This document shows, one piece after another, positions 1 to 64,000 of a stretch of 64,000 nt of DNA. A model generated the notes under the pieces. The model was not told the origin of the DNA, searched no databases, and saw only the letters and a list, made by a program, of their open reading frames with translations. How positions within the stretch are numbered: position 1 is the first letter of the stretch; every line of letters begins with the position of its first letter. The translations under genes and the position numbers were made by a program. Location of the stretch: NCBI GenBank assembly GCA_021815405.1, contig JAKAGV010000003.1, positions 62,001-126,000 of the forward strand. The letters run 5' to 3'. Origin of the DNA: Bacteroidota bacterium. Lineage in GTDB: Bacteria; Bacteroidota; Ignavibacteria; Ignavibacteriales; Ignavibacteriaceae.

Positions 1-1
1 A

Positions 2-1594
2 TCCAAACGTGGTGTTTGTGCTAAATGCTATGGAAGAAACCTAACTAACGGCAAGTTAGTTGAAATTGGCGAAGCTGTAGGAATAGTCGCTGCTCAGTCA
101 ATCGGCGAGCCTGGTACTCAGCTTACTCTTAGAACTTTTCACTTAGGCGGTACTTCTTCGAGAATTGCTTCTCAGTCGCAAGTTGAATCTTCAGTTGAAG
201 GGCGGGTAGTATTTGAAAGAATTTCTTTCGTAGATAAATCCGACTTTTTAGGTAATGTAAAAGTGGTAACCGGCAGAAGAGGTGTAATCGGAATTAACGA
301 TGAGAACAATAGGCAGATTAAAAAGTACGAAGTACCTTACGGTGCAGAGCTTGTTGTAAACGATGGACAGTTGGTTAAAAAACGTTCTCCGCTTTACAAT
401 CATGACCCGTACAATGCAGTTATCCTAACAGATGTTGCAGGTAAAGTGAGATTTGTTGATATGATTGATGGCTCTACATTACAGCAAGTAACTGATGAGC
501 AAACAGGTCACGTGCAAAAAGTTGTTATAGAATCAAAAGATAAAAACCTTACACCGACCATTTTGATTGAAGCTGAAGATGGGAATAAAAAATCTTTTAA
601 CATTCCTACAAGATCATATCTGTCTGTGGAAGAAGGAGAATCAATTCCGGCTGGAACAATCTTAGCAAAGATTTCTAAGCAGCAGACAAAGAGCCGCGAC
701 ATCACCGGTGGTCTTCCGAGAGTAACCGAGTTGTTTGAAGCTCGGAGTCCGCAAGAGACAGCCATTGTTTCTGAAATCGAAGGTACTGTAAAATTTGGTG
801 CTAGAAAGAAAGGCTCAAGGGAAATTATTGTCATTGCGCCAGATAAATCCGATGAGAAAAAATATAATGTCCCGCTTGGTAAACATATACTTGTACAAGA
901 AGGAGATGAAATTCCTGCGGGTGAAAAAATCACTGATGGCCCTATAAATCCTCATGATATTTTGAAGATTAAAGGAACCAGCGCTGTTCAGGAATATCTT
1001 GTAAATGAGATTCAGGATGTTTACCGTTTGCAAGGTGTAAAAATAAATGACAAGCATATTGAAGTAATTGTTCGCCAGATGCTTCAAAAAATTAAAATCG
1101 TTTCACCAGGCGATACTAAATTCCTAGAAGAAGATGTTGTCGACAGAAACGAATTCATTGAAGAAAACAATAAAGTAATGGCTTTAGTCAAGATTGAAGA
1201 TAAAGGCGATTCAAGGTTCAAAGATGCTCAGCTTATTTCAAAGAGTAAATTCAGAGAAATCAATGCTGATCTTAAGAAAAAAGGTAAAAAGCCGATAATT
1301 GCTCACGATGCAGAGCCTGCTACTTTCGAGCATATTCTTTTAGGAATTACTCAAGCTGCTCTTTCAACAGAAAGTTTCATTTCGGCAGCTTCATTCCAGG
1401 AAACAACAAAAGTCCTAGCAAATGCTGCAACAGAAGCTAAAATTGATAATTTGCTAGGATTGAAAGAAAACGTAGTAATGGGTCATTTGATCCCGGCTGG
1501 TACTGGATTAAAGAAGTATAAGAACCTCATGTTAACCATAGAGGAAGCAGCTTCAGAAGCTCCGAAAGAACCTGTCGAAGCTCAAGTTCAATGA
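2..1594 (+). CDS. rpoC: RNA polymerase beta' subunit, C-terminal part (5' end outside window)
   Basis: The reading frame is open from the first bases of the window, so this is the last 530 codons of a much longer gene. The visible protein begins with the distal zinc-cluster segment GVCAKCYG and continues with [18 protein letters not shown], the trigger-loop-proximal region that is nearly invariant in bacterial beta' subunits. The remainder covers the C-terminal beta' segments that close the catalytic cleft and contact omega, ending in a short acidic tail. It forms the core RNA polymerase with beta, alpha (encoded at 19764) and omega. In this lineage rpoBC normally precedes rpsL, as seen here. 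An internal GTG at 263 is not a start. Identification is secure; only the 5' part is missing. Confidence 0.98.
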
Positions 1595-1603
1595 TGATTT
1601 AAG

Positions 1604-1641
1604 AAAATCCGACTTGTTTTAAAATCAGGTCGGATTTTTTT
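1604..1641 (+). terminator. Intrinsic terminator after rpoC
   Basis: A 13-bp stem (AAAATCCGACTTG against CAGGTCGGATTTT, with one G-T pair) encloses a 9-nt loop and is followed by a run of seven T. It begins 10 nt after the rpoC stop codon and lies upstream of a separate promoter, so it separates the rpoBC unit from the ribosomal superoperon. Confidence 0.9.
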
Positions 1642-1682
1642 ACCCAAAAAAGTTTAAAAAATAAAAATATTTTACAGATTTC

Positions 1683-1711
1683 TTGACAAAATTTGCAACA
1701 AAATCTATATT
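1683..1711 (+). promoter_or_regulatory. Sigma-70-type promoter of the str/S10/spc superoperon
   Basis: A perfect -35 hexamer TTGACA (1683-1688) is separated by 17 nt from TATATT (1706-1711). The extended -10, TATATTTG, also matches the Bacteroidetes -7 consensus TAnnTTTG, so it fits both rules. It sits between the rpoC terminator and rpsL with a leader of about 40 nt. This is the best canonical promoter seen in the window and probably drives the whole 20-kb ribosomal block. Confidence 0.82.
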
Positions 1712-1754
1712 TGAAGTCTGAATTTTTTTTGATTTAATGTATTAGGAGAAATTA

Positions 1755-2132
1755 GTGCCCACGATAAATCAGTTAGTGCGAAAAGGTCGGGTTCGGATAC
1801 TGGCGAAGAAGAAAGCGCCGGCTCTAGATGCTTGTCCGCAGAAACGCGGAGTCTGTACAAGAGTATATACTTCAACTCCCAAAAAGCCAAACTCGGCTTT
1901 AAGAAAAGTTGCAAGAGTAAGGCTTACAAACAGCATCGAAGTTACGGCTTATATTCCAGGAGAAGGGCACAATTTGCAAGAGCACTCTATCGTTTTAATT
2001 AGAGGCGGAAGAGTTAAAGATTTACCTGGCGTCCGTTACCATATTATTAGAGGAACCTTGGATACCAGCGGTGTTGAGGATAGAAAAAAAGGAAGATCAA
2101 AATACGGCGCTAAAAAACCAAAGGCTAAATAA
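1755..2132 (+). CDS. rpsL: 30S ribosomal protein S12
   Basis: The 125-aa product is full length for S12, the decoding-centre protein of the small subunit. It contains the conserved KKPNSALRK and [10 protein letters not shown] segments; the two lysines associated with streptomycin resistance when mutated are both the wild-type residue here. Translation starts at GTG, with AGGAG at 1744-1748 six nt upstream. It is the first gene after the promoter at 1683 and only 5 nt separate it from rpsG, so it opens the str segment (rpsL-rpsG-fusA-tuf) in the usual order. Nothing unusual apart from the GTG start. Confidence 0.98.
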
Positions 2133-2137
2133 GTTTT

Positions 2138-2605
2138 ATGAGAAAGAAAAGAGCTGATAAAAACATTTTGAAACCTGATCCAAAATTTAACGATGTTTTG
2201 GTTGCCAGGTTTATTAATTCAATTATGTACGATGGAAAAAAATCAAAAGCCCGTCACGTAGTGTATAAAGCTTTCGAAGTTATTGAAGAAAGATCAAAAA
2301 AGCCCGGACTCGAAGTTTTTAAGAAAGCTTTGAATAACGTGCAGCCAGTAATTGAGGTAAGAAGCAGAAGAGTTGGTGGTGCAACTTATCAGGTACCAAC
2401 GGAAGTTAGACCTGAGAGAAGAACTGCTTTAGCAATGAGATGGATTAAGACTTATGCAAGAGCAAGAAACGAAAAGTCGATGTCTCTTAAACTTGCATCT
2501 GAGCTTTTGGCTGCTTCAAATAATGAAGGTTCTGCAGTAAAGAAAAAAGAAGATACGCATAAGATGGCTGAAGCAAATAAAGCATTCGCACACTTTAAGT
2601 GGTAA
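2138..2605 (+). CDS. rpsG: 30S ribosomal protein S7
   Basis: This 155-aa protein has the standard S7 length and order: the N-terminal [15 protein letters not shown] segment, the [15 protein letters not shown] helix that binds 16S rRNA, and the [15 protein letters not shown] beta-hairpin that reaches the E site. S7 nucleates assembly of the 30S head. The gene follows rpsL by 5 nt and precedes fusA by 51 nt. In E. coli S7 is the translational repressor of the str operon; whether that control exists here cannot be read from this sequence. Confidence 0.98.
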
Positions 2606-2656
2606 TGATGCATAAAAAAAGATTGATTAAAGAGAATAGGAAAAAATAATTAGGTT

Positions 2657-4756
2657 ATGGCAGCAAGACTACCGATAGATAAAGTTAGAAATATAGGCAT
2701 AATGGCTCACATAGACGCCGGCAAGACGACAACTACCGAGCGTATTTTGTACTACACTGGCAAACTTCACCGGATTGGCGAAGTCCATGACGGTGCAGCA
2801 ACTATGGACTGGATGGAACAAGAAAAAGAACGCGGCATTACTATTACAAGTGCTGCTACTACCTGTTTTTGGAATAATCATCAGATAAATATTATCGACA
2901 CTCCAGGTCACGTTGATTTTACCGTGGAAGTTGAAAGATCTCTAAGAGTACTTGACGGAGCAGTTGCGTTGTTTTGCGCAGTAGGCGGAGTTGAGCCGCA
3001 ATCTGAAACAGTTTGGAGACAGGCTGATAAATATAGAGTTCCGAGAATTGCTTTCGTGAACAAAATGGATAGAACGGGCGCTGACTTTTACAATGCTCTT
3101 CAAATGATGAAGGACAGACTTGGCGCAAATGCTATTCCGATTACATTACCGATTGGCGAAGGCGATATGTTTTCCGGAGTAATTGATCTTTTAACTTTTA
3201 AAGCCCGCATGTATCACGAGGAAACGATGGGCGCTACTTACGATGAGTTCGATATTCCTGAAGATCTCATCGAAGTTTCAAATAAGTATAGAACCCAGAT
3301 GCTTGAAGCGGTTTCGGATATTGATGATACTTTGCTTGAAAAATATCTCGAAGGAAAAGAGATTAGCGAGGAAGAAATCAAAGCAGCATTAAGAAAAGCG
3401 ACTATTGATTTAAAAATAATTCCAGTTCTTTGCGGTTCCGCATTTAAGAATAAAGGTGTCCAGAAGCTTTTGGATTGTGTAGTTGACTTCTTACCGGCTC
3501 CGAATGACACAATAGAAATTGAAGCTCACCATATTGGAATTAACGACATGGTGAAAAGGAAAATTGACGATAAAGAAAAGTTTACCGCACTGGCTTTTAA
3601 GATTATGAACGATCCTTATGTTGGCAAGCTAACATTCTTTAGAGTTTATGCCGGTACTTTAAAAGCTGGTTCATATACTTACAATGCAGTAAGCGGAAAG
3701 AAAGAAAGAATTAGCCGTTTATTGCAAATGCATGCAAACCACCGCGAAGAGATTGAAGAAGTTAAGGCAGGCGATATTGCCGCTGCTGTTGGCTTGAAAT
3801 ACACAAAGACTGGCGATACTCTTTGCGATGAGCATGATGCAGTTGTTCTTGAAAAAATTGTTTTCCCGGAACCGGTTATTCAAATTGCAATTGAACCGAA
3901 AACGAAAGCTGATCAGGATAAATTATCTGATGCTCTTTCAAAGTTGTCTGATGAAGATCCAACCTTTAAAGTTAAAGTTGATGAAGAAACTGGGCAGACT
4001 TTGATTAGCGGAATGGGTGAACTTCATCTTGAAATTCTTGTTGATAGAATGAAACGGGAATTCAAAGTTGAAGCAAATGTTGGTAAGCCTCAGGTAGCTT
4101 ATAGAGAGACTATTACGCAGACGGTAAACGCCGAAGGTAAATTTATTAAGCAGAGCGGTGGTCGAGGTAAGTACGGGCATGTCTGGGTTGAATTCGGTCC
4201 GAATGAACCCGGTAAAGGTTATGAATTTACAAACGCAATTGTCGGCGGTGTTGTTCCTAAGGAATACATTCCGGCAGTATCTGCGGGTATCCAGGAAGCC
4301 TTGAGAAACGGTGTTGTAGCTGGTTTCCCGGTTGTGGATATAAAAGCTAAAATTTACGATGGGTCTTATCATGATGTAGACTCCGATGAAATTTCATTTA
4401 AGGTTGCTGGTTCGCTGGCATTTAAAGAGGCTGCCAAGAAAGGCAAGCCTATTCTTCTTGAGCCAATTATGGATGTTGAAGTAGTTACTCCCGAAGAATA
4501 TCTCGGTGATGTTATGGGAGATTTAAATTCAAGAAGAGGAAAGATTGAAGGATTTTCTGCAAGAAAAGATGCTCAAGTAATAAAAGCAATCGTTCCATTA
4601 GCTGAAATGTTCGGGTATGCAACAATACTCCGTTCAATGACACAAGGACGTGCAATATACACAATGCAGTTCGGATATTACAGCGAAGTACCCAAGAGCA
4701 TTGCAGAAGAGATTGCTGAAAAATCATTAGGTAAGAAGTCGGTAATAGCTAGTTAA
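2657..4756 (+). CDS. fusA: Translation elongation factor G
   Basis: The 699-aa protein is a full-length EF-G, the GTPase that drives translocation and, with RRF, ribosome recycling. The G domain shows G1 [10 protein letters not shown]3 DTPGHVDF and G4 NKMDR in the first 145 residues. Domains II to V follow, including the [10 protein letters not shown] and [11 protein letters not shown] segments typical of domain IV. The switch segment [11 protein letters not shown] is intact. It is encoded in the usual place between rpsG and tuf. No second EF-G is present in the window, so specialisation between paralogues cannot be judged. Confidence 0.98.
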
Positions 4757-4800
4757 TTAAAAGATTAATAATAAAAAAATATATCGCAAAGGAGATATAG

Positions 4801-6006
4801 ATGGCAAAAGAAAAATTCGATAGGAGTAAACCTCACGTTAACGTAGGTACTATTGGTCACGTTGATCATGGCAAAACCACATTAACAGCTGCCATCACGA
4901 TGGCTCTCGCAAGGAAGGGCTTATCAGAAGTCAGAACATTCGACAGTATTGATAACGCTCCGGAAGAAAGAGAAAGAGGTATTACTATTGCAACTGCGCA
5001 CGTTGAGTATTCAACTGCAAACAGACATTACGCTCACGTTGACTGTCCCGGTCACGCAGATTATGTTAAGAACATGATCACCGGTGCTGCTCAAATGGAT
5101 GGTGCAATTTTAGTTGTTGCTGCGACAGATGGACCAATGCCTCAGACAAGAGAGCATGTTCTTCTTGCTCGTCAGGTAGGCGTTCCTAGAATTGTAGTAT
5201 TCTTAAATAAAGTTGACATGGTTGACGATCCTGAATTGATCGAGCTTGTCGAAGTTGAATTGAGAGACCTTTTAAATTATTACGAATTTCCTGGTGATGA
5301 AATTCCGATTGTTAAAGGTTCTGCTTTAAAGGCTTTGGAAGCTGGCTCAAGCAACGCACCAATAGAAGACGAAAGATATAAATGCATCTGGGAGCTTATG
5401 GATGCTGTTGACAGCTACATTCCGATTCCTCAGAGAGAAACAGACAAACCTTTCTTAATGCCAGTTGAAGACGTTTTCTCTATTACCGGTCGCGGTACCG
5501 TCGCTACTGGTAGAGTTGAAAGAGGTCAAGTTAAGCTAGCTGAAGAAGTTGAACTTATTGGTCTGGGTGTTCACAAGAAAACAGTTGTCACTGGTATTGA
5601 GATGTTCCGTAAGGAACTCGATTCTGCAATGGCTGGTGATAATGCCGGATTATTGCTACGCGGCGTAGACAAAAAAGAAATTGAAAGAGGAATGGTACTT
5701 GCAAAAACCGGTTCCATTACTCCTCATAAGAAATTTGAAGGTTCTATTTACGTATTATCAAAAGAAGAAGGTGGACGTCATACTCCATTCTTCAACGGAT
5801 ATAGACCTCAGTTTTATTTTAGAACAACTGATGTTACCGGTGTTGCTACTCTTCCGGAAGGAACCGAGATGGTTATGCCTGGTGATAACGTTAAATTAAC
5901 TGTAGAACTGATTTCCGAAATAGCAATGGAAGAAGGCCTACGCTTCGCTATTCGTGAAGGCGGCAGAACAGTTGCATCAGGTGTTGTTACGAAGATAATT
6001 GAATAA
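4801..6006 (+). CDS. tuf: Translation elongation factor Tu
   Basis: The 401-aa EF-Tu delivers aminoacyl-tRNA to the ribosomal A site. Visible motifs are G1 [10 protein letters not shown], the switch segment ERERGITI, G3 DCPGHADY and G4 NKVDM, followed by beta-barrel domains 2 and 3 ([36 protein letters not shown]). A clear Shine-Dalgarno AAAGGAGA lies at about 4788-4795. The gene closes the str segment; a strong hairpin at 6022 separates it from rpsJ without a T-tract, so continued transcription into the S10 genes is likely. Confidence 0.98.
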
Positions 6007-6021
6007 AATGTTTTGATACTC

Positions 6022-6050
6022 GAGTCCTCCCGAGAAAATCGGGTGGACTC
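6022..6050 (+). other. Strong hairpin between tuf and rpsJ (no T-tract)
   Basis: GAGTCCTCCCGA pairs with TCGGGTGGACTC through a GAAAA loop, giving a 12-position stem with one T-T mismatch. No T run follows, so it is not a standard intrinsic terminator. It lies between the end of the str genes and rpsJ and may be a processing, pausing or mRNA-stability site at the str/S10 boundary; that role is inferred. Confidence 0.6.
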
Positions 6051-6077
6051 TTGTGTAAATTAGAAGGAGAATTATAA

Positions 6078-6386
6078 GTGCCCGGACAAAAGATTAGAAT
6101 AAAGTTGAAATCGTACGATCATATTTTGATCGATAAGTCAACGGAAAAAATCATTAAGACTGTTAGAAGTACAGGAGCCATCGTTTCCGGTCCGATACCG
6201 TTACCGACAAAGAGAACCGTTTACACCGTACTTCGCTCTCCGCACGTTGATAAGAAATCCAGAGAGCAGTTCGAAACCCGTGCGCACAAGAGGATTATAG
6301 ATATTCATAATTCTAATAACAAAACAGTAGATTCACTCAGCAAGCTGGATATACCGGCAGGCGTAGATATTGAGATTAAGCTTTAA
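6078..6386 (+). CDS. rpsJ: 30S ribosomal protein S10 (NusE)
   Basis: The 102-aa product matches S10 in length and sequence, with the [11 protein letters not shown] amino terminus, the GPIPLPTKR loop and [16 protein letters not shown]10 is a 30S head protein and also acts as NusE, linking NusG-bound RNA polymerase to the ribosome and to antitermination complexes. Translation starts at GTG (6078) after AGAAGGAG. It is the first S10-operon gene; its stop codon overlaps an upstream ATG in front of rplC by one base, but the better rplC start lies 18 nt further on. Confidence 0.97.
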
Positions 6387-6403
6387 TGAATTCTGGAGAA
6401 ATA

Positions 6404-7027
6404 ATGGCTGGCATAATTGGTAAGAAAATTGGAATGTCGAGTATATTTAACGCTAACGGCGAAATAGTTCCCGTTACTGTTATCCTTGCCGGACCATGTA
6501 AGGTCGTTAATGTAAGGACAAAAGAAAAAGACGGATACGAAGCTGTACAGCTTGGCTTTGGTGAGAAGAAGGAAAAAAATATTGCTAAACCTGTTGTCGG
6601 TCAGTTTAAGAAAAATAATTTGACTGCTACAGCAGTACTCAAAGAATTCAAGTTTGCAAATGCTGCTGAATTCAAAGTAGGTGATGAAGTAAAGGCAGAT
6701 TTGTTTAAAGAAGGCGACGTAATCAAAGCCAAAGGAAAGAGCAAAGGAAAAGGCTTCCAGGGTGTAATGAGAAGACACAATTTCGGTGGTGTCGGCGGTA
6801 CAACCCACGGACAGAGCGACAGATTAAGAGCTCCTGGTTCAATCGGTGCAAGCTCATTTCCGTCAAGAGTTTTTAGAGGTCAGAGAATGGCTGGTAGAAT
6901 GGGATATGACAACGTTACCATTTCTAATTTAAAAGTTGTTAAAGTTTTACTGGAAGAAAATCTTATACTGGTAAAAGGCGCTGTTCCCGGTGCAATAAAT
7001 TCTTACGTTGAATTGTTGAAACCATAG
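6404..7027 (+). CDS. rplC: 50S ribosomal protein L3
   Basis: L3 binds near the 3' end of 23S rRNA and helps nucleate 50S assembly. I chose ATG 6404 (207 aa, beginning MAGIIGKKIGMS) because it has GGAGA 5 nt upstream and gives the canonical L3 amino terminus; an in-frame ATG at 6386 would only add six unconserved residues. The long internal loop near the peptidyl-transferase centre is present as VGGTTHGQSDRLRAPGSIG, including the HGQ glutamine that is methylated in some bacteria. The gene lies between rpsJ and rplD as expected. Confidence 0.97.
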   Translation: MAGIIGKKIGMSSIFNANGEIVPVTVILAGPCKVVNVRTKEKDGYEAVQLGFGEKKEKNIAKPVVGQFKKNNLTATAVLKEFKFANAAEFKVGDEVKADLFKEGDVIKAKGKSKGKGFQGVMRRHNFGGVGGTTHGQSDRLRAPGSIGASSFPSRVFRGQRMAGRMGYDNVTISNLKVVKVLLEENLILVKGAVPGAINSYVELLKP

Positions 7028-7058
7028 AAGTAAAATATAGAAGTAAATTGGTATAAAA

Positions 7059-7703
7059 ATGACTTTAGATATTTATAAAACAGATGGCAGTTCGTCCGGC
7101 GAAAAATTAGAGCTGGCAGATGACATATTCGGAATAGAGCCGAACGACCACGCTATTTACTTAGCTGTTAAAGCACATCTTGCCAATCAGAGGCAGGGTA
7201 CTCACAAAGCAAAAGAGCGCGGTGAGGTAAGAGGTGGCGGAAAGAAGCCCTGGAAACAGAAAGGCAGAGGCGGCGCAAGAGCCGGTACAACACGCTCTCC
7301 ACTTTGGATTGGCGGTGGTACTATCTTCGGTCCAAGACCGAGAGATTACAGACAGGATCTTCCGAAAAAAGTAAAACGCTTAGCAAGAAAATCTGCGCTC
7401 AGCTATAAAGTAAAAGATGAACAGCTCGTAATAGTTGAAGATTTTAACTTTGAAAAACCAAAGACTAAAGAGTTCGTCGGCTTGTTAAATGCATTCAAAT
7501 TTTACGGCAAAAAGGTTTTGCTCCTAACAAACGGCAAACAGGAAGTTGTTTACAAATCAGGTAGGAATATTCCTAAAGTTCAAATCCTTGAAGCTGCGAA
7601 TGCATCAACTTATGATATTCTGAACAACCAGGTTTTGATGATTCAGAAAAGTGCAGTAGAGGCTATTGCAGCTACATTTAAGAAAAGCGAGGCGGTGAAC
7701 TGA
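7059..7703 (+). CDS. rplD: 50S ribosomal protein L4
   Basis: The 214-aa L4 carries the extended basic loop that lines the exit tunnel, here GGGKKPWKQKGRGGARAG, in which macrolide-resistance changes arise in other bacteria; the sequence looks wild type. The C-terminal globular domain (ARKSALSYKVKDEQLVIVED) is also present. In E. coli L4 is the autoregulator of the S10 operon. The gene is followed after one base by rplW, so the two are probably translationally coupled. Confidence 0.97.
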   Translation: MTLDIYKTDGSSSGEKLELADDIFGIEPNDHAIYLAVKAHLANQRQGTHKAKERGEVRGGGKKPWKQKGRGGARAGTTRSPLWIGGGTIFGPRPRDYRQDLPKKVKRLARKSALSYKVKDEQLVIVEDFNFEKPKTKEFVGLLNAFKFYGKKVLLLTNGKQEVVYKSGRNIPKVQILEAANASTYDILNNQVLMIQKSAVEAIAATFKKSEAVN

Positions 7704-7704
7704 T

Positions 7705-7998
7705 ATGCATGAAGTTTTGATTAGCCCGTTAATTACGGAAAAGATGACTAACCTTACCGCCGATAAAGGCAAGTACGGATTTCTTGTAAATCCGGATTCA
7801 AATAAAATTGAAATTGCGAAAGCAATTGAAAAGAAATTTAACGTTCATGTGGTTAGTGTAAGGACGATAAACCATCCCGGCAAGATGAAAACTCAATTTA
7901 GAAAGAGCGGAAGATTTGTCGGAAGAACTTCGAAGTTTAAGAAAGCTATAATTACCCTTAAAAAAGGTGAGACCATAGAAATTTTCGAACAAGTATAG
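7705..7998 (+). CDS. rplW: 50S ribosomal protein L23
   Basis: This 97-aa protein is L23, which sits at the tunnel exit and docks trigger factor and SRP. Recognisable segments are LISPLITEKMT at the amino terminus, KYGFLVNPDSNKIEIAKAIEKKF in two stretches, and VSVRTINHPGK. Spacing is 1 nt from rplD and 16 nt to rplB, consistent with one coupled S10-operon block. Length and sequence are ordinary for the family. Confidence 0.96.
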   Translation: MHEVLISPLITEKMTNLTADKGKYGFLVNPDSNKIEIAKAIEKKFNVHVVSVRTINHPGKMKTQFRKSGRFVGRTSKFKKAIITLKKGETIEIFEQV

Positions 7999-8014
7999 AT
8001 TTTGAAAGCATAAG

Positions 8015-8839
8015 ATGGCGATAATTAAATTAAAACCAAATACTCCGGGAACAAGATTTATGTCTATCTCTTCATTCGAAGAGATAACCAAGACTAAGCC
8101 GGAAAAATCTTTGACGGTTTCTTTAAGGAAATCCGGTGGAAGAAATAATCTTGGGAGAGTAACCGCAAGACACATTGGCGGCGGTCATAAAAGAAGATAC
8201 CGTATAATTGATTTTAAGCGTGATAAGTTCGGTGTTCCGGCAAAAGTTTTTTCAATTGAATACGATCCGAACCGCTCTTCGAGAATTGCACTTCTTCATT
8301 ATGCTGATGGAGATAAGAGATATATAATTGCGCCTGATGGATTGAAAGTCGGCGATAAAATTCAATCAGGTTCCGGTAGCGATATTGTAGTTGGCAACGC
8401 ACTACCTCTAAAAGAAATGCCTCTCGGCAGCTTTGTTCACAATGTTGAATTAAAGCCCGGTAAAGGCGGACAACTTGCAAGAAGCGCCGGAATGGCTCTT
8501 CAACTTATGGCTAAAGAAGGCGATTATGCTCAGCTTAGAATGCCTTCTGGTGAAGTAAGAATGATTAGGCTTGACTGTATGGCAACATACGGAACCGTTG
8601 GCAACGCAGAGCAGGAAAATATAAGCTTGGGCAAAGCTGGAAGAACGAGATGGCTTGGAAAACGCTCGCATGTTCGCGGTGTTGCAATGAACCCGGTAGA
8701 TCATCCGATGGGCGGCGGCGAAGGTAAAACATCAGGTGGTGGGCACCCGGTCTCTCCGTGGGGTCAAAAAGCTAAAGGCTTGAAAACCCGGAAGCATAAA
8801 AAAGAATCAAATAAGTTTATTATAAAAAGACGGAAATAA
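8015..8839 (+). CDS. rplB: 50S ribosomal protein L2
   Basis: The 274-aa L2 is one of the primary 23S-binding proteins and is needed for peptidyl-transferase activity. It has the N-terminal [19 protein letters not shown], the SH3-like core ([27 protein letters not shown]) and the C-terminal [19 protein letters not shown] with the conserved histidine near the active centre. The start ATG at 8015 gives a family-typical N terminus and length. It lies between rplW and rpsS. Confidence 0.98.
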
Positions 8840-8852
8840 TTAGAGAGTTATT

Positions 8853-9203
8853 ATGCCAAGGTCAGTAAAAAAAGGACCATTTGTACATTTTAAGTTAGCT
8901 GAAAAGATTAATCAGTTGAATAGCAACAACCAGAAGAAGATAGTTAAAACATGGTCTCGCGCTTCAACGATTACACCTGATTTTGTTGGTCATACAATTG
9001 CAGTGCACAATGGAAACAAAATGATTCCGGTTTACATTACTGAAAACATGGTTGGTCATAAGCTCGGCGAGTTTGCTCCAACAAGAATTTTTAGAGCTCA
9101 TCCGGGAACAAAAGCAGAAAAGGCTGAGAAGGCATCAAAACCCACAGGAGCCGCACCTGCTGCTGGAGCTGCGCCTGCCGCCGCACCTGCTGGTAAACAA
9201 TAA
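8853..9203 (+). CDS. rpsS: 30S ribosomal protein S19 with Ala/Pro-rich C-terminal tail
   Basis: Residues 1-90 form a normal S19 ([39 protein letters not shown]), the 30S head protein that pairs with S13 near the A-site finger. The protein is 116 aa because about 25 residues follow the usual end: a lysine/alanine segment, then two [12 protein letters not shown]-like repeats. Such low-complexity ribosomal tails occur in various bacteria; here the tail is simply seen, with no known function. It is followed by rplV after 21 nt. Confidence 0.96.
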
Positions 9204-9224
9204 CAAAATGATATTGAGAAAATA

Positions 9225-9566
9225 ATGGAAGCAAGAGCAATACATAGATTTATCGGTTCATCTCCAAGAAAGATGCGTTTGGTTGTAGACCTTATTCGCG
9301 GAGTTTCTGTGGAAAAAGCAATAGAAGTTTTACACTTTTCACCGCAGCACGCTTCAAACGCTGCAGAAAAAGTTTTAAGATCAGCGGTTTCTAATTTGAT
9401 GAACAAAGAAAACGCAAAGGTTGAGCCTGAAGAGCTTTTCGTAAAAGAAGCTTACGTAAACCAGGGACCGACATTAAAAAGAATTTCACCCGCACCGATG
9501 GGACGGGCTTATAAGATTAGAAAAAGATCATGTCATTTAACAATCGTAGTTGCTACGAAGGCATAA
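9225..9566 (+). CDS. rplV: 50S ribosomal protein L22
   Basis: The 113-aa L22 begins MEARAIHRFIGSSPRKMRLVVD and contains the beta-hairpin that reaches into the exit tunnel (QGPTLKRISPAPMGRAYKIRKR in two stretches). L22 stabilises domains of 23S rRNA and, with L4, forms the tunnel constriction. The order rpsS-rplV-rpsC is conserved. Nothing atypical is visible. Confidence 0.97.
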   Translation: MEARAIHRFIGSSPRKMRLVVDLIRGVSVEKAIEVLHFSPQHASNAAEKVLRSAVSNLMNKENAKVEPEELFVKEAYVNQGPTLKRISPAPMGRAYKIRKRSCHLTIVVATKA

Positions 9567-9584
9567 TTCTTAGGAGGTAAATTT

Positions 9585-10226
9585 TTGGGACAAAAAACAA
9601 ACCCGATTGGATTAAGAGTAGGAATCATCAGAGGATGGGATTCGAATTGGTACGAAAACAAATCCTATTCTCAAAAGATTAAGGAAGACGACAAGCTTCG
9701 TAATTATATTAGAAGCCGTTTGAAGAAGGCAGGCATCGCAAGGATAGTAATTGATAGAACCTCCAAAAATATAATTTTAACGATTCACACGTCGAGACCC
9801 GGAGTTGTAATCGGTAAAAGCGGAAAAGAAATTACGCAGCTCGAGCAGGAGCTTAAGCAAATTTCTGACAAGGAAGTTAAAGTTCAAATATCAGAAATTA
9901 AAAGACCTGAGCTTGATGCTTATCTGGTTGCTGAGAATATTGCAAGCCAAATTGAAGGAAGAGTTTCTTTTAGAAGAGCGATGAAGATGGCAATTACCGC
10001 TGCAATGAGAATGGGAGCTGAAGGAATAAGAATTATGTGTGCAGGACGATTGGGCGGTGCTGAAATGGCAAGGACAGAACAATACAAGGAAGGTCGTATT
10101 CCGCTTCATACAATAAGAGCGGACATCGATTACGCCAACGGCAGAGCTGAAACAATTTACGGTTCAATCGGAATTAAAGTTTGGATTTGCCGCGGTGAGA
10201 TTTTAGGGAAAAGAGTAAGCGAATAA
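9585..10226 (+). CDS. rpsC: 30S ribosomal protein S3
   Basis: S3 (213 aa) belongs to the 30S head and lines the mRNA entry site. The N-terminal KH domain holds the RNA-binding loop [11 protein letters not shown], and the C-terminal domain includes [23 protein letters not shown] and [11 protein letters not shown]. Initiation is at TTG (9585), chosen because it is preceded by a strong TAGGAGGT and gives the universal [12 protein letters not shown] start. TTG starts recur in this block at rpsE, rpsM and rpsK. Confidence 0.97.
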
Positions 10227-10247
10227 TTATACCGGAGTTTTTTAATC

Positions 10248-10664
10248 ATGTTAATGCCTAAAAGAGTAAAATACAGAAAGTCACAACGCGGAAGAATGGC
10301 CGGCAAGGCAAAGCGCGGAAGTACTATTGCATTCGGCGATTTCGGCTTAAAGGCAATGGAGCCGCATTGGATTACAAGCCGTCAGATTGAGGCTTGTCGT
10401 GTTGCACTTTCAAGAAAAATGAAGAGAGACGGAAAAGTTTGGATTAGAATTTTCCCGGACAAACCGGTTTCCAAGAAGCCGCTCGAAACAAGAATGGGAA
10501 AAGGAAAAGGCAACCCTGAATTCTGGGTCGCAGTTGTAAAGCCAGGAAGAGTCCTCTTCGAAGTCTCAGGCGTTTCCCGGGAGCTAGCACAGGATGCATT
10601 GCAGACATGCGCTTACAAGCTGCCAATCAAAACTAAAGTGGTTGCAAGACCGGATTTCGAATAA
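10248..10664 (+). CDS. rplP: 50S ribosomal protein L16
   Basis: The 138-aa L16 begins [17 protein letters not shown] and contains the segments [20 protein letters not shown] and [17 protein letters not shown] that contact A-site tRNA. L16 helps position tRNA acceptor ends in the peptidyl-transferase centre and is a late assembly protein. A second in-frame ATG at 10254 is possible, but the MLMPKR start is common in the family. Followed by rpmC after 18 nt. Confidence 0.97.
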
Positions 10665-10682
10665 AAGATTAGGACTTGAGAA

Positions 10683-10934
10683 ATGAAAATTCATGAAGTA
10701 AGAGAATTGAAGGATGTGGAATTAACCAAGATGCTTTCAGATGAGCAGAAGAATCTTATTGACTTGCGCTTTGCACATCAATTGAAACAGCTTACAAATA
10801 CTTCAAAGCTTAAATTGACGAAGAAAGACATCGCAAGAATGAAGACGGTCCGGTCGGAACGGATAGCAGCAGCTAACAGCCAGGCAAAGCAAGCACCGGC
10901 TGCCAATGAAAAAAAAGAAGGAGTTAATTCTTAA
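10683..10934 (+). CDS. rpmC: 50S ribosomal protein L29 with C-terminal extension
   Basis: The first 65 residues are L29 ([47 protein letters not shown]), the small helical protein next to L23 at the tunnel exit. At 83 aa it is longer than the usual 60-70 because of an Ala/Gln/Lys-rich tail (residues about 66-83). The gene is followed by rpsQ after 2 nt, suggesting coupling. Identity is clear; the tail's role is unknown. Confidence 0.95.
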
Positions 10935-10936
10935 GT

Positions 10937-11194
10937 ATGGAACAACGTTCATTAAGAAAGACGAGAGTCGGTATTGTTATTAGCAACAAGATGCAGAAGA
11001 CGATAACTGTTGCAATTGAAAGAAAAGTTTCTCATCCGATTTATAAAAAATATTTTAAGAAGACAACCAAACTGATGGCTCATGACGAAAAGAATGAGTG
11101 CAAGATTGGTGATAGAGTTAGAATAATGGAAACCCGTCCTCTCAGTTTAAAGAAGAGATGGCGCTTAGTAGAAATTGTAGAAAAAGCCAAGTAG
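10937..11194 (+). CDS. rpsQ: 30S ribosomal protein S17
   Basis: This 85-aa OB-fold protein is S17, which binds the 5' domain of 16S rRNA. The family pattern [21 protein letters not shown] is present in the first 30 residues, and [22 protein letters not shown] follows. It ends the S10-type cluster, with 46 nt before rplN; no terminator is visible there, so the spc genes are probably transcribed on the same RNA. Confidence 0.96.
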
Positions 11195-11240
11195 TTCCGA
11201 AATCATAAGGACAGGCAGTAAATAAGGAGTAAGAATTTAA

Positions 11241-11609
11241 ATGATTCAGGAAGAAACCAATTTAGTTGTAGCAGATAATTCCGGTGCTAAGAAAGTCCGG
11301 TGTATCCGCGTGCTTGGCGGAAGCGATAGAAAATATGCAAGCGTTGGAGACTTGATAGTTGTCTCTGTTAAGACTGCTATTCCGAATGGAACTGTAAAGA
11401 AAGGTGAAGTTTCGAGGGCAGTAATAGTCAGAACCAAAAAAGAAGTAAGAAGAAAAGACGGTTCTTATATCCGGTTTGATGAGAATGCTGCGGTTTTAAT
11501 AAACGCACAGAATGAGCCGAGAGGAACTCGTATCTTCGGTCCTGTTGCAAGAGAGTTAAGAGAAAAACAGTTCATGAAAATTGTTTCATTAGCTCCGGAA
11601 GTATTATAA
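11241..11609 (+). CDS. rplN: 50S ribosomal protein L14
   Basis: The 122-aa L14 is the usual first protein of the spc segment and forms intersubunit contacts. It starts [19 protein letters not shown] and includes the conserved [22 protein letters not shown] and [16 protein letters not shown] Shine-Dalgarno AAGGAGT lies about 10 nt upstream. Length and motifs are standard. Confidence 0.97.
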
Positions 11610-11623
11610 AGTTTGGAATAAAA

Positions 11624-11947
11624 ATGAAAATTAGAAAAAACGATAACGTAATGGTAATTGCCGGCAACGACAGAGGAAAAACCGGTAAAGTTTTAAAAGT
11701 GTTCAGCAAAGATTCTAAAATAATTATTGAAGGAATCAATTTGCACAAACGCCACACGAAGCCGAGCCAAACCAATCCTCAAGGCGGGATTATTGAGAAG
11801 GAAGCACCGATTCATAGTTCTAACGTCATGCTGATTGATCCGAATAATAATCAGCCGTCAAGACTCGGTTCTCAGATTATTTTAGATGAAAAAACCGGCA
11901 AGAAGAAACGTGTTAGAGTTAGCAGAACAAGCGGAGAAATGATTTAA
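11624..11947 (+). CDS. rplX: 50S ribosomal protein L24
   Basis: L24 (107 aa) initiates 50S assembly. The KOW motif is clear near the amino terminus (VMVIAGNDRGKTGKVLKV), followed by EGINLHKRHTKPSQ and the C-terminal VMLIDPN segment. It follows rplN by 14 nt. A 68-nt gap to rplE contains a 12-bp palindrome AGTTAATTAACT (11964-11975) of no obvious role and GAAAGG in front of the next gene. Confidence 0.96.
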   Translation: MKIRKNDNVMVIAGNDRGKTGKVLKVFSKDSKIIIEGINLHKRHTKPSQTNPQGGIIEKEAPIHSSNVMLIDPNNNQPSRLGSQIILDEKTGKKKRVRVSRTSGEMI

Positions 11948-12015
11948 CAAACCCCGAAAGGAAAGTTAATTAACTACTTCCCGCAGGGACAATTGAAAGG
12001 TTAAATTAAAAAGTT

Positions 12016-12678
12016 ATGGCAGAGAAGAAACAGAAAAAAGAAACTACAGAAAAAGAGAAGCAGCCTAAAGGCGCTAAAAAAGAAGCCAAAGCAGAAGTTG
12101 CCGAAAAGGAAATCAGAATTAAAGCAAGACTTGCTGATACTTATAGGAAAGAAATTATTCCGGCGCTTCAGAAAAAGTTTAATTACAAAAGTATAATGCA
12201 GGTTCCGAAGCTTCACAAGATTGTTGTAAACATGGGCGTGGGCGCTGCAGTTGCCGACCAGAAAATACTTGAAGAAGCAGTTAAGGAATTGGAAACCATT
12301 ACCGGTCAAAAAGCAAGTATCAGAAAAGCTAAGAAAGCTATCTCCAACTTTAAATTGAGAGAAGGAGTTAGCATCGGAGCTATGGTTACATTAAGACGCG
12401 AGAAGATGTACGAATTCATGGATAGACTTATAAATATTGCTCTGCCGCGAGTACGCGACTTCAGAGGTTTATCCGATAAATCATTTGACGGAAGAGGAAA
12501 TTACACACTCGGAATTAAAGAGCAAATTATTTTTCCGGAAATCAACGTAGATAAAATTACACGCGTACTTGGAATGGACATTACCTTCGTTACTTCTGCA
12601 AGAACAGACAACGAAGCTTACGAGCTAATGCAATCGTTTGGTTTTCCGTTTAGAAAAAAAGAAATTAAAACAGCCTAA
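12016..12678 (+). CDS. rplE: 50S ribosomal protein L5 with lysine/glutamate-rich N-terminal extension
   Basis: Residues from about 40 onward are a normal L5 ([56 protein letters not shown]), the central-protuberance protein that binds 5S rRNA and contacts P-site tRNA. The 220-aa length exceeds the usual ~180 because of about 35 highly charged residues (many Lys/Glu/Ala) at the front. I kept ATG 12016 because the charged segment stays open and an alternative start closer to residue 40 is not preceded by a good ribosome-binding site; proteomics would settle it. Confidence 0.95.
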
Positions 12679-12689
12679 CAGGAGATTTA

Positions 12690-12959
12690 ATGGCAAGATT
12701 AAGTTTAATAGCAAGAGAAGCGAAGAGAAAAAAGACAGTTGATAAGTTTGATAAGCTTAGAAAAGAGCTGAAGGAGAAGGGCGATTACGCAGCGCTTCAA
12801 AAACTTCCGAGAAATGCTTCACCGGTACGGCTTCATAACCGCTGTATGTTCACCGGGAGGGCAAGGGCTTATTATAGAAAATTTGGTGTTTCGCGCTTAG
12901 TTCTTAGAGAAATGGCGTTAAAAGGCGAAATACCGGGATTAAAAAAGTCAAGCTGGTAG
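12690..12959 (+). CDS. rpsN: 30S ribosomal protein S14 (zinc-free form)
   Basis: The 89-aa protein is S14 of the long, zinc-independent type: it lacks the CxxC pairs of the short zinc-binding form, while [26 protein letters not shown] (two stretches) is typical. S14 packs into the 30S head with S3 and S10. Shine-Dalgarno AGGAG is present just upstream, 11 nt after rplE. In contrast the L36 gene at 18143 encodes a zinc-binding form. Confidence 0.96.
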
Positions 12960-12975
12960 AAGGAGAAAAAGATTT

Positions 12976-13371
12976 ATGCCTGTTACTGATCCGATTTCAG
13001 ATTATTTAACAAGAATTAGAAACGCTTCTAAAGCTAAGAAGCTTAGAGTTGATATTCCGGCTTCCAACATGAAGAGGAGCTTGACTGAAATCTTAAAAAG
13101 ACAAAAATTTATTGAAGACTACACTGTAGTTGAAGACAACAAGCAGAACATTTTAAGAATTCAGCTTAGATATGCCAGCGGCACACCGGCAATAAGCGGA
13201 TTGAAAAGAATCAGTACGCCGGGTTTGAGAGTTTACAAAGGTGCAAAAGAACTTCCCAGGGTTTTGAATGGTTTAGGCATCGCAGTAATCTCAACTCAAA
13301 AAGGCTTGCTTACGGATAAGGAAGCTAGGCAGGAAGCACTCGGCGGTGAAGTAGTTTGTTACATCTGGTAA
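12976..13371 (+). CDS. rpsH: 30S ribosomal protein S8
   Basis: S8 (131 aa) binds helix 21 of 16S rRNA. It shows [20 protein letters not shown] at the amino terminus, [33 protein letters not shown] (in stretches) and the C-terminal GGEVVCYIW ending. It follows rpsN by 16 nt with AGAAGGAG upstream. In E. coli it represses the spc operon by binding the rplX-rplE region; the target is not obvious here. Confidence 0.97.
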
Positions 13372-13391
13372 AAATGATTGGAGTTTAAAAA

Positions 13392-13931
13392 GTGTCACGT
13401 ATCGGTAAAAAAATAATAACAGTTCCTAAGGAAGTTACTGTCAACATCAGCGGTCAGATTGTAAAAGTTAAAGGACCGAAAGGTGAACTTGAGACTAAAG
13501 TTCATCCTAATATTAGTGTTGAGATGAAAGACAGAGAAATCCAAGTAAAGCGTCCGAATGATTTTAAAGAGAATAAAGCACTACATGGTTTAACCCGCGC
13601 TCTTATTCAGAATATGATTAACGGTGTAACCAACGCATATTCAAAGACCCTAGACATTGTTGGTGTAGGTTACAGAGCAGAGATGAAAGGGAAAAATCTT
13701 CTGTTGAATATAGGCTATTCTCACCCGATTTATTTTATGCCGCCGGATGGAGTAACGCTTCAGACACCGCAGCAAACGCAGATTATTATTTCGGGAATCG
13801 ACAAGCAGTTAGTCGGACAAGTTGCTGCAAAGATCAGATCAATCAGAGAGCCGGAGCCGTACAAGGGAAAAGGCATTAAGTATTCTGACGAACAGATTAT
13901 TAGGAAAGCCGGTAAAACTGCTGGTAAATAA
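13392..13931 (+). CDS. rplF: 50S ribosomal protein L6
   Basis: The 179-aa L6 begins SRIGKKIITVPKEVTVNI after a GTG start with TTGGAG upstream, and ends with the conserved EPYKGKGIKYSDEQIIRKAGK segment. L6 binds the sarcin-ricin loop region, where the elongation factors dock. It sits in the standard place between rpsH and rplR. Confidence 0.97.
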   Translation: MSRIGKKIITVPKEVTVNISGQIVKVKGPKGELETKVHPNISVEMKDREIQVKRPNDFKENKALHGLTRALIQNMINGVTNAYSKTLDIVGVGYRAEMKGKNLLLNIGYSHPIYFMPPDGVTLQTPQQTQIIISGIDKQLVGQVAAKIRSIREPEPYKGKGIKYSDEQIIRKAGKTAGK

Positions 13932-13952
13932 AATTTGGAGTTTAATTAGACG

Positions 13953-14318
13953 ATGATAAAAAGAAACGAAAATTCAAGACAAAGGTCCAAAGCAAGAATT
14001 AGAAAAACAATTTCCGGAACTCCGGAGAAGCCAAGACTTACGATTTACCGGAGCTTGAATAATATCTACGCACAGATAATCGACGATGCATCCGGTAAGA
14101 CACTTGTTTCAGCTTCAACTTTATCTAAAGAAGTTGTTGAGGATGTTAAAAAGGCAAAAGGCAAGGTTGCCAAAGGCAAACTAATTGGTAGCTTGGTTGC
14201 AAAGAAAGCTCTGGAACAAAACATTACAACTGTAGTGTTTGACCGAAACGGTTATAGATATCATGGTCGCGTGCAGGCAGTAGCCGATGGTGCTCGCGAA
14301 GGTGGCTTGAAGTTCTAA
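13953..14318 (+). CDS. rplR: 50S ribosomal protein L18
   Basis: L18 (121 aa) binds 5S rRNA with L5. Typical segments are GTPEKPRLTIYRSLNNIYAQIIDD, VGSLVAKKALE-like IGSLVAKKALEQNI, and the C-terminal FDRNGYRYHGRVQAVADGAREGGL. The normal next gene, rpsE, is displaced by about 260 nt that contain a tRNA gene, so this is the last protein gene before the interruption of the spc order. Confidence 0.96.
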   Translation: MIKRNENSRQRSKARIRKTISGTPEKPRLTIYRSLNNIYAQIIDDASGKTLVSASTLSKEVVEDVKKAKGKVAKGKLIGSLVAKKALEQNITTVVFDRNGYRYHGRVQAVADGAREGGLKF

Positions 14319-14334
14319 AAAAAACAAAATTAAA

Positions 14335-14392
14335 AATTGGAATATGAAAAAATATTTTAAGATTGATTTAATGAATTTTGAATTTTCCAATT
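14335..14392 (+). repeat. AT-rich stretch with inverted repeat between rplR and tRNA-Gln
   Basis: The 99 nt between the rplR stop and the tRNA are very AT-rich and non-coding. AATTGGAA (14335-14342) and TTCCAATT (14385-14392) form an 8-bp inverted repeat with a 42-nt loop. No promoter of quality is visible, so the tRNA is probably part of the long ribosomal transcript. A weak element only. Confidence 0.4.
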
Positions 14393-14417
14393 CTGATTTT
14401 GAATTCAATAAGGTTCT

Positions 14418-14488
14418 TGCCGAGTCGTCTAATGGCAGGACTACGCCCTTTGGAGGCGTCTGTAGAGGTTCGAATCCTCTCTCGGCAG
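14418..14488 (+). tRNA. tRNA-Gln (anticodon TTG)
   Basis: The 71-nt sequence folds into a full cloverleaf: acceptor TGCCGAG/CTCGGCA (7 bp), D-stem GTCT/GGAC with loop AATGGCA, anticodon stem ACGCC/GGCGT with loop CTTTGGA, 4-nt variable region, and T-arm AGAGG-TTCGAAT-CCTCT. The anticodon TTG is at 14450-14452. The U1-A72 pair and G73 discriminator are glutamine identity features, supporting the assignment. CCA is not encoded. It lies on the same strand between rplR and rpsE, inside the spc operon, which is an unusual place. Confidence 0.95.
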
Positions 14489-14496
14489 CTTGATTC

Positions 14497-14532
14497 TTCC
14501 GGACAAGCATAAAGCCGGAGAAAGTTTTTATA
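14497..14532 (+). terminator. Weak terminator-like hairpin after tRNA-Gln
   Basis: TTCCGG (14497-14502) pairs with CCGGAG (14515-14520) across a 12-nt loop; a short run GTTTTTAT follows. The stem is only 6 bp with one G-T pair, so any termination would be partial. It could define the 3' flank of the tRNA or reduce read-through into rpsE. Confidence 0.35.
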
Positions 14533-14577
14533 AAAATAAATGTTCAAAAAATTTAACGAGTGTATTTGGAGACTCAA

Positions 14578-15084
14578 TTGAAAAATGTAAAGTCTGGTGA
14601 AATAGAAGGGCTGAAAGAAAAAGTCGTTCACATAAATCGAGTTGCGAAAGTTGTAAAAGGCGGACGCCGTTTCAGCTTTAATGCAATTGTGGTAGTTGGC
14701 AACGGGCAAGGTATTGTCGGCGTTGGTCTTGGAAAAGCGAACGAAGTTTCAGATGCTATTTCCAAAGGGGTTGACGATGCTAAAAAGAATTTAGTAAGCG
14801 TTTCGGTTATCAAAGGAACTGTTGCGCACGAAATCATAGGAAAATTCGGCGCAGGCAGAGTGCTTTTGAAACCGGCTTCACCGGGAACAGGGCTTATCGC
14901 CGGTGGCGGTGTCCGCGCAGTTCTTGAAGCAGCTGGTGTTCAGGATGTTCTTACCAAATCCTTAGGCTCAAGTAATCCTCACAACCAGGTTAAGGCAACT
15001 CTAAACGGCTTACTGAACATTGTCGATGCAAGAAGAATGGCAGGCAAGAGAAGAATGACAGTTAAAGAACTCTTAAGCGCTTAG
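14578..15084 (+). CDS. rpsE: 30S ribosomal protein S5
   Basis: S5 (168 aa from TTG 14578) has the double-stranded-RNA-binding fold ([41 protein letters not shown]) and the C-terminal domain with [19 protein letters not shown]. It contributes to decoding fidelity. I prefer TTG 14578 because GGAGA lies 5 nt upstream; the upstream in-frame GTG 14560 (174 aa) has no ribosome-binding site. If the preceding tRNA is cut out by RNase P and a 3' nuclease, this gene's mRNA begins at a processed 5' end. Confidence 0.95.
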
Positions 15085-15095
15085 ATGAGGATGAT

Positions 15096-15281
15096 ATGGG
15101 AAAAATAAAAGTAACACAAACAAGAAGCGTCATTGATAGACCCAAAACTCAAAAGCTTACAATCGAAGCTTTAGGATTAGGCAGACCTAACTGGGAAGTA
15201 GTTCACAACGATACACCACAGATTAGAGGAATGATTAGGAAAGTCTCTCACCTGGTTAAAGTAGAAGAAATTAAAAAGTAG
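15096..15281 (+). CDS. rpmD: 50S ribosomal protein L30
   Basis: The 61-aa product matches L30, a small protein on the 23S domain II/V surface: [26 protein letters not shown] (two stretches), [30 protein letters not shown]-type ending. L30 is absent from some bacterial lineages but is present here in the standard position between rpsE and rplO. Confidence 0.95.
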
Positions 15282-15293
15282 CAGGATTTTATA

Positions 15294-15752
15294 ATGGATA
15301 GATTAAGCAATTTAAAATACGCCGAAGGTTCAAGGAAAAAACCAAAGAGAGTTGGAAGAGGCGAAGGTTCCGGACACGGAGGCACAGCGACGAGAGGTAT
15401 GAACGGACAAATGTCCCGCTCAGGTGCAAATAAGAAAGCCTGGTTTGAAGGTGGTCAGATGCCGTTGCAGAGGAGAATCCCCAAAATAGGATTCACTCCG
15501 ATTTTTAAAGTACATTACCAGGTAGTAAATGTTGAATTATTAGAAAAGTTAGCCGCTGCAAAGAAATTAACCGAAGCAGTAATTAATCCGGAAACTCTAA
15601 TGAAACATGGATTGATTTCAACTTTAAAAACACCGGTTAAACTTCTGGGAAATGGTGAGTTAAAAGCAAAATTAAAAATTCAAGTTAATGCATTCAGCCA
15701 GTCTGCAAAAGAAAAAGTGGAAGCTGCCGGCGGAAGCATTGAAAAGATTTAA
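15294..15752 (+). CDS. rplO: 50S ribosomal protein L15
   Basis: L15 (152 aa) has the flexible glycine-rich amino-terminal arm (RVGRGEGSGHGGTATRGMNG), the segment FEGGQMPLQRRIPKIGF and the globular C-terminal domain. It joins 50S assembly at an intermediate stage. It is followed by secY after 10 nt, as in most bacterial spc operons. Confidence 0.97.
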   Translation: MDRLSNLKYAEGSRKKPKRVGRGEGSGHGGTATRGMNGQMSRSGANKKAWFEGGQMPLQRRIPKIGFTPIFKVHYQVVNVELLEKLAAAKKLTEAVINPETLMKHGLISTLKTPVKLLGNGELKAKLKIQVNAFSQSAKEKVEAAGGSIEKI

Positions 15753-15762
15753 GACTGTTTAA

Positions 15763-17100
15763 ATGGCAAAACTAACAGACACCTTCAGAAATATTTTTAA
15801 GATACACGAGCTTCGCCAGAGGATCCTTTATACTCTTGCACTGCTTGTCATCGTAAGACTTGGAGCGCATATTACGCTGCCCGGTATCGATTCAACATTG
15901 TTGAACGAAAGTACAAAGAATCAAGCATCGGATACATTATTCGGGTTGTATGATTTATTTGTCGGCGGCGCTTTTCACAACGCGGCTATCTTTGCATTGG
16001 GAATTATGCCTTACATTTCATCTTCAATCATTATTCAGCTTTTAGGAGCAGTTGTTCCATACTTTCAAAAGCTGCAACAGGAAGGTGAAGACGGAAGGAA
16101 AAAGATTACTCAGCTTACACGTTACGGTACAGTTCTCATTGCCGGTTTACAAGCTTGGGGCGTTACAATCAGACTGTTAAGTATGAACGTTCAAGGATTA
16201 CCAATTGTACCAGTAGCGGTTCAAGGTTTTTCATGGACAATTTCATCTGTTCTTATTCTAACTGCTGGAACCATATTTATGATGTGGTTAGGTGAACAGA
16301 TTACAGATAAAGGAATTGGAAATGGAATATCACTTATAATCTTTATCGGAATTATTGACCGTTTTCCGTTTGCTCTACTTGATGAATATCAGAGAGTGTT
16401 TCAACAGGGCAACGGCAATATGATTATTGAGCTTATTATTATTGCGCTTATGGTTGCAATAATTGCAGGAGTCGTTCTTGTTACTCAAGGAACAAGAAGA
16501 ATCCCAGTTCAATATGCTAAGAGAGTTGTCGGTAGAAAAGTTTACGGCGGCGTTACGCAGTATATTCCTCTGCGTGTAAATACAGCCGGTGTTATGCCGA
16601 TTATCTTTGCTCAGTCAATTATGTTTATTCCGAATACGATTCTGCAATTCTTCCCAAACAATGAGTTCTTGCAGAACCTTGAAAGATATTTTACTTATAC
16701 ATCGCCGGTATATTCGTTTCTATATGCAATTATGATAATCTTCTTTACATATTTTTATACGGCAATCGCGTTTAATCCGAAAGATGTTGCCGATACGATG
16801 AAAAAACAAGGCGGATTTATTCCAGGTATAAGACCAGGAAAGCAGACATCCGATTTCATCGATAATATTTTAACGAAGATTACTTTGCCTGGTTCATTCT
16901 TTCTGGCAATTATAGCAATACTGCCGGCGTTTGTCGGCGGCTGGGGAATTTCTCCAAGGTTTGCTCAGTTTTTCGGTGGAACTAGTTTGCTGATTGTTGT
17001 TGGTGTTGCTCTCGATACCTTGCAGCAGATTGAATCTCATCTTTTGATGAGACACTATGACGGATTTATGAAGTCCGGAAAGGTAAAAGCAAGAAGATAA
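15763..17100 (+). CDS. secY: Preprotein translocase subunit SecY
   Basis: The 445-aa integral membrane protein is the channel of the Sec translocon. Ten hydrophobic segments are recognisable; the first (ILYTLALLVIVRLGAHITLP) carries the plug-proximal region, the QLTRYGTVLIAGLQAWG helix is conserved, and the cytosolic loops TQGTRRIPVQYAKRVVG and FNPKDVADTMKKQGGFIPG are those contacted by SecA and ribosomes. Co-transcription with ribosomal genes is universal. The 32 nt to map hold a small hairpin TCCGAC-TTG-GTCGGA (17106-17120) without T-tract. Confidence 0.98.
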   Translation: MAKLTDTFRNIFKIHELRQRILYTLALLVIVRLGAHITLPGIDSTLLNESTKNQASDTLFGLYDLFVGGAFHNAAIFALGIMPYISSSIIIQLLGAVVPYFQKLQQEGEDGRKKITQLTRYGTVLIAGLQAWGVTIRLLSMNVQGLPIVPVAVQGFSWTISSVLILTAGTIFMMWLGEQITDKGIGNGISLIIFIGIIDRFPFALLDEYQRVFQQGNGNMIIELIIIALMVAIIAGVVLVTQGTRRIPVQYAKRVVGRKVYGGVTQYIPLRVNTAGVMPIIFAQSIMFIPNTILQFFPNNEFLQNLERYFTYTSPVYSFLYAIMIIFFTYFYTAIAFNPKDVADTMKKQGGFIPGIRPGKQTSDFIDNILTKITLPGSFFLAIIAILPAFVGGWGISPRFAQFFGGTSLLIVVGVALDTLQQIESHLLMRHYDGFMKSGKVKARR

Positions 17101-17132
17101 AATTTTCCGACTTGGTCGGATGAGATTATTCA

Positions 17133-17897
17133 GTGATTTATATAAAGACAAAAAAAGAAATAGATTATATTCGTGAAAGTTGTAAGATAGTTGCAGAGAC
17201 GCTTCAATTACTAAAGAGAAATGTTCGACCGGGAGTTACAACTAAAGAGATAGATCAGATAGCAGAAGATTACATATTGAGTAACAACGCGATTGCAGCT
17301 TTCAAAGGATATTCGCAAGGCGGTTCATCAGTTGATTATCCGGCGTCAATCTGCGCTTCAATTGATGAAGAAGTTGTTCACGGAATTCCTAGAAATAGAG
17401 TTCTTAAAGAAGGTGAAATTGTTTCGCTCGATGTCGGAGTAGAGAAGAATGGCTACTTCGGCGATGCAGCATTGACGGTAGCGGTCGGAAATATTTCCGA
17501 AGAGAAAAAGAAATTGATGGAAGTTACCGAGCGGTCGCTATACATCGGTATTGAACAAGCAATTGAAAAAAACAGAGTGCATGATATTTCTTTCGCAGTT
17601 CAAGAATATGTTGAATCGAATGGATTTTCAGTTGTCCGGGATTTATGCGGTCACGGAGTAGGAAAGCATTTGCATGAGGAACCTTCCGTTCCGAATTACG
17701 GAAAGAAAGGAACCGGTCATAAACTAAAAAACGGAATGACAATAGCAATCGAACCGATGGTAAATATGGGTAAATATGTTGTAAAGACTTTATTTGACGG
17801 GTGGACGGTGGTAACAGCCGACGGTCTGCCTTCTGCTCATTTTGAGCATACTGTTTTAATCAATGACGGTAAACCAGAAATCTTGTCGGTTTGTTAA
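17133..17897 (+). CDS. map: Methionine aminopeptidase, type I
   Basis: The 254-aa enzyme removes the initiator methionine from nascent proteins. The pita-bread fold metal ligands are present in order: Asp in [16 protein letters not shown] (two Asp), His in [12 protein letters not shown], Glu in AIEPMVNMG and Glu in HFEHTVLI. The catalytic His upstream (VVHGIP) is present too. There is no N-terminal SH3-like zinc extension, which indicates the short type Ia form. Start is GTG 17133 with no strong ribosome-binding site. The stop codon overlaps infA by one base (TAATG). Confidence 0.97.
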
Positions 17898-18115
17898 TGG
17901 CTAAGCAGGGTCCAATAAAAGTAGATGGAATAATTACGGAAACATTGCCAAATGCTCATTTTAAAGTGAAACTGGATAATGGTCATGAAATACTTGCTCA
18001 TATTTCCGGTAAGATGAGGATGCATTTTATAAAAATACTTGTTGGAGATAAAGTCTCGATTGAGCTTTCTCCTTATGATTTAACTAAAGGTAGAATTACC
18101 TACAGATATAAATAA
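17897..18115 (+). CDS. infA: Translation initiation factor IF-1
   Basis: The 72-aa S1/OB-fold protein is IF-1, which blocks the A site during initiation. The sequence [21 protein letters not shown] and the loops [20 protein letters not shown] and [21 protein letters not shown] are standard. I start at ATG 17897, which overlaps the map stop as TAATG; an in-frame TTG at 17891 would add only two residues. The map-infA-rpmJ-rpsM order is the usual one. Confidence 0.97.
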
Positions 18116-18142
18116 GCTAGAGTTTAAAATAGCGGAGAAAAA

Positions 18143-18256
18143 ATGAAAGTAAGAGCTTCAGTAAAAAAAATATGCGATAATTGTAAGATAATTAAGCGCA
18201 AAGGCGTTGTTAAGGTTATTTGCAAAAACCCGAAACATAAACAGCGTCAAGGTTAA
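18143..18256 (+). CDS. rpmJ: 50S ribosomal protein L36 (zinc-binding form)
   Basis: This 37-aa gene begins with ATG 18143 after GCGGAGA and encodes [15 protein letters not shown] at its amino terminus and ends KHKQRQG. Cys11, Cys14, Cys27 and His32 form the C-C-C-H zinc ribbon of the C+ form of L36. It lies between infA and rpsM, the conserved position. Small size explains why it is easily missed. Confidence 0.97.
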
Positions 18257-18280
18257 ACAAAAATTTTAAGGAGTATTTAA

Positions 18281-18664
18281 TTGGCTCGTATAGCTGGTGT
18301 TGATTTACCAAAAAATAAAAAAGTATTGTTCGGTCTTCAGTACATTTTTGGAATCGGACCTACAGTTGCTTCGGAAATTATAACGAAAGCAAAAGTTAAT
18401 CCGGACAAAAAAGTTTCTGATTTGACGGACGAAGAAGTTGCCGAATTAAGAGCAGTGATAACTACTGACTATAAAGTAGAAGGAGCTCTGCGTTCTGAAG
18501 TACAGCAGAATATCAAAAGACTAATGGATATCGGAAGCTACCGCGGTATTAGGCATAGACGAAGCCTGCCCGTAAGAGGTCAAAGAACCCGGACTAATTC
18601 AAGAACCCGTAAAGGAAAGAGAAAAACTGTTGCGGGTAAAAAGAAAACACCAACTAAGAAATAA
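18281..18664 (+). CDS. rpsM: 30S ribosomal protein S13
   Basis: S13 (127 aa) forms the head-to-50S bridge B1 and contacts P-site tRNA with its basic tail. It starts [21 protein letters not shown] after TTG 18281 with AAGGAGT upstream. The helix-two-turn-helix ([12 protein letters not shown]) and the tail [22 protein letters not shown] are present; the last 20 residues are lysine/threonine-rich. Confidence 0.97.
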
Positions 18665-18691
18665 AGTTTAGAAACTTGGAGGTTAAAACAC

Positions 18692-19078
18692 TTGGCTAAA
18701 GTAGTAAAAAAGGCAAAGAAAAGAACGCATGTAGATTCAAATGGAATTGCGCACGTTAAAGCTACGTTTAATAATGTGATTGTTAGTATTACAGACATCT
18801 ACGGTAACGTAATTTCGTGGTCATCCGCAGGTAAAAACGGATTTAAAGGCTCACGAAAAAATACTCCTTATGCAGCTCAAACTTCGGCTGAAGCTGCTGC
18901 GAAAGAAGCATTTGATTTAGGTTTAAGAAGAGTAGACGTTTTGGTAAAAGGTCCTGGTTCTGGACGTGAAGCTGCAATCAGAGCATTAAATACAGCTGGC
19001 TTGGAGATAAGTTCTATTAAAGATGTTACTCCAATACCACATAACGGTTGCAGACCGCCGAAGAAAAGAAGAGTTTAA
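18692..19078 (+). CDS. rpsK: 30S ribosomal protein S11
   Basis: The 128-aa S11 lines the platform near the E site. Typical motifs are [39 protein letters not shown] and [15 protein letters not shown], with the C-terminal [21 protein letters not shown] 18692 is the start, preceded by TTGGAGG. It follows rpsM by 27 nt and precedes rpsD. Confidence 0.97.
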
Positions 19079-19099
19079 TTTATAACAGAGAGTTAGTAA

Positions 19100-19726
19100 A
19101 TGGCAAGATATACAGACTCAGTATGCAAGTTGTGCAGAAGAGAAAGACAGAAGTTGTTTTTAAAAGGTCAAAAGTGCTTTACGGAAAAATGTCCGATGGA
19201 AATTAGGAGTTATCCTCCCGGACAGCACGGCAATTCGAGACGAGCCAAGGTTTCCGAATTTGGTGTACAGCTCCGTGAAAAACAGAAGATTAAAAGAACA
19301 TACGGCTTGCTTGAGACCCAATTCAGAAATTATTTCGAAAAAGCAAACAAACAAAAAGGCATCACCGGCGATAACCTTGTGAAAATTTTGGAAAGCCGTC
19401 TTGATAACGTTGTTTATAGACTAGGATTCGCTTCATCTAGAAAGCAGGCAAGACAGTTGATTAAGCACAGACACATTATCGTTAACGAAACACTTGTTGA
19501 TGTTCCATCATTCAATCTTTCTGCCGGTGATATGATAAAGATAAAAGAGAAAAGCAAAAAGTTGGATGCAATCCACAGCTCACTTAAAAAAACAAAAGAT
19601 AGTACGTATACCTGGTTATCGGTAGATAAAGCCTCATTATCGGGAACATTTATTCAAGTTCCGGAGAGAGCAGACGTTCCTCTAAATGCCAACGAACAAT
19701 TGGTTGTTGAGCTTTATTCCAAATAA
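19100..19726 (+). CDS. rpsD: 30S ribosomal protein S4
   Basis: S4 (208 aa) is a primary 16S-binding protein and, in E. coli, the alpha-operon repressor. The N-terminal region has CKLCRRERQKLFLKGQKC and KCPMEIRSYPPGQHG, which includes the C-x2-C...C-x4-C zinc-type cysteines. The S4 RNA-binding domain (LDNVVYRLGFASSRKQARQLIKHRHI) follows. The gene is in its usual position before rpoA. Confidence 0.97.
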   Translation: MARYTDSVCKLCRRERQKLFLKGQKCFTEKCPMEIRSYPPGQHGNSRRAKVSEFGVQLREKQKIKRTYGLLETQFRNYFEKANKQKGITGDNLVKILESRLDNVVYRLGFASSRKQARQLIKHRHIIVNETLVDVPSFNLSAGDMIKIKEKSKKLDAIHSSLKKTKDSTYTWLSVDKASLSGTFIQVPERADVPLNANEQLVVELYSK

Positions 19727-19763
19727 TAAAATTTTATTGAATTAATTTTTAGAGGATTAATAA

Positions 19764-20759
19764 ATGAGTGTATCAAACTTAAAGATGCCTGAAGCAGTAG
19801 TTCTAGATGAGACGAGTTATTCCAATAATTTCGGCAAGTTCTTTCTTCAGCCGTTAGAAAGAGGCTACGGAGTTACAATGGGTAATTCTTTGAGAAGAGT
19901 ATTGCTTTCGTCGCTTAGCGGTGCCGCTATTACTTCCGTAAAATTTTCGGGAGTGCTTCACGAGTTTACCACTATCGAAGGTGTTGTTGAAGACGTTTCA
20001 GAAATTATCCTTAATCTTAAACAAGTAAGGCTGAAGCTTCTTAACAAGAAGCCAAACAAAATAGATATTTCTTTCAGCGGTGAAGGTGAGTTTACGGCTG
20101 CTGATATACAAAAACACAGTACCGATATTGAAGTGCTCAATCCAGAGTTACACATTGCAACATTAAATAAGAGCGCTAAATTCGATATCGAAATACGAGT
20201 CGGACGAGGTAAGGGTTATGTACCAGCTGCTGAGAATGTTGCACCTGATCAAACTATTGGTGTAATTCCGATTGATTCAATCTTTACTCCGATAAAGAAT
20301 GTAAAGTACGATGTTGAGAATGTTCGTATCGGCGACAAGAATGATTACGAGAAACTTACTCTCGAAATTACTACCGATGGTTCTATTACACCTGATGACG
20401 CCTTAACTCAGGCTGCAAAGATTTTGAAAGAGCACATCCAGTTGTTCATCAACTTTGACATCGAACAGGAAGAAGAACAAGCATCCAGCGCAAAGGACAG
20501 CGAGAGAGATAGAATCAGAAAAATTCTTCTTACTAATGTTGATGACCTAGAGCTCAGTGTAAGATCTCATAATTGTCTTAAAGCTGCAAATATTAAAAAT
20601 CTTGCAGAACTTGTAAGGAAAGATGAATCCGAAATGCTGAAGTTCAGGAATTTCGGAAGAAAGTCTCTTGCCGAGCTTATGGAGATTGTAGAGACTCTCG
20701 GTCTCGAATTTGGTATGGATGTAGAAAAATATTTAAAAGAAGAAACAGAAAGCAATTAG
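19764..20759 (+). CDS. rpoA: RNA polymerase alpha subunit
   Basis: The 331-aa alpha subunit has the N-terminal assembly domain (FGKFFLQPLERGYGVTMGNSLRRVLLSSLSG in stretches), which dimerises and binds beta and beta', and a C-terminal domain (LELSVRSHNCLKAANIKNLAELV) that contacts UP-element DNA and activators. A negatively charged linker (EQEEEQASSAKDSERD) joins them. It is preceded by AGAGGA and followed by rplQ after 7 nt. Confidence 0.98.
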   Translation: MSVSNLKMPEAVVLDETSYSNNFGKFFLQPLERGYGVTMGNSLRRVLLSSLSGAAITSVKFSGVLHEFTTIEGVVEDVSEIILNLKQVRLKLLNKKPNKIDISFSGEGEFTAADIQKHSTDIEVLNPELHIATLNKSAKFDIEIRVGRGKGYVPAAENVAPDQTIGVIPIDSIFTPIKNVKYDVENVRIGDKNDYEKLTLEITTDGSITPDDALTQAAKILKEHIQLFINFDIEQEEEQASSAKDSERDRIRKILLTNVDDLELSVRSHNCLKAANIKNLAELVRKDESEMLKFRNFGRKSLAELMEIVETLGLEFGMDVEKYLKEETESN

Positions 20760-20766
20760 GTTTTTT

Positions 20767-21258
20767 ATGAGACACAGAGTTAAAGGAAGAAAGTTAAAAC
20801 GCACTGCAAGCCACAAACAGGCTTTGTTGAGGTCGCTCGCTACTTCACTTTTAAAACATAAAAGAATAAAAACAACGGTTGCCAAAGCTAAAGAAGCACG
20901 ACCATTTGTCGAATCATTGATAACGAAGGCGCGTAAAAACGATTTAAATGCAAAGAAGCTTGTCATCAACGAAATTAAAGACAAAGAAGTTGTTAAGGAA
21001 TTGTTCAGCGAGATAATCGGGAAGATAGGCGAGAGACCCGGCGGTTATACCAGAATTATAAAGCTTGGTAAAAGAGCTGGTGATGCTGCTGATATGGCAA
21101 TCATCGAGCTTGTGGATTATAACGATGTAATCAACGCAAAAGCTGAAGAGCACAAAGAAAAGAAGGAAGCTAAGGCAAAAGCTAAGAAGGAGAAAAAAGA
21201 AGCCGAAGCTGAAGTTGAAGATGCAAAAGTCGTTGAAGAAAAATCCGACAAAGAATAA
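20767..21258 (+). CDS. rplQ: 50S ribosomal protein L17 with acidic/basic C-terminal tail
   Basis: Residues 1-120 are L17 (MRHRVKGRKLKRTASHKQALLRSL; GDAADMAIIELV), which lies at the tunnel exit. About 40 further residues, mostly Lys, Glu and Ala, extend it to 163 aa and are predicted to be a charged helix or disordered. Similar tails occur on S19, L29 and L5 in this operon. It is the last gene of the ribosomal block; a terminator follows at 21281. Confidence 0.96.
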   Translation: MRHRVKGRKLKRTASHKQALLRSLATSLLKHKRIKTTVAKAKEARPFVESLITKARKNDLNAKKLVINEIKDKEVVKELFSEIIGKIGERPGGYTRIIKLGKRAGDAADMAIIELVDYNDVINAKAEEHKEKKEAKAKAKKEKKEAEAEVEDAKVVEEKSDKE

Positions 21259-21280
21259 TAATAAAAATATCTTAATTTGA

Positions 21281-21306
21281 AATCCCGGTCAGCCGGGATT
21301 TTTTTT
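21281..21306 (+). terminator. Intrinsic terminator of the ribosomal superoperon, abutting engB
   Basis: AATCCCGG (21281-21288) and CCGGGATT (21293-21300) form a perfect 8-bp stem with a TCAG loop, followed by eight consecutive T up to 21306. The engB ATG begins at the very next base, so the terminator also forms the 5' leader of engB on read-through RNA. Confidence 0.92.
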
Positions 21307-21897
21307 ATGTTTGAAAAGCAAGAGTTCATAAAACCGGTTTATAATCTTAAGGAACTGCCAGCAGATAATCTTCCGCAGGTAATTCTTTGCGGCAGGTCGA
21401 ATGTAGGTAAATCTTCATTTATAAATTCTTTGTTTAACAGGAAGAATCTTGCTAAAACTAGTTCTACTCCAGGGAAGACAAGGTCTATCAATTTCTATTT
21501 GATTGACACTAAGTTTTACATTGTTGATTTGCCTGGTTATGGTTACGCAAAAACCAGCATAGAAGAACGAAAAAGTTGGGGGAAACTTATCGGAGATTTT
21601 ATTTCCGCTTCTAAAAAGATTTCTCTTGCATTTCATTTGATTGATAGCCGACATAAACCGACGGAGCTGGACTTGCAGCTTAACTCTTTTCTTCTTTCTG
21701 AAAAAATTCCGTTTGTTGTTGTTTTAAATAAAGCTGATAAACTGAAGCAATCGGAATTCAAACAGGCAAGAAGAAATCTTGAAGAGAGTTTTGGAGTAGG
21801 AAATGAAATACATCCACCTATTTTCTATTCCGCCTTTAAAAATTTGGGCAGGAAAGAAGTTCTTGCGAAACTTTCCAGAACGTTTTATTCCAAATAA
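21307..21897 (+). CDS. engB: Ribosome-biogenesis GTP-binding protein EngB/YsxC/YihA
   Basis: The 196-aa GTPase is needed for 50S maturation. Motifs are G1 GRSNVGKSS, the G2 threonine in SSTPGKTRSI, G3 DLPGYGYA and G4 NKADK. I start at ATG 21307; an in-frame TTG at 21277 would put ten extra residues inside the terminator hairpin. No ribosome-binding site is free: the only purine run, GGGA, is part of the terminator stem. Its expression may therefore depend on read-through or on an internal promoter not recognised here. Confidence 0.93.
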   Translation: MFEKQEFIKPVYNLKELPADNLPQVILCGRSNVGKSSFINSLFNRKNLAKTSSTPGKTRSINFYLIDTKFYIVDLPGYGYAKTSIEERKSWGKLIGDFISASKKISLAFHLIDSRHKPTELDLQLNSFLLSEKIPFVVVLNKADKLKQSEFKQARRNLEESFGVGNEIHPPIFYSAFKNLGRKEVLAKLSRTFYSK

Positions 21898-21909
21898 ATG
21901 CTGGATAGT

Positions 21910-21938
21910 TTGCTATTATAAAATTGTAAAATTATATT
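21910..21938 (+). promoter_or_regulatory. Candidate promoter for the GAF/GGDEF-like gene
   Basis: TTGCTA (21910-21915) and TATATT (21933-21938) are separated by 17 nt, the same -10 hexamer as in the rpsL promoter. It lies between engB and the 21978 gene, about 35 nt upstream of the start codon. Not verified by any other signal. Confidence 0.5.
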
Positions 21939-21977
21939 AACAATCAATTTTTAATATCTGTAAGTAAAAATCTATAC

Positions 21978-23837
21978 ATGGACCGCAAGCAGAAAAAGAG
22001 AATTCTGATTTTTCTATTTATTCCGCTTTTAGCCGCAATACTTTTATTTACGGATGACATGACTATCAAGATAATTACAATCGGGTTGATTGTAATTTAT
22101 GTTGCCTTCATAATCTTTCTCAGAGATTCAATAAAGTTTGCGGGTCCATATATTTCTCAAGAATTAAGTGATGAGGAACCGGAAGAAGCTCTAACAGATG
22201 ATTCTGTTCCCGATTCCGAAGAATCTTTTGAAATTGTCTCGAAGAATAAAAATCTTGAAATTATAACGGCGGAAAATTATTCGCCTGAAATTAGAATCCC
22301 CAAAACTACATTAAAACCTCCTGACTTAAAAGAAAGATTCGAAGAAATTGCAAACGAATCTCTTCCTCAAGGCATTGGCCAAGATGGACAATTCGCTTTT
22401 GTGCTGGAAAAAATGCTGGCAGTTATTAAGGAAGCTTATTCTGCTCATACAGCAATATTTTTTTGGTATAACAAAAAGAAAGAAAAGCTTTCAATTGAAA
22501 AGTACCTGAGCAATACAACCGAAATTGCCAACCGCAAGTTTGATATTGAAGATGACATCCTTAGCAAGATAGTACAAAAAAGTGAGCCGGAACTGCTTAG
22601 TGATATTTCTCCGGCTGCCGAAGCCGATGTAATTCGTTATTACAATGCCCCGCAGGCAATTAGAAGTTTTGTTGGTGTTCCGCTGTTTTATGAAAAATCT
22701 CTTATTGCTATAATCGCTGTTGATTCTAAGATGAACGATGCGTTCGGAATCGAAACAATTTACTCTCTTGGAAGATTCGTTCGTGTTATTACAATGCTGA
22801 TAACAATTTTTGAGGAGAAGCATTCGGATACTATTTCACAGCAAAGATTAAATGGGCTGCTGTCTTTGATTCAGCCTGATAAGCATTTTGAGAACGAGGA
22901 AGATTTGTTTGCCGCAATCCAGAACTGCGCAGGATATTTGCTGAACTGGGATGCGTTTGCTTTTGTTTATTTCCATCCGCTTCAAAAATGTTTTAAAACT
23001 AAAAGAATAATTAATAACACCAGCTTAAAGTATGTGGGCGAAAACCTGGATATTGAACTTACCGGAACTCTTGTCGGTAAATCAATCATAACAGGAATGC
23101 CAGTCAAAATAGATGATACTTCTGCTGATGACTATAAAAGATTTTCTAAAGTCGAAAGCGTAAGCTTCGACGGTTCATTTGTTGCCATTCCGGTTGTTTA
23201 TGATAATCAAAACTATGGCGTGCTTTGCTTCGAGAGCTTAAAGAAAAATGCATACTCAAACCAAGATGTTCAATTCCTGAAGAATGCTGTAAACATATTT
23301 TCTTTTATGATTTATTCATTCTCTACTCAGCTATTATTGAAAAGCTATCTGGCTTTGGACCTCGAAACTAAAACTCTGAATAGCGATACATTTAAGGAAA
23401 GACTTGCATCGGATTTGTTTAAAGCTGCTCAGTTTAAAGTCCCTGGTGCAATTGCTTTAATTAGGATAGACGATTTCCTTGCACAAGAATCTTTATTCGA
23501 TGGTAATCCTTTCCCTAAAGTTTTAGCTTCTGTTTCAGAAACTATTGCTCAGGAGATGACTCCGTTAAATATCTTTGGTAGAATTTCTGAAAAGGTTTTT
23601 GGAGTGTACTTTTTTAATGCTACAACAAAAGATGTTTTCCTTTGGGCAGAAAAGCTTCGTGTTAAGATTGCCCGCAAACCGATTGCTGTTGTTTCGAAAC
23701 AGACTACTTATACTGTATCAATAGGAGTAGCTTCAGCAAATAACAAAACCAATCCAGATGAAGTAATTTATAACGCTGATTTAGCCCTGCAGAAGGCGCT
23801 GGAGCGCGGCGGGAATACTGTACGTAATATTAATTAG
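21978..23837 (+). CDS. Membrane-anchored GAF-GAF protein with degenerate GGDEF domain
   Basis: The 619-aa protein has two transmembrane segments (about residues 8-25 and 29-48), an acidic linker, two GAF-like domains (about 138-280 and 300-450) and a C-terminal GGDEF-type fold (about 460-619). The expected GGDEF signature reads SEKVF at 537-541, in the block GRISEKVFGVYF, so diguanylate cyclase catalysis is unlikely; the later YTVSIGVASANNKTNPDEVI block keeps the GGDEF-family fold pattern. It may be a sensor or scaffold. It has its own candidate promoter and is followed 29 nt later by deoB. Confidence 0.75.
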   Translation: MDRKQKKRILIFLFIPLLAAILLFTDDMTIKIITIGLIVIYVAFIIFLRDSIKFAGPYISQELSDEEPEEALTDDSVPDSEESFEIVSKNKNLEIITAENYSPEIRIPKTTLKPPDLKERFEEIANESLPQGIGQDGQFAFVLEKMLAVIKEAYSAHTAIFFWYNKKKEKLSIEKYLSNTTEIANRKFDIEDDILSKIVQKSEPELLSDISPAAEADVIRYYNAPQAIRSFVGVPLFYEKSLIAIIAVDSKMNDAFGIETIYSLGRFVRVITMLITIFEEKHSDTISQQRLNGLLSLIQPDKHFENEEDLFAAIQNCAGYLLNWDAFAFVYFHPLQKCFKTKRIINNTSLKYVGENLDIELTGTLVGKSIITGMPVKIDDTSADDYKRFSKVESVSFDGSFVAIPVVYDNQNYGVLCFESLKKNAYSNQDVQFLKNAVNIFSFMIYSFSTQLLLKSYLALDLETKTLNSDTFKERLASDLFKAAQFKVPGAIALIRIDDFLAQESLFDGNPFPKVLASVSETIAQEMTPLNIFGRISEKVFGVYFFNATTKDVFLWAEKLRVKIARKPIAVVSKQTTYTVSIGVASANNKTNPDEVIYNADLALQKALERGGNTVRNIN

Positions 23838-23866
23838 TTTAGGTCTTAATTACATTCCAAATAAAT

Positions 23867-25027
23867 ATGAATAATTTCTTCTTCATAGTTCTTGACGGTG
23901 TTGGTATCGGTGAATTGCCCGATGCAGCAAAATACGGAGATAAAGGTAGCAATACTCTCTACAATATGTCCAAAGTTGTCGGTGGATTATATCTTCCAAA
24001 TATGAAAAATTTGGGGCTTGGAAATATTGCAGAGATAATTGGAGTAAATAGAATTGATAATCCATCCGCATCCTTTGGTAAAATGCAGGAAGTTTCAAAT
24101 GGAAAAGACTCGACTACCGGACATTGGGAACTGGGCGGATTATATGTCGATACAAACTTTTCATATTTCCCTGATGGCTTCCCTGACGATTTAATTAATA
24201 AATTTTTAAACCTTACCGGATGTAAAGGTGTTCTAGGAAATAAAGCTGCTTCCGGGACAGAAATAATAAAGGATCTCGGTGATGAACATGTAAAAACGGG
24301 TTACCCAATTGTGTATACTTCTGCAGATTCGGTATTCCAAATTGCTGCTCATGAAAAAGTAATTCCTCTTGAGAGGCTTTATGAAATTTGCACAATTACA
24401 CGCGAGAAGGTTTTAATTCATCCGGTTATTATCGGTAGAGTAATTGCAAGACCATTTGTCGGTTCATCTGGAAATTACACTAGAACGACTAACCGTAAAG
24501 ATTTTTCTCTCGACCCGCCTTCCGATACGATTCTAGATTTACTTCTGAAAAATAGAATTGACACTGTTGCTGTTGGAAAAATTAACGATCTGTTTAACTA
24601 TCGTGGAATTAAGATCCGAGAAAAAACTAAATCGAACACTGAAGGCTGCGAAAAGCTGATCGAATATTCTTCCAAAGCAAAGAACAGTTTTATAATGGCT
24701 AACCTAGTAGACTTTGATGTTTACTTCGGTCATCGGAATGACCCGCAAGGATTTTCCAAAGCACTTATGCAGTTTGATGATTTTTTGCCTTCTTTGCTTG
24801 ATAAGCTTGATGAGACGGATGCATTGATTATTACCGCCGACCATGGCAATGATCCCACTACTCCAAGTACCGACCATAGCAGAGAATATGTACCGCTTTT
24901 ATTTTACAGGAAAGGATTTTCTTCAAAAAACCTTGGTATTAGAAAAACGTTTTCTGACGCAGCTAAAACCGTTGCAGATTTTTTTAGAATAAATAATAGC
25001 TTAAAAGGAACCAGTTTCTTATATTAG
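23867..25027 (+). CDS. deoB: Phosphopentomutase
   Basis: The 386-aa enzyme interconverts (deoxy)ribose 1-phosphate and 5-phosphate, linking nucleoside phosphorolysis to central carbon metabolism. It belongs to the alkaline phosphatase superfamily: the metal-binding Asp is in FFIVLDGVGIGELPDA, DSTTGHWELGG contains the catalytic Thr region, and TADHGNDPTTPSTDHSREYVP holds further Asp/His ligands. Length is as expected. Downstream lie an inverted repeat and two EutN-type genes; the phosphopentomutase next to microcompartment vertex genes is noteworthy but may be coincidental. Confidence 0.94.
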   Translation: MNNFFFIVLDGVGIGELPDAAKYGDKGSNTLYNMSKVVGGLYLPNMKNLGLGNIAEIIGVNRIDNPSASFGKMQEVSNGKDSTTGHWELGGLYVDTNFSYFPDGFPDDLINKFLNLTGCKGVLGNKAASGTEIIKDLGDEHVKTGYPIVYTSADSVFQIAAHEKVIPLERLYEICTITREKVLIHPVIIGRVIARPFVGSSGNYTRTTNRKDFSLDPPSDTILDLLLKNRIDTVAVGKINDLFNYRGIKIREKTKSNTEGCEKLIEYSSKAKNSFIMANLVDFDVYFGHRNDPQGFSKALMQFDDFLPSLLDKLDETDALIITADHGNDPTTPSTDHSREYVPLLFYRKGFSSKNLGIRKTFSDAAKTVADFFRINNSLKGTSFLY

Positions 25028-25045
25028 TTATGGTAGTAATAAAAA

Positions 25046-25124
25046 ATTTGGATTGTGAATTCTTTCAAATTCCACCAAAAATCAAATATGGTCTTAGCTG
25101 GAATTTGAAAGGGAGCCCCCAAAT
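25046..25124 (+). repeat. Structured inverted repeat between deoB and the first EutN gene
   Basis: CTTTCAAATTCCA (25062-25074) and TGGAATTTGAAAG (25099-25111) form a perfect 13-bp stem with a 24-nt loop; outer bases ATTTGG (25046-25051) and CCAAAT (25119-25124) can extend it. No T-tract follows on this strand. It may be an unrecognised RNA structure or an inefficient terminator of deoB. Confidence 0.6.
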
Positions 25125-25146
25125 CTAAACTGCCGATTGTATCTTT

Positions 25147-25178
25147 ACGGAATGTAAATTATATTCGCACGGAATGTA
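25147..25178 (+). repeat. Direct repeat ACGGAATGTA, 22-nt period, upstream of the first EutN gene
   Basis: ACGGAATGTA occurs at 25147-25156 and again at 25169-25178, about two helical turns apart and 30-60 nt upstream of the TTG start at 25208. The position suits a regulator site, but no matching regulator is known. Confidence 0.4.
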
Positions 25179-25207
25179 TAAATTCATCCATAAATTCTGA
25201 GGACTTT

Positions 25208-25504
25208 TTGTTTTTAGGACGAGTTATAGGGACGGTTTGGTCGACAAAAAAAGACGAGAATTTGGTTGGTGCCAAATTTTTAATTGTCAAACAGCTCGAT
25301 TTAAATTTAAACGAGAAGGAAAACTTTGTAGTTGCAGTAGATAGTGTTGGTGCTGGTGAAGGAGAGGTGGTTCTCGTTGCAACCGGAAGTTCTTCGCGCC
25401 AAACTGAAATTACAAAAAACAAACCGGTTGATGCCGTAATAATGGCGATAGTAGATAAGCTTGATATTTCTCTTAAAGAATATCTTGTTGAACACGAAGA
25501 GTAA
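25208..25504 (+). CDS. EutN/CcmL-type microcompartment vertex protein (first copy)
   Basis: The 98-aa protein has the EutN/CcmL/CsoS4 pattern: MFLGRVIGTVWSTKKDENLVG at the front, the central AVDSVGAGEGEVVLVATGSS and VDAVIMAIVDKLDI at the end. Family members form pentamers that cap bacterial microcompartment vertices. Start is TTG 25208 with GAGGA 4 nt upstream. No hexameric shell (Pfam BMC) gene is present in the window, so a shell role cannot be shown; it may be a satellite gene of a compartment encoded elsewhere or a stand-alone protein. Confidence 0.88.
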   Translation: MFLGRVIGTVWSTKKDENLVGAKFLIVKQLDLNLNEKENFVVAVDSVGAGEGEVVLVATGSSSRQTEITKNKPVDAVIMAIVDKLDISLKEYLVEHEE

Positions 25505-25517
25505 TTAAGCAAAAGAT

Positions 25518-25571
25518 AATTATTGCATACTGGTAACTTGTAATGTTTACTTGCGTATGAATGCAATAATT
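25518..25571 (+). repeat. Inverted repeat between the two EutN genes
   Basis: AATTATTGCAT (25518-25528) and ATGCAATAATT (25561-25571) form a perfect 11-bp inverted repeat with a 32-nt spacer. It lies 14 nt after the first EutN stop. There is no T-tract, and the function is unknown. Confidence 0.5.
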
Positions 25572-25644
25572 TCATAGTCTGTAATAATTTACGGTGCAGC
25601 TATTTGTTTTTATAATATATCTTAAAATATAGAAGGCACAGTAA

Positions 25645-25917
25645 TTGTTTCTTGGAAAAGTAATAGGTAATGTGTGGGCTACAAAAAAATATCCCGCTCT
25701 AACCGGCTTTAAGTTGATGTTTGTTCAGCCAATTAATGCTGAACTGGAAAAAGTTGGTGAGCCTATAATAGCTGTTGACACGGTCGGTTCCGGACCAGGC
25801 GAAATAATTTACTACATAACAGCTTCTGAAGCGGTTATTCCGCTGCCGGTTGATATGGCTCCTGTAGATGCATCTATAGTTGGTATTGTAGATTCAATTA
25901 ACGTAGAAAATAAATAG
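25645..25917 (+). CDS. EutN/CcmL-type microcompartment vertex protein (second copy)
   Basis: This 90-aa paralogue shares the pattern of the preceding gene: MFLGKVIGNVWATKKYPALTG, AVDTVGSGPGEIIYY and VDASIVGIVDSINV. Start is TTG 25645, preceded by AGAAGG. The two proteins differ clearly in the middle and at the C terminus, so this is an old duplication rather than a recent copy. The gene is only 12 nt upstream of the sigma factor gene, so the two are probably co-transcribed. Confidence 0.88.
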   Translation: MFLGKVIGNVWATKKYPALTGFKLMFVQPINAELEKVGEPIIAVDTVGSGPGEIIYYITASEAVIPLPVDMAPVDASIVGIVDSINVENK

Positions 25918-25929
25918 CAAGGTGAGACA

Positions 25930-26784
25930 ATGAAAATTACCAAGCAATTTACAAATCGTGAAAGCCTCTCCCTCGATAAATACTTGCAGGAAATCGGGAA
26001 AGTACCTCTGCTTACATTTGAAGATGAAATAGTACTTGCTGTAAAAATTAGGCAGGGCGATCAGGCGGCACTTGAAACTTTAACCAAAGCAAATTTAAGA
26101 TTTGTAGTCAGTGTGGCTAAGCAGTATCAGAACCAAGGACTTTCGTTAGGTGACCTTATCAATGAAGGAAACCTTGGTCTAATTAAGGCTGCGAAGCGAT
26201 TCGATGAGACGAGGGGATTTAAATTTATTTCCTACGCAGTATGGTGGATTCGTCAATCAATTTTACAAGCGCTTGCAGAACAATCAAGAATTGTCAGACT
26301 GCCATTAAACCGTGTCGGTGCGCTTAATAAGATAGGAAAAGCTTACAGCAATCTTGAGCAGGAGTTTGAAAGAGAACCAAGTGCGACAGAACTTGCGCAG
26401 GAACTTGAAATGGATGTGGAAGAAGTAACTGATACTCTTAAAATTTCCGGACGGCATGTTTCAATGGATGCACCGTTTGCGCAGGGTGAAGAAAATAGAC
26501 TGCTTGATGTAATCGAAAGTGAGGAAATCCCAGATCCGGATCATTTATTGATGAAAGAATCCTTGAAAACTGAAATTGAAAGAGCGCTCAGGTCGTTATC
26601 AGAAAGAGAAGCTGAAGTTATTAAACTCTACTTTGGATTGAATAAAGATCATTCGCTGACACTAGAAGAAATTGGTGAAAAATTTAATTTAACGAGAGAA
26701 AGAGTCAGGCAAATAAAGGAGAAAGCAATCCGCAGGCTCAGACATGCTTCGAGAAGTAAAAATTTAAAAGCATATCTGGGCTGA
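25930..26784 (+). CDS. rpoD: Primary-type RNA polymerase sigma factor (short RpoD)
   Basis: The 284-aa sigma-70 protein has region 1.2 ([16 protein letters not shown]), region 2 ([34 protein letters not shown]), 2.3/2.4 ([13 protein letters not shown]), region 3, and region 4.2 ([20 protein letters not shown]). It lacks region 1.1 and the large non-conserved insertion, like the ~32-kDa primary sigma of Bacteroidetes. I infer that it is the housekeeping factor, consistent with the TATATTTG-like -10 elements seen here; an alternative sigma cannot be excluded. The EutN gene lies immediately upstream. Confidence 0.9.
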
Positions 26785-26789
26785 AGCGT

Positions 26790-27530
26790 ATGATGAAACT
26801 AAAAATATTTTCTGTATTTCTCATTGCCTCAGCAATCTTAATTTTTTACTATGGCTGTGCTTCTACTACAGATGCGATACGTTACGGTGAAAAGACTGGT
26901 AAAGAGCGAAGTAAAAATTCTACCATTAGATTTGCATTAAAAGACACGACAGAAACTTCTAATATATCAAACGAGGAAATCAAAGATACTTCAGATGCCA
27001 TTGATGATAGCTCCGATCCTGATGAAATACCTTCCGATGAGAAAAAGATTAACATTTCCGCTCTTTTAAAAAAATATACTAATAATAATGCTAAGAGCGA
27101 GTTGAATGCAGACCAACTGAATACTCGAGAGAAGATTTTGATGGAGATTATTAAATATTTAGATACTCCTTATAAATATGGCGGCAATACTAAGAACGGA
27201 ATAGATTGCTCTGCTTTTACCAAGGAAGTATACGATAAAGCACTCTCAATTGATCTTGAAAGAAGTGCAAGAGATCAGTACCACGAAGGCGAAGTGGTTC
27301 CCAATAAACATGATCTTCAATTCGGGGACTTGGTTTTCTTCAACACTAGAAGATGGGTAAGACCAGGTCATGTTGGAATTTATATAGGCGATGATCTTTT
27401 CGCTCATGCAAGCTCAAGGAATGGTGTTATTGTCTCGTCTCTTGATGAAGAGTATTATGCAAAAAGATATATGGGCGCAAGAAGATTTGAAGATCTTCCA
27501 AGCTCAAATAGTATTACCGGGAAAAACTAG
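26790..27530 (+). CDS. NlpC/P60-family lipoprotein peptidase
   Basis: The 246-aa protein has a lipoprotein signal with lipobox IFYYGC (Cys23), a long Ser/Asp-rich linker and an NlpC/P60 domain (about 112-235). Catalytic residues are Cys140 in GIDCSAF, His194 in PGHVGIYIG and His206 in LFAHASS. Such enzymes cleave D-gamma-glutamyl bonds in peptidoglycan stem peptides; here it would be anchored in the outer membrane facing the periplasm. It follows the sigma factor by 5 nt, so it shares that transcript. A second ATG at 26793 is an equal start. Confidence 0.9.
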   Translation: MMKLKIFSVFLIASAILIFYYGCASTTDAIRYGEKTGKERSKNSTIRFALKDTTETSNISNEEIKDTSDAIDDSSDPDEIPSDEKKINISALLKKYTNNNAKSELNADQLNTREKILMEIIKYLDTPYKYGGNTKNGIDCSAFTKEVYDKALSIDLERSARDQYHEGEVVPNKHDLQFGDLVFFNTRRWVRPGHVGIYIGDDLFAHASSRNGVIVSSLDEEYYAKRYMGARRFEDLPSSNSITGKN

Positions 27531-27743
27531 TCCACCTTTCAATAAAAATTTTAACCTAAAATAGTTTACAATTCAAGGTTACTTAAATAATTTATGGGAA
27601 ATGAATGATTATCTGCGAATCAATATGTTTTCAATATATTTTTCAAGCTTATTGAATATCAATCGTTAAAAATTAGTCATTGATGTTAGTTCTCATTTAT
27701 TATATTTTTTCATGTTGGATGTCTTAAAATTTAGGAACTATTG
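27531..27743. other. Intergenic gap without recognised elements
   Basis: The 213 nt between the NlpC/P60 gene and the rhodanese gene are AT-rich. I found no tRNA, no strong hairpin and no convincing -35/-10 pair. TAGGAA at about 27732-27737 serves as the ribosome-binding site of the next gene. Confidence 0.5.
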
Positions 27744-28331
27744 ATGCACATTTTATTTGCTAAATTCAGGGTGAAAATTAACACGCTGCAAGTTATTTTT
27801 CCTTTACTGATATTTCTTCCTGCATTTTCTCTTGCTCAGGTAAGTTCAGTAAAACAGCTAAAGGATGAAATTAGAAACCTTAATCTTCTTCAAACAAGTA
27901 CAAAGCCTAATGATCCCTGGACAATTGATAACATAATAACAACTGGAGAGCTTTCGAACGAACTATCAAATTCAAAAAACCAAAAACCTATAGTCCTGCA
28001 AGTCGGATTTGATTTTCTCTATAATCAGGAACACATTCCGGGCGCTATATATGCTGGTCCGGCTTCTAAAGATTTTGGAGTAATTGCGCTAAAAAAGGCG
28101 GTAAAAAATTTAGATAAAGATACCAAAATAGTCATTTACTGCGGATGCTGCCCCTGGGGACACTGTCCAAATATTCGCCCCGCTTATAAAGAATTGAAAG
28201 GTCTGGGATATACTAATGTAAAAGTTCTCTATCTTCCCGATTCTTTTGCGAAAGATTGGAAAGGAATGGGATACGAAGTAGAAGGCAGCGCCACTTCATC
28301 TCATACTCGTGATCCTAAAGTAAAAAAATAG
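27744..28331 (+). CDS. Secreted rhodanese-like protein with multi-cysteine active-site loop
   Basis: The 195-aa protein has a signal peptide ending near residue 31 (FSLAQ) and a rhodanese domain. The active-site segment reads VIYCGCCPWGHCPNIRPAY, with Cys133, Cys135, Cys136 and Cys141, more cysteines than the usual single catalytic one. Rhodaneses carry persulfide sulfur; a periplasmic copy may handle sulfur or redox chemistry. I start at ATG 27744 with AGGAA 6 nt upstream; a TTG three bases earlier is possible. It is convergent with ppa, separated by a hairpin. Confidence 0.83.
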   Translation: MHILFAKFRVKINTLQVIFPLLIFLPAFSLAQVSSVKQLKDEIRNLNLLQTSTKPNDPWTIDNIITTGELSNELSNSKNQKPIVLQVGFDFLYNQEHIPGAIYAGPASKDFGVIALKKAVKNLDKDTKIVIYCGCCPWGHCPNIRPAYKELKGLGYTNVKVLYLPDSFAKDWKGMGYEVEGSATSSHTRDPKVKK

Positions 28332-28423
28332 GGAATGTATAATTAACTGAAAGAATGAAAGATAAAAGAAGATTATTTATCAACCCAATATTAAAAAGCT
28401 TTACTCATAATGCTTTTCTATTG

Positions 28424-28451
28424 TGCCCCTCGGCTGAAGCCGAGGGCAATA
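28424..28451. terminator. Palindromic GC-rich hairpin between convergent genes (REP-like)
   Basis: CCCTCGGC-TGAA-GCCGAGGG is a perfect 8-bp stem with a tetraloop, extended by GTG/CAAT-like flanks. It sits between rhodanese (+) and ppa (-) and is much more GC-rich than its surroundings. It may act as a bidirectional terminator or belong to a dispersed palindrome family; the element at 40480 has a similar GCTGAAG centre. Confidence 0.6.
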
Positions 28452-28492
28452 AATAAATAATCGAGGGAAAGGAAACTTAATCCTATAATTCT

Positions 28493-29032
28493 TTAATAGG
28501 TGAACTCAGTTTTAGCGTAAAGTTCAATACTTTCTTCAATTATTTTGTAAGCTTGTTCTTTACCCATAAAACCGTCTACTATTACTTTTTTGTTCTCAAG
28601 CTTTTTGTAGTCTTCAAAGAACCTTCTCAGTTCTACAACGGTGTGCGGAGGAAGTTCTTCTATGTTGTTAATATAATTTACTGACATGTCATTCTTTGCA
28701 ACCGCAATAATTTTGTCGTCATATTCTTCCTCATCAAGCATCCGCATCACTCCGATTACTTTTGCTTCAACAATGCACATCGGCTCAACATCAATAGAGC
28801 AGATAACAAGTATATCCAGAGGATCTCCGTCATCGCAGAAAGTTTGCGGAATAAAGCCATAGTTTGCCGGATAGTGAACCGCAGAGAACAGAACCCTATC
28901 CAGTTTTATTAGTCCACTTGCTTTATCCAATTCGTATTTTGCTTTTGAGCCTTTCGGAATCTCAATTATTGCGTTAACAATCGAAGGAACGTCTTCACCA
29001 ATATTTACAGAGTGCCATGGGCTAGTTAGCAT
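28493..29032 (-). CDS. ppa: Inorganic pyrophosphatase, family I (soluble)
   Basis: The 179-aa enzyme hydrolyses pyrophosphate and pulls biosynthetic reactions forward. The family I signature is present: [39 protein letters not shown] with the metal-binding Asp residues (D-G-D-P-L-D), and later the [14 protein letters not shown] and [14 protein letters not shown] segments. It follows the 47-aa membrane protein gene, 34 nt downstream on the same strand, so it could be the last gene of the TonB-linked unit. The window also carries a membrane-bound pyrophosphatase at 51240, so PPi has two routes. Confidence 0.95.
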
Positions 29033-29066
29033 AATCTACATCATCTCTAGTTTTATTAAACATCAA

Positions 29067-29210
29067 TCAATTAAAATGAAACACCAACCCCGTTAAGAAA
29101 TTCGCAATGAAACCTATAAGGACAATACCAGCTATAATTAAAATCGTCCACAATAAAAATTTTATCCACGGAATTGTAATATATTCCCTTAGATTTAAAT
29201 TTTTATTCAT
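29067..29210 (-). CDS. Small membrane protein, 47 aa
   Basis: An ATG-started frame 17 nt after the TPR gene encodes 47 residues: a polar head MNKNLNLREYITIPW followed by a hydrophobic span (about residues 16-43) likely to form one transmembrane helix, ending VFHFN. A weak GGGACC lies upstream of the start. No family is recognised. Position within the exbB-to-ppa series and conserved strand support it being real; it could be a small envelope-complex component. Comparative genomics would be needed for certainty. Confidence 0.6.
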   Translation of the reverse strand: MNKNLNLREYITIPWIKFLLWTILIIAGIVLIGFIANFLTGLVFHFN

Positions 29211-29226
29211 AAGATGGTCCCAGTTC

Positions 29227-30615
29227 TTACTCACCAAGAATCCTTAAGCCTTTTTTTGCATCCGGATTTTTAGGATCGAGCTGTAATACTTTATGATATT
29301 CGCGAATAGCATCTTCTTTATGGTTTGTTAATGCATACGCCTGAGCAAGCCATAAATGATATTGAGAATTACTCGGATCATACTGAAGTGCTTCTTTTAA
29401 TGGCTCAATTGACGGGGCATATTTTTTCTTAATAAGCAGCATAAGAGCTTTTGAGCCGTATGCATCTCCAAGAACAGCTTTGTTTTTATCCGGATCTTTT
29501 GAAGCCAAAGCAATTAATTTATCATAAGTATTTGCAGCAGCATCGGAGGAATCCATATACTGGTAAGTTTTGCCTAACCATTGGAGTGTAGGCATATATT
29601 CCGGTTTTATTTGCTCGGCTTCCAACAAAGAGATACGGGCACCATCATAGTTCTTTATTTGAACCATACAAAGAGCTTTATTTACATGAGCGCTAACTGA
29701 GGTTGAATCTGCTGATAATTTTCTATCATAATAAACTATTGCAGAGTCGTAGTTACCCGAACTGAAATACATATTGGCAACCGTCTCGGCTAAGGTAGAA
29801 ACAAAGGATGTATCTTTGTTAATGGCTTTCTTCAAATAGATTATTGCGAGCGAATCCATCTTCCCGTAATTATATTCTAGACCGATTTGTGCAAACTGCC
29901 TTGCTGTAATTAAAGAATCAGGAATTTGATTTAAATACTTTGACGCCTCATCTAATTTTTTATCGAAGACAAGAGATAATGCATATATACGTTTTAAATC
30001 CATATTATTAGGATTATTTTGTAATCCTTGTTGAGAAACCTGGACTGCATTATCAAAATTATTCATTAAGAAGAAAGAATTAGCTGCGTAAGAAATTGCC
30101 TTTTCGTTTTTAGGGTCAAATTTCAAATATTTATTGAGGTAGTATGCAGCGTTCGGGTACTGCTTTGCATAATAAAGAATTTCTCCAACCATCAAATAAG
30201 CAGGTGCATAATTCGAATCAATTGCAATTGCCTGCAAAAACTTATTCGCTGCATCGGTGTAGCTTTGTTCTTTGTATAAAGTTTCGCCTATTTTATATTT
30301 TAATTTAACATCTGTAGAATCTAATTTTTCAGCATGCTCATAATTGCTTAAAGCAAGTTCAGGTACATTCATTTTAGAATACGCGTCACCAAGGCTTTCG
30401 TAAGAGCGTTTATCGGACGTATCATGGGCAGTAAGGTCAACAAGTATTTTAACAGCAGTATCAGTTGAATCCTGCTTCAATACCTGGTTTGCTATGTTTA
30501 AAGCAGTTTTATAATCGCCTTTTTTAATAGCTTCTGAAGCTGCTTCATAACTGCTTTGGGCTAAACATAAGCCCGTAAATAAAACAACAAGAATGAGTGA
30601 TAATTTTGTTTTCAT
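29227..30615 (-). CDS. Secreted TPR-repeat protein
   Basis: The 462-aa protein has an N-terminal signal peptide (MKTKLSLILVVLFTGLCLAQ) followed by about ten consecutive tetratricopeptide repeats, recognisable by patterns such as APAYLMVGEILYYAKQYPNAA and SQYHLWLAQAYALTNHKEDAI, ending LDPKNPDAKKGLRIL. TPRs mediate protein-protein contact; it is probably periplasmic. It lies 14 nt after the PstS-like lipoprotein gene and is part of a set that in Bacteroidetes/Chlorobi genomes often accompanies ExbBD-TonB. The partner is unknown. Confidence 0.85.
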   Translation of the reverse strand: MKTKLSLILVVLFTGLCLAQSSYEAASEAIKKGDYKTALNIANQVLKQDSTDTAVKILVDLTAHDTSDKRSYESLGDAYSKMNVPELALSNYEHAEKLDSTDVKLKYKIGETLYKEQSYTDAANKFLQAIAIDSNYAPAYLMVGEILYYAKQYPNAAYYLNKYLKFDPKNEKAISYAANSFFLMNNFDNAVQVSQQGLQNNPNNMDLKRIYALSLVFDKKLDEASKYLNQIPDSLITARQFAQIGLEYNYGKMDSLAIIYLKKAINKDTSFVSTLAETVANMYFSSGNYDSAIVYYDRKLSADSTSVSAHVNKALCMVQIKNYDGARISLLEAEQIKPEYMPTLQWLGKTYQYMDSSDAAANTYDKLIALASKDPDKNKAVLGDAYGSKALMLLIKKKYAPSIEPLKEALQYDPSNSQYHLWLAQAYALTNHKEDAIREYHKVLQLDPKNPDAKKGLRILGE

Positions 30616-30629
30616 CTTTCTAATCCGGA

Positions 30630-31505
30630 TTATTGAGATTCGTTTATTTTAACTGGAACAGCCGCCGGAGCCAAGTTTTGACCCAGAGCTATTTTTTGAC
30701 CTTCATAACTTGTTAAGAAAGTCGTAAACCCGGAAGCAGGGCTCATTCCAATTTCATGCAGGAAAATGTACACCGTCTGCTTCAAGGGATAATATTCTTT
30801 TAACACAAATCCCGGATGCGGTGTAAAATAATTTACATTTAATCCGTTATTTGATGTTTGATTGCTTTCATTTTTTAATTGACCGACCTGGACAAAATGG
30901 ATCTTTGAAGAATCCTGAACTTGGTTGAAACTTACAATGCCAAGCACATCATTAAATTTCTCAACCTTACTCACTACATCTGAATCATTCTTAACTATCT
31001 GCGCATTTTTAGGATCCTGACCATTGAGCAATTCTTCTTTAATATAATTATACGTGCTTGTGGAATTGCCGGGAATAATAAAATTATAATTTCCAGATTT
31101 CCCTAAAAGTGCGTCTTTTATTTCATCAACCCTAATGTTGTCCGTCGTATTATTTTTAGAACCAATTATTGCTATTGCGTTATAGCAAAACTTAAATCTT
31201 TTTATGTCTAAATTCAGGCTGTCAATAAAATGGGACTCTCTATCATTGAAATATTGTGTACTTACAACCATCTTAACTTTGCCGTTTAGAAGGTCAAGAA
31301 TACATTGCAGCGGATTAACCTCATTTAATTTTATTTTAGCCTGAACATACAGAGTATCAAATACATCTTTTTCTTTTTTAATTATCGGATATACTGCACG
31401 GTCGACATCAACTACAACTGCGCCTTTTGTAGGCGTTACGTTGCTTTGCTGACATCCGGCAAAAATAAACAAGCATATAATCAGAACGCCGATAATTTTG
31501 TGCAT
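30630..31505 (-). CDS. PstS-like substrate-binding lipoprotein
   Basis: The 291-aa protein has lipobox FAGC (Cys18) and a periplasmic-binding-protein fold of the phosphate-binding type; segments include VVVDVDRAVYPIIKKEKDVF, GNSTSTYNYIKEELLNG (the anion-loop-like region) and the C-terminal ASGFTTFLTSYEGQKIALGQ common in PstS homologues. No PstABC transporter genes are in the window, so a classical ABC role is doubtful. Lying downstream of tonB with a TPR protein suggests a function in the TonB-dependent envelope system. Annotation as phosphate-binding is by similarity of pattern only. Confidence 0.75.
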   Translation of the reverse strand: MHKIIGVLIICLFIFAGCQQSNVTPTKGAVVVDVDRAVYPIIKKEKDVFDTLYVQAKIKLNEVNPLQCILDLLNGKVKMVVSTQYFNDRESHFIDSLNLDIKRFKFCYNAIAIIGSKNNTTDNIRVDEIKDALLGKSGNYNFIIPGNSTSTYNYIKEELLNGQDPKNAQIVKNDSDVVSKVEKFNDVLGIVSFNQVQDSSKIHFVQVGQLKNESNQTSNNGLNVNYFTPHPGFVLKEYYPLKQTVYIFLHEIGMSPASGFTTFLTSYEGQKIALGQNLAPAAVPVKINESQ

Positions 31506-31510
31506 ACTTA

Positions 31511-31708
31511 TTATATTTCTCTTGTCTGATTTTTCTTGAAGAACGTCATTAAAAATCTAAACACTCCATAAAGCACCAGAACGATGCCTACCATTATTCG
31601 GAACTGAATAGGCATACCTTGATTCATAATGAAACCTGCTAAAATTGCAATTCCCAAAAGGACAAACAATATAGAAATGGCATAAGCAAAATATTTCATT
31701 ATGTTCAT
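31511..31708 (-). CDS. Small two-helix membrane protein, 65 aa
   Basis: The 65-aa product has two hydrophobic helices (about 5-28 and 34-55) and a basic C terminus (FFKKNQTREI). Its ATG overlaps the stop of the 30-aa ORF upstream as ATGA, so translation may be coupled; an internal ATG at 31699 is an alternative. It is followed by the PstS-like gene after 5 nt. No known function; its location argues for a TonB/envelope role. Confidence 0.75.
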   Translation of the reverse strand: MNIMKYFAYAISILFVLLGIAILAGFIMNQGMPIQFRIMVGIVLVLYGVFRFLMTFFKKNQTREI

Positions 31709-31797
31709 ATTTTTCGATCCGTTTGAGGGAGAATTCCCATTGAGTATATTAAATTAAATTTGAATAAGGTAACGATAGAAATAATTCCATTTTTCAT
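31705..31797 (-). CDS. Putative 30-aa small ORF with strong ribosome-binding site
   Basis: ATG 31797 is preceded by AAAGGAGA with good spacing and opens 30 codons (MKNGIISIVTLFKFNLIYSM...), ending in a stop that overlaps the next gene's start (ATGA). The hydrophobic middle could be a single short membrane segment. It lies between tonB and the 65-aa protein. It may be a real small protein or a translational leader that couples to the next gene; the strength of the ribosome-binding site is the main evidence. Confidence 0.5.
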   Translation of the reverse strand: MKNGIISIVTLFKFNLIYSMGILPQTDRKI

Positions 31798-31818
31798 CTC
31801 ACGTCTCCTTTAAGAAAT

Positions 31819-31858
31819 TTTACTGCTGCACTTCTTAAAAAAGAAAGTGCAACAGTAA
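31819..31858 (-). other. Hairpin downstream of tonB
   Basis: TTACTGCTGCACTT and AAGTGCAACAGTAA form a stem with one mismatched position and an A/T-rich loop, between tonB and the 30-aa ORF. No T-tract follows in the - direction, so it is more likely an mRNA-stability or processing element than a terminator. Confidence 0.45.
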
Positions 31859-31902
31859 TTGAAACATGATTTTTCATTTAGTTCAAAAGCAATTCAAATG
31901 AA

Positions 31903-32661
31903 TTACTGGTTAAGTTTGAACTTAAATGGTACTACAACCCAAACCATAACCGGTGCTTTATGCTGAATAGCAGGCGTGAATACGAACTTCATGGCTGCTT
32001 CAGTTGCCGGCTGGTTAAACACTTCGGAGTCGCTTTTAATAACGACTGCTTTCAAAGGTTTACCTTCTTTACTAACAAGAATTTTTACGTAAACAGTACC
32101 TTCAACACCAGCTCTTTTAGCAAGCTCTGGGTAAACCGGTACTGCTGAAACAACTACTTGAGGCATTTTTTCTACCGGTACAAATTCATTTATACCAGGA
32201 GTTTCATCCTCTTTCGGAGGTTCAACTTTCAAGTCTTGAGTAATCTTAACATTGCCGCCACTTCCTTCACCAATAGGGGCAGCAATTTTATTCATTTCTT
32301 GCTGCGTAGCAATTGTCTGTTCTTTCGGCGCTTCTGCATCAGGTACCGGAGTAGGAATGCCTACATTCGGTTTGATAGTTGGTGCTTGAACAGCAAGCTG
32401 CTGCGCGACATTTTGATCTAATGAAGGCGGTGGACCTAGTTCGCTGTATTTCAAAATTCTTACTGTAGCAATATTACTTTCATCATCTTTGTTGATAGCT
32501 TGGATGAAAATATATACGCCGATAAGAAGCAAATGAATAAGGACAGCAATTGTTAATCCAATGCCGTAATACTTTTGATAAAGCCTTTTAAGCTCAAAAG
32601 CTCCATATTGTTGATTTTGATCTTGGGCAGGCAAGTTTGCTGCAATTGTGTTATCGTTCAT
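31903..32661 (-). CDS. tonB: TonB energy-transducing protein (first set)
   Basis: The 252-aa protein has a short cytoplasmic head, a transmembrane helix (about 33-55), a proline-rich periplasmic spacer and a C-terminal TonB domain (PVYPELAKRAGVEGTVYVKILV; ATEAAMKFVFTPAIQHKAPVMVWV). It carries proton-motive-force energy from ExbBD to outer-membrane receptors. I start at ATG 32661 (MNDNTIAANLP) because AGGAGG lies just upstream; a longer start would overlap exbD. The exbB, two exbD and tonB genes are each separated by exactly 14 nt. Confidence 0.93.
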   Translation of the reverse strand: MNDNTIAANLPAQDQNQQYGAFELKRLYQKYYGIGLTIAVLIHLLLIGVYIFIQAINKDDESNIATVRILKYSELGPPPSLDQNVAQQLAVQAPTIKPNVGIPTPVPDAEAPKEQTIATQQEMNKIAAPIGEGSGGNVKITQDLKVEPPKEDETPGINEFVPVEKMPQVVVSAVPVYPELAKRAGVEGTVYVKILVSKEGKPLKAVVIKSDSEVFNQPATEAAMKFVFTPAIQHKAPVMVWVVVPFKFKLNQ

Positions 32662-32675
32662 CTTAAATCCTCCTT

Positions 32676-33176
32676 TCAAGACGCTTTCGATAAGAATTTC
32701 TTATCGGTATCTGTTAAAGGTGCAATTGAGAAACGATTCAAATCTGCAAGGTTCAATTTATCAATCACATCAACCATCATATGATATTTTGCTTTGCGAT
32801 CGAACTTAAGCAAAATAACCAGCTTTGAATTTTGGGTGCCTTTTTGTTTGAAAAAGCTTTCCAAACCTGTCATATCGATTGAATGAGGAGCCTTTTCAGT
32901 TCCTTCAGCATAATATATTTTATCGTTTTCGTCAACATACACCGTCATTAAATTTGACTCGGCAATATCAACTTTAGTTTCATTATTTGGAGGCAAGTTG
33001 ATTTCCATAGTCTGTTGTTTTCTCATTACGGTGGTAAGCATGAAGAAAGTCAGCAACAGGAATGCAACGTCAACCATTGGAGTCATATCCAATCGAACGC
33101 CCATTCTTCGCTTAGCATGTTTCTTTTTATGCCTTCCTCTTCCTCCGCTATCACCGCCGAGGTCTACTCCAGCCAT
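32676..33176 (-). CDS. exbD: ExbD/TolR biopolymer transport protein (second of the pair)
   Basis: The 166-aa protein has a charged basic N terminus (GGRGRHKKKHAKRRMG), a single transmembrane helix with the essential Asp in RLDMTPMVDVAFLLLTFFM, and a periplasmic domain. ExbD forms the rotor-like core within an ExbB pentamer that uses the proton gradient. The duplicate differs from the following ExbD in its N terminus and in its linker. Spacing of 14 nt on each side indicates tight co-transcription. Confidence 0.93.
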   Translation of the reverse strand: MAGVDLGGDSGGRGRHKKKHAKRRMGVRLDMTPMVDVAFLLLTFFMLTTVMRKQQTMEINLPPNNETKVDIAESNLMTVYVDENDKIYYAEGTEKAPHSIDMTGLESFFKQKGTQNSKLVILLKFDRKAKYHMMVDVIDKLNLADLNRFSIAPLTDTDKKFLSKAS

Positions 33177-33190
33177 TGTTTAATTCCTCT

Positions 33191-33667
33191 CTATTTACTT
33201 TTAGTATCTGTTATCAGATTAGTTATCATTGCAAATTTTGTTATCATAGTTTTTTGAAGAATATTCATGACATCTTCTACAGCACCATAGTCAGCGTCTA
33301 CATCGCCTTTAACTACAGTTCTAAGTCTCGGATTAGCAATACGAGCTTGAATAAGAAGATCACCAAGATTAGTCAAATTAACTTGAACTTCTCTTTTTAG
33401 TCTTGCTTTCTCGCCGAATAGCCGAGCCATAAGGTTTTGCTGATCGACGCCCATATAAATGTTACCTTGCTTATTGATATAAATTGTCAATATATCAGAG
33501 CTTGGCAGTTTAAAATCCGAGTGAGAAGAAGGTACTTCAATCTTTACCTCCTCGGGCGGGCTGAATTGCGTAGTCAACATGAAAAATGTGAGAAGCAAAA
33601 AAGCAACGTCCACCATTGGAGTCATATCCAATCTGACATTTATTCTTTTCTTTTTAATTCTAGGCAT
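33191..33667 (-). CDS. exbD: ExbD/TolR biopolymer transport protein (first of the pair)
   Basis: This 158-aa ExbD starts MPRIKKKRINVRLDMTPMVD, with the transmembrane Asp conserved in the MVDVAFLLLTF helix, then a periplasmic region (EVKIEVPSSHSDFKLPSSDI). Two ExbDs in tandem after one ExbB are common in this phylogenetic group and suggest heteromeric assembly, possibly with different periplasmic partners. It lies 14 nt downstream of exbB. Confidence 0.93.
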   Translation of the reverse strand: MPRIKKKRINVRLDMTPMVDVAFLLLTFFMLTTQFSPPEEVKIEVPSSHSDFKLPSSDILTIYINKQGNIYMGVDQQNLMARLFGEKARLKREVQVNLTNLGDLLIQARIANPRLRTVVKGDVDADYGAVEDVMNILQKTMITKFAMITNLITDTKSK

Positions 33668-33681
33668 TTCTAAGCCTCACA

Positions 33682-34461
33682 TTATTTCGTTTTAAGAATT
33701 TGAATTACGTTGTAGCTGGCTTCATCAACCGAGTAAGTAAAAGCATCGACTTTATTAACAAAAAAGTTATAGGCGACGATACCCATAATAGCAGTAATTA
33801 ATCCGCCTGCAGTGTTAATAAGAGCTTCTGAAATACCGATAGCGAGCTGTATAGCGTCTGGTGCACCGGCTCTTGCCATAGCTGCGAAAGCTCGGATCAT
33901 ACCGATAACAGTTCCGAGAAGTCCAACCATTGTTGCTATAGAAGCAATAGTAGAGAGAACGATTAAGTTCTTTTCAAGCATAGGTGTTTCTAACATCATA
34001 GCTTCTTCAACAGCTCTCTGAACTTCAGCTAACTGTTTTTCTGCTTCTACTGTTTTGCTTTTCTCTTTTAGTTCTTTATAGCGTGAAAGAGAAGCTTTAA
34101 TAACGTTAGCAACAGAACCTCTCTGTTTATCGCAAAGCTCGATTGCGCCGTCAAATTCACCGTTATCTAATGCAACAATAACATCCTTAAAGAAAGCTGC
34201 AACTGCTCTTTTTCCGCCGGCTTTTTTTAATGAAAAGGCTCTTTCGAAGATTATAGCTACGTCCATTATCGAAAGCATAATTAACAAAACTACCAGCGGA
34301 CCACCGGTATAAATTGTCGCTAATAAATTTCCTGCTAATGGTTGTTCGCGACCTACGCCATCAGCAAAGTTGGCTGGATTTCCAAAGACTTGTGTATAAA
34401 TAGCTAATGCTATTCCAAATGCAACTACCGTAAGGATAGTAATAAACACAGATTGTTTCAT
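33682..34461 (-). CDS. exbB: ExbB/TolQ/MotA-type proton channel protein
   Basis: The 259-aa protein belongs to the MotA/TolQ/ExbB family with three transmembrane segments: an N-terminal helix (about 5-25), a second near residues 47-70 and the conserved C-terminal pair (LIVLSTIASIATMVGLLGTVIGMI; AIGISEALINTAGGLITAIMG). The large cytosolic loop lies between. It is the first gene of the exbB-exbD-exbD-tonB set and its upstream region holds the palindromes and -24/-12-like promoter described separately. Confidence 0.93.
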   Translation of the reverse strand: MKQSVFITILTVVAFGIALAIYTQVFGNPANFADGVGREQPLAGNLLATIYTGGPLVVLLIMLSIMDVAIIFERAFSLKKAGGKRAVAAFFKDVIVALDNGEFDGAIELCDKQRGSVANVIKASLSRYKELKEKSKTVEAEKQLAEVQRAVEEAMMLETPMLEKNLIVLSTIASIATMVGLLGTVIGMIRAFAAMARAGAPDAIQLAIGISEALINTAGGLITAIMGIVAYNFFVNKVDAFTYSVDEASYNVIQILKTK

Positions 34462-34538
34462 GGGTTGTATATCTCCATCTTTTAATTTTATATTAAAAAA
34501 CTATTAATTAGTTAATTTATAATTAACGTTGCAAGAAA

Positions 34539-34554
34539 ATCAAACAACGTGCCG
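34539..34554 (-). promoter_or_regulatory. Candidate sigma-54 promoter of the exbB operon
   Basis: Read on the - strand, CGGCACGTTGTTTGAT matches the sigma-54 consensus TGGCACG-N4-TTGCW at the -24 GG, the CACG and the TTG, with mismatches at the first T and at the -12 C (here A). GG and the -12 dinucleotide keep the required spacing. Predicted transcription start is near 34528, about 67 nt before exbB. Needs experimental confirmation. Confidence 0.5.
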
Positions 34555-34653
34555 CAATATTATTTATTTTTGAGGTTATATAAAAGAGTTTTTTGCTATC
34601 GTTTTGAAAAAAAATGATTTTTTTAGCTTGATTTTGGAGATTTTTTCTCCAAT

Positions 34654-34670
34654 GATTTCAAAATGAAATC
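34654..34670. promoter_or_regulatory. Palindromic operator, copy 1
   Basis: GATTTCAAAATGAAATC is a perfect dyad with 7-bp arms and 3-bp centre. An identical copy lies 53 bp away (34707). Its centre is about 134 bp upstream of the predicted sigma-54 start, a typical enhancer distance. Confidence 0.6.
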
Positions 34671-34706
34671 TAATTTCTTAAATCTTTTATTTTTAACGGG
34701 TAATAG

Positions 34707-34723
34707 GATTTCAAAATGAAATC
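34707..34723. promoter_or_regulatory. Palindromic operator, copy 2
   Basis: The same 17-bp GATTTCAAAATGAAATC as at 34654; centre-to-centre distance is 53 bp, five helical turns, so both copies lie on one face of the DNA. Located between the response-regulator gene and exbB, which suggests binding by the neighbouring NtrC-family protein. Confidence 0.6.
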
Positions 34724-34865
34724 AGTATTTGGTAATTCATTCCGATTTGAAAACAATGAAAGAATAATTTTGAATATTAAATGGAAAATTTATGCTGAAA
34801 TTTATTTTATAATGCTTGGAGCACTAATAAGCATGAACTTCTAATTTATTGTTTGAATTACAGTG

Positions 34866-36194
34866 CTAAATCTTTAGCTCCTTGCGTTTGCGCCACAGCG
34901 TTGTAATAGAAATGCCAAGTATTTGAGCGGCATCTTTAGGGTTGGGATGAGTTTTTAAAATTTCCTTTATATAATCTTTTTCTACTTCATTTAATGAAGG
35001 TAAATAATTTCCGGCAGGCAGTTCGGCTCCCTGATAAATTTCCGGTGGAAAATATTCAGGTTTAATTATTTTATCTTTAGTTAACACTATGGCACGGTTA
35101 ATTGCATTTTCCAATTCCCGTATATTACCAGGCCAAGAGTATTCATTTAAAATTTTTAATGCTTCGGGTGAAAGCATAATTTCACTGTCGGGTGAATATT
35201 TGTTTATAAAATATTCAGACAAATACGGTATATCTTCTTTTCTTTCCTTCAGCGGGGGAAGTTTAATTCTTACACCGCTAAGCCTGTAATAAAAATCTTC
35301 GCGCAAATCGCCGGATTTAATATCATCGTCGATGTTTCTGTTGGTAGCGCTGATAATTCTTACATTAATTTTTCTTGTAATGCTTTCTCCAACGCGTTCG
35401 AACTCCATGCTTTGTAAAAAGCGGAGTAATTTAACCTGCATTGGTTTAGAAATTTCTCCAACTTCATCAAGGAAAACCGTGCCTTGGTCGCCCATTTCAA
35501 ATCTGCCAATTCTGTCTTTTAATGCGCCTGTAAAGGATCCTTTCATGTGCCCGAATATTTCGCTTTCGAATAAACTTTCAGGAATTGCGGCACAGTTAAC
35601 CGGCACAAACGGATTAGTTTTTCTTTTACTATTTAAATGGATATACCTGGCAAGAATTTCTTTGCCGGTTCCGCTTTCACCTTCGATTAAAACGGGGAGG
35701 TCGCTGTCTGCGATATCCTTGCAGAGCTTAAGTATCTCACGCATCTGAAAGTTGTTGGAAATAATCTCGCCGTTGCCCTCGGTATCTTCAACTTCAGCCC
35801 TTAATCCTTTTAATTCTTTAAGGAGAATATGATGCTCAAATACTCTATCGGCAAGATGAATAAACTCTTTATGAGTAAACGGCTTGGTAATATAATCATA
35901 AGCACCGCCTTTAATGGCTTCAACAGCAGTCTCAATTGTACCGTGAGCAGTCATCAAAACAGAAGTTGTATCTGGCGATATTTTTTTCAACTCGGCAAGA
36001 GTTTGAAGCCCATCCATAGGCTCCATCTTCAGATCGATAAAAGCAATATCAAAATAAATTTCCTGTGCTCTCTTCAGAGCCTCAACAGGATGACTGAAAA
36101 TCTCCGGGAGAAAATTCTGTGAACTCAACGAGAGTTCGATCATCTTCAGGATGTTTATCTCATCATCAATTACAAGTACTCGTCCTTTATTCAT
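34866..36194 (-). CDS. NtrC-family sigma-54-dependent response regulator
   Basis: The 442-aa protein has a receiver domain (phosphoacceptor Asp54 in AFIDLKM; Asp10/Asp11; Thr82; Lys104), an AAA+ domain with Walker A GESGTGKE (172-179), Walker B VFLDEV with Asp243, and the sigma-54 contact loop GSFTGA (219-224, one residue off the canonical GAFTGA), and a Fis-type helix-turn-helix at the C terminus (NPKDAAQILGISITTLWRKRK). Its start overlaps the kinase stop by 8 nt (ATGAATAA), so the two are coupled. The operators in front of exbB are its likely targets. Confidence 0.94.
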   Translation of the reverse strand: MNKGRVLVIDDEINILKMIELSLSSQNFLPEIFSHPVEALKRAQEIYFDIAFIDLKMEPMDGLQTLAELKKISPDTTSVLMTAHGTIETAVEAIKGGAYDYITKPFTHKEFIHLADRVFEHHILLKELKGLRAEVEDTEGNGEIISNNFQMREILKLCKDIADSDLPVLIEGESGTGKEILARYIHLNSKRKTNPFVPVNCAAIPESLFESEIFGHMKGSFTGALKDRIGRFEMGDQGTVFLDEVGEISKPMQVKLLRFLQSMEFERVGESITRKINVRIISATNRNIDDDIKSGDLREDFYYRLSGVRIKLPPLKERKEDIPYLSEYFINKYSPDSEIMLSPEALKILNEYSWPGNIRELENAINRAIVLTKDKIIKPEYFPPEIYQGAELPAGNYLPSLNEVEKDYIKEILKTHPNPKDAAQILGISITTLWRKRKELKI

Positions 36195-38055
36195 TTTGCC
36201 GGATCGGAATAGTTATTTCAAACTTACTGCCCTGACCCTGTTTACTCCAAACATTTATAGAGCCATGGTGCATTTCTATAATTTCTTTAGCGATAGTTAA
36301 TCCCAAACCAACGCTGCCAGGTTTGCTGCCGCTGACCTGAACAAATTTATCAAATATCTTATCAAGGTATTCCGGGCTAATACCTTTGCCGGTATCCGTG
36401 ATAGAAATTAGAACGTCAGATTTTCTTGCTTCCGCAGCCAACGAAATTTCTCCGCCTCTGTCTGTAAATTTTATCGAGTTGCCGATGAAATTTCCTATTG
36501 CTCTTAAAAGGTAATCATAATCCGCATGAATTAACGGAAGGTCGCCATTTCCCTGGTACGTTAATCTAATATTTTTCTCTTTGCACTGAAGCGAATATGA
36601 GTTGATACATTCTTTTAATAAGGAGCTAACGCTTACTGATTTTAATTCAAGCTTGATGCCACCTGACTCAATTCGCGAAAGCTCAAGAATTTCTTTTACG
36701 AGCTTGTTCAATCTGTCGTAGTCGGACTTCATCGATGAAATTAATTCTTTCTGTTTTTCAGATAAGTTTCCTACAACTCCATCACCTAAAATACCGACAG
36801 CCATTCCCATAGAAGTAAGAGGAGTCTTTAATTCATGAGATACTTTTGCTACGAATTCAGATTTAAGTCTGTCAAGCTCTTCATATTTTGTAATATCGCT
36901 AAAAACGATTAAAGCGGCATTAGCTGATTGAGTAACTTCGCGGAGGTCGTTACCGGGTAAATTGAGAAGCGAATATCTAAGCTTAAAGTACCTAATATTT
37001 CCCGCTGTATCTAGAGTTTGAAAAATATCTTCGTGATGGTTTTGAGAATTACCGCAAATATAGGTTCGGACATTGCCGCAAATTTTTTCGTCTCTTATTA
37101 AACTAGTCAGCAAGGAATGGTCATCAGGGGTTTTCCCAAACTCTGTTGTGAAAGCTTTATTAGCGAGCAAAATATGCATTTCGCTGTCGACCATTAAAAC
37201 GGGATCATTGATGCTTTCGATTATAATGTCCGATTTTCTTTTTTCGTATAATATTTTGTTGATGTTCAATTTCTCATAACGCTTTAGTCTTCCAACCATG
37301 CTGTTAAATTCATCGGCTAAAATTCCGATCTCGTCGGAATCTCCGGCAGGAATTACTTGATCGAAATTTCCGGCAGAAATATGTTTTACCGATCGTGTAA
37401 GATCTTTTACCGGCTTGACAATGAACTCAGAGAATTTAGTACTGAAGACTAAGCTTAGGACAGTTCCTAAAATTGCAAGAAAGAGCATAGTGAATGCTGC
37501 AATTCTAGTTATAGACTGAACGCTATCCTCAGCCCTCTGGATAAAATTATGGTTGGTTTCAAAGAGCTGATATAATTTAGCTTTTATATTATTGGCTAAA
37601 TTAATTGACTTAGTATAGTTATTCTGATTTTCGAGCTTATTTGGATAATTCATCGGGAAAGAGATAAGATAATTTATCTCAGTTACAAACAGCCTGTATT
37701 GATCGTTTAAACTATCAAGAATTGAGATCTCCTTTGTTGTGGAAGCTGCAACTCTAGCTCTCTCAAACCAATAAAAGAAATCCTGTTTTGCGGCATCAAA
37801 AGTATTATAGCCTTTCTCCCGATTATCACCTTTATAAATCATAAAAAGCCCGTTGATCTGGTTATCAAGAGATCGGACCATATTGTCGGTAGCAACGATG
37901 CTGGAATAGTTCTGAACAATAATAGCCCGAAATGATTCATTAAGCCGATTGAAATTATAAAGGCTCCAGATCATCACGCAAATCATAATCAGGATAACAA
38001 CAATGTATCCTGCCAGGATTTTCGCTCTAAGGGTTGTAAATAATGTTCTAAACAT
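36187..38055 (-). CDS. Membrane histidine kinase, KinB-like
   Basis: The 622-aa kinase has transmembrane helices at about 13-33 and 185-205 enclosing a helical periplasmic sensor, then a HAMP domain (206-258), a PAS domain (about 275-390), a HisKA dimerisation domain with phospho-His407 in FVAKVSHELKTPL, and an ATPase domain (N box IGNFIGNSIKF; G1 DTGKGIS; G2 GLGLTIAKEI). Arrangement resembles Pseudomonas KinB, whose partner AlgB is also NtrC-like; this is an architectural analogy. It is paired with the regulator that follows. Confidence 0.92.
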   Translation of the reverse strand: MFRTLFTTLRAKILAGYIVVILIMICVMIWSLYNFNRLNESFRAIIVQNYSSIVATDNMVRSLDNQINGLFMIYKGDNREKGYNTFDAAKQDFFYWFERARVAASTTKEISILDSLNDQYRLFVTEINYLISFPMNYPNKLENQNNYTKSINLANNIKAKLYQLFETNHNFIQRAEDSVQSITRIAAFTMLFLAILGTVLSLVFSTKFSEFIVKPVKDLTRSVKHISAGNFDQVIPAGDSDEIGILADEFNSMVGRLKRYEKLNINKILYEKRKSDIIIESINDPVLMVDSEMHILLANKAFTTEFGKTPDDHSLLTSLIRDEKICGNVRTYICGNSQNHHEDIFQTLDTAGNIRYFKLRYSLLNLPGNDLREVTQSANAALIVFSDITKYEELDRLKSEFVAKVSHELKTPLTSMGMAVGILGDGVVGNLSEKQKELISSMKSDYDRLNKLVKEILELSRIESGGIKLELKSVSVSSLLKECINSYSLQCKEKNIRLTYQGNGDLPLIHADYDYLLRAIGNFIGNSIKFTDRGGEISLAAEARKSDVLISITDTGKGISPEYLDKIFDKFVQVSGSKPGSVGLGLTIAKEIIEMHHGSINVWSKQGQGSKFEITIPIRQNE

Positions 38056-38095
38056 ATTTGTTAAAATTTTACCCAGCCATAATTAATTAAATTTC

Positions 38096-38123
38096 AATAT
38101 AAAAACAAAACCGGGAAAATCAA
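38096..38123 (-). promoter_or_regulatory. Candidate promoter of the kinase-regulator genes
   Basis: On the - strand TTGATT (38118-38123) and TATATT (38096-38101) are separated by 16 nt, giving a leader of about 35 nt before the kinase ATG. The -10 equals that of the rpsL promoter. Confidence 0.5.
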
Positions 38124-38284
38124 GCACTATGGGTATTCTGTCAGTATGCGGTGCATTCAAAATAAAATTCTTCATATCATTCATTTGACTTTTAACTGAA
38201 TAACGAAGAAAATTTATAAATTTGTTTGAATGAAAAAATTTTTATAACTAATTATATCGAACGGAATTGATAGGGAAGGATTGA

Positions 38285-39526
38285 TTAAGAAATTTGTTGA
38301 ATGGACTGTTCGATAGAATTGACTTCAATTTTCGCTTTGATCTTTTTATAATATTTTAAGGCAGCCATAAAATAAGATTTGCTCTCATCTATATTGCGCA
38401 TTTCTTGATAAAGCGTTCCCAACTCCATAGATGTTTCGGCTTCATTAAGTTCATTATGAAGCTCCTTGTTGAGTCGTAAGCTGGTTAGCAGGTAACTTTC
38501 TGCGAGCTGGTGCTTACCAAGCTTTCGCTGAATAATTCCTTTAGTCTTATAAATGTCTGCAACAGAAAGCTTATCATTAGTGTCATGACAAATTTCAAGC
38601 GCTTTGTTTGCAAAAGCGTCGGCAAGATAAAAATCATTTTGAATCGTGTAGATAAATGCCTTGCTTAAATATGCCAAGCCGATCGAGGGCATATAACCGG
38701 TTTGCATTGAAATTGAAATGCACCGGTCAAATTCCTGAGTTGCATTTTTAAATTGATTTTTTTTGGTATATAGCATTCCAAGATTATGTCTAACTTCTGC
38801 AATTCGCTTTAGATCTTTTATCTTCTCGAAGTTTAAAAGAGCACGGCGGTAATAGGAAAGTGCATTCTCAAAGTCACCAAGTATGTTGTAAATAATGCCA
38901 AGGTTGACTGCGATTTTGCCAGTCAATGAATTGTCTCTTAGGCTTTCCAGAATTTCCAAGCTTCTTTCAAAATGTTCCTTAGCTTTTTTAAGATTTCCGA
39001 GATCCCCGTAAATAGTGCCCATTAAGTTTTCACAGTTTGCGCAGCCCTTTAGGTCGTTTAGCTTTTTAAATATGCTATATGCAGATTTAATATGCTTAAA
39101 GCTTTCATTCCAGTCTGCCTGTCTGCTGAATATTTCTCCCAAAGAAAATTCGGCAGAAGCAACCAGGTTTTGAAGTTCTTTTTCTTCCTTAATTTCTTTA
39201 ATTACTTTTTCATGAATATAGACAGCAGGAGTTGCATCACCAGCAGTAATAGAAAACTGTCCTAAGTGCAGAAGGAATTCGATAAATTTATATTTATCAA
39301 GTTTTAATTCTGCAAAGGTAATTAGAAGATCAATTTGTGATTTGTTATTGAGAAATTGTCTAGAGTCAAATTCGATTTGTTTTTTTGTATTTGAATCCAA
39401 AGGATAAGGTTTTGCAGAGCTTTCAACCGAAAGAAGTTTTGAAAGCTCTGCTAAATCCTTTTTATCAAAAAAATTCTTTAGGGTTTTTTCTAAAAAAACT
39501 TTCCCGTTTTCGTCAGTCGTTTTCAA
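38285..39526 (-). CDS. Cytosolic TPR-repeat protein
   Basis: The 413-aa protein lacks a signal peptide and consists of a short N-terminal region and roughly seven TPRs of the kinesin-light-chain/Rap type (ANCENLMGTIYGDLGNLKKAKEHF; AVNLGIIYNILGDFENALSYY; EVRHNLGMLYTKKNQFKNATQEF, each under a repeat register). Such proteins scaffold complexes or bind signalling peptides. It is transcribed towards the kinase genes, 229 nt upstream of them, so a link is possible but not shown. No enzymatic domain is visible. Confidence 0.82.
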   Translation of the reverse strand: MKTTDENGKVFLEKTLKNFFDKKDLAELSKLLSVESSAKPYPLDSNTKKQIEFDSRQFLNNKSQIDLLITFAELKLDKYKFIEFLLHLGQFSITAGDATPAVYIHEKVIKEIKEEKELQNLVASAEFSLGEIFSRQADWNESFKHIKSAYSIFKKLNDLKGCANCENLMGTIYGDLGNLKKAKEHFERSLEILESLRDNSLTGKIAVNLGIIYNILGDFENALSYYRRALLNFEKIKDLKRIAEVRHNLGMLYTKKNQFKNATQEFDRCISISMQTGYMPSIGLAYLSKAFIYTIQNDFYLADAFANKALEICHDTNDKLSVADIYKTKGIIQRKLGKHQLAESYLLTSLRLNKELHNELNEAETSMELGTLYQEMRNIDESKSYFMAALKYYKKIKAKIEVNSIEQSIQQIS

Positions 39527-39589
39527 TTCATATCTCGTTGCGTTAATAGATTATTACGAGTGTGAAAACATTTAAATTTCTTCAATTAA

Positions 39590-40156
39590 CTATTTGGCAA
39601 AAGCGTAACGTGAAAAATGATCTATCTTTGCACCAACGACAAGGATAGTACCAGTTTTATAATTTACAAAGATGCCGTTGTTTTGAACTTCCACTAAATT
39701 ACCACTGTCGTCAACATAGTAGAACCCTATATTATCTTTAGTTATACCGAGTTGCTGCAGGTTCAATCCGCTGAATGATAAAGTGAGAGACAAGGATTTG
39801 TCAAAAGTCATGTGAGGTGCAAAGTCAAGACCTGCATATTCGTTATCTGTAGACATAGAAATATCAACAGTACCGTCAAAAGCTTTTCGCGGTATAAAAA
39901 GTTTAGCAAATGTTTTTATATTATCTCCATTTGCGTCGGTGTAGCTTCCGCGAAGAAACATTACATCTCCACGATCTCCATTAACTTCTTCACTTATTGA
40001 TAAAGAGGAAGCTTTGCTCAATCCAGCCTTGGAAGGCAGTTTAACAATTTGCTTGCCGGAGGATACAGGTTGAGTAGTATTATTTGTAACCAGGTCTGAA
40101 CATCCGAATAAGAAGAGACCTGTTGCAATCGCAGCAAGTACCAACAGTTTTTTCAT
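39590..40156 (-). CDS. Small lipoprotein, 188 aa
   Basis: Starting at ATG 40156 the protein begins MKKLLVLAAIATGLFLFGCS, with lipobox LFGC, and continues as a beta-rich secreted domain (SLSISEEVNGDRGDVMFLRGSYT; LTLSFSGLNLQQLGITKDNI) ending SRYAFAK. Upstream ATGs would add 42 residues that look non-coding and have no better ribosome-binding site. No family is recognised; the end of the domain (DDSGNLVEVQNN...) resembles surface-protein modules in this phylum, an inference only. Its 63-nt gap to the TPR gene contains no clear signal. Confidence 0.75.
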   Translation of the reverse strand: MKKLLVLAAIATGLFLFGCSDLVTNNTTQPVSSGKQIVKLPSKAGLSKASSLSISEEVNGDRGDVMFLRGSYTDANGDNIKTFAKLFIPRKAFDGTVDISMSTDNEYAGLDFAPHMTFDKSLSLTLSFSGLNLQQLGITKDNIGFYYVDDSGNLVEVQNNGIFVNYKTGTILVVGAKIDHFSRYAFAK

Positions 40157-40642
40157 TTTGTTACCCATATAAATTTGTTTGATAAAGTATAGCGCTTTCA
40201 TAAATAATTTTTTATTCAGGTATACGCCCTCAACCCTTATGCCACAAAAAAGGGCAGTTTTTTTGCCATAGATGCATATCACATTGTTCGCTCGGAAAAT
40301 TTTACCGATATTTTTGTGTAAAAATTTCCCGGAAGAATGATTTCTTGACTGAGTAACGAGGACCTTACGTCAGTAATAGCGAAAAGTTTGTCATCATAAT
40401 TTGAGTCTGTCTAATAAGGTCATTCCAGTGAAAACGGGGATCTAAAAAGTTTATTATTTGGAATAGATTCTCACTTTCGCCTGCCTGCTGAAGGCAGGAG
40501 GAGATGACAATTAGAATATTCCAGCTTTAAAGGAATGGATTTAAGATTATAACTGAAATGCTATTGAGTTATAAATCAAGATAAAATAATTTAAGAATGG
40601 TCAGAGTTTAAATTCGAAATGGAGTTTAAGAAATCGAATAAA
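40157..40642. other. Intergenic region with palindromic repeat
   Basis: These 486 nt separate the lipoprotein from the isochorismatase gene on the same strand. They hold the REP-like element at 40419-40508 and an imperfect hairpin ACTGAGTAA...TTACGTCAGT (about 40353-40379). No gene of support is present; weak ORFs were ignored. Confidence 0.5.
40419..40508. repeat. REP-like imperfect palindromic element with internal hairpin
   Basis: GTCATTCC at the left and ATGAC at the right end are complementary, the inner arms GTGAAAACGGGGATCTA and TAGATTCTCACTTTCGC are imperfectly complementary, and a stem CCTGCCT-GCTGA-AGGCAGG (40480-40498) lies inside. This pattern is typical of small dispersed bacterial palindromes; only one clear copy was seen in the window. 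Confidence 0.6.
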
Positions 40643-41212
40643 TTATTTTACAATCCTGGAAATTTCTTTGAACTCATCAGTTCCGCAAACATTCAGAAGT
40701 TCAAACAGTATCGCCTCTGAAGTTGTAATTTCAATTTTATGTGATCTCATTCTATCCAGCGAAATCCGATAGTCAATTTCTTTTCTAGAAGAAACTGCAT
40801 CGGCAGCAATGTTGACTTGAAAGCTGCTTGCGATAAGATCAAGTGCGGTTTGCTGAACGCATACGTGACTTTCGATTCCTGCAATAACAACCTGGGAGAC
40901 GTTATTATCAACAAGCCTGGTAAAAAAATTCCCGGCTCCCGAACAACTGAAGCTCATCTTTTGTATTGGACTTAGTCCTTCAAGTTCTTTTAACAAAGGT
41001 TCGGCTGTTGTCCCCAACCCTTTTGGATATTGCTCAGTATAAAAAATTGGAATGTTCAACGCTTTAAATCCTTTTATAAGTTTCAGCGAATTAGCAACTA
41101 CCTGTTCAGGATTATTCATTACAGCTAATATTTTTTCCTGAATATCTATTAAAAGTAAAGCAGACTTTTCCCTTGATAAAATTATTTTATTTCTTTCAAT
41201 AGGTGCTTCCAT
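40643..41212 (-). CDS. Isochorismatase-fold cysteine hydrolase
   Basis: The 189-aa protein has the catalytic triad of the isochorismatase superfamily: Asp23 in LLIDIQEK, Lys85 in PIQKMSF and Cys118 in ESHVCVQQTA. The fold handles amide or ester hydrolysis (nicotinamidase, N-carbamoylsarcosine amidase, isochorismatase); the substrate here is unknown. Cys preceded by SHV is typical for the ycaC-like branch. It lies 17 nt downstream of the C39-like peptidase gene on the same strand, suggesting an operon. Confidence 0.85.
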   Translation of the reverse strand: MEAPIERNKIILSREKSALLLIDIQEKILAVMNNPEQVVANSLKLIKGFKALNIPIFYTEQYPKGLGTTAEPLLKELEGLSPIQKMSFSCSGAGNFFTRLVDNNVSQVVIAGIESHVCVQQTALDLIASSFQVNIAADAVSSRKEIDYRISLDRMRSHKIEITTSEAILFELLNVCGTDEFKEISRIVK

Positions 41213-41229
41213 GTTCTTCCTTTCAAAGT

Positions 41230-42066
41230 CTAATAAATTGGATCCATGCCGTACTTACCACAGGCGTACATCATTAATAAAGAGGTTAAATCGATAAGTG
41301 CTTTCTTCTGATCTTCCGCATAGATAACAAGGTCGTAAACTTCCGCAACGAATTGCATGTTCGTCAAAATCTTTTTCAATTCCTGGTATGTAGGAGTTCC
41401 GTGCCAGTTTGCTACTTCTTTAACGAGCAGATTCTCATGTCTTCTTAAAAATTCTGTAAATGAAATTGTCCTTTTGGAGACAGGTGTTCGTGGTCTGCAA
41501 ATATTAATCAAATCGTTAAAGTAAGTATCCCATTTTTCAGCAAGTTCTTTATTCCTATCCTGCATTACGTACCTGGCTTTTTCGAGAGAGAACTTTGCCT
41601 TAGTAGTAGGTTTAATATTAGGAGTAAGAGCATATCCGTCGTAACTTATATATCCGGTTTCGTCATCAACGTATTTCCATCTTTTGACGAGTTGTGTTTC
41701 GCTTAAAGTGATAATTACTTTATCAAGTCCGCTATCGACAACGATAAACTTATTTTGCTGTTCATTGATGACAGTAAACCAGTGTTCCCAATTATCGACG
41801 CTTAGAATGCATGGCAAACCCTGCTTAAGATGTTCGCTAAGAATTTTGAGTGCTTCTTCCGGAGTTTCCCTTCGAAAATATTTCATCTTGCAGTCAAAAC
41901 TTTTTGCTGCTTTTGCAAGACCAATTTCGTCGGTTCCATACCACCAGGTACTGCCAGCCCGTTTCCCGATTTCTCTTTCATTCTCGAATCTGCCAAGCAT
42001 AACCAGCGCATACTTTAATGCGAATGGTCCGCACTGATATTTATAGGGTTGAGGATAAAAGCTCAT
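41230..42066 (-). CDS. C39-like cysteine peptidase family protein
   Basis: From ATG 42066 the 278-aa protein begins with a papain-like peptidase fold: Cys12 in YKYQCGPFALKYAL, His95 in NWEHWFTV and Asp111 in IVVDSG. The C-terminal half (about 160-278) is helical without recognised motif. No signal peptide is visible, so it acts in the cytosol. It is divergent from an ATP-grasp ligase 94 bp away and probably co-transcribed with the isochorismatase gene. A longer start (42120) adds 18 residues and has no better ribosome-binding site. Substrate unknown. Confidence 0.78.
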   Translation of the reverse strand: MSFYPQPYKYQCGPFALKYALVMLGRFENEREIGKRAGSTWWYGTDEIGLAKAAKSFDCKMKYFRRETPEEALKILSEHLKQGLPCILSVDNWEHWFTVINEQQNKFIVVDSGLDKVIITLSETQLVKRWKYVDDETGYISYDGYALTPNIKPTTKAKFSLEKARYVMQDRNKELAEKWDTYFNDLINICRPRTPVSKRTISFTEFLRRHENLLVKEVANWHGTPTYQELKKILTNMQFVAEVYDLVIYAEDQKKALIDLTSLLMMYACGKYGMDPIY

Positions 42067-42160
42067 AGCTAAGTTTTTTTTATTATAAAATTTAAGCAAT
42101 GTTAATGAATAAATCATCATGTAAATTTTGCTGCCAAAAAGATTTTTTTTATTTTTCGAT

Positions 42161-43216
42161 ATGAAGCATAAATTTAAAGTAGCTGTAGTTTATAATGAAT
42201 CAAATCCCGATCTTTATATTAAATCGGGAGATATAACAAAAAAGGAACTTCCATTCACTCCTTATTTTGAAGTTGAAAATTACACCCCGGTGGAAGAATA
42301 CGAATTGTTAGCCAAGAGGCTTTCCACGACCGGTGTTGATGCATACACTTTGAATATTAAGGACGATATAGAATTCTTGATTTCTAATATCAAAAAAATG
42401 AAGCCGGATATAATATTCAATTTTGTTGAGCTGTATAAAGATAATGCCCGACTTGAGATGAACGTAGTTGGTCTGCTTGAACTAATGGGAATACCGTACA
42501 CCGGCGCGCCTCCGATAGCACTTGCAAACTGTCAGAATAAAGTTCTTGCCAAAGCAATGTTAAATGCGGTTGGAATTAAGACTCCGAAAGCCATGGTAAT
42601 AAAAAAAAAATTGAAAAGTTATAAACTTGGACTGAATTTTCCGTTAATAATCAAACCAGCTTTTGAAGATGCAAGCGTAGGGATTGAAAATGAGTCGATA
42701 GTTGAAAATAGCAGGCAGCTAAAAAAGCGAGTTGAATATGTACTGGACTATTTTCAACAGCCCGCACTGGCTGAGGAATTTATAGATGGTAGAGAACTGA
42801 ATGTTGCTGTACTCGGTGATAAGAATCCGGAAGTCCTTCCAATTAGTGAGATAGACTTTTCATTAATGCCGGATCATTTATATAACATTGTCAGCTATCA
42901 GGCAAAATGGGATCCTCTGCATGAAGCTTACCACAAAACCATTCCAAGCTGTCCGGCAAAGCTTTCCAAAAGAATAGAAATAAAGGCAAAGGAAATTGCT
43001 TTAAAAGCATTTCATACGATGGGCTGCAGAGACTACGCCAGAGTAGATATGCGTCTAAATAAAAATAATGAACTTTATGTGTTAGAAGTAAATCCTAATC
43101 CGGATTTAACAGAAGGTGCAGGATTCATGCGGTCTTCAGAAGCTGCAGGATATTCTTACGAAAAAACATTGAAAAAGATCATCACTCTTACCTGGGCAAG
43201 AAGGCGAAAAGCATAA
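42161..43216 (+). CDS. ATP-grasp ligase, D-alanine--D-alanine ligase-like
   Basis: The 351-aa protein has an N-terminal preATP-grasp domain (KVAVVYNESNPDLYIKSGD) and ATP-grasp domain: LIIKPAFEDASVGI, AEEFIDGRELNVAVLG, DYARVDMRLNKNNELYVLEVNPNPDL, with metal ligands in the last. MGIPYTGAPPIALANCQNK replaces the typical Ddl sequence, and canonical Ddl contact residues are not obvious, so another carboxylate-amine substrate is likely. Start is ATG 42161 (MKHKFKVAVV); TTG 42128 is an alternative. It is divergently paired with the C39-like peptidase. Confidence 0.82.
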   Translation: MKHKFKVAVVYNESNPDLYIKSGDITKKELPFTPYFEVENYTPVEEYELLAKRLSTTGVDAYTLNIKDDIEFLISNIKKMKPDIIFNFVELYKDNARLEMNVVGLLELMGIPYTGAPPIALANCQNKVLAKAMLNAVGIKTPKAMVIKKKLKSYKLGLNFPLIIKPAFEDASVGIENESIVENSRQLKKRVEYVLDYFQQPALAEEFIDGRELNVAVLGDKNPEVLPISEIDFSLMPDHLYNIVSYQAKWDPLHEAYHKTIPSCPAKLSKRIEIKAKEIALKAFHTMGCRDYARVDMRLNKNNELYVLEVNPNPDLTEGAGFMRSSEAAGYSYEKTLKKIITLTWARRRKA

Positions 43217-43263
43217 ATAAGTTTTAGAGAAAGAAATAAAAACTTATCTGGGAAAAAATAATT

Positions 43264-43317
43264 TGTCATTCATCAGTCAATAAAAGTCATTAAGTTGTTC
43301 AATTACAATGAATGACA
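43264..43317. repeat. Inverted repeat upstream of MFS gene
   Basis: TGTCATTCAT (43264-43273) and ATGAATGACA (43308-43317) form a perfect 10-bp inverted repeat with a 34-nt spacer. The 300-nt gap between the ligase and the MFS gene holds no ORF. Function unknown; it could be a terminator region or regulator site. Confidence 0.45.
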
Positions 43318-43517
43318 GTGAAGCATATGACCATTGAATGACTGTTAAAAAGCAAATACAGTGAACATTCTTTTCCTTGCTAAGAATTAGCATAATTTTT
43401 GGGGCATAGTTTCATCCGGTCATCGTCACATTCCAATTTAAAAATTGATATTAGCTTACACACTGTTTCCATTCTTCTTTAGCTGTAACCTATTTTCAAA
43501 ACATCTTTGAGGTTATA

Positions 43518-44753
43518 ATGAGTGATCAAAAAGCTGAACTTTATAAAAACATTTTTAACATTACCGTTTTGGTGTCATCACTTGGGTATTTTGTCGATAT
43601 TTATGATCTGATACTTTTCGGAATCGTACGAATACCTAGCTTGACCTATCTCGGTGTGCATGGTACTCAGTTGATTGATTCCGGAGTTTATATCCTAAAC
43701 ATGCAGATGGGCGGTATGTTAATCGGAGGATTGATATTCGGAATTTGGGGCGATAAGAAAGGAAGGCTCTCGGTTTTGTTCGCCTCGATATTTCTTTACT
43801 CGGCAGCAAACTTTGCTAACGCATATGTAACCTCAGTTCATATGTATGCACTATTAAGATTTATTGCCGGAGTTGGTCTTGCCGGTGAACTAGGTGCAGC
43901 GGTTACTCTGGTAAGTGAAACAATGACAAAAGAAACCCGTGGTTACGGTACCGCAATGGTTGCAACAATCGGTGTGGCGGGAGCTATTCTTGCGGCAATT
44001 GTAGGAGAAGAATTTAGCTGGCAAATGGCTTATATTATCGGTGGCGTACTTGGAGTTATACTACTTATAATGCGAATCAGTTTATTTGAATCCGGGATGT
44101 ATAAATCAATTTTAACAAAGGAAGTTGTTAAGGGAAGGTTCATCAGTTTGTTTACTTCAAAGGAAAGATTCTTTAAATATCTAAACTGTATTTTAATAGG
44201 TTTACCTATATGGTATGTTGTAGGAGTGCTGATAACTTTTTCTCCGGAGTTTGGAAAATACCTAGGAGTAAAAGAACCTATCATAGCAGGTAATTCTATA
44301 ATGTACACCTACATTGGTTTGATATTCGGTGATTTTATTAGCGGGTATCTAAGCCAGTATTTAAAGAGTAGAAAAAAAGCTGTTTCAATATTTGTAACTT
44401 TGACAACAATTTTTGTACTTGTTTATCTCTTCTCTCATGCGCTTTCATCTTTTGAGTTTTATGTACTTTGTGTTATTCTCGGTATATCAATTGGTTACTG
44501 GGCAGTATTTGTTACTACTGCGGCAGAACAATTTGGTACGAACTTGCGAGCTACCGTTACTACAACTGTTCCAAATTTTATTAGAGGCTCAGTAATCCCG
44601 ATTACTCTTTTCTTTGATTTATTAAGAAAACCATTTGGTCTAGTTTATTCCGCATTGGCTGTCGGAATAATTACCGTAATTATCGCGTTCATTTCTCTAT
44701 ATAATTTGAAAGAAACCTACGGAGTGGAACTAGATTACATCGAAAATATCTAA
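43518..44753 (+). CDS. Major facilitator superfamily transporter
   Basis: The 411-aa protein has 12 predicted transmembrane segments, with the loop motif GIWGDKKGRLSVLF between helices 2 and 3 and AGELGAAVTLVSETM near helix 4-5, as in the metabolite:H+ symporter branch of MFS. AVFVTTAAEQFGTNLRATVTTTVPNFIRG in the second half is similar to sugar/acid transporters that carry an R-motif. The substrate cannot be told. It has its own 5' region after a 300-nt gap. GAGG precedes the ATG. Confidence 0.85.
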   Translation: MSDQKAELYKNIFNITVLVSSLGYFVDIYDLILFGIVRIPSLTYLGVHGTQLIDSGVYILNMQMGGMLIGGLIFGIWGDKKGRLSVLFASIFLYSAANFANAYVTSVHMYALLRFIAGVGLAGELGAAVTLVSETMTKETRGYGTAMVATIGVAGAILAAIVGEEFSWQMAYIIGGVLGVILLIMRISLFESGMYKSILTKEVVKGRFISLFTSKERFFKYLNCILIGLPIWYVVGVLITFSPEFGKYLGVKEPIIAGNSIMYTYIGLIFGDFISGYLSQYLKSRKKAVSIFVTLTTIFVLVYLFSHALSSFEFYVLCVILGISIGYWAVFVTTAAEQFGTNLRATVTTTVPNFIRGSVIPITLFFDLLRKPFGLVYSALAVGIITVIIAFISLYNLKETYGVELDYIENI

Positions 44754-44895
44754 CCAACATTCTTATCATTTATAAAACATGATTGCTTGATTCTCCGGAA
44801 TCATGCAGTCATGCATTTATCCTTTCCGTTTTCATTGATAGCCTTTTTATATCTATATTTATCGGCAATATTTTAATAAACTTTTTACGGGATAA

Positions 44896-45555
44896 ATGGA
44901 ATTTATAAAGTACCTCATCGACTTGTTTCTACATCTTGACGTTCACTTAAATGATATAATAATTCAATATGGAACATTAACTTACATTATCATCTTCGTG
45001 GTAATATTTGCCGAAACCGGTTTGGTATTTACTCCATTTCTTCCTGGCGATTCGTTGTTGTTTGCAGCGGGTGCCTTTGCTGCCAAGGGATCATTAAATG
45101 AGAGCTATTTATTTTTCATTCTTGCCGGAGCTGCTATACTTGGCGATACAGCAAATTATTGGATAGGACATTTTATTGGTCCTAAAATATTTCATAAAGA
45201 GAATGTTCGATTTTTTAAAAAGGAATATCTTGAACGCACTCATCGCTTTTATGAAAAGTACGGCGGCAAGACTATAATCATCGCTCGCTTCATTCCAATA
45301 ATTCGAACATTCGCTCCGTTCGTCGCAGGTATAGGCAGCATGACCTATTCGCGTTTCATTATCTATAATATTATCGGCGGTGCCACTTGGGTGGCACTCT
45401 TCCTATACGGCGGTTATTTCTTCGGAAATATCGAAACTGTAAAAAATCATTTCTCAGTTGTTATTCTGATGATTATTTTCATTTCTATTTTGCCTGGTAT
45501 TATCGAATTCATTAGACATAAATATGCAAAGCGTATAGAGCATAGCGCTGATTAA
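44896..45555 (+). CDS. DedA-family membrane protein
   Basis: The 219-aa protein has the DedA/VTT domain: EFIKYLIDLFLHLDVHLNDI at the front, then VVIFAETGLVFTPFLPGDSLLF, GDTANYWIGHFIGPKIF with the conserved Gly-Asp-x3-Tyr, and RFIPIIRTFAPFVAGIGSM. DedA proteins are suggested lipid scramblases or undecaprenyl-phosphate flippases and affect membrane potential. The gene is on the same strand as the MFS gene, 142 nt away; that gap shows a C-rich segment but no clear terminator. Confidence 0.92.
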   Translation: MEFIKYLIDLFLHLDVHLNDIIIQYGTLTYIIIFVVIFAETGLVFTPFLPGDSLLFAAGAFAAKGSLNESYLFFILAGAAILGDTANYWIGHFIGPKIFHKENVRFFKKEYLERTHRFYEKYGGKTIIIARFIPIIRTFAPFVAGIGSMTYSRFIIYNIIGGATWVALFLYGGYFFGNIETVKNHFSVVILMIIFISILPGIIEFIRHKYAKRIEHSAD

Positions 45556-45980
45556 AGTTCGTAATGATAAAAAAGATAATGGATGATGATCCGGGTGTAA
45601 AACAAGGTATCTTTGTTTATGAAGTGTATACTTACCGTAGTTTTCCTGGAGGTAGCCTGCAAAATAAAATCTCTAATTTTTACCGGCACCTGATATCTAA
45701 TATTTTGACAGCGCATATACAATAATTATGACAGATTTTGAACTAAAGTAAAAATAATTTAGGTGATAACAATCAACGGTACATAATTACGAGCCACTTT
45801 TAAGTTCATCATATCTTCTACATCAACTTATCTGAAATGCGGATTAATTATTATTCATCGCGGATTTTTTTTACATAAATAAAATCACTCTGTCTATCTC
45901 TTCATTTTTTCTACCAATTTAGACAGTAAGGATATTCTAAAATACCTTAATAACGTCAATACTATTTGGAGGACGCAAAC
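45556..45980. other. Intergenic gap upstream of T9SS cargo gene
   Basis: The 425 nt contain no supported gene. TTGACA (45705-45710) with TATGAC 16 nt later is a possible promoter, and GGAGG at 45968-45972 is the ribosome-binding site for the next gene. An imperfect palindrome AAGGATATT...AAATACCTT lies at 45928-45948. Confidence 0.4.
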
Positions 45981-47147
45981 ATGAAAAACTTATTTCTGCT
46001 TTTATATGTACTTCCATTATTCACTGTATATGCAGGTTACCGGAATTTACCAAAACAGGATTCAAAATTATTATCAAACAATAATTCACCTGCAAAAGTT
46101 TCTACCAATGCTAAAGTAATGTTAACCAATAATGCTAAATACGGTTCAATACTTACGGACGGTGCTGGGTATACTTTATACTTTTTTACAAAGGACACAC
46201 TCAATTCTTCCTGTAACGGGCAGTGCGCAGTCATCTGGCCTGCATTCTTTGCAGATTCATTAACAGTTGGTGCAGGTCTTGCAGACAGTGACTTTACAAC
46301 GATAACACGCATCGACGGCTCTCATCAAATAGCATACAAAGGTTGGCCGTTGTATTATTATTCCGGCGATAGTAATCCAGGTGACGTAAATGGCGAGGAC
46401 TTTGGCGGTGTTTGGTTTGTTGCAAAGCCCAACTATACAATAATGCTGATGAATAATCAACTTGTCGGATTGGACAGTGTTGACTACAATAGCCTGTACC
46501 AACCAGGAATTGGAAGCGTTCAGTATTTTGTTGATGGATATGGAAGAACTCTTTACATCTTTACACACGATACGTTTAACCAGAATCATTTTACAAAATC
46601 TGATTTCAGTAATAACGGACTGTGGTCTATTTATCAAGATAGTTTACAGGCTTTGCCTCCTTCAATTGACAGCAGCTATTTTGCCATGATAAATGTATAT
46701 GGGCGTATGCAATTAACATACAAAGGATGGCCGTTATATGAATTTGGTCCGGACAGTATGAAGCGGGGAAATACCCGAGGTGTAAGCTTTCCATCTCCCG
46801 GTATTTGGCCTGTTGCAGTAACATCATTAGACAGTGCAACCATTACAACCGGAATTGTATTAGATAATTCTTCAGGTCTGCCGAAAGAATATTCTTTATT
46901 CCAGAATTATCCCAATCCATTTAATCCGTCTACTGAAATTAAATTTTCAATTGCAAAGCCCGGATTGGTTTCTTTAAGAATTTATAATGCCCTGGGACAG
47001 GAAGTAGATAACCTGGTAAATAAATTTTTATCGTCGGGTTCTTATCGAGTTTCCTGGAACGCAGATAATATGCCAAGCGGGATATATTTCTATTCACTTT
47101 CTACAGGGAGCTTTATGCAGGTGAAGAAAATGATCCTTTTGAAGTAG
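45981..47147 (+). CDS. Secreted protein with two PF03640-like repeats and T9SS sorting domain
   Basis: The 388-aa protein begins with a signal peptide (MKNLFLLLYVLPLFTVYAG), then two related repeats of the lipoprotein_15 type (TDGAGYTLYFFTKDT... and DGYGRTLYIFTHDT..., each ending with LTYKGWPLY-like YKGWPLY), the second lacking the CNGxC pair of the first. The C-terminal region from about 300 (LFQNYPNPFNPSTEIKFSI ... SLRIYNALGQEV) is a type A type IX sorting domain (FCB bacteria). I use ATG 45981 with GGAGG 8 nt upstream rather than a TTG at 45966. Surface or secreted; function unknown. Confidence 0.85.
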   Translation: MKNLFLLLYVLPLFTVYAGYRNLPKQDSKLLSNNNSPAKVSTNAKVMLTNNAKYGSILTDGAGYTLYFFTKDTLNSSCNGQCAVIWPAFFADSLTVGAGLADSDFTTITRIDGSHQIAYKGWPLYYYSGDSNPGDVNGEDFGGVWFVAKPNYTIMLMNNQLVGLDSVDYNSLYQPGIGSVQYFVDGYGRTLYIFTHDTFNQNHFTKSDFSNNGLWSIYQDSLQALPPSIDSSYFAMINVYGRMQLTYKGWPLYEFGPDSMKRGNTRGVSFPSPGIWPVAVTSLDSATITTGIVLDNSSGLPKEYSLFQNYPNPFNPSTEIKFSIAKPGLVSLRIYNALGQEVDNLVNKFLSSGSYRVSWNADNMPSGIYFYSLSTGSFMQVKKMILLK

Positions 47148-47155
47148 GGTTATTA

Positions 47156-47231
47156 ATAACCTTCAAGATTGTAAAATAAGATATGTAAGTTAGAAATACT
47201 TAAATAAATATTAAACGATCTTGAAGGTTAT
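47156..47231. repeat. Long-loop inverted repeat between convergent genes
   Basis: ATAACCTTCAAGAT (47156-47169) and ATCTTGAAGGTTAT (47218-47231) are perfectly complementary over 14 bp with a 48-nt loop. It is placed between the T9SS gene (+) and tonB (-). No T-tract follows, so it may be a bidirectional structure or a remnant of a mobile element. Confidence 0.55.
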
Positions 47232-47258
47232 GATTATCTTTAATTTAGAATATGAAAA

Positions 47259-48026
47259 TTAATTGTTTAAGCTAAACTCTATAGGTATAGTCATCTGCAC
47301 TTTAACCGGTATACCGTGCATTGCGCCTGGCTCGAACCGAGTATCTTTCACTGCTCGCTCCGCAGCTTGATCACAGCCATAACCAATTCCTTTAAGAACA
47401 GATACTTTTCTTACATAACCGTGTTCGTCAATAAAAGCTAAGATATAAACTGTGCCGTTAATTTTATTTGCTTTTGCTGCAGGCGGATAAAATACGCGTG
47501 CATTGATTGCTTCAGTTCCTCCGATAGGAACAGGCATCTGGTCAACTGCAACGAAGTAAACATCATTAGGAATGTACAATCCTTTTTTAGGCAGACCAGA
47601 GCCAGGCTGTCCATTCCCATTTCCGCTTCCGCCGGAACCAGTACCGCTGCCGGAGCCGGTACCAGTATTTCCCGCAATAAGCTTGTCTGAAGAAGTACCT
47701 TTAGTCGTATCACTACTTTCAATAGTCTTCTTAACTTTCTTTTCTTTTTTACTATTTTCAGATAAGCTTTCTTCCTTAGGCTTAGGCTTCTCTTTCACTT
47801 TGACTTTTACCTTTTCTTTTTGAGGCGGTGATAACTCTTCGCGTCCACCACCTGGAGAACCAGGAGAATTCGTTTCTGTCGTACCTCCGAATCCAAGTTC
47901 AACATACTCCTGTTTATTATTTGTTTCAACTTTTTGATTTAAGTAAAAGAGGAATGAAATAAATATTATTGCGTGAAGAATAATCGATACAGAAGAAGAT
48001 AAATTTTTAGAAGTGAATAATTTCAT
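47259..48026 (-). CDS. tonB: TonB-like protein with glycine-rich spacer (second set)
   Basis: The 255-aa protein has an N-terminal transmembrane helix (about 10-30), a spacer rich in Pro/Lys/Glu and then a Gly/Ser/Asn stretch (SGSGTGSGGSGNGNGQPGSG), and a C-terminal TonB domain (RVFYPPAAKANKINGTVYILAF; AAERAVKDTRFEPGAM). It is the last gene of the second exbB-exbD-tonB set on the - strand. The glycine-rich linker differs from the proline-rich linker of the first TonB and suggests a different reach or partner. Confidence 0.9.
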   Translation of the reverse strand: MKLFTSKNLSSSVSIILHAIIFISFLFYLNQKVETNNKQEYVELGFGGTTETNSPGSPGGGREELSPPQKEKVKVKVKEKPKPKEESLSENSKKEKKVKKTIESSDTTKGTSSDKLIAGNTGTGSGSGTGSGGSGNGNGQPGSGLPKKGLYIPNDVYFVAVDQMPVPIGGTEAINARVFYPPAAKANKINGTVYILAFIDEHGYVRKVSVLKGIGYGCDQAAERAVKDTRFEPGAMHGIPVKVQMTIPIEFSLNN

Positions 48027-48163
48027 TTTTATGTAATTAAACTTATTACTCGAGACCAGATTCCCGACGCTGGAAAGTTATACGAAAAGTAATACTTATA
48101 ATTAATAGTTATCCAACATCGAGAATCAAGTAACGACAAGCCAGATTTTATTTTCTCTTTCTG

Positions 48164-48565
48164 CTATTTTCGCAAAGTTGCCATCAGCAGCTTAGATGCA
48201 CCTGCATTTTTTATTGCATCCAAAAGCTGTACCACATTTCCATAAACAGCATCTTTGTCGGCATTAACAATAACATCTCTGTTTCCTTTCTGAATAAATT
48301 CAGCTTGAAGCTCCGAAGGCAGTTGTGAAATATTTACCTGCTGGTTATTCAGAAAGATTTGATTTTGTTTATTTAGATAAACCTGGATGTTATTGTTAAT
48401 TGTCGTTTGAGCAGTTGAAGACTGCGGCAGTTTAACCGTAAGCGCGCCGGTAATAAGGAATGGGCTTGTTATCATGAAAATTATTAAGACGACAAGAATT
48501 ACATCCGTAAACGGGGTAATGTTTATTTCGGAAAATTCTTTCTCTTCTAATTTATACCGTCTCAT
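48164..48565 (-). CDS. exbD: ExbD/TolR protein (second set)
   Basis: The 133-aa ExbD has a short basic N terminus, the transmembrane helix with conserved Asp (NITPFTDVILVVLIIFMIT), and a periplasmic domain ending in TLRK. It overlaps the end of exbB by 14 nt, which indicates translational coupling. It is a single ExbD, unlike the duplicated pair of the first locus, and its 138-nt distance from tonB is larger. Confidence 0.92.
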   Translation of the reverse strand: MRRYKLEEKEFSEINITPFTDVILVVLIIFMITSPFLITGALTVKLPQSSTAQTTINNNIQVYLNKQNQIFLNNQQVNISQLPSELQAEFIQKGNRDVIVNADKDAVYGNVVQLLDAIKNAGASKLLMATLRK

Positions 48566-49226
48566 GCTTCCTTTTCAATTCAAATGATTTTACAATTCTA
48601 ATTGTTTTCTGTATTGCTTCATCGTAAAGCGGCATACTAAGTTTAAGCCGTTTCATAAAATAATTGTAGAACATAACTGCTGGAACCGCCACAATCAAAC
48701 CGGCGGCGGTTGCAATAAGTGCATCTGCAATTCCACTCATTACGAGAGTATAATTAGATGAATTATTGATCGACAGAGCATTAAAAGATTTGATAATTCC
48801 TACAACTGTTCCGAACAATCCAATGAAAGGAGAAACTGCTCCAAGAGTTGCAAGAATTCCCAATCCCTTTTCCATCTTGGCAATCTCTTTATCGAGCTGA
48901 TTATATGAAGTGATTTCCAATTCATTCTTCGGATCTTTTGAATGCTCGATTATATGCTTAACAACATTTGCAAGCGGGCACTTAATTTTTACAAGAAATG
49001 AGTTCCATGTGCTTGTCTTACAAAGGAAAAGAGCTTCTTTGAAATCTTCTGATGTTAAACTATTATAAATGTTTTCCATGAACTCTGAAATTACCTTTTC
49101 AGTGATTCCTTTAAACAAGATATATTTTTCAATAATTACTTTAACAGATAGTAAAGAACAGAATGCAAGAATGAAAATTACATATCCGCCTCTTGCAATC
49201 AGGTCCAGCATACTATTATTATCCAT
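48552..49226 (-). CDS. exbB: ExbB/TolQ-family proton channel (second set)
   Basis: The 224-aa protein has three transmembrane regions: about 11-31, and the C-terminal pair (GLGILATLGAVSPFIGLFGTVVGII; GIADALIATAAGLIVAVPAVMFYNYF). It is shorter than the first ExbB because the loop after the first helix is smaller. It starts with ATG 49226, 53 nt downstream of the amino-acid transporter; no promoter could be defined in that gap. Confidence 0.92.
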   Translation of the reverse strand: MDNNSMLDLIARGGYVIFILAFCSLLSVKVIIEKYILFKGITEKVISEFMENIYNSLTSEDFKEALFLCKTSTWNSFLVKIKCPLANVVKHIIEHSKDPKNELEITSYNQLDKEIAKMEKGLGILATLGAVSPFIGLFGTVVGIIKSFNALSINNSSNYTLVMSGIADALIATAAGLIVAVPAVMFYNYFMKRLKLSMPLYDEAIQKTIRIVKSFELKRKHETV

Positions 49227-49279
49227 TTACTAACCTTTCTCAATAAATAACAAATACAAAAATATAAAATCTTTAGTTA

Positions 49280-50836
49280 CTATTTTGTTGCATCAGTCTC
49301 TACTACCGGACTCATAGCTTTATTCGTTTCATAGTTTTCGATTTCACCAGATTCAATCATTTTACGCATGATGCTGTGTTTTCGTCCATAGAAATAATAG
49401 ATAATTAATCCAATAATAAGCCAACCAAACAATCTAAACCAATTTTCTTCCGGAAGCGAGAACATTAAAAGTCCGCTGATTATAATTCCTAAGATTGGAG
49501 TAAGAGGAACAAACGGAGCTCTAAATGGTCTCTCAGCTTCGGGATGAGTCTTGCGCATAATTAAAACTGCTGCGCATACTATTACAAAAGCAAACAATGT
49601 TCCGATATTTACAAGATCGGCTAAAACTCTTAAAGGAAGGAAACCTGCAAGCACTGAAACAAATGCACCGGTAAGAATTGTTGATTTCCAAGGAGTTCTA
49701 AATTTCTCATGTATATCGCCGAAAAATTTAGTCGGCATCAAACCATCTCGAGCCATTGCTAAAAATATTCTTGCCTGGCTGAGCATCATTACAAGAAGTA
49801 CTGAAGTTATACCTGCAACGGCGCCTAGGGAGATTAAGAATTGAGCCCAAACTAATCCAACCTGACCAAATGCATTAGAGACAGGTGCATTAATATCTAA
49901 CTTGTTATATGGAACCATTCCTGTCAGTACACCGGATACAGCAATATAAAGAATTGTACATAAGATTAGTGAAGTAATTATTCCGATAGGAACATCCCGT
50001 TGCGGATTTTTTGCTTCCTCCGCATGAGTTGAAACAGAGTCGAATCCTATGTAGGCGAAGAAAATAATTGCTGCACCTGCTAAAACTCCAACTGGTGCAC
50101 CGCCCGGTCCTGTCTGTCCCAAAATTGTTTTTCCAAAAATACTTAACCCTGAATAACCAAAAGGTGCAAATGGATGCCAGTTTGCAGGGTTGATATAAAA
50201 TGCACCAAGAATAATTACTAACAATACAATGGCTAATTTTGTAATTACAATTGCAGAATTAACACCGGCACTTTCTTTAATTCCTTTAACTAAAATTATT
50301 GTAATCAGAATGGTAATCAGAATTGCCGGCAAATCTAATACCGATCCGGTTGAGGACAAATGCCCTGTAACCGGATTAAAATCAAATGGCGCATTTGAAA
50401 TTGCATGCCCGAACTTTATTCCGATTATACTTATAAAATCCTGAAAATAGTGAGACCATCCATGGGCTACCGTGGCAGAAGCAACAGCATATTCGAGGAT
50501 TAAATCCCAGCCGATAATCCAAGCGAATAGTTCACCTAAAGTAGCATAAGCATAAGTATAAGCCGAACCAGCTACAGGTACCATTGAAGCAAACTCTGCA
50601 TAACTAAGCGCTGCAAATACACATGCAATTCCGGATACAACAAATGAAAGCACAATTGCCGGACCTGATTTATCATGCGCGGCTACGCCGGTTAATACAA
50701 ATATTCCTGTTCCGATAATTGCACCAACACCAAGGCTGGTAAGACCAACCGGACCAAGCACTCGCCGCAAACGATTTTCGCTGACGACTTCATCCAAAAG
50801 CACTTTCAATGGCTTTTTTGCAAAGATTTGCTTCAT
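49280..50836 (-). CDS. APC-family cationic amino-acid permease-like transporter
   Basis: The 518-aa protein has 12-14 hydrophobic segments; the helix-1 unwound motif GVGAIIGTGIFVLTG and AALSYAEFASMVPVAGSAYTY are signatures of the CAT branch of APC transporters. VSTHAEEAKNPQRDVPIGI is the typical loop after helix 6. It likely imports basic or other amino acids with a cation. The 360-nt region upstream shows no known signal, and no partner gene is apparent. Confidence 0.88.
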   Translation of the reverse strand: MKQIFAKKPLKVLLDEVVSENRLRRVLGPVGLTSLGVGAIIGTGIFVLTGVAAHDKSGPAIVLSFVVSGIACVFAALSYAEFASMVPVAGSAYTYAYATLGELFAWIIGWDLILEYAVASATVAHGWSHYFQDFISIIGIKFGHAISNAPFDFNPVTGHLSSTGSVLDLPAILITILITIILVKGIKESAGVNSAIVITKLAIVLLVIILGAFYINPANWHPFAPFGYSGLSIFGKTILGQTGPGGAPVGVLAGAAIIFFAYIGFDSVSTHAEEAKNPQRDVPIGIITSLILCTILYIAVSGVLTGMVPYNKLDINAPVSNAFGQVGLVWAQFLISLGAVAGITSVLLVMMLSQARIFLAMARDGLMPTKFFGDIHEKFRTPWKSTILTGAFVSVLAGFLPLRVLADLVNIGTLFAFVIVCAAVLIMRKTHPEAERPFRAPFVPLTPILGIIISGLLMFSLPEENWFRLFGWLIIGLIIYYFYGRKHSIMRKMIESGEIENYETNKAMSPVVETDATK

Positions 50837-51198
50837 GATTTTTTTTCCTTAAATGACTTTTTATTTAGACGATGATTTATTAAAAATTCTTTCAATGGTT
50901 TAATTATTTTTATTAACTAGTAAGTAAAAATCTTTTAGAAGGGAATTTATGGTTTGAAATAGAAATAACCTTTGCAATAGTGAGCTTATATCGTCTTGCG
51001 TCTGTTTCCCCGATAGAAAAAGAACAAGAATATAATCTTTTATCTTTACTGTAAGTTTTTCTCACTACAATAATAATCTTAAAATAGTTTTACTAGTGAT
51101 AATTACCAAAATAATCTTTACTTGGAAAATAAAACTATTCAATTCGATTTCTTTTGTCAAGAGTATAAATTGAACAAAACAACAAATTTCACAAATAA
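50837..51198. other. Intergenic gap between hppA and amino-acid transporter
   Basis: The 362 nt are AT-rich and contain no ORF with coding character. I see no RNA motif. The promoter of the transporter on the - strand is expected here but was not recognised with confidence. Confidence 0.4.
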
Positions 51199-51232
51199 AA
51201 ATGAGACTTACCTTTGGGGGTAAGTCTCATTT
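51199..51232 (-). terminator. Intrinsic terminator of hppA
   Basis: AAATGAGACTTACC and GGTAAGTCTCATTT form a perfect 14-bp stem with a 6-nt loop. On the - strand the stem is followed by TTTATTT. It begins 8 nt after the hppA stop. Confidence 0.9.
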
Positions 51233-51239
51233 CTATTAA

Positions 51240-53411
51240 TTATATGAAGAGGGGAGCTAGCACAAGTGTTAAAGTGCTTAGCAGCTTAATTAAAACATGC
51301 AATGATGGACCAGCAGTATCTTTGAATGGATCACCAACTGTATCGCCGACTACCGAGGCTTTGTGCGGCTCAGATTTTTTGCCACCATAAGCGCCGGTTT
51401 CAATGAACTTCTTTGCATTATCCCAAGCGCCTCCACCATTATTTAGGAACAGTGCAATTAGAATTCCTGTTATCGTTCCAACCATCAAATAGCCGCCGAC
51501 AACTTCTGCACCATTTGCGCCATTTGGATTATTCAATCCTCCACCAAAATAATATAACCACTTAAAAATTAAACCAACACCTATTGTCATGCCTACAACA
51601 AGCAATCCAGGTGCAACCATTTTCTTTAGAGCAGCCTTGGTAGCAATATCAACACATTGTCGGTAATCCGGTTTAGAAGTTCCCTGCATAATGCCGGGAT
51701 TATTCTTGAATTGTTCTCTAACATTATTGATAATTGCATAAGCAGCCTTACCAACAGCTTTTATAGCAAGTGATGAAAAAATAATTACAAGCATAGCACC
51801 TAAAAGAGCACCGACAAAAACTTCCGGCTTATCGAGGTTGATAACAGGTTGGAAGTTAGGCATGTAATTTTTTACTTCGTCAATGTATGCACCGAATAAA
51901 AGAAATGCCGCGAGTGCAGCAGAACCAACAGCATATCCTTTAGTTAATGCTTTTGTTGTATTCCCAACTGCATCGAGCCTATCTGTTTTTATTCTTACTT
52001 CTTCAGGCTGCTGGCTCATTTCAATTATTCCTCCGGCATTATCCGTAATTGGACCAAATGTATCCATAGCTAGAATGTAAGCAGCAGAACCGAGCATACC
52101 CATCGTAGCAACTGCAGTACCGAATAAACCGGCATCTTTCAACCCGGAAAATTCTCCGAGGAAATATGTACTTACAATTCCGGCACCAATTACTAATGCT
52201 GGAAAACCTGTTGATTCCATTCCAACTGCAAGACCTGAAATAATATTTGTTGCAGCTCCTGTTTGAGATGCTTCTGCAATTGATTTAACAGGACGGTACC
52301 GATATTCAGTATAATATTGAGTTAAATAAACAAATGCCAAAGAAGTTAAAATTCCTATTACTCCGCAGAGGAAGAAATTTAAATAATATTCTCCAAGCAA
52401 CCATTTGGAAGCAATGAAGAATCCAACCGCAACTAAAGTAGCTGTAACATAAAAGCCGCGATTTAAAGCATGCATTGGATCTTCTTTGTCGTTAGTTTTT
52501 ACAATTAAAACGCCAACTATGGAAGCAATAATTCCAAATGCACGAGCTACCAACGGGAACAATAATACGCCAAACAAAGATAGATGCTCTGCAGAAAGAG
52601 TACCTGCATTGGCTTTATATAATCCAGCAGCTAATATCATTGCGCCAATATTTTCGGCAGCAGTAGATTCAAATAAATCTGCACCACGACCAGCACAATC
52701 TCCAACATTATCACCTACTAAATCTGCAACAACAGCAGGATTGCGTGGATCATCCTCAGGAATACCGGCTTCAACTTTGCCAACAAGATCTGCACCTACG
52801 TCGGCAGCTTTTGTATAAATTCCTCCGCCTAGCTGTGCGAATAATGCAACAAAGCTTGCACCAAATCCATAGCCGACAATCAACAATGGTATTTGAGTTA
52901 TGCTTTGAGTAGCACCGGTTGCATCAGCTAAAGTAAATAATCCTGCAACTCCGAGTAAGCTCATAGCTACAACAAAAAATCCAGATACCGCACCGCCGCG
53001 TAAAGCACTTTGCAAAGCTCCGTTCATACCTTTCATCGCAGCAGCAGCAGTTCTAATGTTTGATCTTATTGCCACCCACATTCCCATATATCCTGCAGCA
53101 ATAGAGCAAAATGCACCAAAGATAAATGAGATTGTAGTCCACAATGCTAATTGAGAAGGAGTAGTCGGATCGTTAGGGGTAGGCGTTCTGAAGAAAGCGT
53201 ACATTATATAAATGAATGCAGCAAGAGCAAATGCTAAATAGATGATTGTTTTATATTGTCTACGGAGGAAAGCTTCTGCGCCTTGTTTAATTGCGTTGGA
53301 AATTTCCTGCATCCGGTCTGTTCCTACATCCCGTTTAAGTACATTCCGGATTAAATACACTGCAAACAATAGCCCAATAATACTGAAGGCAAATATTAAC
53401 TGTAGTTCCAT
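51240..53411 (-). CDS. hppA: Membrane-bound proton-pumping pyrophosphatase, K+-independent type
   Basis: The 723-aa enzyme has about 16 transmembrane segments and the conserved PPi-binding motifs (DVGADLVGKVEAGIPEDDPRNPAV; DNVGDCAGRGADLFES; TVGDPFKDTAGPSLH near the end). It pumps ions across the membrane using pyrophosphate. Lys487 in GNTTKALTKG, where K+-dependent enzymes have Ala, indicates the K+-independent, H+-pumping type. It complements the soluble Ppa (28493). The - strand leader contains a hairpin with T-tract (53521). Confidence 0.95.
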   Translation of the reverse strand: MELQLIFAFSIIGLLFAVYLIRNVLKRDVGTDRMQEISNAIKQGAEAFLRRQYKTIIYLAFALAAFIYIMYAFFRTPTPNDPTTPSQLALWTTISFIFGAFCSIAAGYMGMWVAIRSNIRTAAAAMKGMNGALQSALRGGAVSGFFVVAMSLLGVAGLFTLADATGATQSITQIPLLIVGYGFGASFVALFAQLGGGIYTKAADVGADLVGKVEAGIPEDDPRNPAVVADLVGDNVGDCAGRGADLFESTAAENIGAMILAAGLYKANAGTLSAEHLSLFGVLLFPLVARAFGIIASIVGVLIVKTNDKEDPMHALNRGFYVTATLVAVGFFIASKWLLGEYYLNFFLCGVIGILTSLAFVYLTQYYTEYRYRPVKSIAEASQTGAATNIISGLAVGMESTGFPALVIGAGIVSTYFLGEFSGLKDAGLFGTAVATMGMLGSAAYILAMDTFGPITDNAGGIIEMSQQPEEVRIKTDRLDAVGNTTKALTKGYAVGSAALAAFLLFGAYIDEVKNYMPNFQPVINLDKPEVFVGALLGAMLVIIFSSLAIKAVGKAAYAIINNVREQFKNNPGIMQGTSKPDYRQCVDIATKAALKKMVAPGLLVVGMTIGVGLIFKWLYYFGGGLNNPNGANGAEVVGGYLMVGTITGILIALFLNNGGGAWDNAKKFIETGAYGGKKSEPHKASVVGDTVGDPFKDTAGPSLHVLIKLLSTLTLVLAPLFI

Positions 53412-53830
53412 ATGGTTCCTTTGAGTTTGTTTTGAAATAAAGGATGATTCGTTAAGATTTTAATCAAAAAATCTACTTTTTGAAGGCGTACTATTTTGTA
53501 ATAGCGTTCATTATCAGAATAAAAAAAATATGGGCGTAATATTTGAAAGGAGAGTGGTCCGCAATTACCCATATATAATAATCTCCGACATGATTATTCT
53601 AACAGTTATTAAAATTTTTTAACAAACTTAATAAGCAAAAACTTATCCAACAAATTAATTTAGCAATTAAAAGACAGGTTATAAAAATTAATATTCATTA
53701 TAAAAAACTGTAATAGGTAAGTCTCAATATCACAGTCTTTCGTTTGGTCATTTATCTAGTTATTTAGAATGGGAAATAGTTTTATTATATTATACAAGGA
53801 TTATCCATATAAATCTTAGGCGAGGTGAAT
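53412..53830. other. Divergent intergenic region upstream of hppA
   Basis: The 419 nt between hppA (-) and the 65-aa gene (+) hold the attenuator-like hairpin at 53521-53574 and an 11-nt copy of the hppA terminator stem sequence GGTAAGTCTCA at 53716-53726. Promoters for both genes are expected, but none is clear. Confidence 0.4.
53521..53574 (-). terminator. Hairpin plus T-tract in the hppA leader (candidate attenuator)
   Basis: On the - strand, ATATGGGTAAT pairs with ATTACGCCCATAT (one extra C bulged, total about 11 bp) over a 23-nt loop and is followed by eight T. It lies about 110 nt upstream of the hppA start. If transcription starts further upstream, it could act as an attenuator or mark the end of an unseen transcript. 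Confidence 0.5.
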
Positions 53831-54028
53831 ATGGGACACATTGAGTTAATCATGAATGAAGAGGAAAAGGATATAATTTTGCAGGCTTTACAGGAATGCC
53901 TTTCCGAATTAAACATGGAAATTGCTGATACTGAACAGATGAATTACCGGGAAGAATTAAAGTACAAAAGAACAGTAATTAAGAACTTTATCAACCAGCT
54001 AAAAGAACATCCTATTGTTGCAGGTTGA
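53831..54028 (+). CDS. Small conserved-looking acidic protein, 65 aa
   Basis: From ATG 53831, after the GAGGTG ribosome-binding site, the protein reads MGHIELIMNEEEKDIILQAL in front, followed by heptad-like charged helices (ECLSELNMEIADTEQMNYRE; LKYKRTVIKNFINQLKEH). It is likely a helical hairpin; no family assignment is possible from sequence alone. A GTG at 53825 is an alternative start. The stop lies 22 nt before the convergent HAD gene ends. Confidence 0.7.
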   Translation: MGHIELIMNEEEKDIILQALQECLSELNMEIADTEQMNYREELKYKRTVIKNFINQLKEHPIVAG

Positions 54029-54050
54029 AAGAATTCATCTTTTGGGTAAC

Positions 54051-54833
54051 TTAATTTTTAAGAAAAATATCTTCCAACACTTCGAGTACAGAAAAAAGAT
54101 TCTGCGATTCGAAGGATGGTAAAATCTTTGTATCCGGTAAAAGAGGATATTTTGTCTTTTCTGTAAATACTAAGATTCCTGTTCCTCCAATCGACTGTGC
54201 TCCGCCAATATCATTTTCTAAATCATCTCCGATCATATAAAAAGAATTGTCTTCTGAATAACCCAGCATCTTTAAGGCTGATTTAAAATAAAGCGGAGAT
54301 GGCTTTCCGATTACCGTTGCTTTCTTACCGGCTGCATATTCAATAGCAGCCACAAACGCACCTGCATCAAGAGCTAAGCTTTTGCCCTCCGGCTGCCAGA
54401 ATTTATTTTTCTGCATCGCGATAATTTCAGCGCCATCATAAACTTTCCTGAAGATATCATTAAGGATCGGATAAGTCCATCCTTCACCCAAATCCCCAAT
54501 TATAACTGCGTCAGGATTTTCATCTTCAATAAAAGGTTCAAACTCCTTTTGAACATTTTGAATACAATAAACAGAAACGTGATAGTTCTTTTCTTTAAGA
54601 AAGCGGATTGTGGCGTCAACGGTGGTCATAGCATTTACTGTAAAAGTAACTCCGTTTTCATTTAAGAATTGAATTACCTCGCGGGAAGTATTTCTTGTTG
54701 AATTACTGATGATGCATGAAGGAATATTATTCCGATTTAGGAAGTTGAAAAGTTCAAATGCGCCATCAGCAATTTTATCCCCGATTCTTATTACGCCGTC
54801 AAGATCGATTAAAACGGGATTATAGTTTATCAT
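54051..54833 (-). CDS. HAD-superfamily IIA hydrolase (NagD-like)
   Basis: The 260-aa protein has HAD motif I with Asp10 and Asp12 in VLIDLDGVIRIG, motif II ISNSTRNT, the motif III lysine in VIGKPSPLYF, and motif IV MIGDDLENDIGGA. The C2 cap is the NagD type used for phosphosugars and nucleotides. It is transcribed with the DUF6580-like gene and the BtuB-like receptor, 51 nt downstream of the former, so it might take part in cobamide or nucleotide metabolism; that is an inference from position only. Confidence 0.88.
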   Translation of the reverse strand: MINYNPVLIDLDGVIRIGDKIADGAFELFNFLNRNNIPSCIISNSTRNTSREVIQFLNENGVTFTVNAMTTVDATIRFLKEKNYHVSVYCIQNVQKEFEPFIEDENPDAVIIGDLGEGWTYPILNDIFRKVYDGAEIIAMQKNKFWQPEGKSLALDAGAFVAAIEYAAGKKATVIGKPSPLYFKSALKMLGYSEDNSFYMIGDDLENDIGGAQSIGGTGILVFTEKTKYPLLPDTKILPSFESQNLFSVLEVLEDIFLKN

Positions 54834-54884
54834 TTAGTTTAAGTGAGATTCACCGAAAAGATGGATCTCACTCATCTAACTATT

Positions 54885-55415
54885 TTATGCGTTAGTTTGT
54901 GCAAGCACCGGGAACTTCATCCGTGCAAACTCAAATGCGCCGAAGAAAACTCCAACGTAGAATAAATCACCAAGCGCTGTATGCGAGAAGAACGGAATCG
55001 CAGCAGTGAAACATTCGGCTAAACCGGCAATAGTCATAGGATACATGCTTCCGCTAAGCCAAACTGCAAAGTTTGTAATTGCAAAAAACAAAACAGAAGA
55101 AGAAACCGAAGCCAGAAAAATATTCGAGACTTTCCTCTTCTCTCTTAAACTGAATCCAATTACAACTATTAAAGCAAAGCTCAAATAAACAGCCCACATT
55201 GTTGAGTGGAAGCCGAGAATTAAATCCGAAAGAATCATCGCGGCGAATGGAACAACAAAAGATAATTTTTTATTTGTGAAATACGCTCCGCCGAATAACG
55301 CCATTGCAGCGATTGGTGTAAAGTTTGGATAATGCGGCAGAAGCCTTAAAACAGCGCCTGCGAATATCATCCCTGTTATTACTAAAAATTTTGGATTTAC
55401 CATTCTCTTTTCCAT
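54885..55415 (-). CDS. DUF6580-like membrane protein, possible vitamin-transport S component
   Basis: The 176-aa protein has about five or six transmembrane helices (LVITGMIFAGAVLRLLPHYPNF; AAMALFGGAYF; AVYLSFALIVVIGFSL; and others), a layout similar to DUF6580/ECF-S-type proteins. It follows the BtuB-like gene, 86 nt downstream on the same strand and under the same cobalamin riboswitch, suggesting a role in corrinoid passage through the inner membrane. No ECF ATPase or T component is in the window. Start ATG 55415 has AAAGGAAA upstream. Confidence 0.75.
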   Translation of the reverse strand: MEKRMVNPKFLVITGMIFAGAVLRLLPHYPNFTPIAAMALFGGAYFTNKKLSFVVPFAAMILSDLILGFHSTMWAVYLSFALIVVIGFSLREKRKVSNIFLASVSSSVLFFAITNFAVWLSGSMYPMTIAGLAECFTAAIPFFSHTALGDLFYVGVFFGAFEFARMKFPVLAQTNA

Positions 55416-55501
55416 TTTATTTTCCTTTCAATTTAATAAGAGCGTTCAACTTTAGTATTAAAATATAATTAATTTTTTGTCTCTGTAAAATGATTTAATA
55501 C

Positions 55502-57442
55502 CTATAAATTAAAATTTATTCCAAAGTAACCGGATAATCCCGGAGTAGCGTAACCGTAAACTTGTTCATAATATTTATTGAATAAATTATCCACTCTTCC
55601 AAAGATTTTAATCAAATTAGATAGTTGATAGGTGGCGGCGATATTAACAACTGTATAATCAGGAAGAGTGATTCTTTGTACAGGGTAAACATTGAAATTT
55701 TCGTCGTCTCTTTTACCGACATAAATTATGTCCGCATTCAAATTTAATTTTTCTAAGAATGAATAATTAAGATCCAATCCAACTTTGTCCTTTGGGCGAC
55801 GCAGCAGCGGCAAACCGGATTCCGTAGAGTTTGGGCTTTCATCTTTTGAATTTGTGTAAGTGTAATTTAATCTTAAGCTGAAATTTCCCAGTGGATTTGA
55901 CCTCAAGTAGACTTCGATCCCGTTTGTTACTGCTTTATTAATATTAATTGTTCTGAAATTATTATCGAAACCGAAAAGATTCGTATAGTTATTCGAGAAA
56001 TAATTTATACCTGCGGTCAATTCAGTGCTAACGAGATATTGTTCGATACCTGCATCCCAACCGAAGCTTTTTTCGGGCTGCAAGTTAGGATTGCCGTATG
56101 CCGGATCAAACAAATAAAACAATGACGGCGATTTAAAGCCGGTTCCGATGGTGGCTTTAAATTTCGTTCCAATTGCCCAAATAAAATAAGCTGGTGCAAC
56201 TCTATATGTAACGATAGAACCGAAGCGGTTATGTCTATCCCACCTAATCCCGGCGGAAAAGAAAAAACGGTTTTCGACATTAGTTAAATCCTGAAGATAA
56301 ACTCCTGTTGTATTTTCATTTTTATTCGGAAAGATACTGCCGAATGAACCATAGGTAGTAGAATTATAAAAATAATTTGAAACAGCATTCTCAGTTGCGC
56401 TTTCTATTCCAAAGGTAAGCGTATTAGATTTAGAAAGTTCAAAATTGTTCTGCCAATCAAACTGAAGTCTGTTCCCGTCGTAAATGCTGCTTGATGAAGC
56501 AGGATTGTTTAATGTAGAGTCGAAACTGTATTCCCGTACATTTCGGAAATAAGAAATTCCTGCTGTTTGATTCCAGAAACCTCCGAGTAAATTCAACTTG
56601 CCTTCAATTCTAAACGACGGCTGCTGGAGATGGTAAACATAAGTCGGATCATCGCCTAATTCACCACCGTGCTGGTCCAAAGCAGTGTTCGCATTTGTAA
56701 ATCTTAAATAAAAGTTAAGATCAAAATCTTTTGTGAATTGATATCCAAATCTGGATGAAATATTAAAATTTGAAGTGCCGTCCTTTTCAGTATTTCCATA
56801 TTTAGATGATGCTGACGAAAAACCAGCAGTATAAAATTTGCTTGCAGTAATTGAATAATTGAATGCATTCAAACTGCCAGATAAGCCTGCCAACCCTCTA
56901 AAAGAATTATAAGAGCCGCCTTCAGTAGTAAGGAAAAATTTTGGTTTACCAAAACCTTGTTGAGTGATAATGTTTATAACTCCAGCCATCGCGTTGGAGC
57001 CGTACAAAGTACTTTGAGGTCCGCGGAGAATTTCTATACGCTTGACGTTGTCCAATGGAAGATCAGCAAAGTCGAAAGTATTTTCGGGATCATTCGGCAT
57101 ATTTACATCAACACCGTCAATAAGAATTAATGTTGAGCCGGGATCGCCTCCGCGCATATAAATATTAGTTAAAGAGCCTGGTGCGCCTTGCTGAGTAAAG
57201 CTTAGTCCGTATTGATCCTGCAGTAATCCATACACCGTTGAGTTGCCTTTATTCGCGATGTCTGCAGAATCTATAACTGAAATAGAACTGGCAGCTTCAA
57301 TCTCCAGAATTTTAGTTTTGGTTGCCGTCACTACAATTTCAGACATCTTATAAATTTTTGTTGAGTCTGCCTGTTGAGCCTCGGAAAAGGAATTTAATAA
57401 AAATACAAAAAGCAGTCCTAAAAAGAATTTTTTAGAATCCAT
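55502..57442 (-). CDS. btuB: TonB-dependent cobalamin receptor, BtuB-like
   Basis: The 646-aa protein has a signal peptide (MDSKKFFLGLLFVFLLNSFSE), TonB box MSEIVVTATK, plug domain (SSISVIDSADIANKG; IYMRGGDPGSTLILIDGVDV; LDNVKRIEILRGPQSTLYGS) and a beta-barrel ending in a C-terminal aromatic strand (LSGYFGINFNL). The cobalamin riboswitch immediately upstream strongly supports corrinoid uptake. It is likely energised by one of the two TonB-ExbBD sets in this window. RBS AGGAG is visible. DUF6580-like and HAD genes follow. Confidence 0.93.
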   Translation of the reverse strand: MDSKKFFLGLLFVFLLNSFSEAQQADSTKIYKMSEIVVTATKTKILEIEAASSISVIDSADIANKGNSTVYGLLQDQYGLSFTQQGAPGSLTNIYMRGGDPGSTLILIDGVDVNMPNDPENTFDFADLPLDNVKRIEILRGPQSTLYGSNAMAGVINIITQQGFGKPKFFLTTEGGSYNSFRGLAGLSGSLNAFNYSITASKFYTAGFSSASSKYGNTEKDGTSNFNISSRFGYQFTKDFDLNFYLRFTNANTALDQHGGELGDDPTYVYHLQQPSFRIEGKLNLLGGFWNQTAGISYFRNVREYSFDSTLNNPASSSSIYDGNRLQFDWQNNFELSKSNTLTFGIESATENAVSNYFYNSTTYGSFGSIFPNKNENTTGVYLQDLTNVENRFFFSAGIRWDRHNRFGSIVTYRVAPAYFIWAIGTKFKATIGTGFKSPSLFYLFDPAYGNPNLQPEKSFGWDAGIEQYLVSTELTAGINYFSNNYTNLFGFDNNFRTININKAVTNGIEVYLRSNPLGNFSLRLNYTYTNSKDESPNSTESGLPLLRRPKDKVGLDLNYSFLEKLNLNADIIYVGKRDDENFNVYPVQRITLPDYTVVNIAATYQLSNLIKIFGRVDNLFNKYYEQVYGYATPGLSGYFGINFNL

Positions 57443-57567
57443 AGAAGTTACTCCTATATAAATTGTTATTGGTTTAGGTTGTAACTTCGGGGAAATAAGG
57501 AAAGCAGAAACGTGAAAATGATTTTTGCCAACCTAACCTTGCCCGCGAAGGTCGATTATTTATTATC

Positions 57568-57722
57568 AACGGCAGGTCTCCTGGCTGAAAGCAAGTAAAG
57601 AGTAATTATTTAATTCCTGCTTATCACAGTTGCGCGTCAGTTCCGGAATTTTCCATAAGTGCTGGAAGCACCGGATTCCCTATAATTCCCGTTATTCCGA
57701 TTAAATCGGGATCGGGACACCG
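57568..57722 (-). promoter_or_regulatory. Cobalamin (B12) riboswitch
   Basis: On the - strand the B12 box GCCAGGAGACCTGCC (57571-57585) is conserved, preceded by GGGAATCCGGTGC, AATTCCGGAACTGACGCGCA and AACTGTGATAAGCAGG, in the order of the cobalamin riboswitch class. The start near 57722 (GGTGTCCCGATC) is the conserved 5' strand. It ends about 125 nt before the btuB ATG, leaving room for an expression platform. It would switch off btuB when cobalamin is plentiful. Confidence 0.94.
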
Positions 57723-57786
57723 TAAATATTTTAAAGAACGATTTTAATTTACAAAAATTTCAATCAATTACAATTTGGTAAAATTG

Positions 57787-57806
57787 AATTAGAATTAATT
57801 CTAATT
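57787..57806. repeat. AT-only 20-bp palindrome upstream of riboswitch
   Basis: AATTAGAATTAATTCTAATT is a perfect palindrome 45 nt downstream of the pncB stop, in the - strand direction. It could terminate pncB weakly or be a regulator site for the riboswitch transcript; neither is shown. Confidence 0.4.
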
Positions 57807-57849
57807 TTAATAAAAAACTTATGATTAAAAGATTGAAAAATTCTTCGTT

Positions 57850-59397
57850 TCATATCCTAAGTTTTGATATAAGCTCATTCTTTAGTGCGAAGAGCTTCGG
57901 CGTTAAAGAGACGTGGTATCTGTGTGGATTAATTAACCTCTTTACTCCGGCATCGAGTTGTTCTAAATCTTTTTGCCTGGTATTTCTTATTTCCTGAATT
58001 GGTGGGAAGTCATAAACTAATTTCCCTTCATTTAGAATCCTGATAAGCAATGGTTCAATTTTAGTTAAGTGCTCTTGCTTTAAAATTCTTTGCTTAGTTT
58101 GATCATTCGGATGGTGAAGAACAAGCGGATGCATTTTCTCAATATCTTCATCCTGAAGGCTCAGCAAGTCTGCCGTTGCCATTCTATTGGAATTGTATAA
58201 GCGCCATACTTGTTTGTTGCCTGGATTCGGAATTTTTTCCTGAGTCTCTGAGATTTTTATTACCGGAATTTGTTCTCCTCCATTCTGAACAGAAACTAAT
58301 TTATAAACACCTCCTAATGCAGCGTCTCCCGAAGAAGTAATTAATCTTGTCCCAACTCCGTAAGTTAAGCGATGAATTAATTTATCCGCATCCAGTCCGT
58401 GCTTCGGAGCGTCTTCCGATATTTGAGTAATGATCTGCCAGATGTTCAGTTCATCAAGCTCATTCGATAAAACAATTTTTTCTTCCGTAAATCCTGCTTC
58501 GTTTAGCATCTTTGCAGCTTGAATACTTAAGTAAGCAAGATCGCCTGAATCCAAACGGATTCCAATAGGACGATGACCTTTCTTCTTCATTTCGCCGAAA
58601 ACTTTTATCGCGTTCGGAATGCCGCTTTCAAGCGTGTTTATAGTATCGACAAGCAGTATGCAGTCATCCGGGTATAAATCTGCAAAAGCCTGGAACGCTT
58701 CCAGTTCAGTCATTCCAAGTGATAAAAATAATTGAACCATGCTGTGTGCATGTGTCCCTTTTGGCGGGAAACCTAACACATGGGATATTCCAACATTTGA
58801 TGTATAATCAGCTCCTCCGATTAAGGCTGCTCTAATACCGGCATTAGCACCTCTATCTTGAGCGCGTCTTGTTCCGAATTCTAAAAGAAGCTGATTGCGA
58901 GTTACTTCTTTTATTCGTGAAGCTTTAGTGGCAATTAATATCTGGAAATTCAATTGATTTAAAAGCGATGTTTCTAAAATTTGAGCAATTGCTAACGGTC
59001 CGGTTACAACTGTAATTGGTTCATTTGGATGAACAGTTCTTCCTTCAGGAATTGAGTCCATAGATATTGATTCAAAGCTGCTTGATTTTTTCAGCCAATT
59101 TAAAAAATCATCCTCAAATAATTTTTTACCGTTTACCGTCTTTTGAGTTGCAAGCATTTCAATTTCTTTTTCACCGAAATATGAATTCTGCATCCAGTCG
59201 ATAATCCATTCCAAACCGGCGTTTATACAGTAGCCTGCTTTATGAGAACCGTAATCGGGATATTGCCGGAAGAAATGATCAAATCGAGCTTGTCTCTCAT
59301 GAACTCCCATTTTATAATAAAGCTGAGCCATCATCAGCTGGTATTGATCGGTATATAAAATTCCTTCGGTAATATTTTGATTAAATTTCTTTAACAT
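57850..59397 (-). CDS. pncB: Nicotinate phosphoribosyltransferase
   Basis: The 515-aa enzyme makes nicotinate mononucleotide from nicotinate in the Preiss-Handler salvage route to NAD. Typical segments are [18 protein letters not shown] at the amino terminus, the active-site loop [17 protein letters not shown] with the phosphorylated-type His (His216/His218 region), and [13 protein letters not shown]. Longer than the E. coli enzyme, it is like the 500-aa family in many bacteria. It lies upstream of the riboswitch on the same strand and divergent from the H+-ATPase. Confidence 0.94.
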
Positions 59398-59612
59398 TTG
59401 AAAATTCGCTTGTTTTTTTAATAATTTTTTAACTTATCAAACTGTAATTTAATTCTCTAAGATGAATATATATCACTTCAACGCAAAAATTTTAAATCCA
59501 AGTGTGATGGTTCTGTATCTAATTAAAAAAAGAAAATCAATATATTTACTGTCTAAAATTAAAATGTATTTGAAAAACCAATTATATATTCTAGATCACG
59601 AAAGAAAAATAA
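59398..59612. other. Divergent promoter region of pncB and H+-ATPase
   Basis: The 215 nt are about 75% A+T and contain no recognised operator or RNA structure. Both divergent genes must start here; several TTnnnA/TAnnnT pairs occur, but none is clearly better. Confidence 0.4.
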
Positions 59613-62033
59613 ATGGAACAAAAGCTTAAGCCGACCTCCGACTACAAACAACTTTCAATAGAAGACACATTAAAATTTTTAGGAGCCACAGAAAACGGAT
59701 TGACCGATACTGAGGTTAAAAACCGATTCAAAATATTCGGCTACAATAAGACTGAAGAGAAAAAGAAAAATCCCATTATTCAGTTTATTCGCAGATTTTG
59801 GGGTCCGATGCCTTGGCTGTTAGAATTGGCTATGGCGCTTTCATTTTTCCTCGGTCATGAAGTTGAGGGAATAATAATATTTGCTCTTTTAGTAATCAAC
59901 GCAATAATTGGATTTATGCATTCGCGCGGCTCTCAAAAGGCTGTTGATCTGCTAAAACAACGTCTTGCTATTAAAGCAAAAGTTTTAAGAAACGGCGATT
60001 GGAATTTAATCGAATCAAGTGAAGTGGTTCCTGGTGATGTAATTGTAGTTAAGCTTGGGGATATAATTCCTGCCGACGCAAAAATTCTAAGCGGCGAACT
60101 TTCGATTGATGACTCAGCATTAACAGGAGAATCTTTGCCGGTAGAAAGTAAAGCTTCAGATGTAGTTTATTCAGGATCAGTAGTTAGGCAGGGAGAAGCT
60201 CGCTGTGTAGTAATTAATACAGGAGCTAATACTTATTTTGGAAGAACTGCAGAGCTAGTAAAGATTGCAAAGCCGAAATCTCATCAGGAAGAGATTATGC
60301 TTACAATCGTAAAGTATATGATGTACCTTGGTATTGTCGCATCAATTATCGTAGCGGTTTATGCGTTTGTAATTCATGACAGCATTTTGTTAATACTTAC
60401 TTTCACTGTTATTTTCTTAATGGGTGCAGTGCCTGTCGCTCTTCCTGCCGTAATGACTATTGTCCAAGCAGTAACCGGAATAAAACTTGCCGAAGAAGGC
60501 GTGCTAGTTACACGGCTGGATTCAATAGAAGATGCAGCATCTATTAGCATTTTATGTCTTGATAAAACGGGCACAATTACTCAGAATAAATTATCTGTTC
60601 TCGATAGTGTCCCTTTCCCAGGATTTACTAAGGAAGATGTTGTTTCATTTGCCAAATTAGCCTCCCGTGCAGAAGGAATGGATTTAATCGATACCGCCAT
60701 TATTGAATATGCGAATAACTTAGGAGTTAATCATGCTGCCGATAAACAGATAGATTATACTCCGTTTAATCCGGCTATACGAAGAACCGAAGCTGTTGTA
60801 GAATCAGGTGATCATAAATATAAAGTAATTAAAGGTGCAGCTCAGGTAATCATTCCAATGTGCAAAGGAGTAGATAGTTCTCTGCTTGATATGGCAAATA
60901 ATTCTATACAGGAATTTTCTAAAAAAGGTTATAGAACGATTGCGGTTGCAAAATCGGAAAACGGTAAATTTGATGAGTTAAAACTTGCCGGTCTTTTACC
61001 GCTTGCAGATCCGCCTCGACCAGATTCCAAGACGATGATTGAAGAAGCCAGACAACTTGGTGTAAAATCAATTATGCTTACAGGAGACAATATTTCAATC
61101 GCAAAAGAAATTGCGCAGCAGGTTGGTTTGGGTAATAACATCATCAAGTTGAAAGATATTGAAGGTCTGAAACCCGAAGAACAAATAAAGGTTGTTAATG
61201 AAATAAGCGGCATTGCAGAAATTTATCCGGAAGATAAATATAAAATTGTTAAGCTTTTACAGTCGGAGGGTTTCTTGGTTGGAATGACCGGCGACGGTGT
61301 AAATGATGCCCCGGCATTAAAGCAGGCAGAGATGGGTATTGCAGTAAGTAATGCTACAGATGTTGCCAAGGCATCTGCAAGCGTAGTGTTGACCGAATCC
61401 GGTGTGAGTGAAATTGTTGAAGGAATAAAAAGAAGCCGCGAAACTTATCAACGAATGCTGACCTGGGTTATCAATAAAATTACTAAAGTAATTCAAGTTA
61501 TCGGCGTACTTACAGTCGGTTTCTTTATGACAAAGGAAATGGTGCTTTCACTTCTTGGAATGTCTCTGCTGGTATTCGCAAATGATTTTGTCACGATGTC
61601 TTTAGCAACCGATAATGTTAAGCATACGGACGATCCAAATAAATGGGATGTTAAAAATATTACCTTTGCTTCATTAGTAATTGGAGTACTGCTGGTATTT
61701 CAGGGAATTATTGCGATAATTATCGGCAGACATTATTTTCATATGGATTTAAGGATGCTTCAAACTTTTATGATGTTGACCCTGGTATTTACAAGTCAGT
61801 TTAGAGTTCTCATTGTAAGAGAAAGAAAATATTTCTGGGCATCATTTCCAGGTAAAGCTTTGATGGCATCAACAACGATAAGCATAATAGTCTTTGGTTT
61901 GCTGGTGTTATACGGAATATTTGTTTCACCTCTTACTTTGACTCAGGTTGCGGTGTCATTAATATTCTCGGCAATATTCACCTTCGCTATTGATATTCCA
62001 AAGTACATTGCCTTTAAGAAGTTTGGGCTTTAA
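59613..62033 (+). CDS. Plasma-membrane-type proton-exporting P-type ATPase (P3A)
   Basis: The 806-aa ATPase has the actuator motif LTGESLPVE, the phosphorylated Asp317 in LCLDKTGTITQNK, hinge motif MTGDGVNDAPALK and about ten transmembrane segments. GAVPVALPAVMTIV in helix 4 and the helix-6 segment FANDFVTMSLATDNV, with the conserved Asp, are typical of the P3A H+-ATPases. It would export protons to drive symport or control pH. Its stop is 7 nt from the stop of the convergent antiporter, leaving no room for a terminator. Confidence 0.92.
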   Translation: MEQKLKPTSDYKQLSIEDTLKFLGATENGLTDTEVKNRFKIFGYNKTEEKKKNPIIQFIRRFWGPMPWLLELAMALSFFLGHEVEGIIIFALLVINAIIGFMHSRGSQKAVDLLKQRLAIKAKVLRNGDWNLIESSEVVPGDVIVVKLGDIIPADAKILSGELSIDDSALTGESLPVESKASDVVYSGSVVRQGEARCVVINTGANTYFGRTAELVKIAKPKSHQEEIMLTIVKYMMYLGIVASIIVAVYAFVIHDSILLILTFTVIFLMGAVPVALPAVMTIVQAVTGIKLAEEGVLVTRLDSIEDAASISILCLDKTGTITQNKLSVLDSVPFPGFTKEDVVSFAKLASRAEGMDLIDTAIIEYANNLGVNHAADKQIDYTPFNPAIRRTEAVVESGDHKYKVIKGAAQVIIPMCKGVDSSLLDMANNSIQEFSKKGYRTIAVAKSENGKFDELKLAGLLPLADPPRPDSKTMIEEARQLGVKSIMLTGDNISIAKEIAQQVGLGNNIIKLKDIEGLKPEEQIKVVNEISGIAEIYPEDKYKIVKLLQSEGFLVGMTGDGVNDAPALKQAEMGIAVSNATDVAKASASVVLTESGVSEIVEGIKRSRETYQRMLTWVINKITKVIQVIGVLTVGFFMTKEMVLSLLGMSLLVFANDFVTMSLATDNVKHTDDPNKWDVKNITFASLVIGVLLVFQGIIAIIIGRHYFHMDLRMLQTFMMLTLVFTSQFRVLIVRERKYFWASFPGKALMASTTISIIVFGLLVLYGIFVSPLTLTQVAVSLIFSAIFTFAIDIPKYIAFKKFGL

Positions 62034-62040
62034 ATATTTC

Positions 62041-64000
62041 TTACTGAATATATTTTCTTAAGATCAGTAGCGAAGCCGGGCATTCTCGCGCAAGCCTTTC
62101 ATGCCGCTTGCTGAACAATGAAGGCTCCAGCCCCCAGGTTTCTGAAAAGCCTACTACTACCAGATCGTAATTAGATTTTGAAATCTTTACTGCCGTTTCC
62201 AAAGGTGTATCGCTTTCAACAGTATGCAATTTTAAATTATCTTCCGGAAATTCTTCAATTCCGTTAATAACTATTGTATTAGTGTCTGATATTGTTCCTT
62301 CAGTCTCTCCAGCAGATGATGCCTTTCCTTCTGCTTTTGGTTTTACTATATGAAGTAAGGTTATAGTTGCATCGATGTTGCGAGCTATTTGATGGGCTAA
62401 TGTTAATGCCCCTCTATCATGAACTCCGTCTCTGAACGGAACGAGTATATTTTTATACGGCTGAAACTTTCTTTCGAGATAAACACATACATCCGATTTT
62501 GCTTCTTTCATTACTTCATTCACGGTTCCGCTTAAGATGCTTTCACTCATAATTGGTTTATGCCAGCCCATTAAAATTAATCCGGCTCCTTTAATTGAAG
62601 CAATCTGGATTATATCGTCGGCAGCATTTCTGGTTGCCAGTGAGAGAGGACTAACGTTAATAGAATTCTCTTCTGCATATTTAAGAAGAGGCTGAAAGGC
62701 TTCTATAGATTTTGCAGTGCCGTTCTGTTCGGCTAGATTTGTTATAGAAATTTCGTTTCCCCTGAGCAAGTGAAGAGCGTAAACTTTCAACTCCTGTTTA
62801 GGTGCAATAGCTGAAGCTATTTTCAAAAGCCCGGGACCTGAAGACGGAAATGAAACAGGAATTAATATCCTGAATTTTTGCTTTTCCTTATCGGCTTCCT
62901 CCATTTCTTTACGAATTAATTTAGCAGGATAAATCCATTCGAAAAACGGAGTAGTCATAAAAGTGGTTACTAACGCCATCAAAACCATCATAGTGAACAG
63001 AGCATGAGAAATTACTCCGAACTGTAAACCGATAGATAAAATAATTAATTCCATCAAGCCGCGAGTATTCATCAAAATTCCAAGGCCAAAGGATTCCCGC
63101 CAATGCAATTTAGAAAGCTTCGCGGCAATAGTTGAACCGCCTAATTTTCCAATTACCGCTGCGGCTAAAATCAGTCCGAAGAAGAACCACATCCCGGAGC
63201 CGTTTAACAGACCAATACTTGTATTTAATCCGGTTAAGGCAAAAAATATCGGCAAAAGCAGTACAACAGTTACATCGTTCAACTTCTCAATTATCGCTCC
63301 GAGAAAATATTTATTTCTTGGCATCATTGCGCCCATAAAGAAGGCACCGAAGAGTGCGTGGATACCGAGCCATTCGGTTGTCCATGCCGAAGCAAACATT
63401 AGAAGAAGCACTGCGCCGAGGATATCATTTGTTAATTTATTCCCCTGGTTCTTATAATAAGTTTCCAGCTTTGAAATGATTGGTCTAATGATAAATATCA
63501 TTAACAAAATAAAAATAACTGCGCCTGCAATTGTAGCCCAGAATGGAATTTTATGTCCGCCGGCTTCAGTAGCAGATAAACCAGCGCGAACAACTGCAAC
63601 AACTATAGCCAGAATACTCCAAGCAGTAACATCATCAACTGCAGCACATGCAATTGTAACTGTTCCGATCTTAGTCTTAATTAAATTCTTCTCGCTTAAA
63701 ATTCTTGCAAGAACCGGGAAGGCTGTTATACTCATTGAGGCGCCCATAAATAAGGCAAAAGCCGTGAATGTAACCGGTTGACTTGAAAGCAGCGGGAAAA
63801 GGTATAAAGCGAGTATAGTTCCCAGCATAAAAGGTAAAACGATACTAACGTGACTTATAAGTACTGCTGCATGTCCTCTTCCTTTTAGAAGCTTAGGGTC
63901 AAGCTCCAATCCAACTATGAACATAAATAGAAGAAGCCCTAACTGACTTAGTATATTCAAATATTTTAGGCTTGAGACCGGAAAAATAAATGCAAATGCA
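62041..64000 (-). CDS. CPA2-type cation:proton antiporter with C-terminal USP domains (5' end outside window)
   Basis: The frame continues open past the right edge (upstream codons read AFAFIFPVSSLKY), so the N terminus is missing. The membrane part has the CPA2 pattern LGLLLFMFIVGLELDPKLL and, further on, VTIACAAVDDVTAWSILAIV with the two adjacent Asp of the ion-binding site. The C-terminal half (about residues 370-639 of the visible frame) shows two universal-stress-protein-like domains (RNAADDIIQIASIKGAGLILMG; NILVPFRDGVHDRGALTLA). Similar layout to plant CHX and bacterial Na+/H+ antiporters. Likely regulates Na+/K+ and pH. Confidence 0.92.
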   Translation of the reverse strand, partial: AFAFIFPVSSLKYLNILSQLGLLLFMFIVGLELDPKLLKGRGHAAVLISHVSIVLPFMLGTILALYLFPLLSSQPVTFTAFALFMGASMSITAFPVLARILSEKNLIKTKIGTVTIACAAVDDVTAWSILAIVVAVVRAGLSATEAGGHKIPFWATIAGAVIFILLMIFIIRPIISKLETYYKNQGNKLTNDILGAVLLLMFASAWTTEWLGIHALFGAFFMGAMMPRNKYFLGAIIEKLNDVTVVLLLPIFFALTGLNTSIGLLNGSGMWFFFGLILAAAVIGKLGGSTIAAKLSKLHWRESFGLGILMNTRGLMELIILSIGLQFGVISHALFTMMVLMALVTTFMTTPFFEWIYPAKLIRKEMEEADKEKQKFRILIPVSFPSSGPGLLKIASAIAPKQELKVYALHLLRGNEISITNLAEQNGTAKSIEAFQPLLKYAEENSINVSPLSLATRNAADDIIQIASIKGAGLILMGWHKPIMSESILSGTVNEVMKEAKSDVCVYLERKFQPYKNILVPFRDGVHDRGALTLAHQIARNIDATITLLHIVKPKAEGKASSAGETEGTISDTNTIVINGIEEFPEDNLKLHTVESDTPLETAVKISKSNYDLVVVGFSETWGLEPSLFSKRHERLARECPASLLILRKYIQ

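What the first reader, a model, noticed from the sequence alone, without database searches (positions are those of the whole stretch)
14319..14577. tRNA-Gln inserted in the spc operon between rplR and rpsE
The order rplR-rpsE is nearly universal. Here a complete tRNA-Gln(TTG) with U1-A72 and G73 interrupts it, with AT-rich flanks and no evident promoter. If transcribed with the ribosomal genes, its release by RNase P and 3' processing would cut the spc mRNA in two and create the 5' end of the rpsE message, coupling a tRNA supply to ribosomal protein output.
Basis: partly seen in the sequence, partly recalled or inferred. Interest (0 to 1): 0.65.

Follow-up and report, generated by a model that had tools for sequence, protein, structure and literature searches.

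The report
tRNA-Gln inside a ribosomal protein operon
A glutamine tRNA gene sits between two ribosomal-protein genes that are almost always neighbours, and the same arrangement recurs across a whole bacterial lineage, so it is an old, inherited feature, probably made and cut out together with the ribosomal-protein message; the general kind is known, this place for it seems unreported.

Summary
A complete tRNA-Gln(UUG) lies at 14418-14488, between rplR and rpsE, and is the only Gln(UUG) gene found in this genome. It is not an assembly error. Of 80 rpsE loci from related contigs, 67 carry the same tRNA at the same junction, 12 have rplR and rpsE adjacent, and one contig is cut. In a separate phylum sample a tRNA sits there in 12 of 12 same-order genomes, 3 of 16 same-class and 0 of 32 other-class genomes examined. 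The tRNA starts 3-22 nt after the rplR stop in 58 of 68 loci, leaving no room for a promoter in that gap; terminators after it are at chance level (1 of 68). Co-transcription followed by excision is therefore the best reading, but no transcript was seen. The closest known arrangement, rpmG-tRNA-Trp-secE, exists in the same genome. New here: lineages lacking the insertion keep a Gln(UUG) gene elsewhere, usually upstream of prs; and rpsE begins with UUG/GUG in 68 of 71 loci with the tRNA but AUG in 15 of 16 without it, on only two or three independent changes. 'Coupling tRNA supply to ribosomal-protein output' is plausible and untested.

The parts
13953..14318 (+). rplR (L18), upstream neighbour
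   Evidence: ORF; gene name from reading the product, recalled; orthologues align in 79 of 80 related loci
14319..14417 (+). 99-nt AT-rich leader between the rplR stop and the tRNA; a 34-nt imperfect inverted repeat at 14327-14400 (71%)
   Evidence: only 40% identical to the leader of nearest relative L031, so not conserved
14418..14488 (+). tRNA-Gln(UUG), T1-A72, G73; 14489 is C74; CCA not encoded; sole Gln(UUG) gene found in the genome
14494..14531 (+). Terminator-like hairpin (-8.0 kcal/mol) followed by GTTTTTAT, candidate attenuator in this genome only
   Evidence: 1 of 68 trailers, 0.9 expected from shuffles
14568..14571 (+). Shine-Dalgarno-like GGAG of rpsE, retained on the 3' side of the tRNA
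14578..15084 (+). rpsE (S5), start codon TTG
   Evidence: one search lists the same frame from an upstream GTG at 14560

Best explanation
A tRNA-Gln(UUG) gene became fixed inside the spc operon, between rplR and rpsE, in an ancestor of this Ignavibacteria-like lineage, and became the cell's only gene for that tRNA. It is most likely transcribed as part of the spc message and released by the general tRNA-processing enzymes. RNase P would cut just after the rplR stop codon. 3' trimming and CCA addition would leave a downstream rpsE-rpmD-rplO-secY message that begins in the trailer and keeps its own Shine-Dalgarno sequence. rpsE is thereby uncoupled from rplR translation and starts on its own, mostly from a UUG codon behind a good Shine-Dalgarno. 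Shown: position, conservation, sole copy, spacing, start codons. Inferred: co-transcription, cleavage, independent initiation. Any regulatory gain beyond tying tRNA dosage to ribosomal-protein transcription is unproven.
For: 67 of 80 related loci share it; 12 of 12 same-order genomes. Leader 3-22 nt in 58 of 68 and at most 10 nt in 39 of 68 leaves no room for a promoter in the gap. Terminator-like sites follow 1 of 68 (0.9 expected) but 15 of 41 other tRNAs of this genome, so read-through into rpsE looks like the rule. The Gln(UUG) pattern finds the spc copy once in each of 13 genomes. rpsE keeps its own Shine-Dalgarno 3' of the tRNA, shortest trailer 20 nt. The same genome has rpmG-9 nt-tRNA-Trp-24 nt-secE.
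Against: No transcript data. A promoter inside the 3' end of rplR is not excluded. The window genome itself has a 99-nt leader and a -8.0 kcal/mol terminator-like hairpin after the tRNA, so here rpsE might partly depend on another promoter. No RNase Z model reached its cut-off in this genome (best 86.7 bits against 292.95; 9 of 14 control genomes passed), so the 3' enzyme is unsettled. Two clades inside the lineage lack the insertion, so it is dispensable over evolution.
Confidence: 0.77

Rival explanations
1. The tRNA has its own promoter inside the end of rplR or in the AT-rich leader and its own terminator; its position in the spc operon is a passive accident.
For: The window and L031 have long AT-rich leaders (99 and 86 nt); the window has a terminator-like hairpin after the tRNA.
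Against: Leaders of 3-10 nt in 39 of 68 loci; no + strand promoter-like site in the scan; terminators at chance level across the lineage. A promoter inside rplR cannot be ruled out, and my promoter scan hardly separated even other tRNAs of the genome from shuffles.
Confidence: 0.13
2. In the window genome the stretch acts as an attenuator: the hairpin at 14494-14531 ends part of the transcripts after the tRNA, so tRNA and upstream ribosomal proteins are made in excess over rpsE-secY.
For: -8.0 kcal/mol hairpin plus GTTTTTAT. Six of 68 trailers repeat at least 5 nt of the tRNA's 5' acceptor strand, 1.08 expected, which could pair with the 3' strand.
Against: The hairpin class is not conserved: 1 of 68; the nearest relative L031 gave no terminator-like site. 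The acceptor-strand repeats come mostly from one subclade and are not independent.
Confidence: 0.07
3. Assembly or binning artefact at the junction.
For: Many of the genomes are metagenome-assembled (titles).
Against: The same junction in 67 of 80 loci from many separate assemblies, including CP053447.1, titled a chromosome (L080).
Confidence: 0.01

Closest known systems
rpmG (or tufB)-tRNA-Trp-secE-nusG-rplK operon
   Same: A single tRNA gene a few nucleotides after the stop codon of a translation gene and shortly before the next one. Present in this same genome: rpmG-9 nt-tRNA-Trp-24 nt-secE. Pseudomonas has tufB-tRNA-Trp-secE-nusG-rplK-rplA (PMC8765398, passages).
   Different: Different operon (spc), different tRNA; here it splits the rplR-rpsE pair.
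metY-rimP-nusA operon of E. coli (recalled, not looked up)
   Same: tRNA co-transcribed with genes of transcription and translation and cut out by processing.
   Different: tRNA is first in the operon there, internal here.
tRNA punctuation of organelle transcripts (titles and starts of abstracts only, listing)
   Same: tRNA excision defines the mRNA ends.
   Different: General system in mitochondria; here one tRNA in one bacterial operon, excision not shown.

Membership tests
tRNA-Gln(UUG) | Cloverleaf with anticodon UUG | tested here: met
tRNA-Gln(UUG) | Gln identity features U1-A72 and G73 (features recalled) | tested here: met
   sequence; aminoacylation not tested
tRNA gene embedded in a protein-coding operon | Same strand and short spacers to both neighbours | tested here: met
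   leader median 7.5 nt, trailer median 45 nt in 68 loci; the window itself has 99 and 88 nt
tRNA gene embedded in a protein-coding operon | Conserved across species | tested here: met
   67 of 80 loci; 12 of 12 same-order genomes
tRNA gene embedded in a protein-coding operon | No promoter or terminator of its own | tested here: inconclusive
   terminators at chance level but one in the window; promoter scan weak
tRNA gene embedded in a protein-coding operon | Co-transcript processed by RNase P and 3' nucleases | not testable with these tools
   needs RNA data
prs-linked Gln(UUG) gene of the phylum (possible orthologue) | Located upstream of prs-rplY | tested here: not met
   own prs locus carries no tRNA

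The most novel reading that the evidence does not exclude
The tRNA is an obligatory cleavage device of the spc message. A ribosome finishing rplR, whose stop codon is as little as 3 nt from the tRNA, hides the tRNA from folding and RNase P, so excision happens only between ribosomes. Release of the sole CAA-reading tRNA then frees an rpsE-secY message that must start by itself from UUG, making tRNA-Gln maturation, L18 translation and S5-SecY output one coupled switch kept across the lineage.
Probability: 0.15. Interest if true: 0.72.

Novelty: new member of a known kind. Interest (0 to 1): 0.42.

Why it matters
rplR-rpsE is one of the most stable gene pairs in bacteria (recalled). A lineage that put its only CAA-reading tRNA between them offers a natural test of how far ribosomal-protein genes need translational coupling and one continuous message, and of whether tRNA dosage is tied to ribosome production. 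It is also a gene-order marker for the lineage, with clades that lack it and keep another Gln(UUG) gene elsewhere as natural controls.

Tried and rejected
Terminator conserved after the tRNA: rejected, 1 of 68 against 0.9 expected. Trailer copies of the acceptor strand as a tRNA/terminator switch: 6 of 68 against 1.08 expected, mostly one subclade; left open as weak. Leader as a conserved regulatory element: rejected, 40% identity between window and L031 while the tRNA is 100% and the trailer 73%. Leader as a dispersed repeat: one further partial match in the genome (39 bases, 82%), not followed. Other Rfam families over the junction: only matches far below gathering score. Single-strand fold of 14319-14577: z -1.76, 10 of 200 shuffles as good, not telling. 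All tRNA-bearing rows as one clade: rejected by the AU test, p 0.0045, 24 of 61 rows, quick tree; the grouping was chosen after seeing earlier trees. UUG start caused by the insertion: two independent pairs on supported branches, sign test p 0.5; also f11 (TTG) and f5, f6 (GTG) have such starts without the tRNA. Codon demand as a reason: 55 CAA and 71 CAG in the window's ribosomal genes, secY and rpoA, no clear pattern.

Literature searches gave no listed paper that, by title and start of abstract, describes a tRNA between rplR and rpsE. I saw listings and the starts of abstracts, plus passages of PMC3534657, PMC13092985 and PMC8765398. The library holds open-licence papers only.

Full report
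Observation. The tRNA-Gln(UUG) is real: 14418-14488 by Rfam (59 bits), 14418-14489 by ARAGORN. It lies between rplR (ends 14318) and rpsE (TTG at 14578, GGAG at 14568-14571). All other gaps from rplB to secY in the window are 2-68 nt; this one is 259 nt. Of 42 tRNA matches in the genome, the only Gln(TTG) is this one; the other Gln has CTG.

Conservation. An rpsE search of public genome contigs returned 80 loci, the best of 547 confirmed, so close relatives are favoured. ARAGORN finds tRNA-Gln(ttg) at the same junction in 67 of 80; in 12 the two genes are adjacent; in one (L050) the contig starts inside rpsE. Some loci are near-duplicates (for example L040/L041, L065/L066), so the count is not of independent cases. 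A second, evenly drawn sample of the phylum gave 118 genomes, 113 with an rpsE match, the window's own included. I fetched the junction from 60 of them: all 12 same-order, all 16 same-class, and 32 of 84 others. A tRNA is there in 12 of 12, 3 of 16 and 0 of 32. One of the three same-class cases (G014) has a tRNA-Gln body with anticodon GTG.

History. On a 61-row tree rooted with other classes (FastTree), all tRNA-bearing rows fall inside one node (support 0.996) that also holds two clades without it, one with a row titled Kryptoniota (L110) and one of group f3. The tRNA state changes three times on this tree and on a 24-row IQ-TREE tree; holding all bearers together is rejected there (AU p 0.0045). 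Three changes fit one gain with two losses, or three gains; I prefer one gain because the site and the tRNA type are the same, but counts alone do not decide, and if the prs-linked copy is counted too the two histories come out even. Genomes of f3, f7 and several outgroups carry another type of Gln(UUG) gene, beginning TGGGGYGT. In six of seven flanks read, a gene I recognise as prs (from its sequence, recalled) lies downstream; two of these six (f19, f23) carry the spc-like tRNA type, beginning TGCCCGGTCGTCTAATGG. The window genome's own prs locus has no tRNA. In 13 of 13 bearing genomes (own plus 12 of the order) the Gln(UUG) pattern finds the spc copy once; the pattern would miss genes with other T-stem bases, and a few other matches were not classified. 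So the lineage seems to keep its sole CAA-reading tRNA in the spc operon, and to have lost the one elsewhere.

Anatomy and mechanism. Over 68 bearing loci (window included) the leader is 3 nt at the shortest, median 7.5, at most 10 in 39 and at most 22 in 58; the trailer to the rpsE start is 20 nt at the shortest, median 45. No promoter fits in most of these leaders. Terminator-like hairpins follow the tRNA in 1 of 68 (the window), 0.9 expected from shuffles, against 15 of 41 other tRNAs of the same genome. The simplest reading is a co-transcribed tRNA cut out by RNase P and 3' processing; that is inferred, since no RNA data are held. With leaders under about 12 nt, a ribosome at the rplR stop codon should cover the start of the tRNA (footprint size recalled); this is the base of the novel case.

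Start codons. By a rule of my own that weighs Shine-Dalgarno pairing and favours ATG, rpsE begins with TTG (60), GTG (8) or ATG (3) in 71 bearing loci; with ATG in 15 and TTG in 1 (L274, probably a miscall) of 16 non-bearing loci of groups f3 and f7 and their kin; and with ATG 8, GTG 3, TTG 2 in 13 further genomes. Median Shine-Dalgarno energy is -6.4 kcal/mol in 68 bearers and -3.75 in 12 non-bearers. rplF (mostly GTG) and rpsM, rpsK (mostly TTG or GTG) use weak starts in both groups. The pattern rests on two to three independent contrasts, so it is a lead, not a proof.

The window's own oddities. The 99-nt leader has a near match in length in L031 (86 nt) and L087 (78 nt), the latter GC-rich; all others are 48 nt or less. 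Window and L031 are 40% identical there, against 100% for the tRNA. The hairpin at 14494-14531 may end some transcripts in this genome.

Known kinds. A tRNA between translation genes is well known: tRNA-Trp before secE lies in this same genome, 9 nt after rpmG, and in Pseudomonas after tufB (PMC8765398, passages). The place inside spc and its spread across the lineage did not turn up in my literature searches. I call it a new member of a known kind.

Noticed in passing
L142 (G014:C46:24847-24917): The spc tRNA-Gln body carries anticodon GTG (one base from TTG), and no Gln(TTG) was found among the genome's other tRNA matches; either a sequence error or a genome without a plain CAA reader.
   Followed up: partly
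L122:3719-4622 (G000:C12, upstream of the window): tRNA-Tyr, -Gly, -Thr, then rpmG, tRNA-Trp and secE: rpmG is flanked by tRNAs on both sides.
   Followed up: yes
L247 and L248: A small ORF resembling GIY-YIG nucleases (recalled motif) lies between tRNA-Gln and prs in groups f7 and f3.
   Followed up: no
L229, L230 against L247-L249, L254: At the prs locus the Gln(UUG) gene is of two different types in different classes, suggesting replacement of the tRNA in place.
   Followed up: partly
window 57554-57739 (-): Cobalamin riboswitch, 73.5 bits.
   Followed up: no
window 13392, 18281, 18692: Weak start codons recur in this ribosomal cluster: rplF GTG, rpsM and rpsK TTG, across the lineage.
   Followed up: partly

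Follow-up and report, generated by a model that had tools for sequence, protein, structure and literature searches.

The window, a 64,000-nucleotide stretch of DNA from a member of the Ignavibacteriaceae, carries on its minus strand a sensor histidine kinase gene and an NtrC-type response regulator gene, followed after a gap of 404 nt by exbB, two exbD genes, tonB, and genes for a PstS-like periplasmic binding protein and a TPR protein that form the conserved end of the cluster (Table 1). Within the gap lie two identical palindromes, a degenerate third one, and, closer to exbB, a sigma-54-type promoter element.

Table 1. Genes and candidate regulatory sites around the regulator-exbB gap, in window coordinates
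Feature	Position	Strand	Basis	Remarks
Sensor histidine kinase	36187-38055	minus	Pfam	Two membrane segments, sensor, HAMP, PAS, HisKA, HATPase_c
NtrC-type response regulator	34866-36194	minus	PF00072, PF00158, PF02954	Receiver, sigma-54 AAA+, Fis-type HTH
Degenerate third dyad, TTCCGATTTGAAA	34740-34752		Read from sequence	31 bp upstream of distal dyad
Distal candidate enhancer dyad, GATTTCAAAATGAAATC	34707-34723			Centre about -187 from predicted start
Proximal candidate enhancer dyad, GATTTCAAAATGAAATC	34654-34670			Centre about -134 from predicted start
Sigma-54-type -24/-12 element, CGGCACGTTGTTTGA(T)	34554-34540 (34539 with final T)	minus		CGGCACG-N4-TTGAT (GG-N10-GA)
exbB	33682-34461	minus	PF01618	MotA/TolQ/ExbB proton channel
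exbD copy 1	33191-33667	minus	PF02472
exbD copy 2	32676-33176	minus	PF02472
tonB	31903-32679	minus	PF03544; TIGR01352 above cut-off
PstS-like periplasmic binding protein	30630-31505	minus	PF12849; synteny	Conserved cluster end
TPR protein	29227-30615	minus	TPR models; synteny	Conserved cluster end

The joint occurrence of the proton channel family, two ExbD domains and a TonB domain identifies the operon as an ExbB-ExbD-TonB energiser, with an exbB that does not reach the exbB and tolQ equivalog cut-offs. As far as contigs extend, the genus and a second family keep the order kinase-regulator-gap-exbB-exbD-exbD-tonB-PBP-TPR, and the part from the kinase to tonB is also found in relatives of the Melioribacter/Stygiobacter type and in a deeper group of Ignavibacteria. 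One genome (G004) contains the full locus twice (L032, L038), each copy with its own dyads. In two relatives, G010 and G019, a second, diverged tonB follows the first (L036:4515-5249; L063:9602-10348). A second MotA/TolQ/ExbB gene elsewhere in the window (48585-49214, minus strand), 29% identical to exbB, perhaps belongs to a Tol system.

The regulator has the features of a sigma-54-dependent NtrC-family response regulator, including the AAA+ and Fis-type domains that a first-pass annotation of this DNA had ascribed to it. The phospho-acceptor aspartate of its receiver, in the motif IDLKM, is kept in all orthologues covering that position, the AAA+ domain contains Walker A (GESGTGKE) and Walker B (GTVFLDEV) motifs and the L1 loop GSFTGA, a form also found in other enhancer-binding proteins scanned, and the Fis-type domain (PF02954, E 8.1e-10) has the helix-turn-helix ISITTLWRKRK. 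Assignment as NtrC, AtoC, ZraR, GlrR or NtrX proper was rejected, as the protein falls far under every NCBIfam equivalog cut-off shown for these characterised members, with 410.6 for AtoC, its best score, against a cut-off of 714, and 363.8 for ntrC against 558.6. In the kinase, the PAS match is weak, and the first 260 residues give an all-helical AlphaFold2 model (mean pLDDT 75.8) with a predicted four-helix-bundle sensor, for which Foldseek returned NarQ, chemoreceptors and the KinB sensor domain with weak E-values (KinB: TMt 0.78, E 0.018, about 18% identity). The two-component system is probably envelope-sensing, with an envelope or nutrient cue as its probable signal. A further TPR protein gene (38285-39526, minus strand) immediately precedes the kinase, is kept in several congeners and may be part of the signalling unit.

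The two 17-bp copies of GATTTCAAAATGAAATC start 53 bp apart, just as the first-pass annotation had described them, and no third exact copy occurs in the window. Each is a 7+3+7 dyad, GATTTCA-AAA-TGAAATC, which reads GATTTCA-TTT-TGAAATC on the coding strand. The degenerate dyad TTCCGATTTGAAA sits where congeners have a better-preserved third dyad, at a spacing of 30-31 bp. A tandem pattern of two TTTCA-N3-TGAAA sites 35-50 nt apart has one match in the 4.97-Mb genome, while the reversed pattern used as a control has none. The longer form ATTTCA-N3-TGAAAT occurs at six places genome-wide, two of them in the gap and the other four inside open reading frames, leaving the gap upstream of exbB as the only place in this genome where the exact dyad stands outside reading frames. 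Across orthologous gaps, two dyads with at most one mismatch are present in 39 of 40, against about 0.5 expected from dinucleotide shuffles of the same gaps. The dyad pair in the regulator-exbB gap is thus real and beyond chance.

As inverted repeats 3' of a gene end, the palindromes could also be read as RNA hairpins at which the kinase-regulator mRNA ends or is processed. This is extremely improbable, as a terminator scan of the gap scored no terminator-like site, two or three palindromes recur at a constant spacing from the promoter, and it is the sequence rather than the pairing that is kept among relatives. Hybrid dyads of the form TTGCA-N3-TGAAA occur at the same place in Melioribacter-type loci (for example GATTGCAAAATGAAATC); their two arms no longer pair fully, a point against an RNA hairpin.

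The -24/-12-like element is located on the minus strand as the first-pass annotation described it. Taking its GG as -25/-24 places the predicted start near 34528, and recomputing the distances of the palindromes from this start gave the same values as before. The element has the -24 GG and ten bases to the -12 element; at -12 it has GA in place of the GC dinucleotide, the box being TTGA where the textbook form is TTGC. The sigma-54 architecture had been called complete, which is slightly overstated in view of the -12 box; rpoN is present in the genome (G000:C1:64298-64771). All 79 YGGCAY-N5-TTG(C/T/A) sites in the genome were classified as promoter-like if no reading frame covered them and an ORF began 15-200 nt further on; this applied to 2 of 19 TTGC sites, 9 of 23 TTGT sites and 12 of 37 TTGA sites. 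Because promoter-like sites with TTGA or TTGT are more numerous than those with TTGC, the TTGA of the exbB promoter is unremarkable in this genome, and the idea that it disqualifies the promoter was rejected. In one Melioribacteraceae-type genome (G052), for which 30 of 35 sites were read, TTGT leads, with 5 of its 10 sites promoter-like, and TTGG has 1 of 9. Sigma-54-like sites in G000 and G052 thus seem to favour TTGA/TTGT over TTGC at -12, and by eye such sites also precede genes reading like fliL-fliM and hsp20-dnaK.

A basal level of TonB function is usually required, and the main driver of exbB might accordingly be a housekeeping promoter, with the sigma-54 element as a conditional extra or a relic. 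The off-consensus -12 box would fit such an arrangement. Against it, a scan of the gap for sigma-70-type promoters, a range outside which the housekeeping promoters of Bacteroidota fall, found no site where 3.8 were expected by chance. Loci linked to the regulator also conserve the -24 element and its spacing to the dyads; every one of them has GG(C/T)A(C/T) at -24, about 52-93 nt before exbB or before an inserted STAS gene. The -12 box varies by group: the genus of the window has TTGA or TTGT, most members of the deeper group have TTGC or TTGT, and Melioribacter-type loci mostly have TTGG. Overall, a housekeeping promoter as the main driver appears unlikely, and sigma-54-dependent transcription of exbB is favoured.

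Conservation of the palindromes among relatives, which the first-pass annotation had named as a check along with rpoN, bears out the association of the dyads with the regulator: both the genus and a second family keep the pair between the orthologous regulator and exbB genes, and in a third group it is shifted in sequence. The tandem pattern was found in 12 of 59 related genomes and its reversed control in none; in 11 of the 12 it lies in the orthologous gap (this genome and ten others) and in the twelfth (G019) in a coding region; some relatives have a single exact dyad, or none free of mismatch. In most of the genus and several Melioribacter-type loci the dyad centres fall 134-139 and 184-194 bp from the predicted start, and other loci have a two-turn arrangement with centres at about 104-107 and 125-131. 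An exbB-alignment scan of 84,980 species genomes yielded 80 loci. Where 800 nt or more of upstream sequence was available, 36 of 37 loci with the regulator carry at least two dyads (at most one mismatch), versus 1 of 38 without it, counts of loci that share descent and are not independent samples, so that a Fisher test on them overstates the evidence. Where exbB orthologues lack the neighbouring regulator (G019, G032, G017, G018), neither exact dyads nor the -24/-12 element were found upstream. On one 5.1-kb contig (G027:C52, locus L064), which is probably misbinned, the sequence upstream of exbB closely resembles that in G045, a genome of another family.

The operator and the recognition helix of the regulator also differ together. 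In the deeper Ignavibacteria group (L109, L112, L114-L116, L118, L119, L122-L125, L136), where the regulator is 49-54% identical to that of the window, the dyads are TTGCA-N3-TGCAA, usually 75-79 bp apart, and the helix reads I(D/N)P(A/T)TLWRKRKKY versus IS(I/L/E)TTLWRKRK(E/L/Q) in the group of the window, classes that hold with two small exceptions after TTLWRK. The tree separates the TTTCA and TTGCA classes with full support, and since each operator class forms a clade of its own, the match between operator and helix may rest on one evolutionary event. In the deeper group the regulator and exbB are separated by a gene for a STAS-domain protein, which in L109 matches PF01740 (SpoIIAA/RsbV-like). 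The gene follows the sigma-54-type promoter, and an anti-sigma-antagonist-like protein may therefore be co-expressed with the TonB operon there.

The joint presence and absence and the joint change of operator and helix strengthen the link between regulator and dyads, and the latter points to the adjacent regulator as the likely binder, as judged from sequence comparison. The dyads could instead be operators of another DNA-binding protein that controls exbB, with the adjacent two-component system acting elsewhere; 29 NtrC-type regulators were scored in this genome, and binding by the adjacent one is itself inferred. Control by another protein is nevertheless quite improbable, given that exbB orthologues without the regulator lack the dyads, that the operator changes along with the recognition helix of this regulator, and that the exact dyad is found outside reading frames only in this gap.

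The favoured reading is that a dedicated two-component system very probably activates one ExbBD-TonB operon through sigma-54, and the connection between the two that the first-pass annotation proposed gains support from these comparative patterns. In the proposed circuit, the membrane kinase, with its periplasmic four-helix-bundle sensor, would phosphorylate the adjacent regulator, whose dimers would bind both TTTCA-N3-TGAAA dyads on the same helix face. The bound regulator would form an AAA+ ring and loop to sigma-54 RNA polymerase at the GG-N10-GA element, and ATP-driven remodelling would then start transcription from near 34528. The predicted transcript is exbB-exbD-exbD-tonB, probably continuing into the PstS-like and TPR genes.

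This layout resembles those of NtrC, ZraR and NorR, which likewise combine AAA+ and Fis-type helix-turn-helix domains with a -24/-12 promoter that is preceded, at about 100-200 bp, by two or three dyads; unlike in those systems, the target here is an ExbBD-TonB operon and the dyad is TTTCA-N3-TGAAA. KinB and AlgB are a kinase with two membrane segments, a four-helix-bundle sensor, HAMP and PAS, and its NtrC-type partner. The kinase of the window, with its predicted four-helix-bundle sensor, HAMP, PAS and HisKA and its NtrC-type partner, is similar to this Pseudomonas pair, but the sensor identity in the structural alignment is low and the linked target is a TonB operon rather than alginate genes; no KinB or AlgB family was among the best NCBIfam matches. 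The circuit thus appears to work like NtrC-type ones with a kinase built like KinB, yet is orthologous to none of the characterised families against which it was scored.

Computational work on Flavobacteriia has predicted sigma-54 promoters for TonB genes, a regulation that its authors call unconfirmed (PMC12316311). The present analysis goes beyond those predictions in identifying a likely activator, its candidate operators and promoter, and their joint evolution, in Ignavibacteria; with these pinned down, the question of sigma-54 control of TonB is reduced to a few bench assays. A literature search, mainly outside subscription journals, found no described two-component regulator controlling exbB via sigma-54, and no experimental study of the proteins at this locus. 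The setting is the little-studied Ignavibacteria, and the operon powers nutrient uptake across the outer membrane.

Finally, the Melioribacter-type orthologues differ in the L1 loop, which reads GAFT(N/T/H)A with the second glycine replaced (L094, L098-L102, L104-L108, L110, L113, L121), making sigma-54 activation less certain in these orthologues. In NorR, replacing the second glycine of GAFTGA with N gives an active, constitutive protein, and D, Q, S, C and M keep activity, while the remaining changes, including T and H, are non-functional (PMC2941729). According to one report (PMC7057263), the loop threonine senses the DNA immediately downstream of -12. The -12 boxes faced by the GAFT(N/T/H)A regulators are unusual (TTGG, TCGG, TCTC, TTTA). 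The unusual loop and unusual boxes could represent a matched change or shared descent, a statement about the Melioribacter-type loci that carries no claim about the window, and the loop as the cause of the TTGA in the genus was dropped, since TTGA and TTGT prevail genome-wide. Somewhat tentatively, the circuit may constitute a natural co-evolving series around one dedicated sigma-54 system, in which the operator (TTGCA-N3-TGCAA, hybrids, TTTCA-N3-TGAAA) changes with the helix and the Melioribacter-type loop (GAFTNA, GAFTTA, GAFTHA) with the -12 boxes of its apparent sole target. One regulator and one apparently dedicated operon with operator, helix and possibly loop shifting together would be useful for studying how enhancer-binding proteins switch specificity. 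In two Melioribacteraceae-type genomes, five of the 21 enhancer-binding proteins that were scored have GAFTDA, which weakens the idea that a changed GAFTGA loop is peculiar to this regulator; GAFTNA and GAFTTA are confined to it there.

Follow-up and report, generated by a model that had tools for sequence, protein, structure and literature searches.

The window analysed here is a stretch of 64,000 nucleotides from a genome of the Ignavibacteriaceae, and the locus under study lies on its reverse strand (Table 1). An earlier note on this DNA had placed a riboswitch directly before a receptor gene, with tightly packed genes after it. This arrangement was borne out: RF00174 covers positions 1-189 of 189 with an E-value of 3.2e-16 (gathering score 31.5), the genes share one strand, and the gaps are 86 nt between the receptor and DUF6580 genes and 51 nt between the DUF6580 and HAD genes. 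A scan of the whole host genome gave no RF00174 match besides this aptamer. The region delimited earlier ended at 57722, which cuts off 17 nt of the riboswitch.

Table 1. Features of the riboswitch-led operon, in window coordinates.
Feature	Coordinates	Strand	Evidence
Cobalamin riboswitch aptamer (RF00174), operon 5' leader	57554..57739	-	Rfam 73.5 bits
BtuB-like TonB-dependent outer-membrane receptor, 646 aa	55502..57442	-	plug and barrel domains (Pfam)
DUF6580 six-helix membrane protein, 176 aa	54885..55415	-	PF20221, 192.5 bits
Hairpin, DUF6580/HAD intergenic	54834..54884	-	-18.8 kcal/mol, z -3.86
HAD-IIA family hydrolase, 260 aa	54051..54833	-	TIGR01460 above cut-off

The best NCBIfam family of the receptor is TonB-B12 (TIGR01779), at 295.8 bits against a cut-off of 599.7. 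Its best solved relative is E. coli BtuB, with 165.5 bits across residues 36-636, followed by CirA with 90.8 bits and a best stretch of 36-162. The receptor is therefore named BtuB-like, as it misses the family cut-off yet has this family and this structure as its best matches. At the other end of the operon, the HAD domain was confirmed by Pfam, and the HAD-IIA model of NCBIfam scores 110.8 bits against a cut-off of 100.15. Co-transcription of the HAD gene is uncertain because of the strong hairpin that separates it from the DUF6580 gene. The folding figures of this hairpin, computed for 54828-54884, come with no U-tract, and it was not among the calls of a terminator scan; it is possibly a partial terminator or a stability element. 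The suggestion that the HAD enzyme processes a cobamide or precursor was not supported and was set aside: a relative of this HAD lies beside DUF6580 in one of 80 fetched loci (L062), none adjoins DUF6580 in either G140 or G132 of the family, and the host genome has no CobS match for cobamide assembly. The link of the HAD hydrolase to B12 is thus weak.

The DUF6580 protein is a clear member of its Pfam family (cut-off 27 bits), and its predicted model has a pLDDT of 95.2. The top structural match of this model is BtuM with cyanocobalamin (Z 14.1, rmsd 3.1, 159 residues aligned), and BtuM is again the top match of a second, likewise confident DUF6580 model (Z 14.6), values to be read with the aligner's own caution that a best Z near 14 can occur for helical models with no clear relative. 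Foldseek alone returned nothing below E 0.16 for the model, and a sequence profile of 46 members gave no match to solved chains at E up to 10. The models predict an ECF S-component fold with six helices, in agreement with the earlier description of a six-helix protein resembling a vitamin S component. Such a fold by itself does not reveal the cargo.

Residue conservation was compared over 69 alignment rows; the first alignment (A1) was made without L010 and a later one (A3) without 34 of the 80 named loci. Cysteine exceeds 30% of the rows in just one column, position 135 (48/69), and the invariable loop-3 cysteine of BtuM, the cobalt ligand Cys80, is not conserved among them. Position 70, in loop 3, is histidine in 42 of the rows. 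As a guess, cobalt may be bound at this His/Tyr position or by H28, a conserved histidine of loop 1.

The host genome encodes a B12-dependent methionine synthase (MetH) together with further B12-binding domains. The earlier note had reported BtuCD and ECF components as absent from the window; the same result was obtained genome-wide, with zero matches at E 0.001 for the FecCD/BtuC permease and for EcfT (PF02361), the two importer types covered, in the near-complete genome. No BtuC-type permease of a complete BtuCDF system was matched elsewhere. With MetH encoded and matches to FecCD/BtuC, EcfT and CobS nil, no better candidate than DUF6580 emerged for passage across the inner membrane, and it is very probably the B12 importer that otherwise seems to be missing in this host. 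We consider it very unlikely that DUF6580 is instead the S-component of a conventional ECF transporter that shares an ECF module encoded at another locus. The predicted fold is indeed that of an ECF S-component, but besides the host result, only 3 of the 59 genomes in the phylum that carry DUF6580 have an EcfT match (G001, with a match under the cut-off, was left out of this count).

As to the cargo, CobS, which is required to finish a cobamide, is unmatched in 78 of 80 DUF6580 genomes tested, the host included, which points to a complete cobamide as the cargo. Other cargoes considered were cobalt and a precursor or lower ligand, such as cobinamide or dimethylbenzimidazole. These are known substrates of proteins with S-component and CbiM-like folds, and CbiM appeared in one of the structural match lists with a Z of 8.8. 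Given the general lack of CobS, and a gene context of DUF6580 made up of the receptor, B12 users and adenosyltransferases, this alternative is highly improbable; cobalt and lower ligand were set aside.

DUF6580 and FecCD largely exclude each other in the phylum. Among 148 genomes, 51 have DUF6580 only, 88 have full-length FecCD only, eight have both and one has neither (p 6e-30, with no species-tree correction for descent). When each family is scored by its majority, 15 have DUF6580 only, 17 FecCD only, one both and none neither (p 1.5e-8). G062, whose DUF6580 match of 22.1 bits falls under the cut-off, was left out of these counts, and seven genomes in which FecCD was matched only at about 30-40 bits, by what are probably permeases for metals, were counted as lacking FecCD; with their matches kept, the numbers become 15 with both, 44 with DUF6580 only, 88 with FecCD only and one with neither. 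This swap across the phylum argues against an accessory role for DUF6580, in which it would be a helper in the membrane and a different, unknown transporter encoded elsewhere would move the cobamide. Also speaking against an accessory role are three units in which a riboswitch is followed by DUF6580 with no intervening receptor gene (L062, L137 and L139), as well as viral units made of just the receptor and DUF6580, and we give such a role little probability.

Linkage of DUF6580 to B12 genes is seen in many phyla. Counting the riboswitch matches listed plus that of the window, 14 of the 45 DUF6580 genomes with a listed riboswitch carry DUF6580 less than 6 kb downstream of one on the same strand, the host included, while in the other 31 it is unlinked to any listed riboswitch; 14 of the 59 DUF6580 genomes have no listed riboswitch. 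Of the 80 loci of named genomes, 20 contain a riboswitch match, and all of these matches, 22 in total, share the strand of DUF6580; ten of the 50 DUF6580 genomes from named loci gave no RF00174 match. Neighbours confirmed by Pfam include ribonucleotide reductase with TSCPD, PduO, CobO, DUF71 and Peripla_BP_2. In a class of candidate-phyla (CPR) bacteria, at least 30 of 50 DUF6580 genes have NrdJ, the B12-dependent ribonucleotide reductase, or PduO, a cobalamin adenosyltransferase, within 10 kb, and 20 show no such linkage among the matches listed (50 genomes above the DUF6580 cut-off, out of 54 with a match). As NrdJ is above cut-off in 148 of the 187 genomes of this class (PduO in 135) and DUF6580 in just 50, the class must also have importers of another kind.

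On the tree of the family, linked rows group together, with 12 changes against a shuffle mean of 21, and in two Bacteroidota clades, f23 and Bacteroidales, DUF6580 is unlinked; the neighbours of one unlinked gene (L066) include MutL and an amidohydrolase. Two copies each occur in G069, G077, G126 and G132, and in the first three only one of the two copies shows linkage. These patterns would fit a division within the family, in which cobamides are the cargo only of those clades that show linkage to riboswitches or B12 genes, and the unlinked Bacteroidota clades carry another cargo. This is a real possibility, though we regard it as rather unlikely: 14 of the 17 f23 DUF6580 genomes lack full-length FecCD, so that these 14, if deprived of DUF6580, would be left with none of the known importer types covered by the search.

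Among viral contigs, 63 bear DUF6580, and in 23 of them it directly adjoins a BtuB-like receptor, four of these with an AdoCbl-II riboswitch. Three queries gave no DUF6580 match among annotated phages, the plasmid collection contained none, and none of seven proteins compared with PHROG, six of them phage DUF6580, had a match there. The idea that phage DUF6580 serves the phage's own B12-dependent reductase was not supported, as at least 80 viral NrdJ loci were listed and none, compared by eye, lies on the 63 contigs.

The earlier proposal of DUF6580 as a good candidate for the inner-membrane corrinoid transporter of this lineage is thus strengthened by the replacement of FecCD across the 148 genomes, the BtuM-like predicted fold, the gene context in other phyla and the lack of CobS. 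Based on these data, we propose that the locus is a B12 uptake operon in which DUF6580 is, with high likelihood, a solitary importer of S-component fold for complete cobamides. From sequence and predicted structure we infer B12 control, cobamide binding, transport, the solitary mode and trapping. Adenosylcobalamin, acting through the riboswitch, would switch the operon off. Cobamides would cross the outer membrane through the BtuB-like receptor, and complete cobamides would then cross the inner membrane through DUF6580, which would act alone in the manner of BtuM. It would need no ABC module, and its mechanism would probably be toppling or facilitated diffusion. In the cytoplasm, adenosylation and binding to enzymes would trap the cobamide. 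On a wider scale, DUF6580 is probably a widespread, unrecognised solitary cobamide importer that takes the place of the BtuCD permease in much of Bacteroidota, serves part of the CPR bacteria with B12-dependent reductase, and is carried by uncultivated phages together with a BtuB-like receptor, the pair forming a compact B12 uptake cassette, in some cases under riboswitch control, that would serve the infected cell. If so, one small family would fill the importer gap in Bacteroidota, in some of the candidate-phyla bacteria and in other groups, making B12 exchange predictable from genomes, and S-component transport that needs no ATPase would have a second model. Should the viral cassettes work, phages would alter the vitamin supply of their hosts.

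No mention of DUF6580 or PF20221 was found in the open-licence literature of PubMed Central. A comparative study of the B12 regulon from 2003 reportedly predicted further transporters, and an earlier prediction of DUF6580 is possible there. BtuN is a transporter name placed beside BtuB in passages of two genome papers (PMC8954225, PMC7038796); these passages give no sequence to compare with DUF6580. Like BtuCDF, a FecCD-type ABC importer, DUF6580 is proposed to serve the inner-membrane step under regulation by B12 riboswitches, and the two are largely exclusive in the phylum. In fold and energy source BtuCDF differs from what is proposed for DUF6580. The predicted fold resembles that of the ECF S-components FolT, RibU, BioY and ThiT; unlike for these, EcfT is unmatched in the host and, across the phylum, in 56 of the 59 genomes with DUF6580. 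A cobalamin-specific S-component, CbrT, is known among ECF transporters. The closest parallel is BtuM of Thiobacillus denitrificans (PDB 8c7p, 8ovv). The two proteins share six helices and the S-component fold, predicted for DUF6580, and both are found in genomes without EcfT, BtuM with BtuB and DUF6580 with a BtuB-like receptor. They share 13% identity in the structural alignment, with no sequence match found by the 46-member profile, and they differ in loop 3, where Cys80 is conserved in BtuM and DUF6580 has no conserved cysteine. According to one paper (PMC6072759), BtuM is mostly proteobacterial and E. coli is without an ECF module; DUF6580, in contrast to BtuM, is found in Bacteroidota, in candidate-phyla and other records, and on viral contigs. 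Solitary import of B12 has been reported for BtuM, and we propose the same for DUF6580.

The source genome, which is 99.98% complete (31 contigs, 4.97 Mb), encodes six B12-binding domains; a methionine synthase with a Met_synt_B12 activation domain (419.6 bits) carries one of these. CobS gave no match. Since B12 is used and CobS is without a match, the bacterium should, judging from its gene content, import complete cobamide. A search for the two main known inner-membrane systems found neither: FecCD, the BtuC-type permease, and EcfT of the ECF module had no match anywhere in the genome. The proposal of the earlier note, that the DUF6580 protein is a good candidate for the missing inner-membrane transporter, therefore holds genome-wide with respect to BtuCDF.

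The riboswitch before the receptor gene (see table) is the only RF00174 match in the whole genome. TonB-B12 is the top-scoring family for the receptor, yet below the curated cut-off, and E. coli BtuB is its closest solved relative across almost the full length. A strong hairpin without a U-tract precedes the HAD gene, which adjoins DUF6580 in the window and, among 80 other loci, only in L062, and is not beside it in family members G140 and G132. The HAD enzyme, suggested earlier to process cobamides, was thus left out of the mechanism. A nicotinate phosphoribosyltransferase gene and a short open frame flank the operon.

Features around DUF6580 in the window and at other loci (L numbers)
Feature	Locus	Coordinates	Strand	Remark
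Cobalamin riboswitch (RF00174)	window	57554-57739	-	73.5 bits
BtuB-like TonB-dependent receptor	window	57442-55502	-	TonB-B12 top family; best solved relative BtuB
DUF6580 protein	window	55415-54885	-	
Hairpin	window	54834-54884		between DUF6580 and HAD
HAD-IIA hydrolase	window	54833-54051	-	
Nicotinate phosphoribosyltransferase	window	57850-59397	-	upstream of riboswitch
Open frame, ~65 codons	window	about 53831-54027	+	converges on HAD gene; raw sequence, by eye
Ribonucleotide reductase with TSCPD domain	L085, L099			DUF6580 neighbour; Pfam
PduO-type adenosyltransferase	L085, L099			DUF6580 neighbour; Pfam
CobO	L114, L118			DUF6580 neighbour; Pfam
DUF71/Diphthami_syn_2	L110, L129, L139			DUF6580 neighbour; Pfam
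Peripla_BP_2	L108, L140			after DUF6580; Pfam
DUF5074 protein	L005; L102	2142-3496; 4733-5863		near DUF6580
DUF4430 protein	L117; L127	6453-6947; 6589-6993		between riboswitch and DUF6580
AdoCbl-II riboswitch	L173, L175, L211			before DUF6580; receptor loci; Rfam
AdoCbl-II riboswitch	L179			before DUF6580; no receptor within stretch examined; Rfam
AdoCbl-II riboswitch	L218			DUF6580-receptor junction; Rfam
Glutamine riboswitch	L203, L204, L205, L207, L208, L209, L213	about 2668-2734		before receptor gene
Freshwater-2 RNA	L205; L207	5465-5544; 5485-5559		after DUF6580
GroES-, GroEL-, NAD-synthetase-like frames	L169 (viral)	2297-5011		just before DUF6580; by eye

Among 148 genomes drawn from the phylum, the cobalamin riboswitch is present in 145 and DUF6580 is above cut-off in 59. 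Comparison with full-length FecCD revealed that the two largely exclude each other, with DUF6580 alone in 51 genomes, FecCD alone in 88, both in 8 and neither in one (G136) (p 6e-30, kinship ignored). Counting all FecCD matches, including weak ones that are taken as metal permeases, yields 15 with both, 44 with DUF6580 alone, 88 with FecCD alone and 1 with neither. By family majority, 15 families carry DUF6580 only, 17 FecCD only, 1 both and 0 neither (p 1.5e-8, kinship again ignored). The lone genome without DUF6580 carries FecCD in families f13 and f23, and neither in f6. Where a riboswitch is listed, FecCD is found no more than 10 kb from it in 35/69 FecCD-only genomes and in 0/5 genomes with both, a small number; in genomes with both, FecCD may therefore have a different cargo. 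In a second sample, covering 50 of the 80 loci from named genomes, full-length FecCD was missing in 44/50 DUF6580 genomes, which may be partial, and RF00174 under strict filters had no match in 10/50. CobS was present in 2 of 30 Bacteroidota DUF6580 genomes tested (G079 and G125).

Of the 45 DUF6580 genomes in the phylum draw for which a riboswitch is listed, 14 have DUF6580 less than 6 kb downstream of one on the same strand and 31 lack such linkage; in two genomes a riboswitch is within 6 kb, yet lies on the opposite strand or on the wrong side of DUF6580. When a model trained on 25 riboswitches was run on the 80 named-genome loci, 20 of them gave a total of 22 matches, every one on the DUF6580 strand. 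In L062, L139 and L137 the riboswitch immediately precedes DUF6580, without an intervening receptor gene; it follows DUF6580 in L112 and, for one of two, in L137. The L136 match, 7 kb from DUF6580, is a fragment located where the locus ends. In the family tree the linked members are scattered, yet clustered beyond chance. The reductase of L114 is of the anaerobic NrdD type. DUF5074 proteins, which we take to resemble BtuG-like propellers, occur at two loci, one of which (L005) also has a cysteine-rich CWC protein; DUF4430, presumably linked to transcobalamin-like domains, occurs in candidate-phyla genomes. The periplasmic-binding-type gene of L108 and L140 recurs as cluster c26 in L106 and L110. 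Full-length FecCD was not found in these four genomes, and the protein may deliver its ligand to a solitary transporter. An earlier paper linked DUF71 to B12 salvage (PMC3541065).

The candidate-phyla genome behind L117 belongs to a class in which 50 of 187 genomes have DUF6580 above cut-off. It lies within 10 kb and on the same strand of NrdJ (at least 27) or PduO (at least 21) in at least 30 of the 50, against about 1 expected by simple arithmetic for genomes of ~1 Mb; 20 are without this linkage among the matches listed. CobS had no match in any of the 50. NrdJ is above cut-off in 148/187 and PduO in 135/187, so most of the class genomes expected to need B12 are without DUF6580 and must rely on another route.

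A scan of IMG/VR found DUF6580 relatives on 63 contigs, among them the 328 kb contig of L185. On 23 of the 63, DUF6580 has a BtuB-like receptor gene as its immediate same-strand neighbour; several of these 23 look like near copies of each other. The two frames overlap or abut in 22/23, also with the first ATG as start. TonB-B12 is the top family, below cut-off, for all six viral receptors tested. Rfam searches of 40 distinct loci, including all 23 receptor loci, gave AdoCbl-II riboswitches in 5/40 and 4/23. Neighbouring genes were assigned to phages by PHROGs and include a tail sheath (L194), a major head protein (L203), a single-strand binding protein with UvsX (L173) and a replicative helicase (L176). 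DUF6580 had 0 matches in 50,697 annotated phage records, and no cobamide-using gene was found on the viral contigs among the viral NrdJ matches listed. A virus-carried B12 uptake cassette is possible. Glutamine riboswitches precede the receptor gene at seven loci; the one in L203 comes after the gene for the major head protein.

We propose that when adenosylcobalamin is low, the operon would be switched on, the BtuB-like receptor would bring cobamides into the periplasm, and DUF6580 would move them inward without an ABC module, to be trapped inside by adenosylation and enzyme binding. The DUF6580 clades of f23 and Bacteroidales show no linkage to B12 genes, and four of the 148 phylum genomes have two copies of the gene; therefore, the family may not be uniform. 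No paper of the open-licence literature searched names DUF6580 or PF20221, which may have been predicted before as BtuN.

AlphaFold2 models of the window protein and the candidate-phyla member L085 revealed six helices each, with mean pLDDT of 95.2 and 93.2. Foldseek alone gave weak matches (best E 0.16, FolT). VIA-align, applied to the Foldseek candidates, ranked B12-bound BtuM first for both models (Z 14.1, rmsd 3.1, 158-159 aligned for the window; Z 14.6, rmsd 2.8-3.0, 152-154 aligned for L085), almost tied with FolT for the window and ahead by 1.9 for L085. ECF S-components follow downward from Z 13.1 and 12.7, respectively, and the first non-S-component is MreD (8.2 and 9.0). As VIA-align itself warns that helical models may reach such Z without a clear relative, the S-component ranks (1-20 and 1-18) are a firmer sign of the fold than Z itself; the predicted fold leaves the cargo undefined. 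Among 69 aligned members, 64 retain H28. At loop-3 position 70, 42 of the 69 carry His, and the 26 members linked to riboswitches or B12 genes all carry either His or Tyr; both positions may have a functional role. According to PMC6072759, BtuM imports B12 without an ECF module, its Cys80 in loop 3 binding cobalt. No conserved cysteine equivalent to Cys80 was found in the 69 rows. Therefore, DUF6580 is classed as a variant, not as BtuM, whereas by hypothesis it would work like BtuM in its solitary mode.
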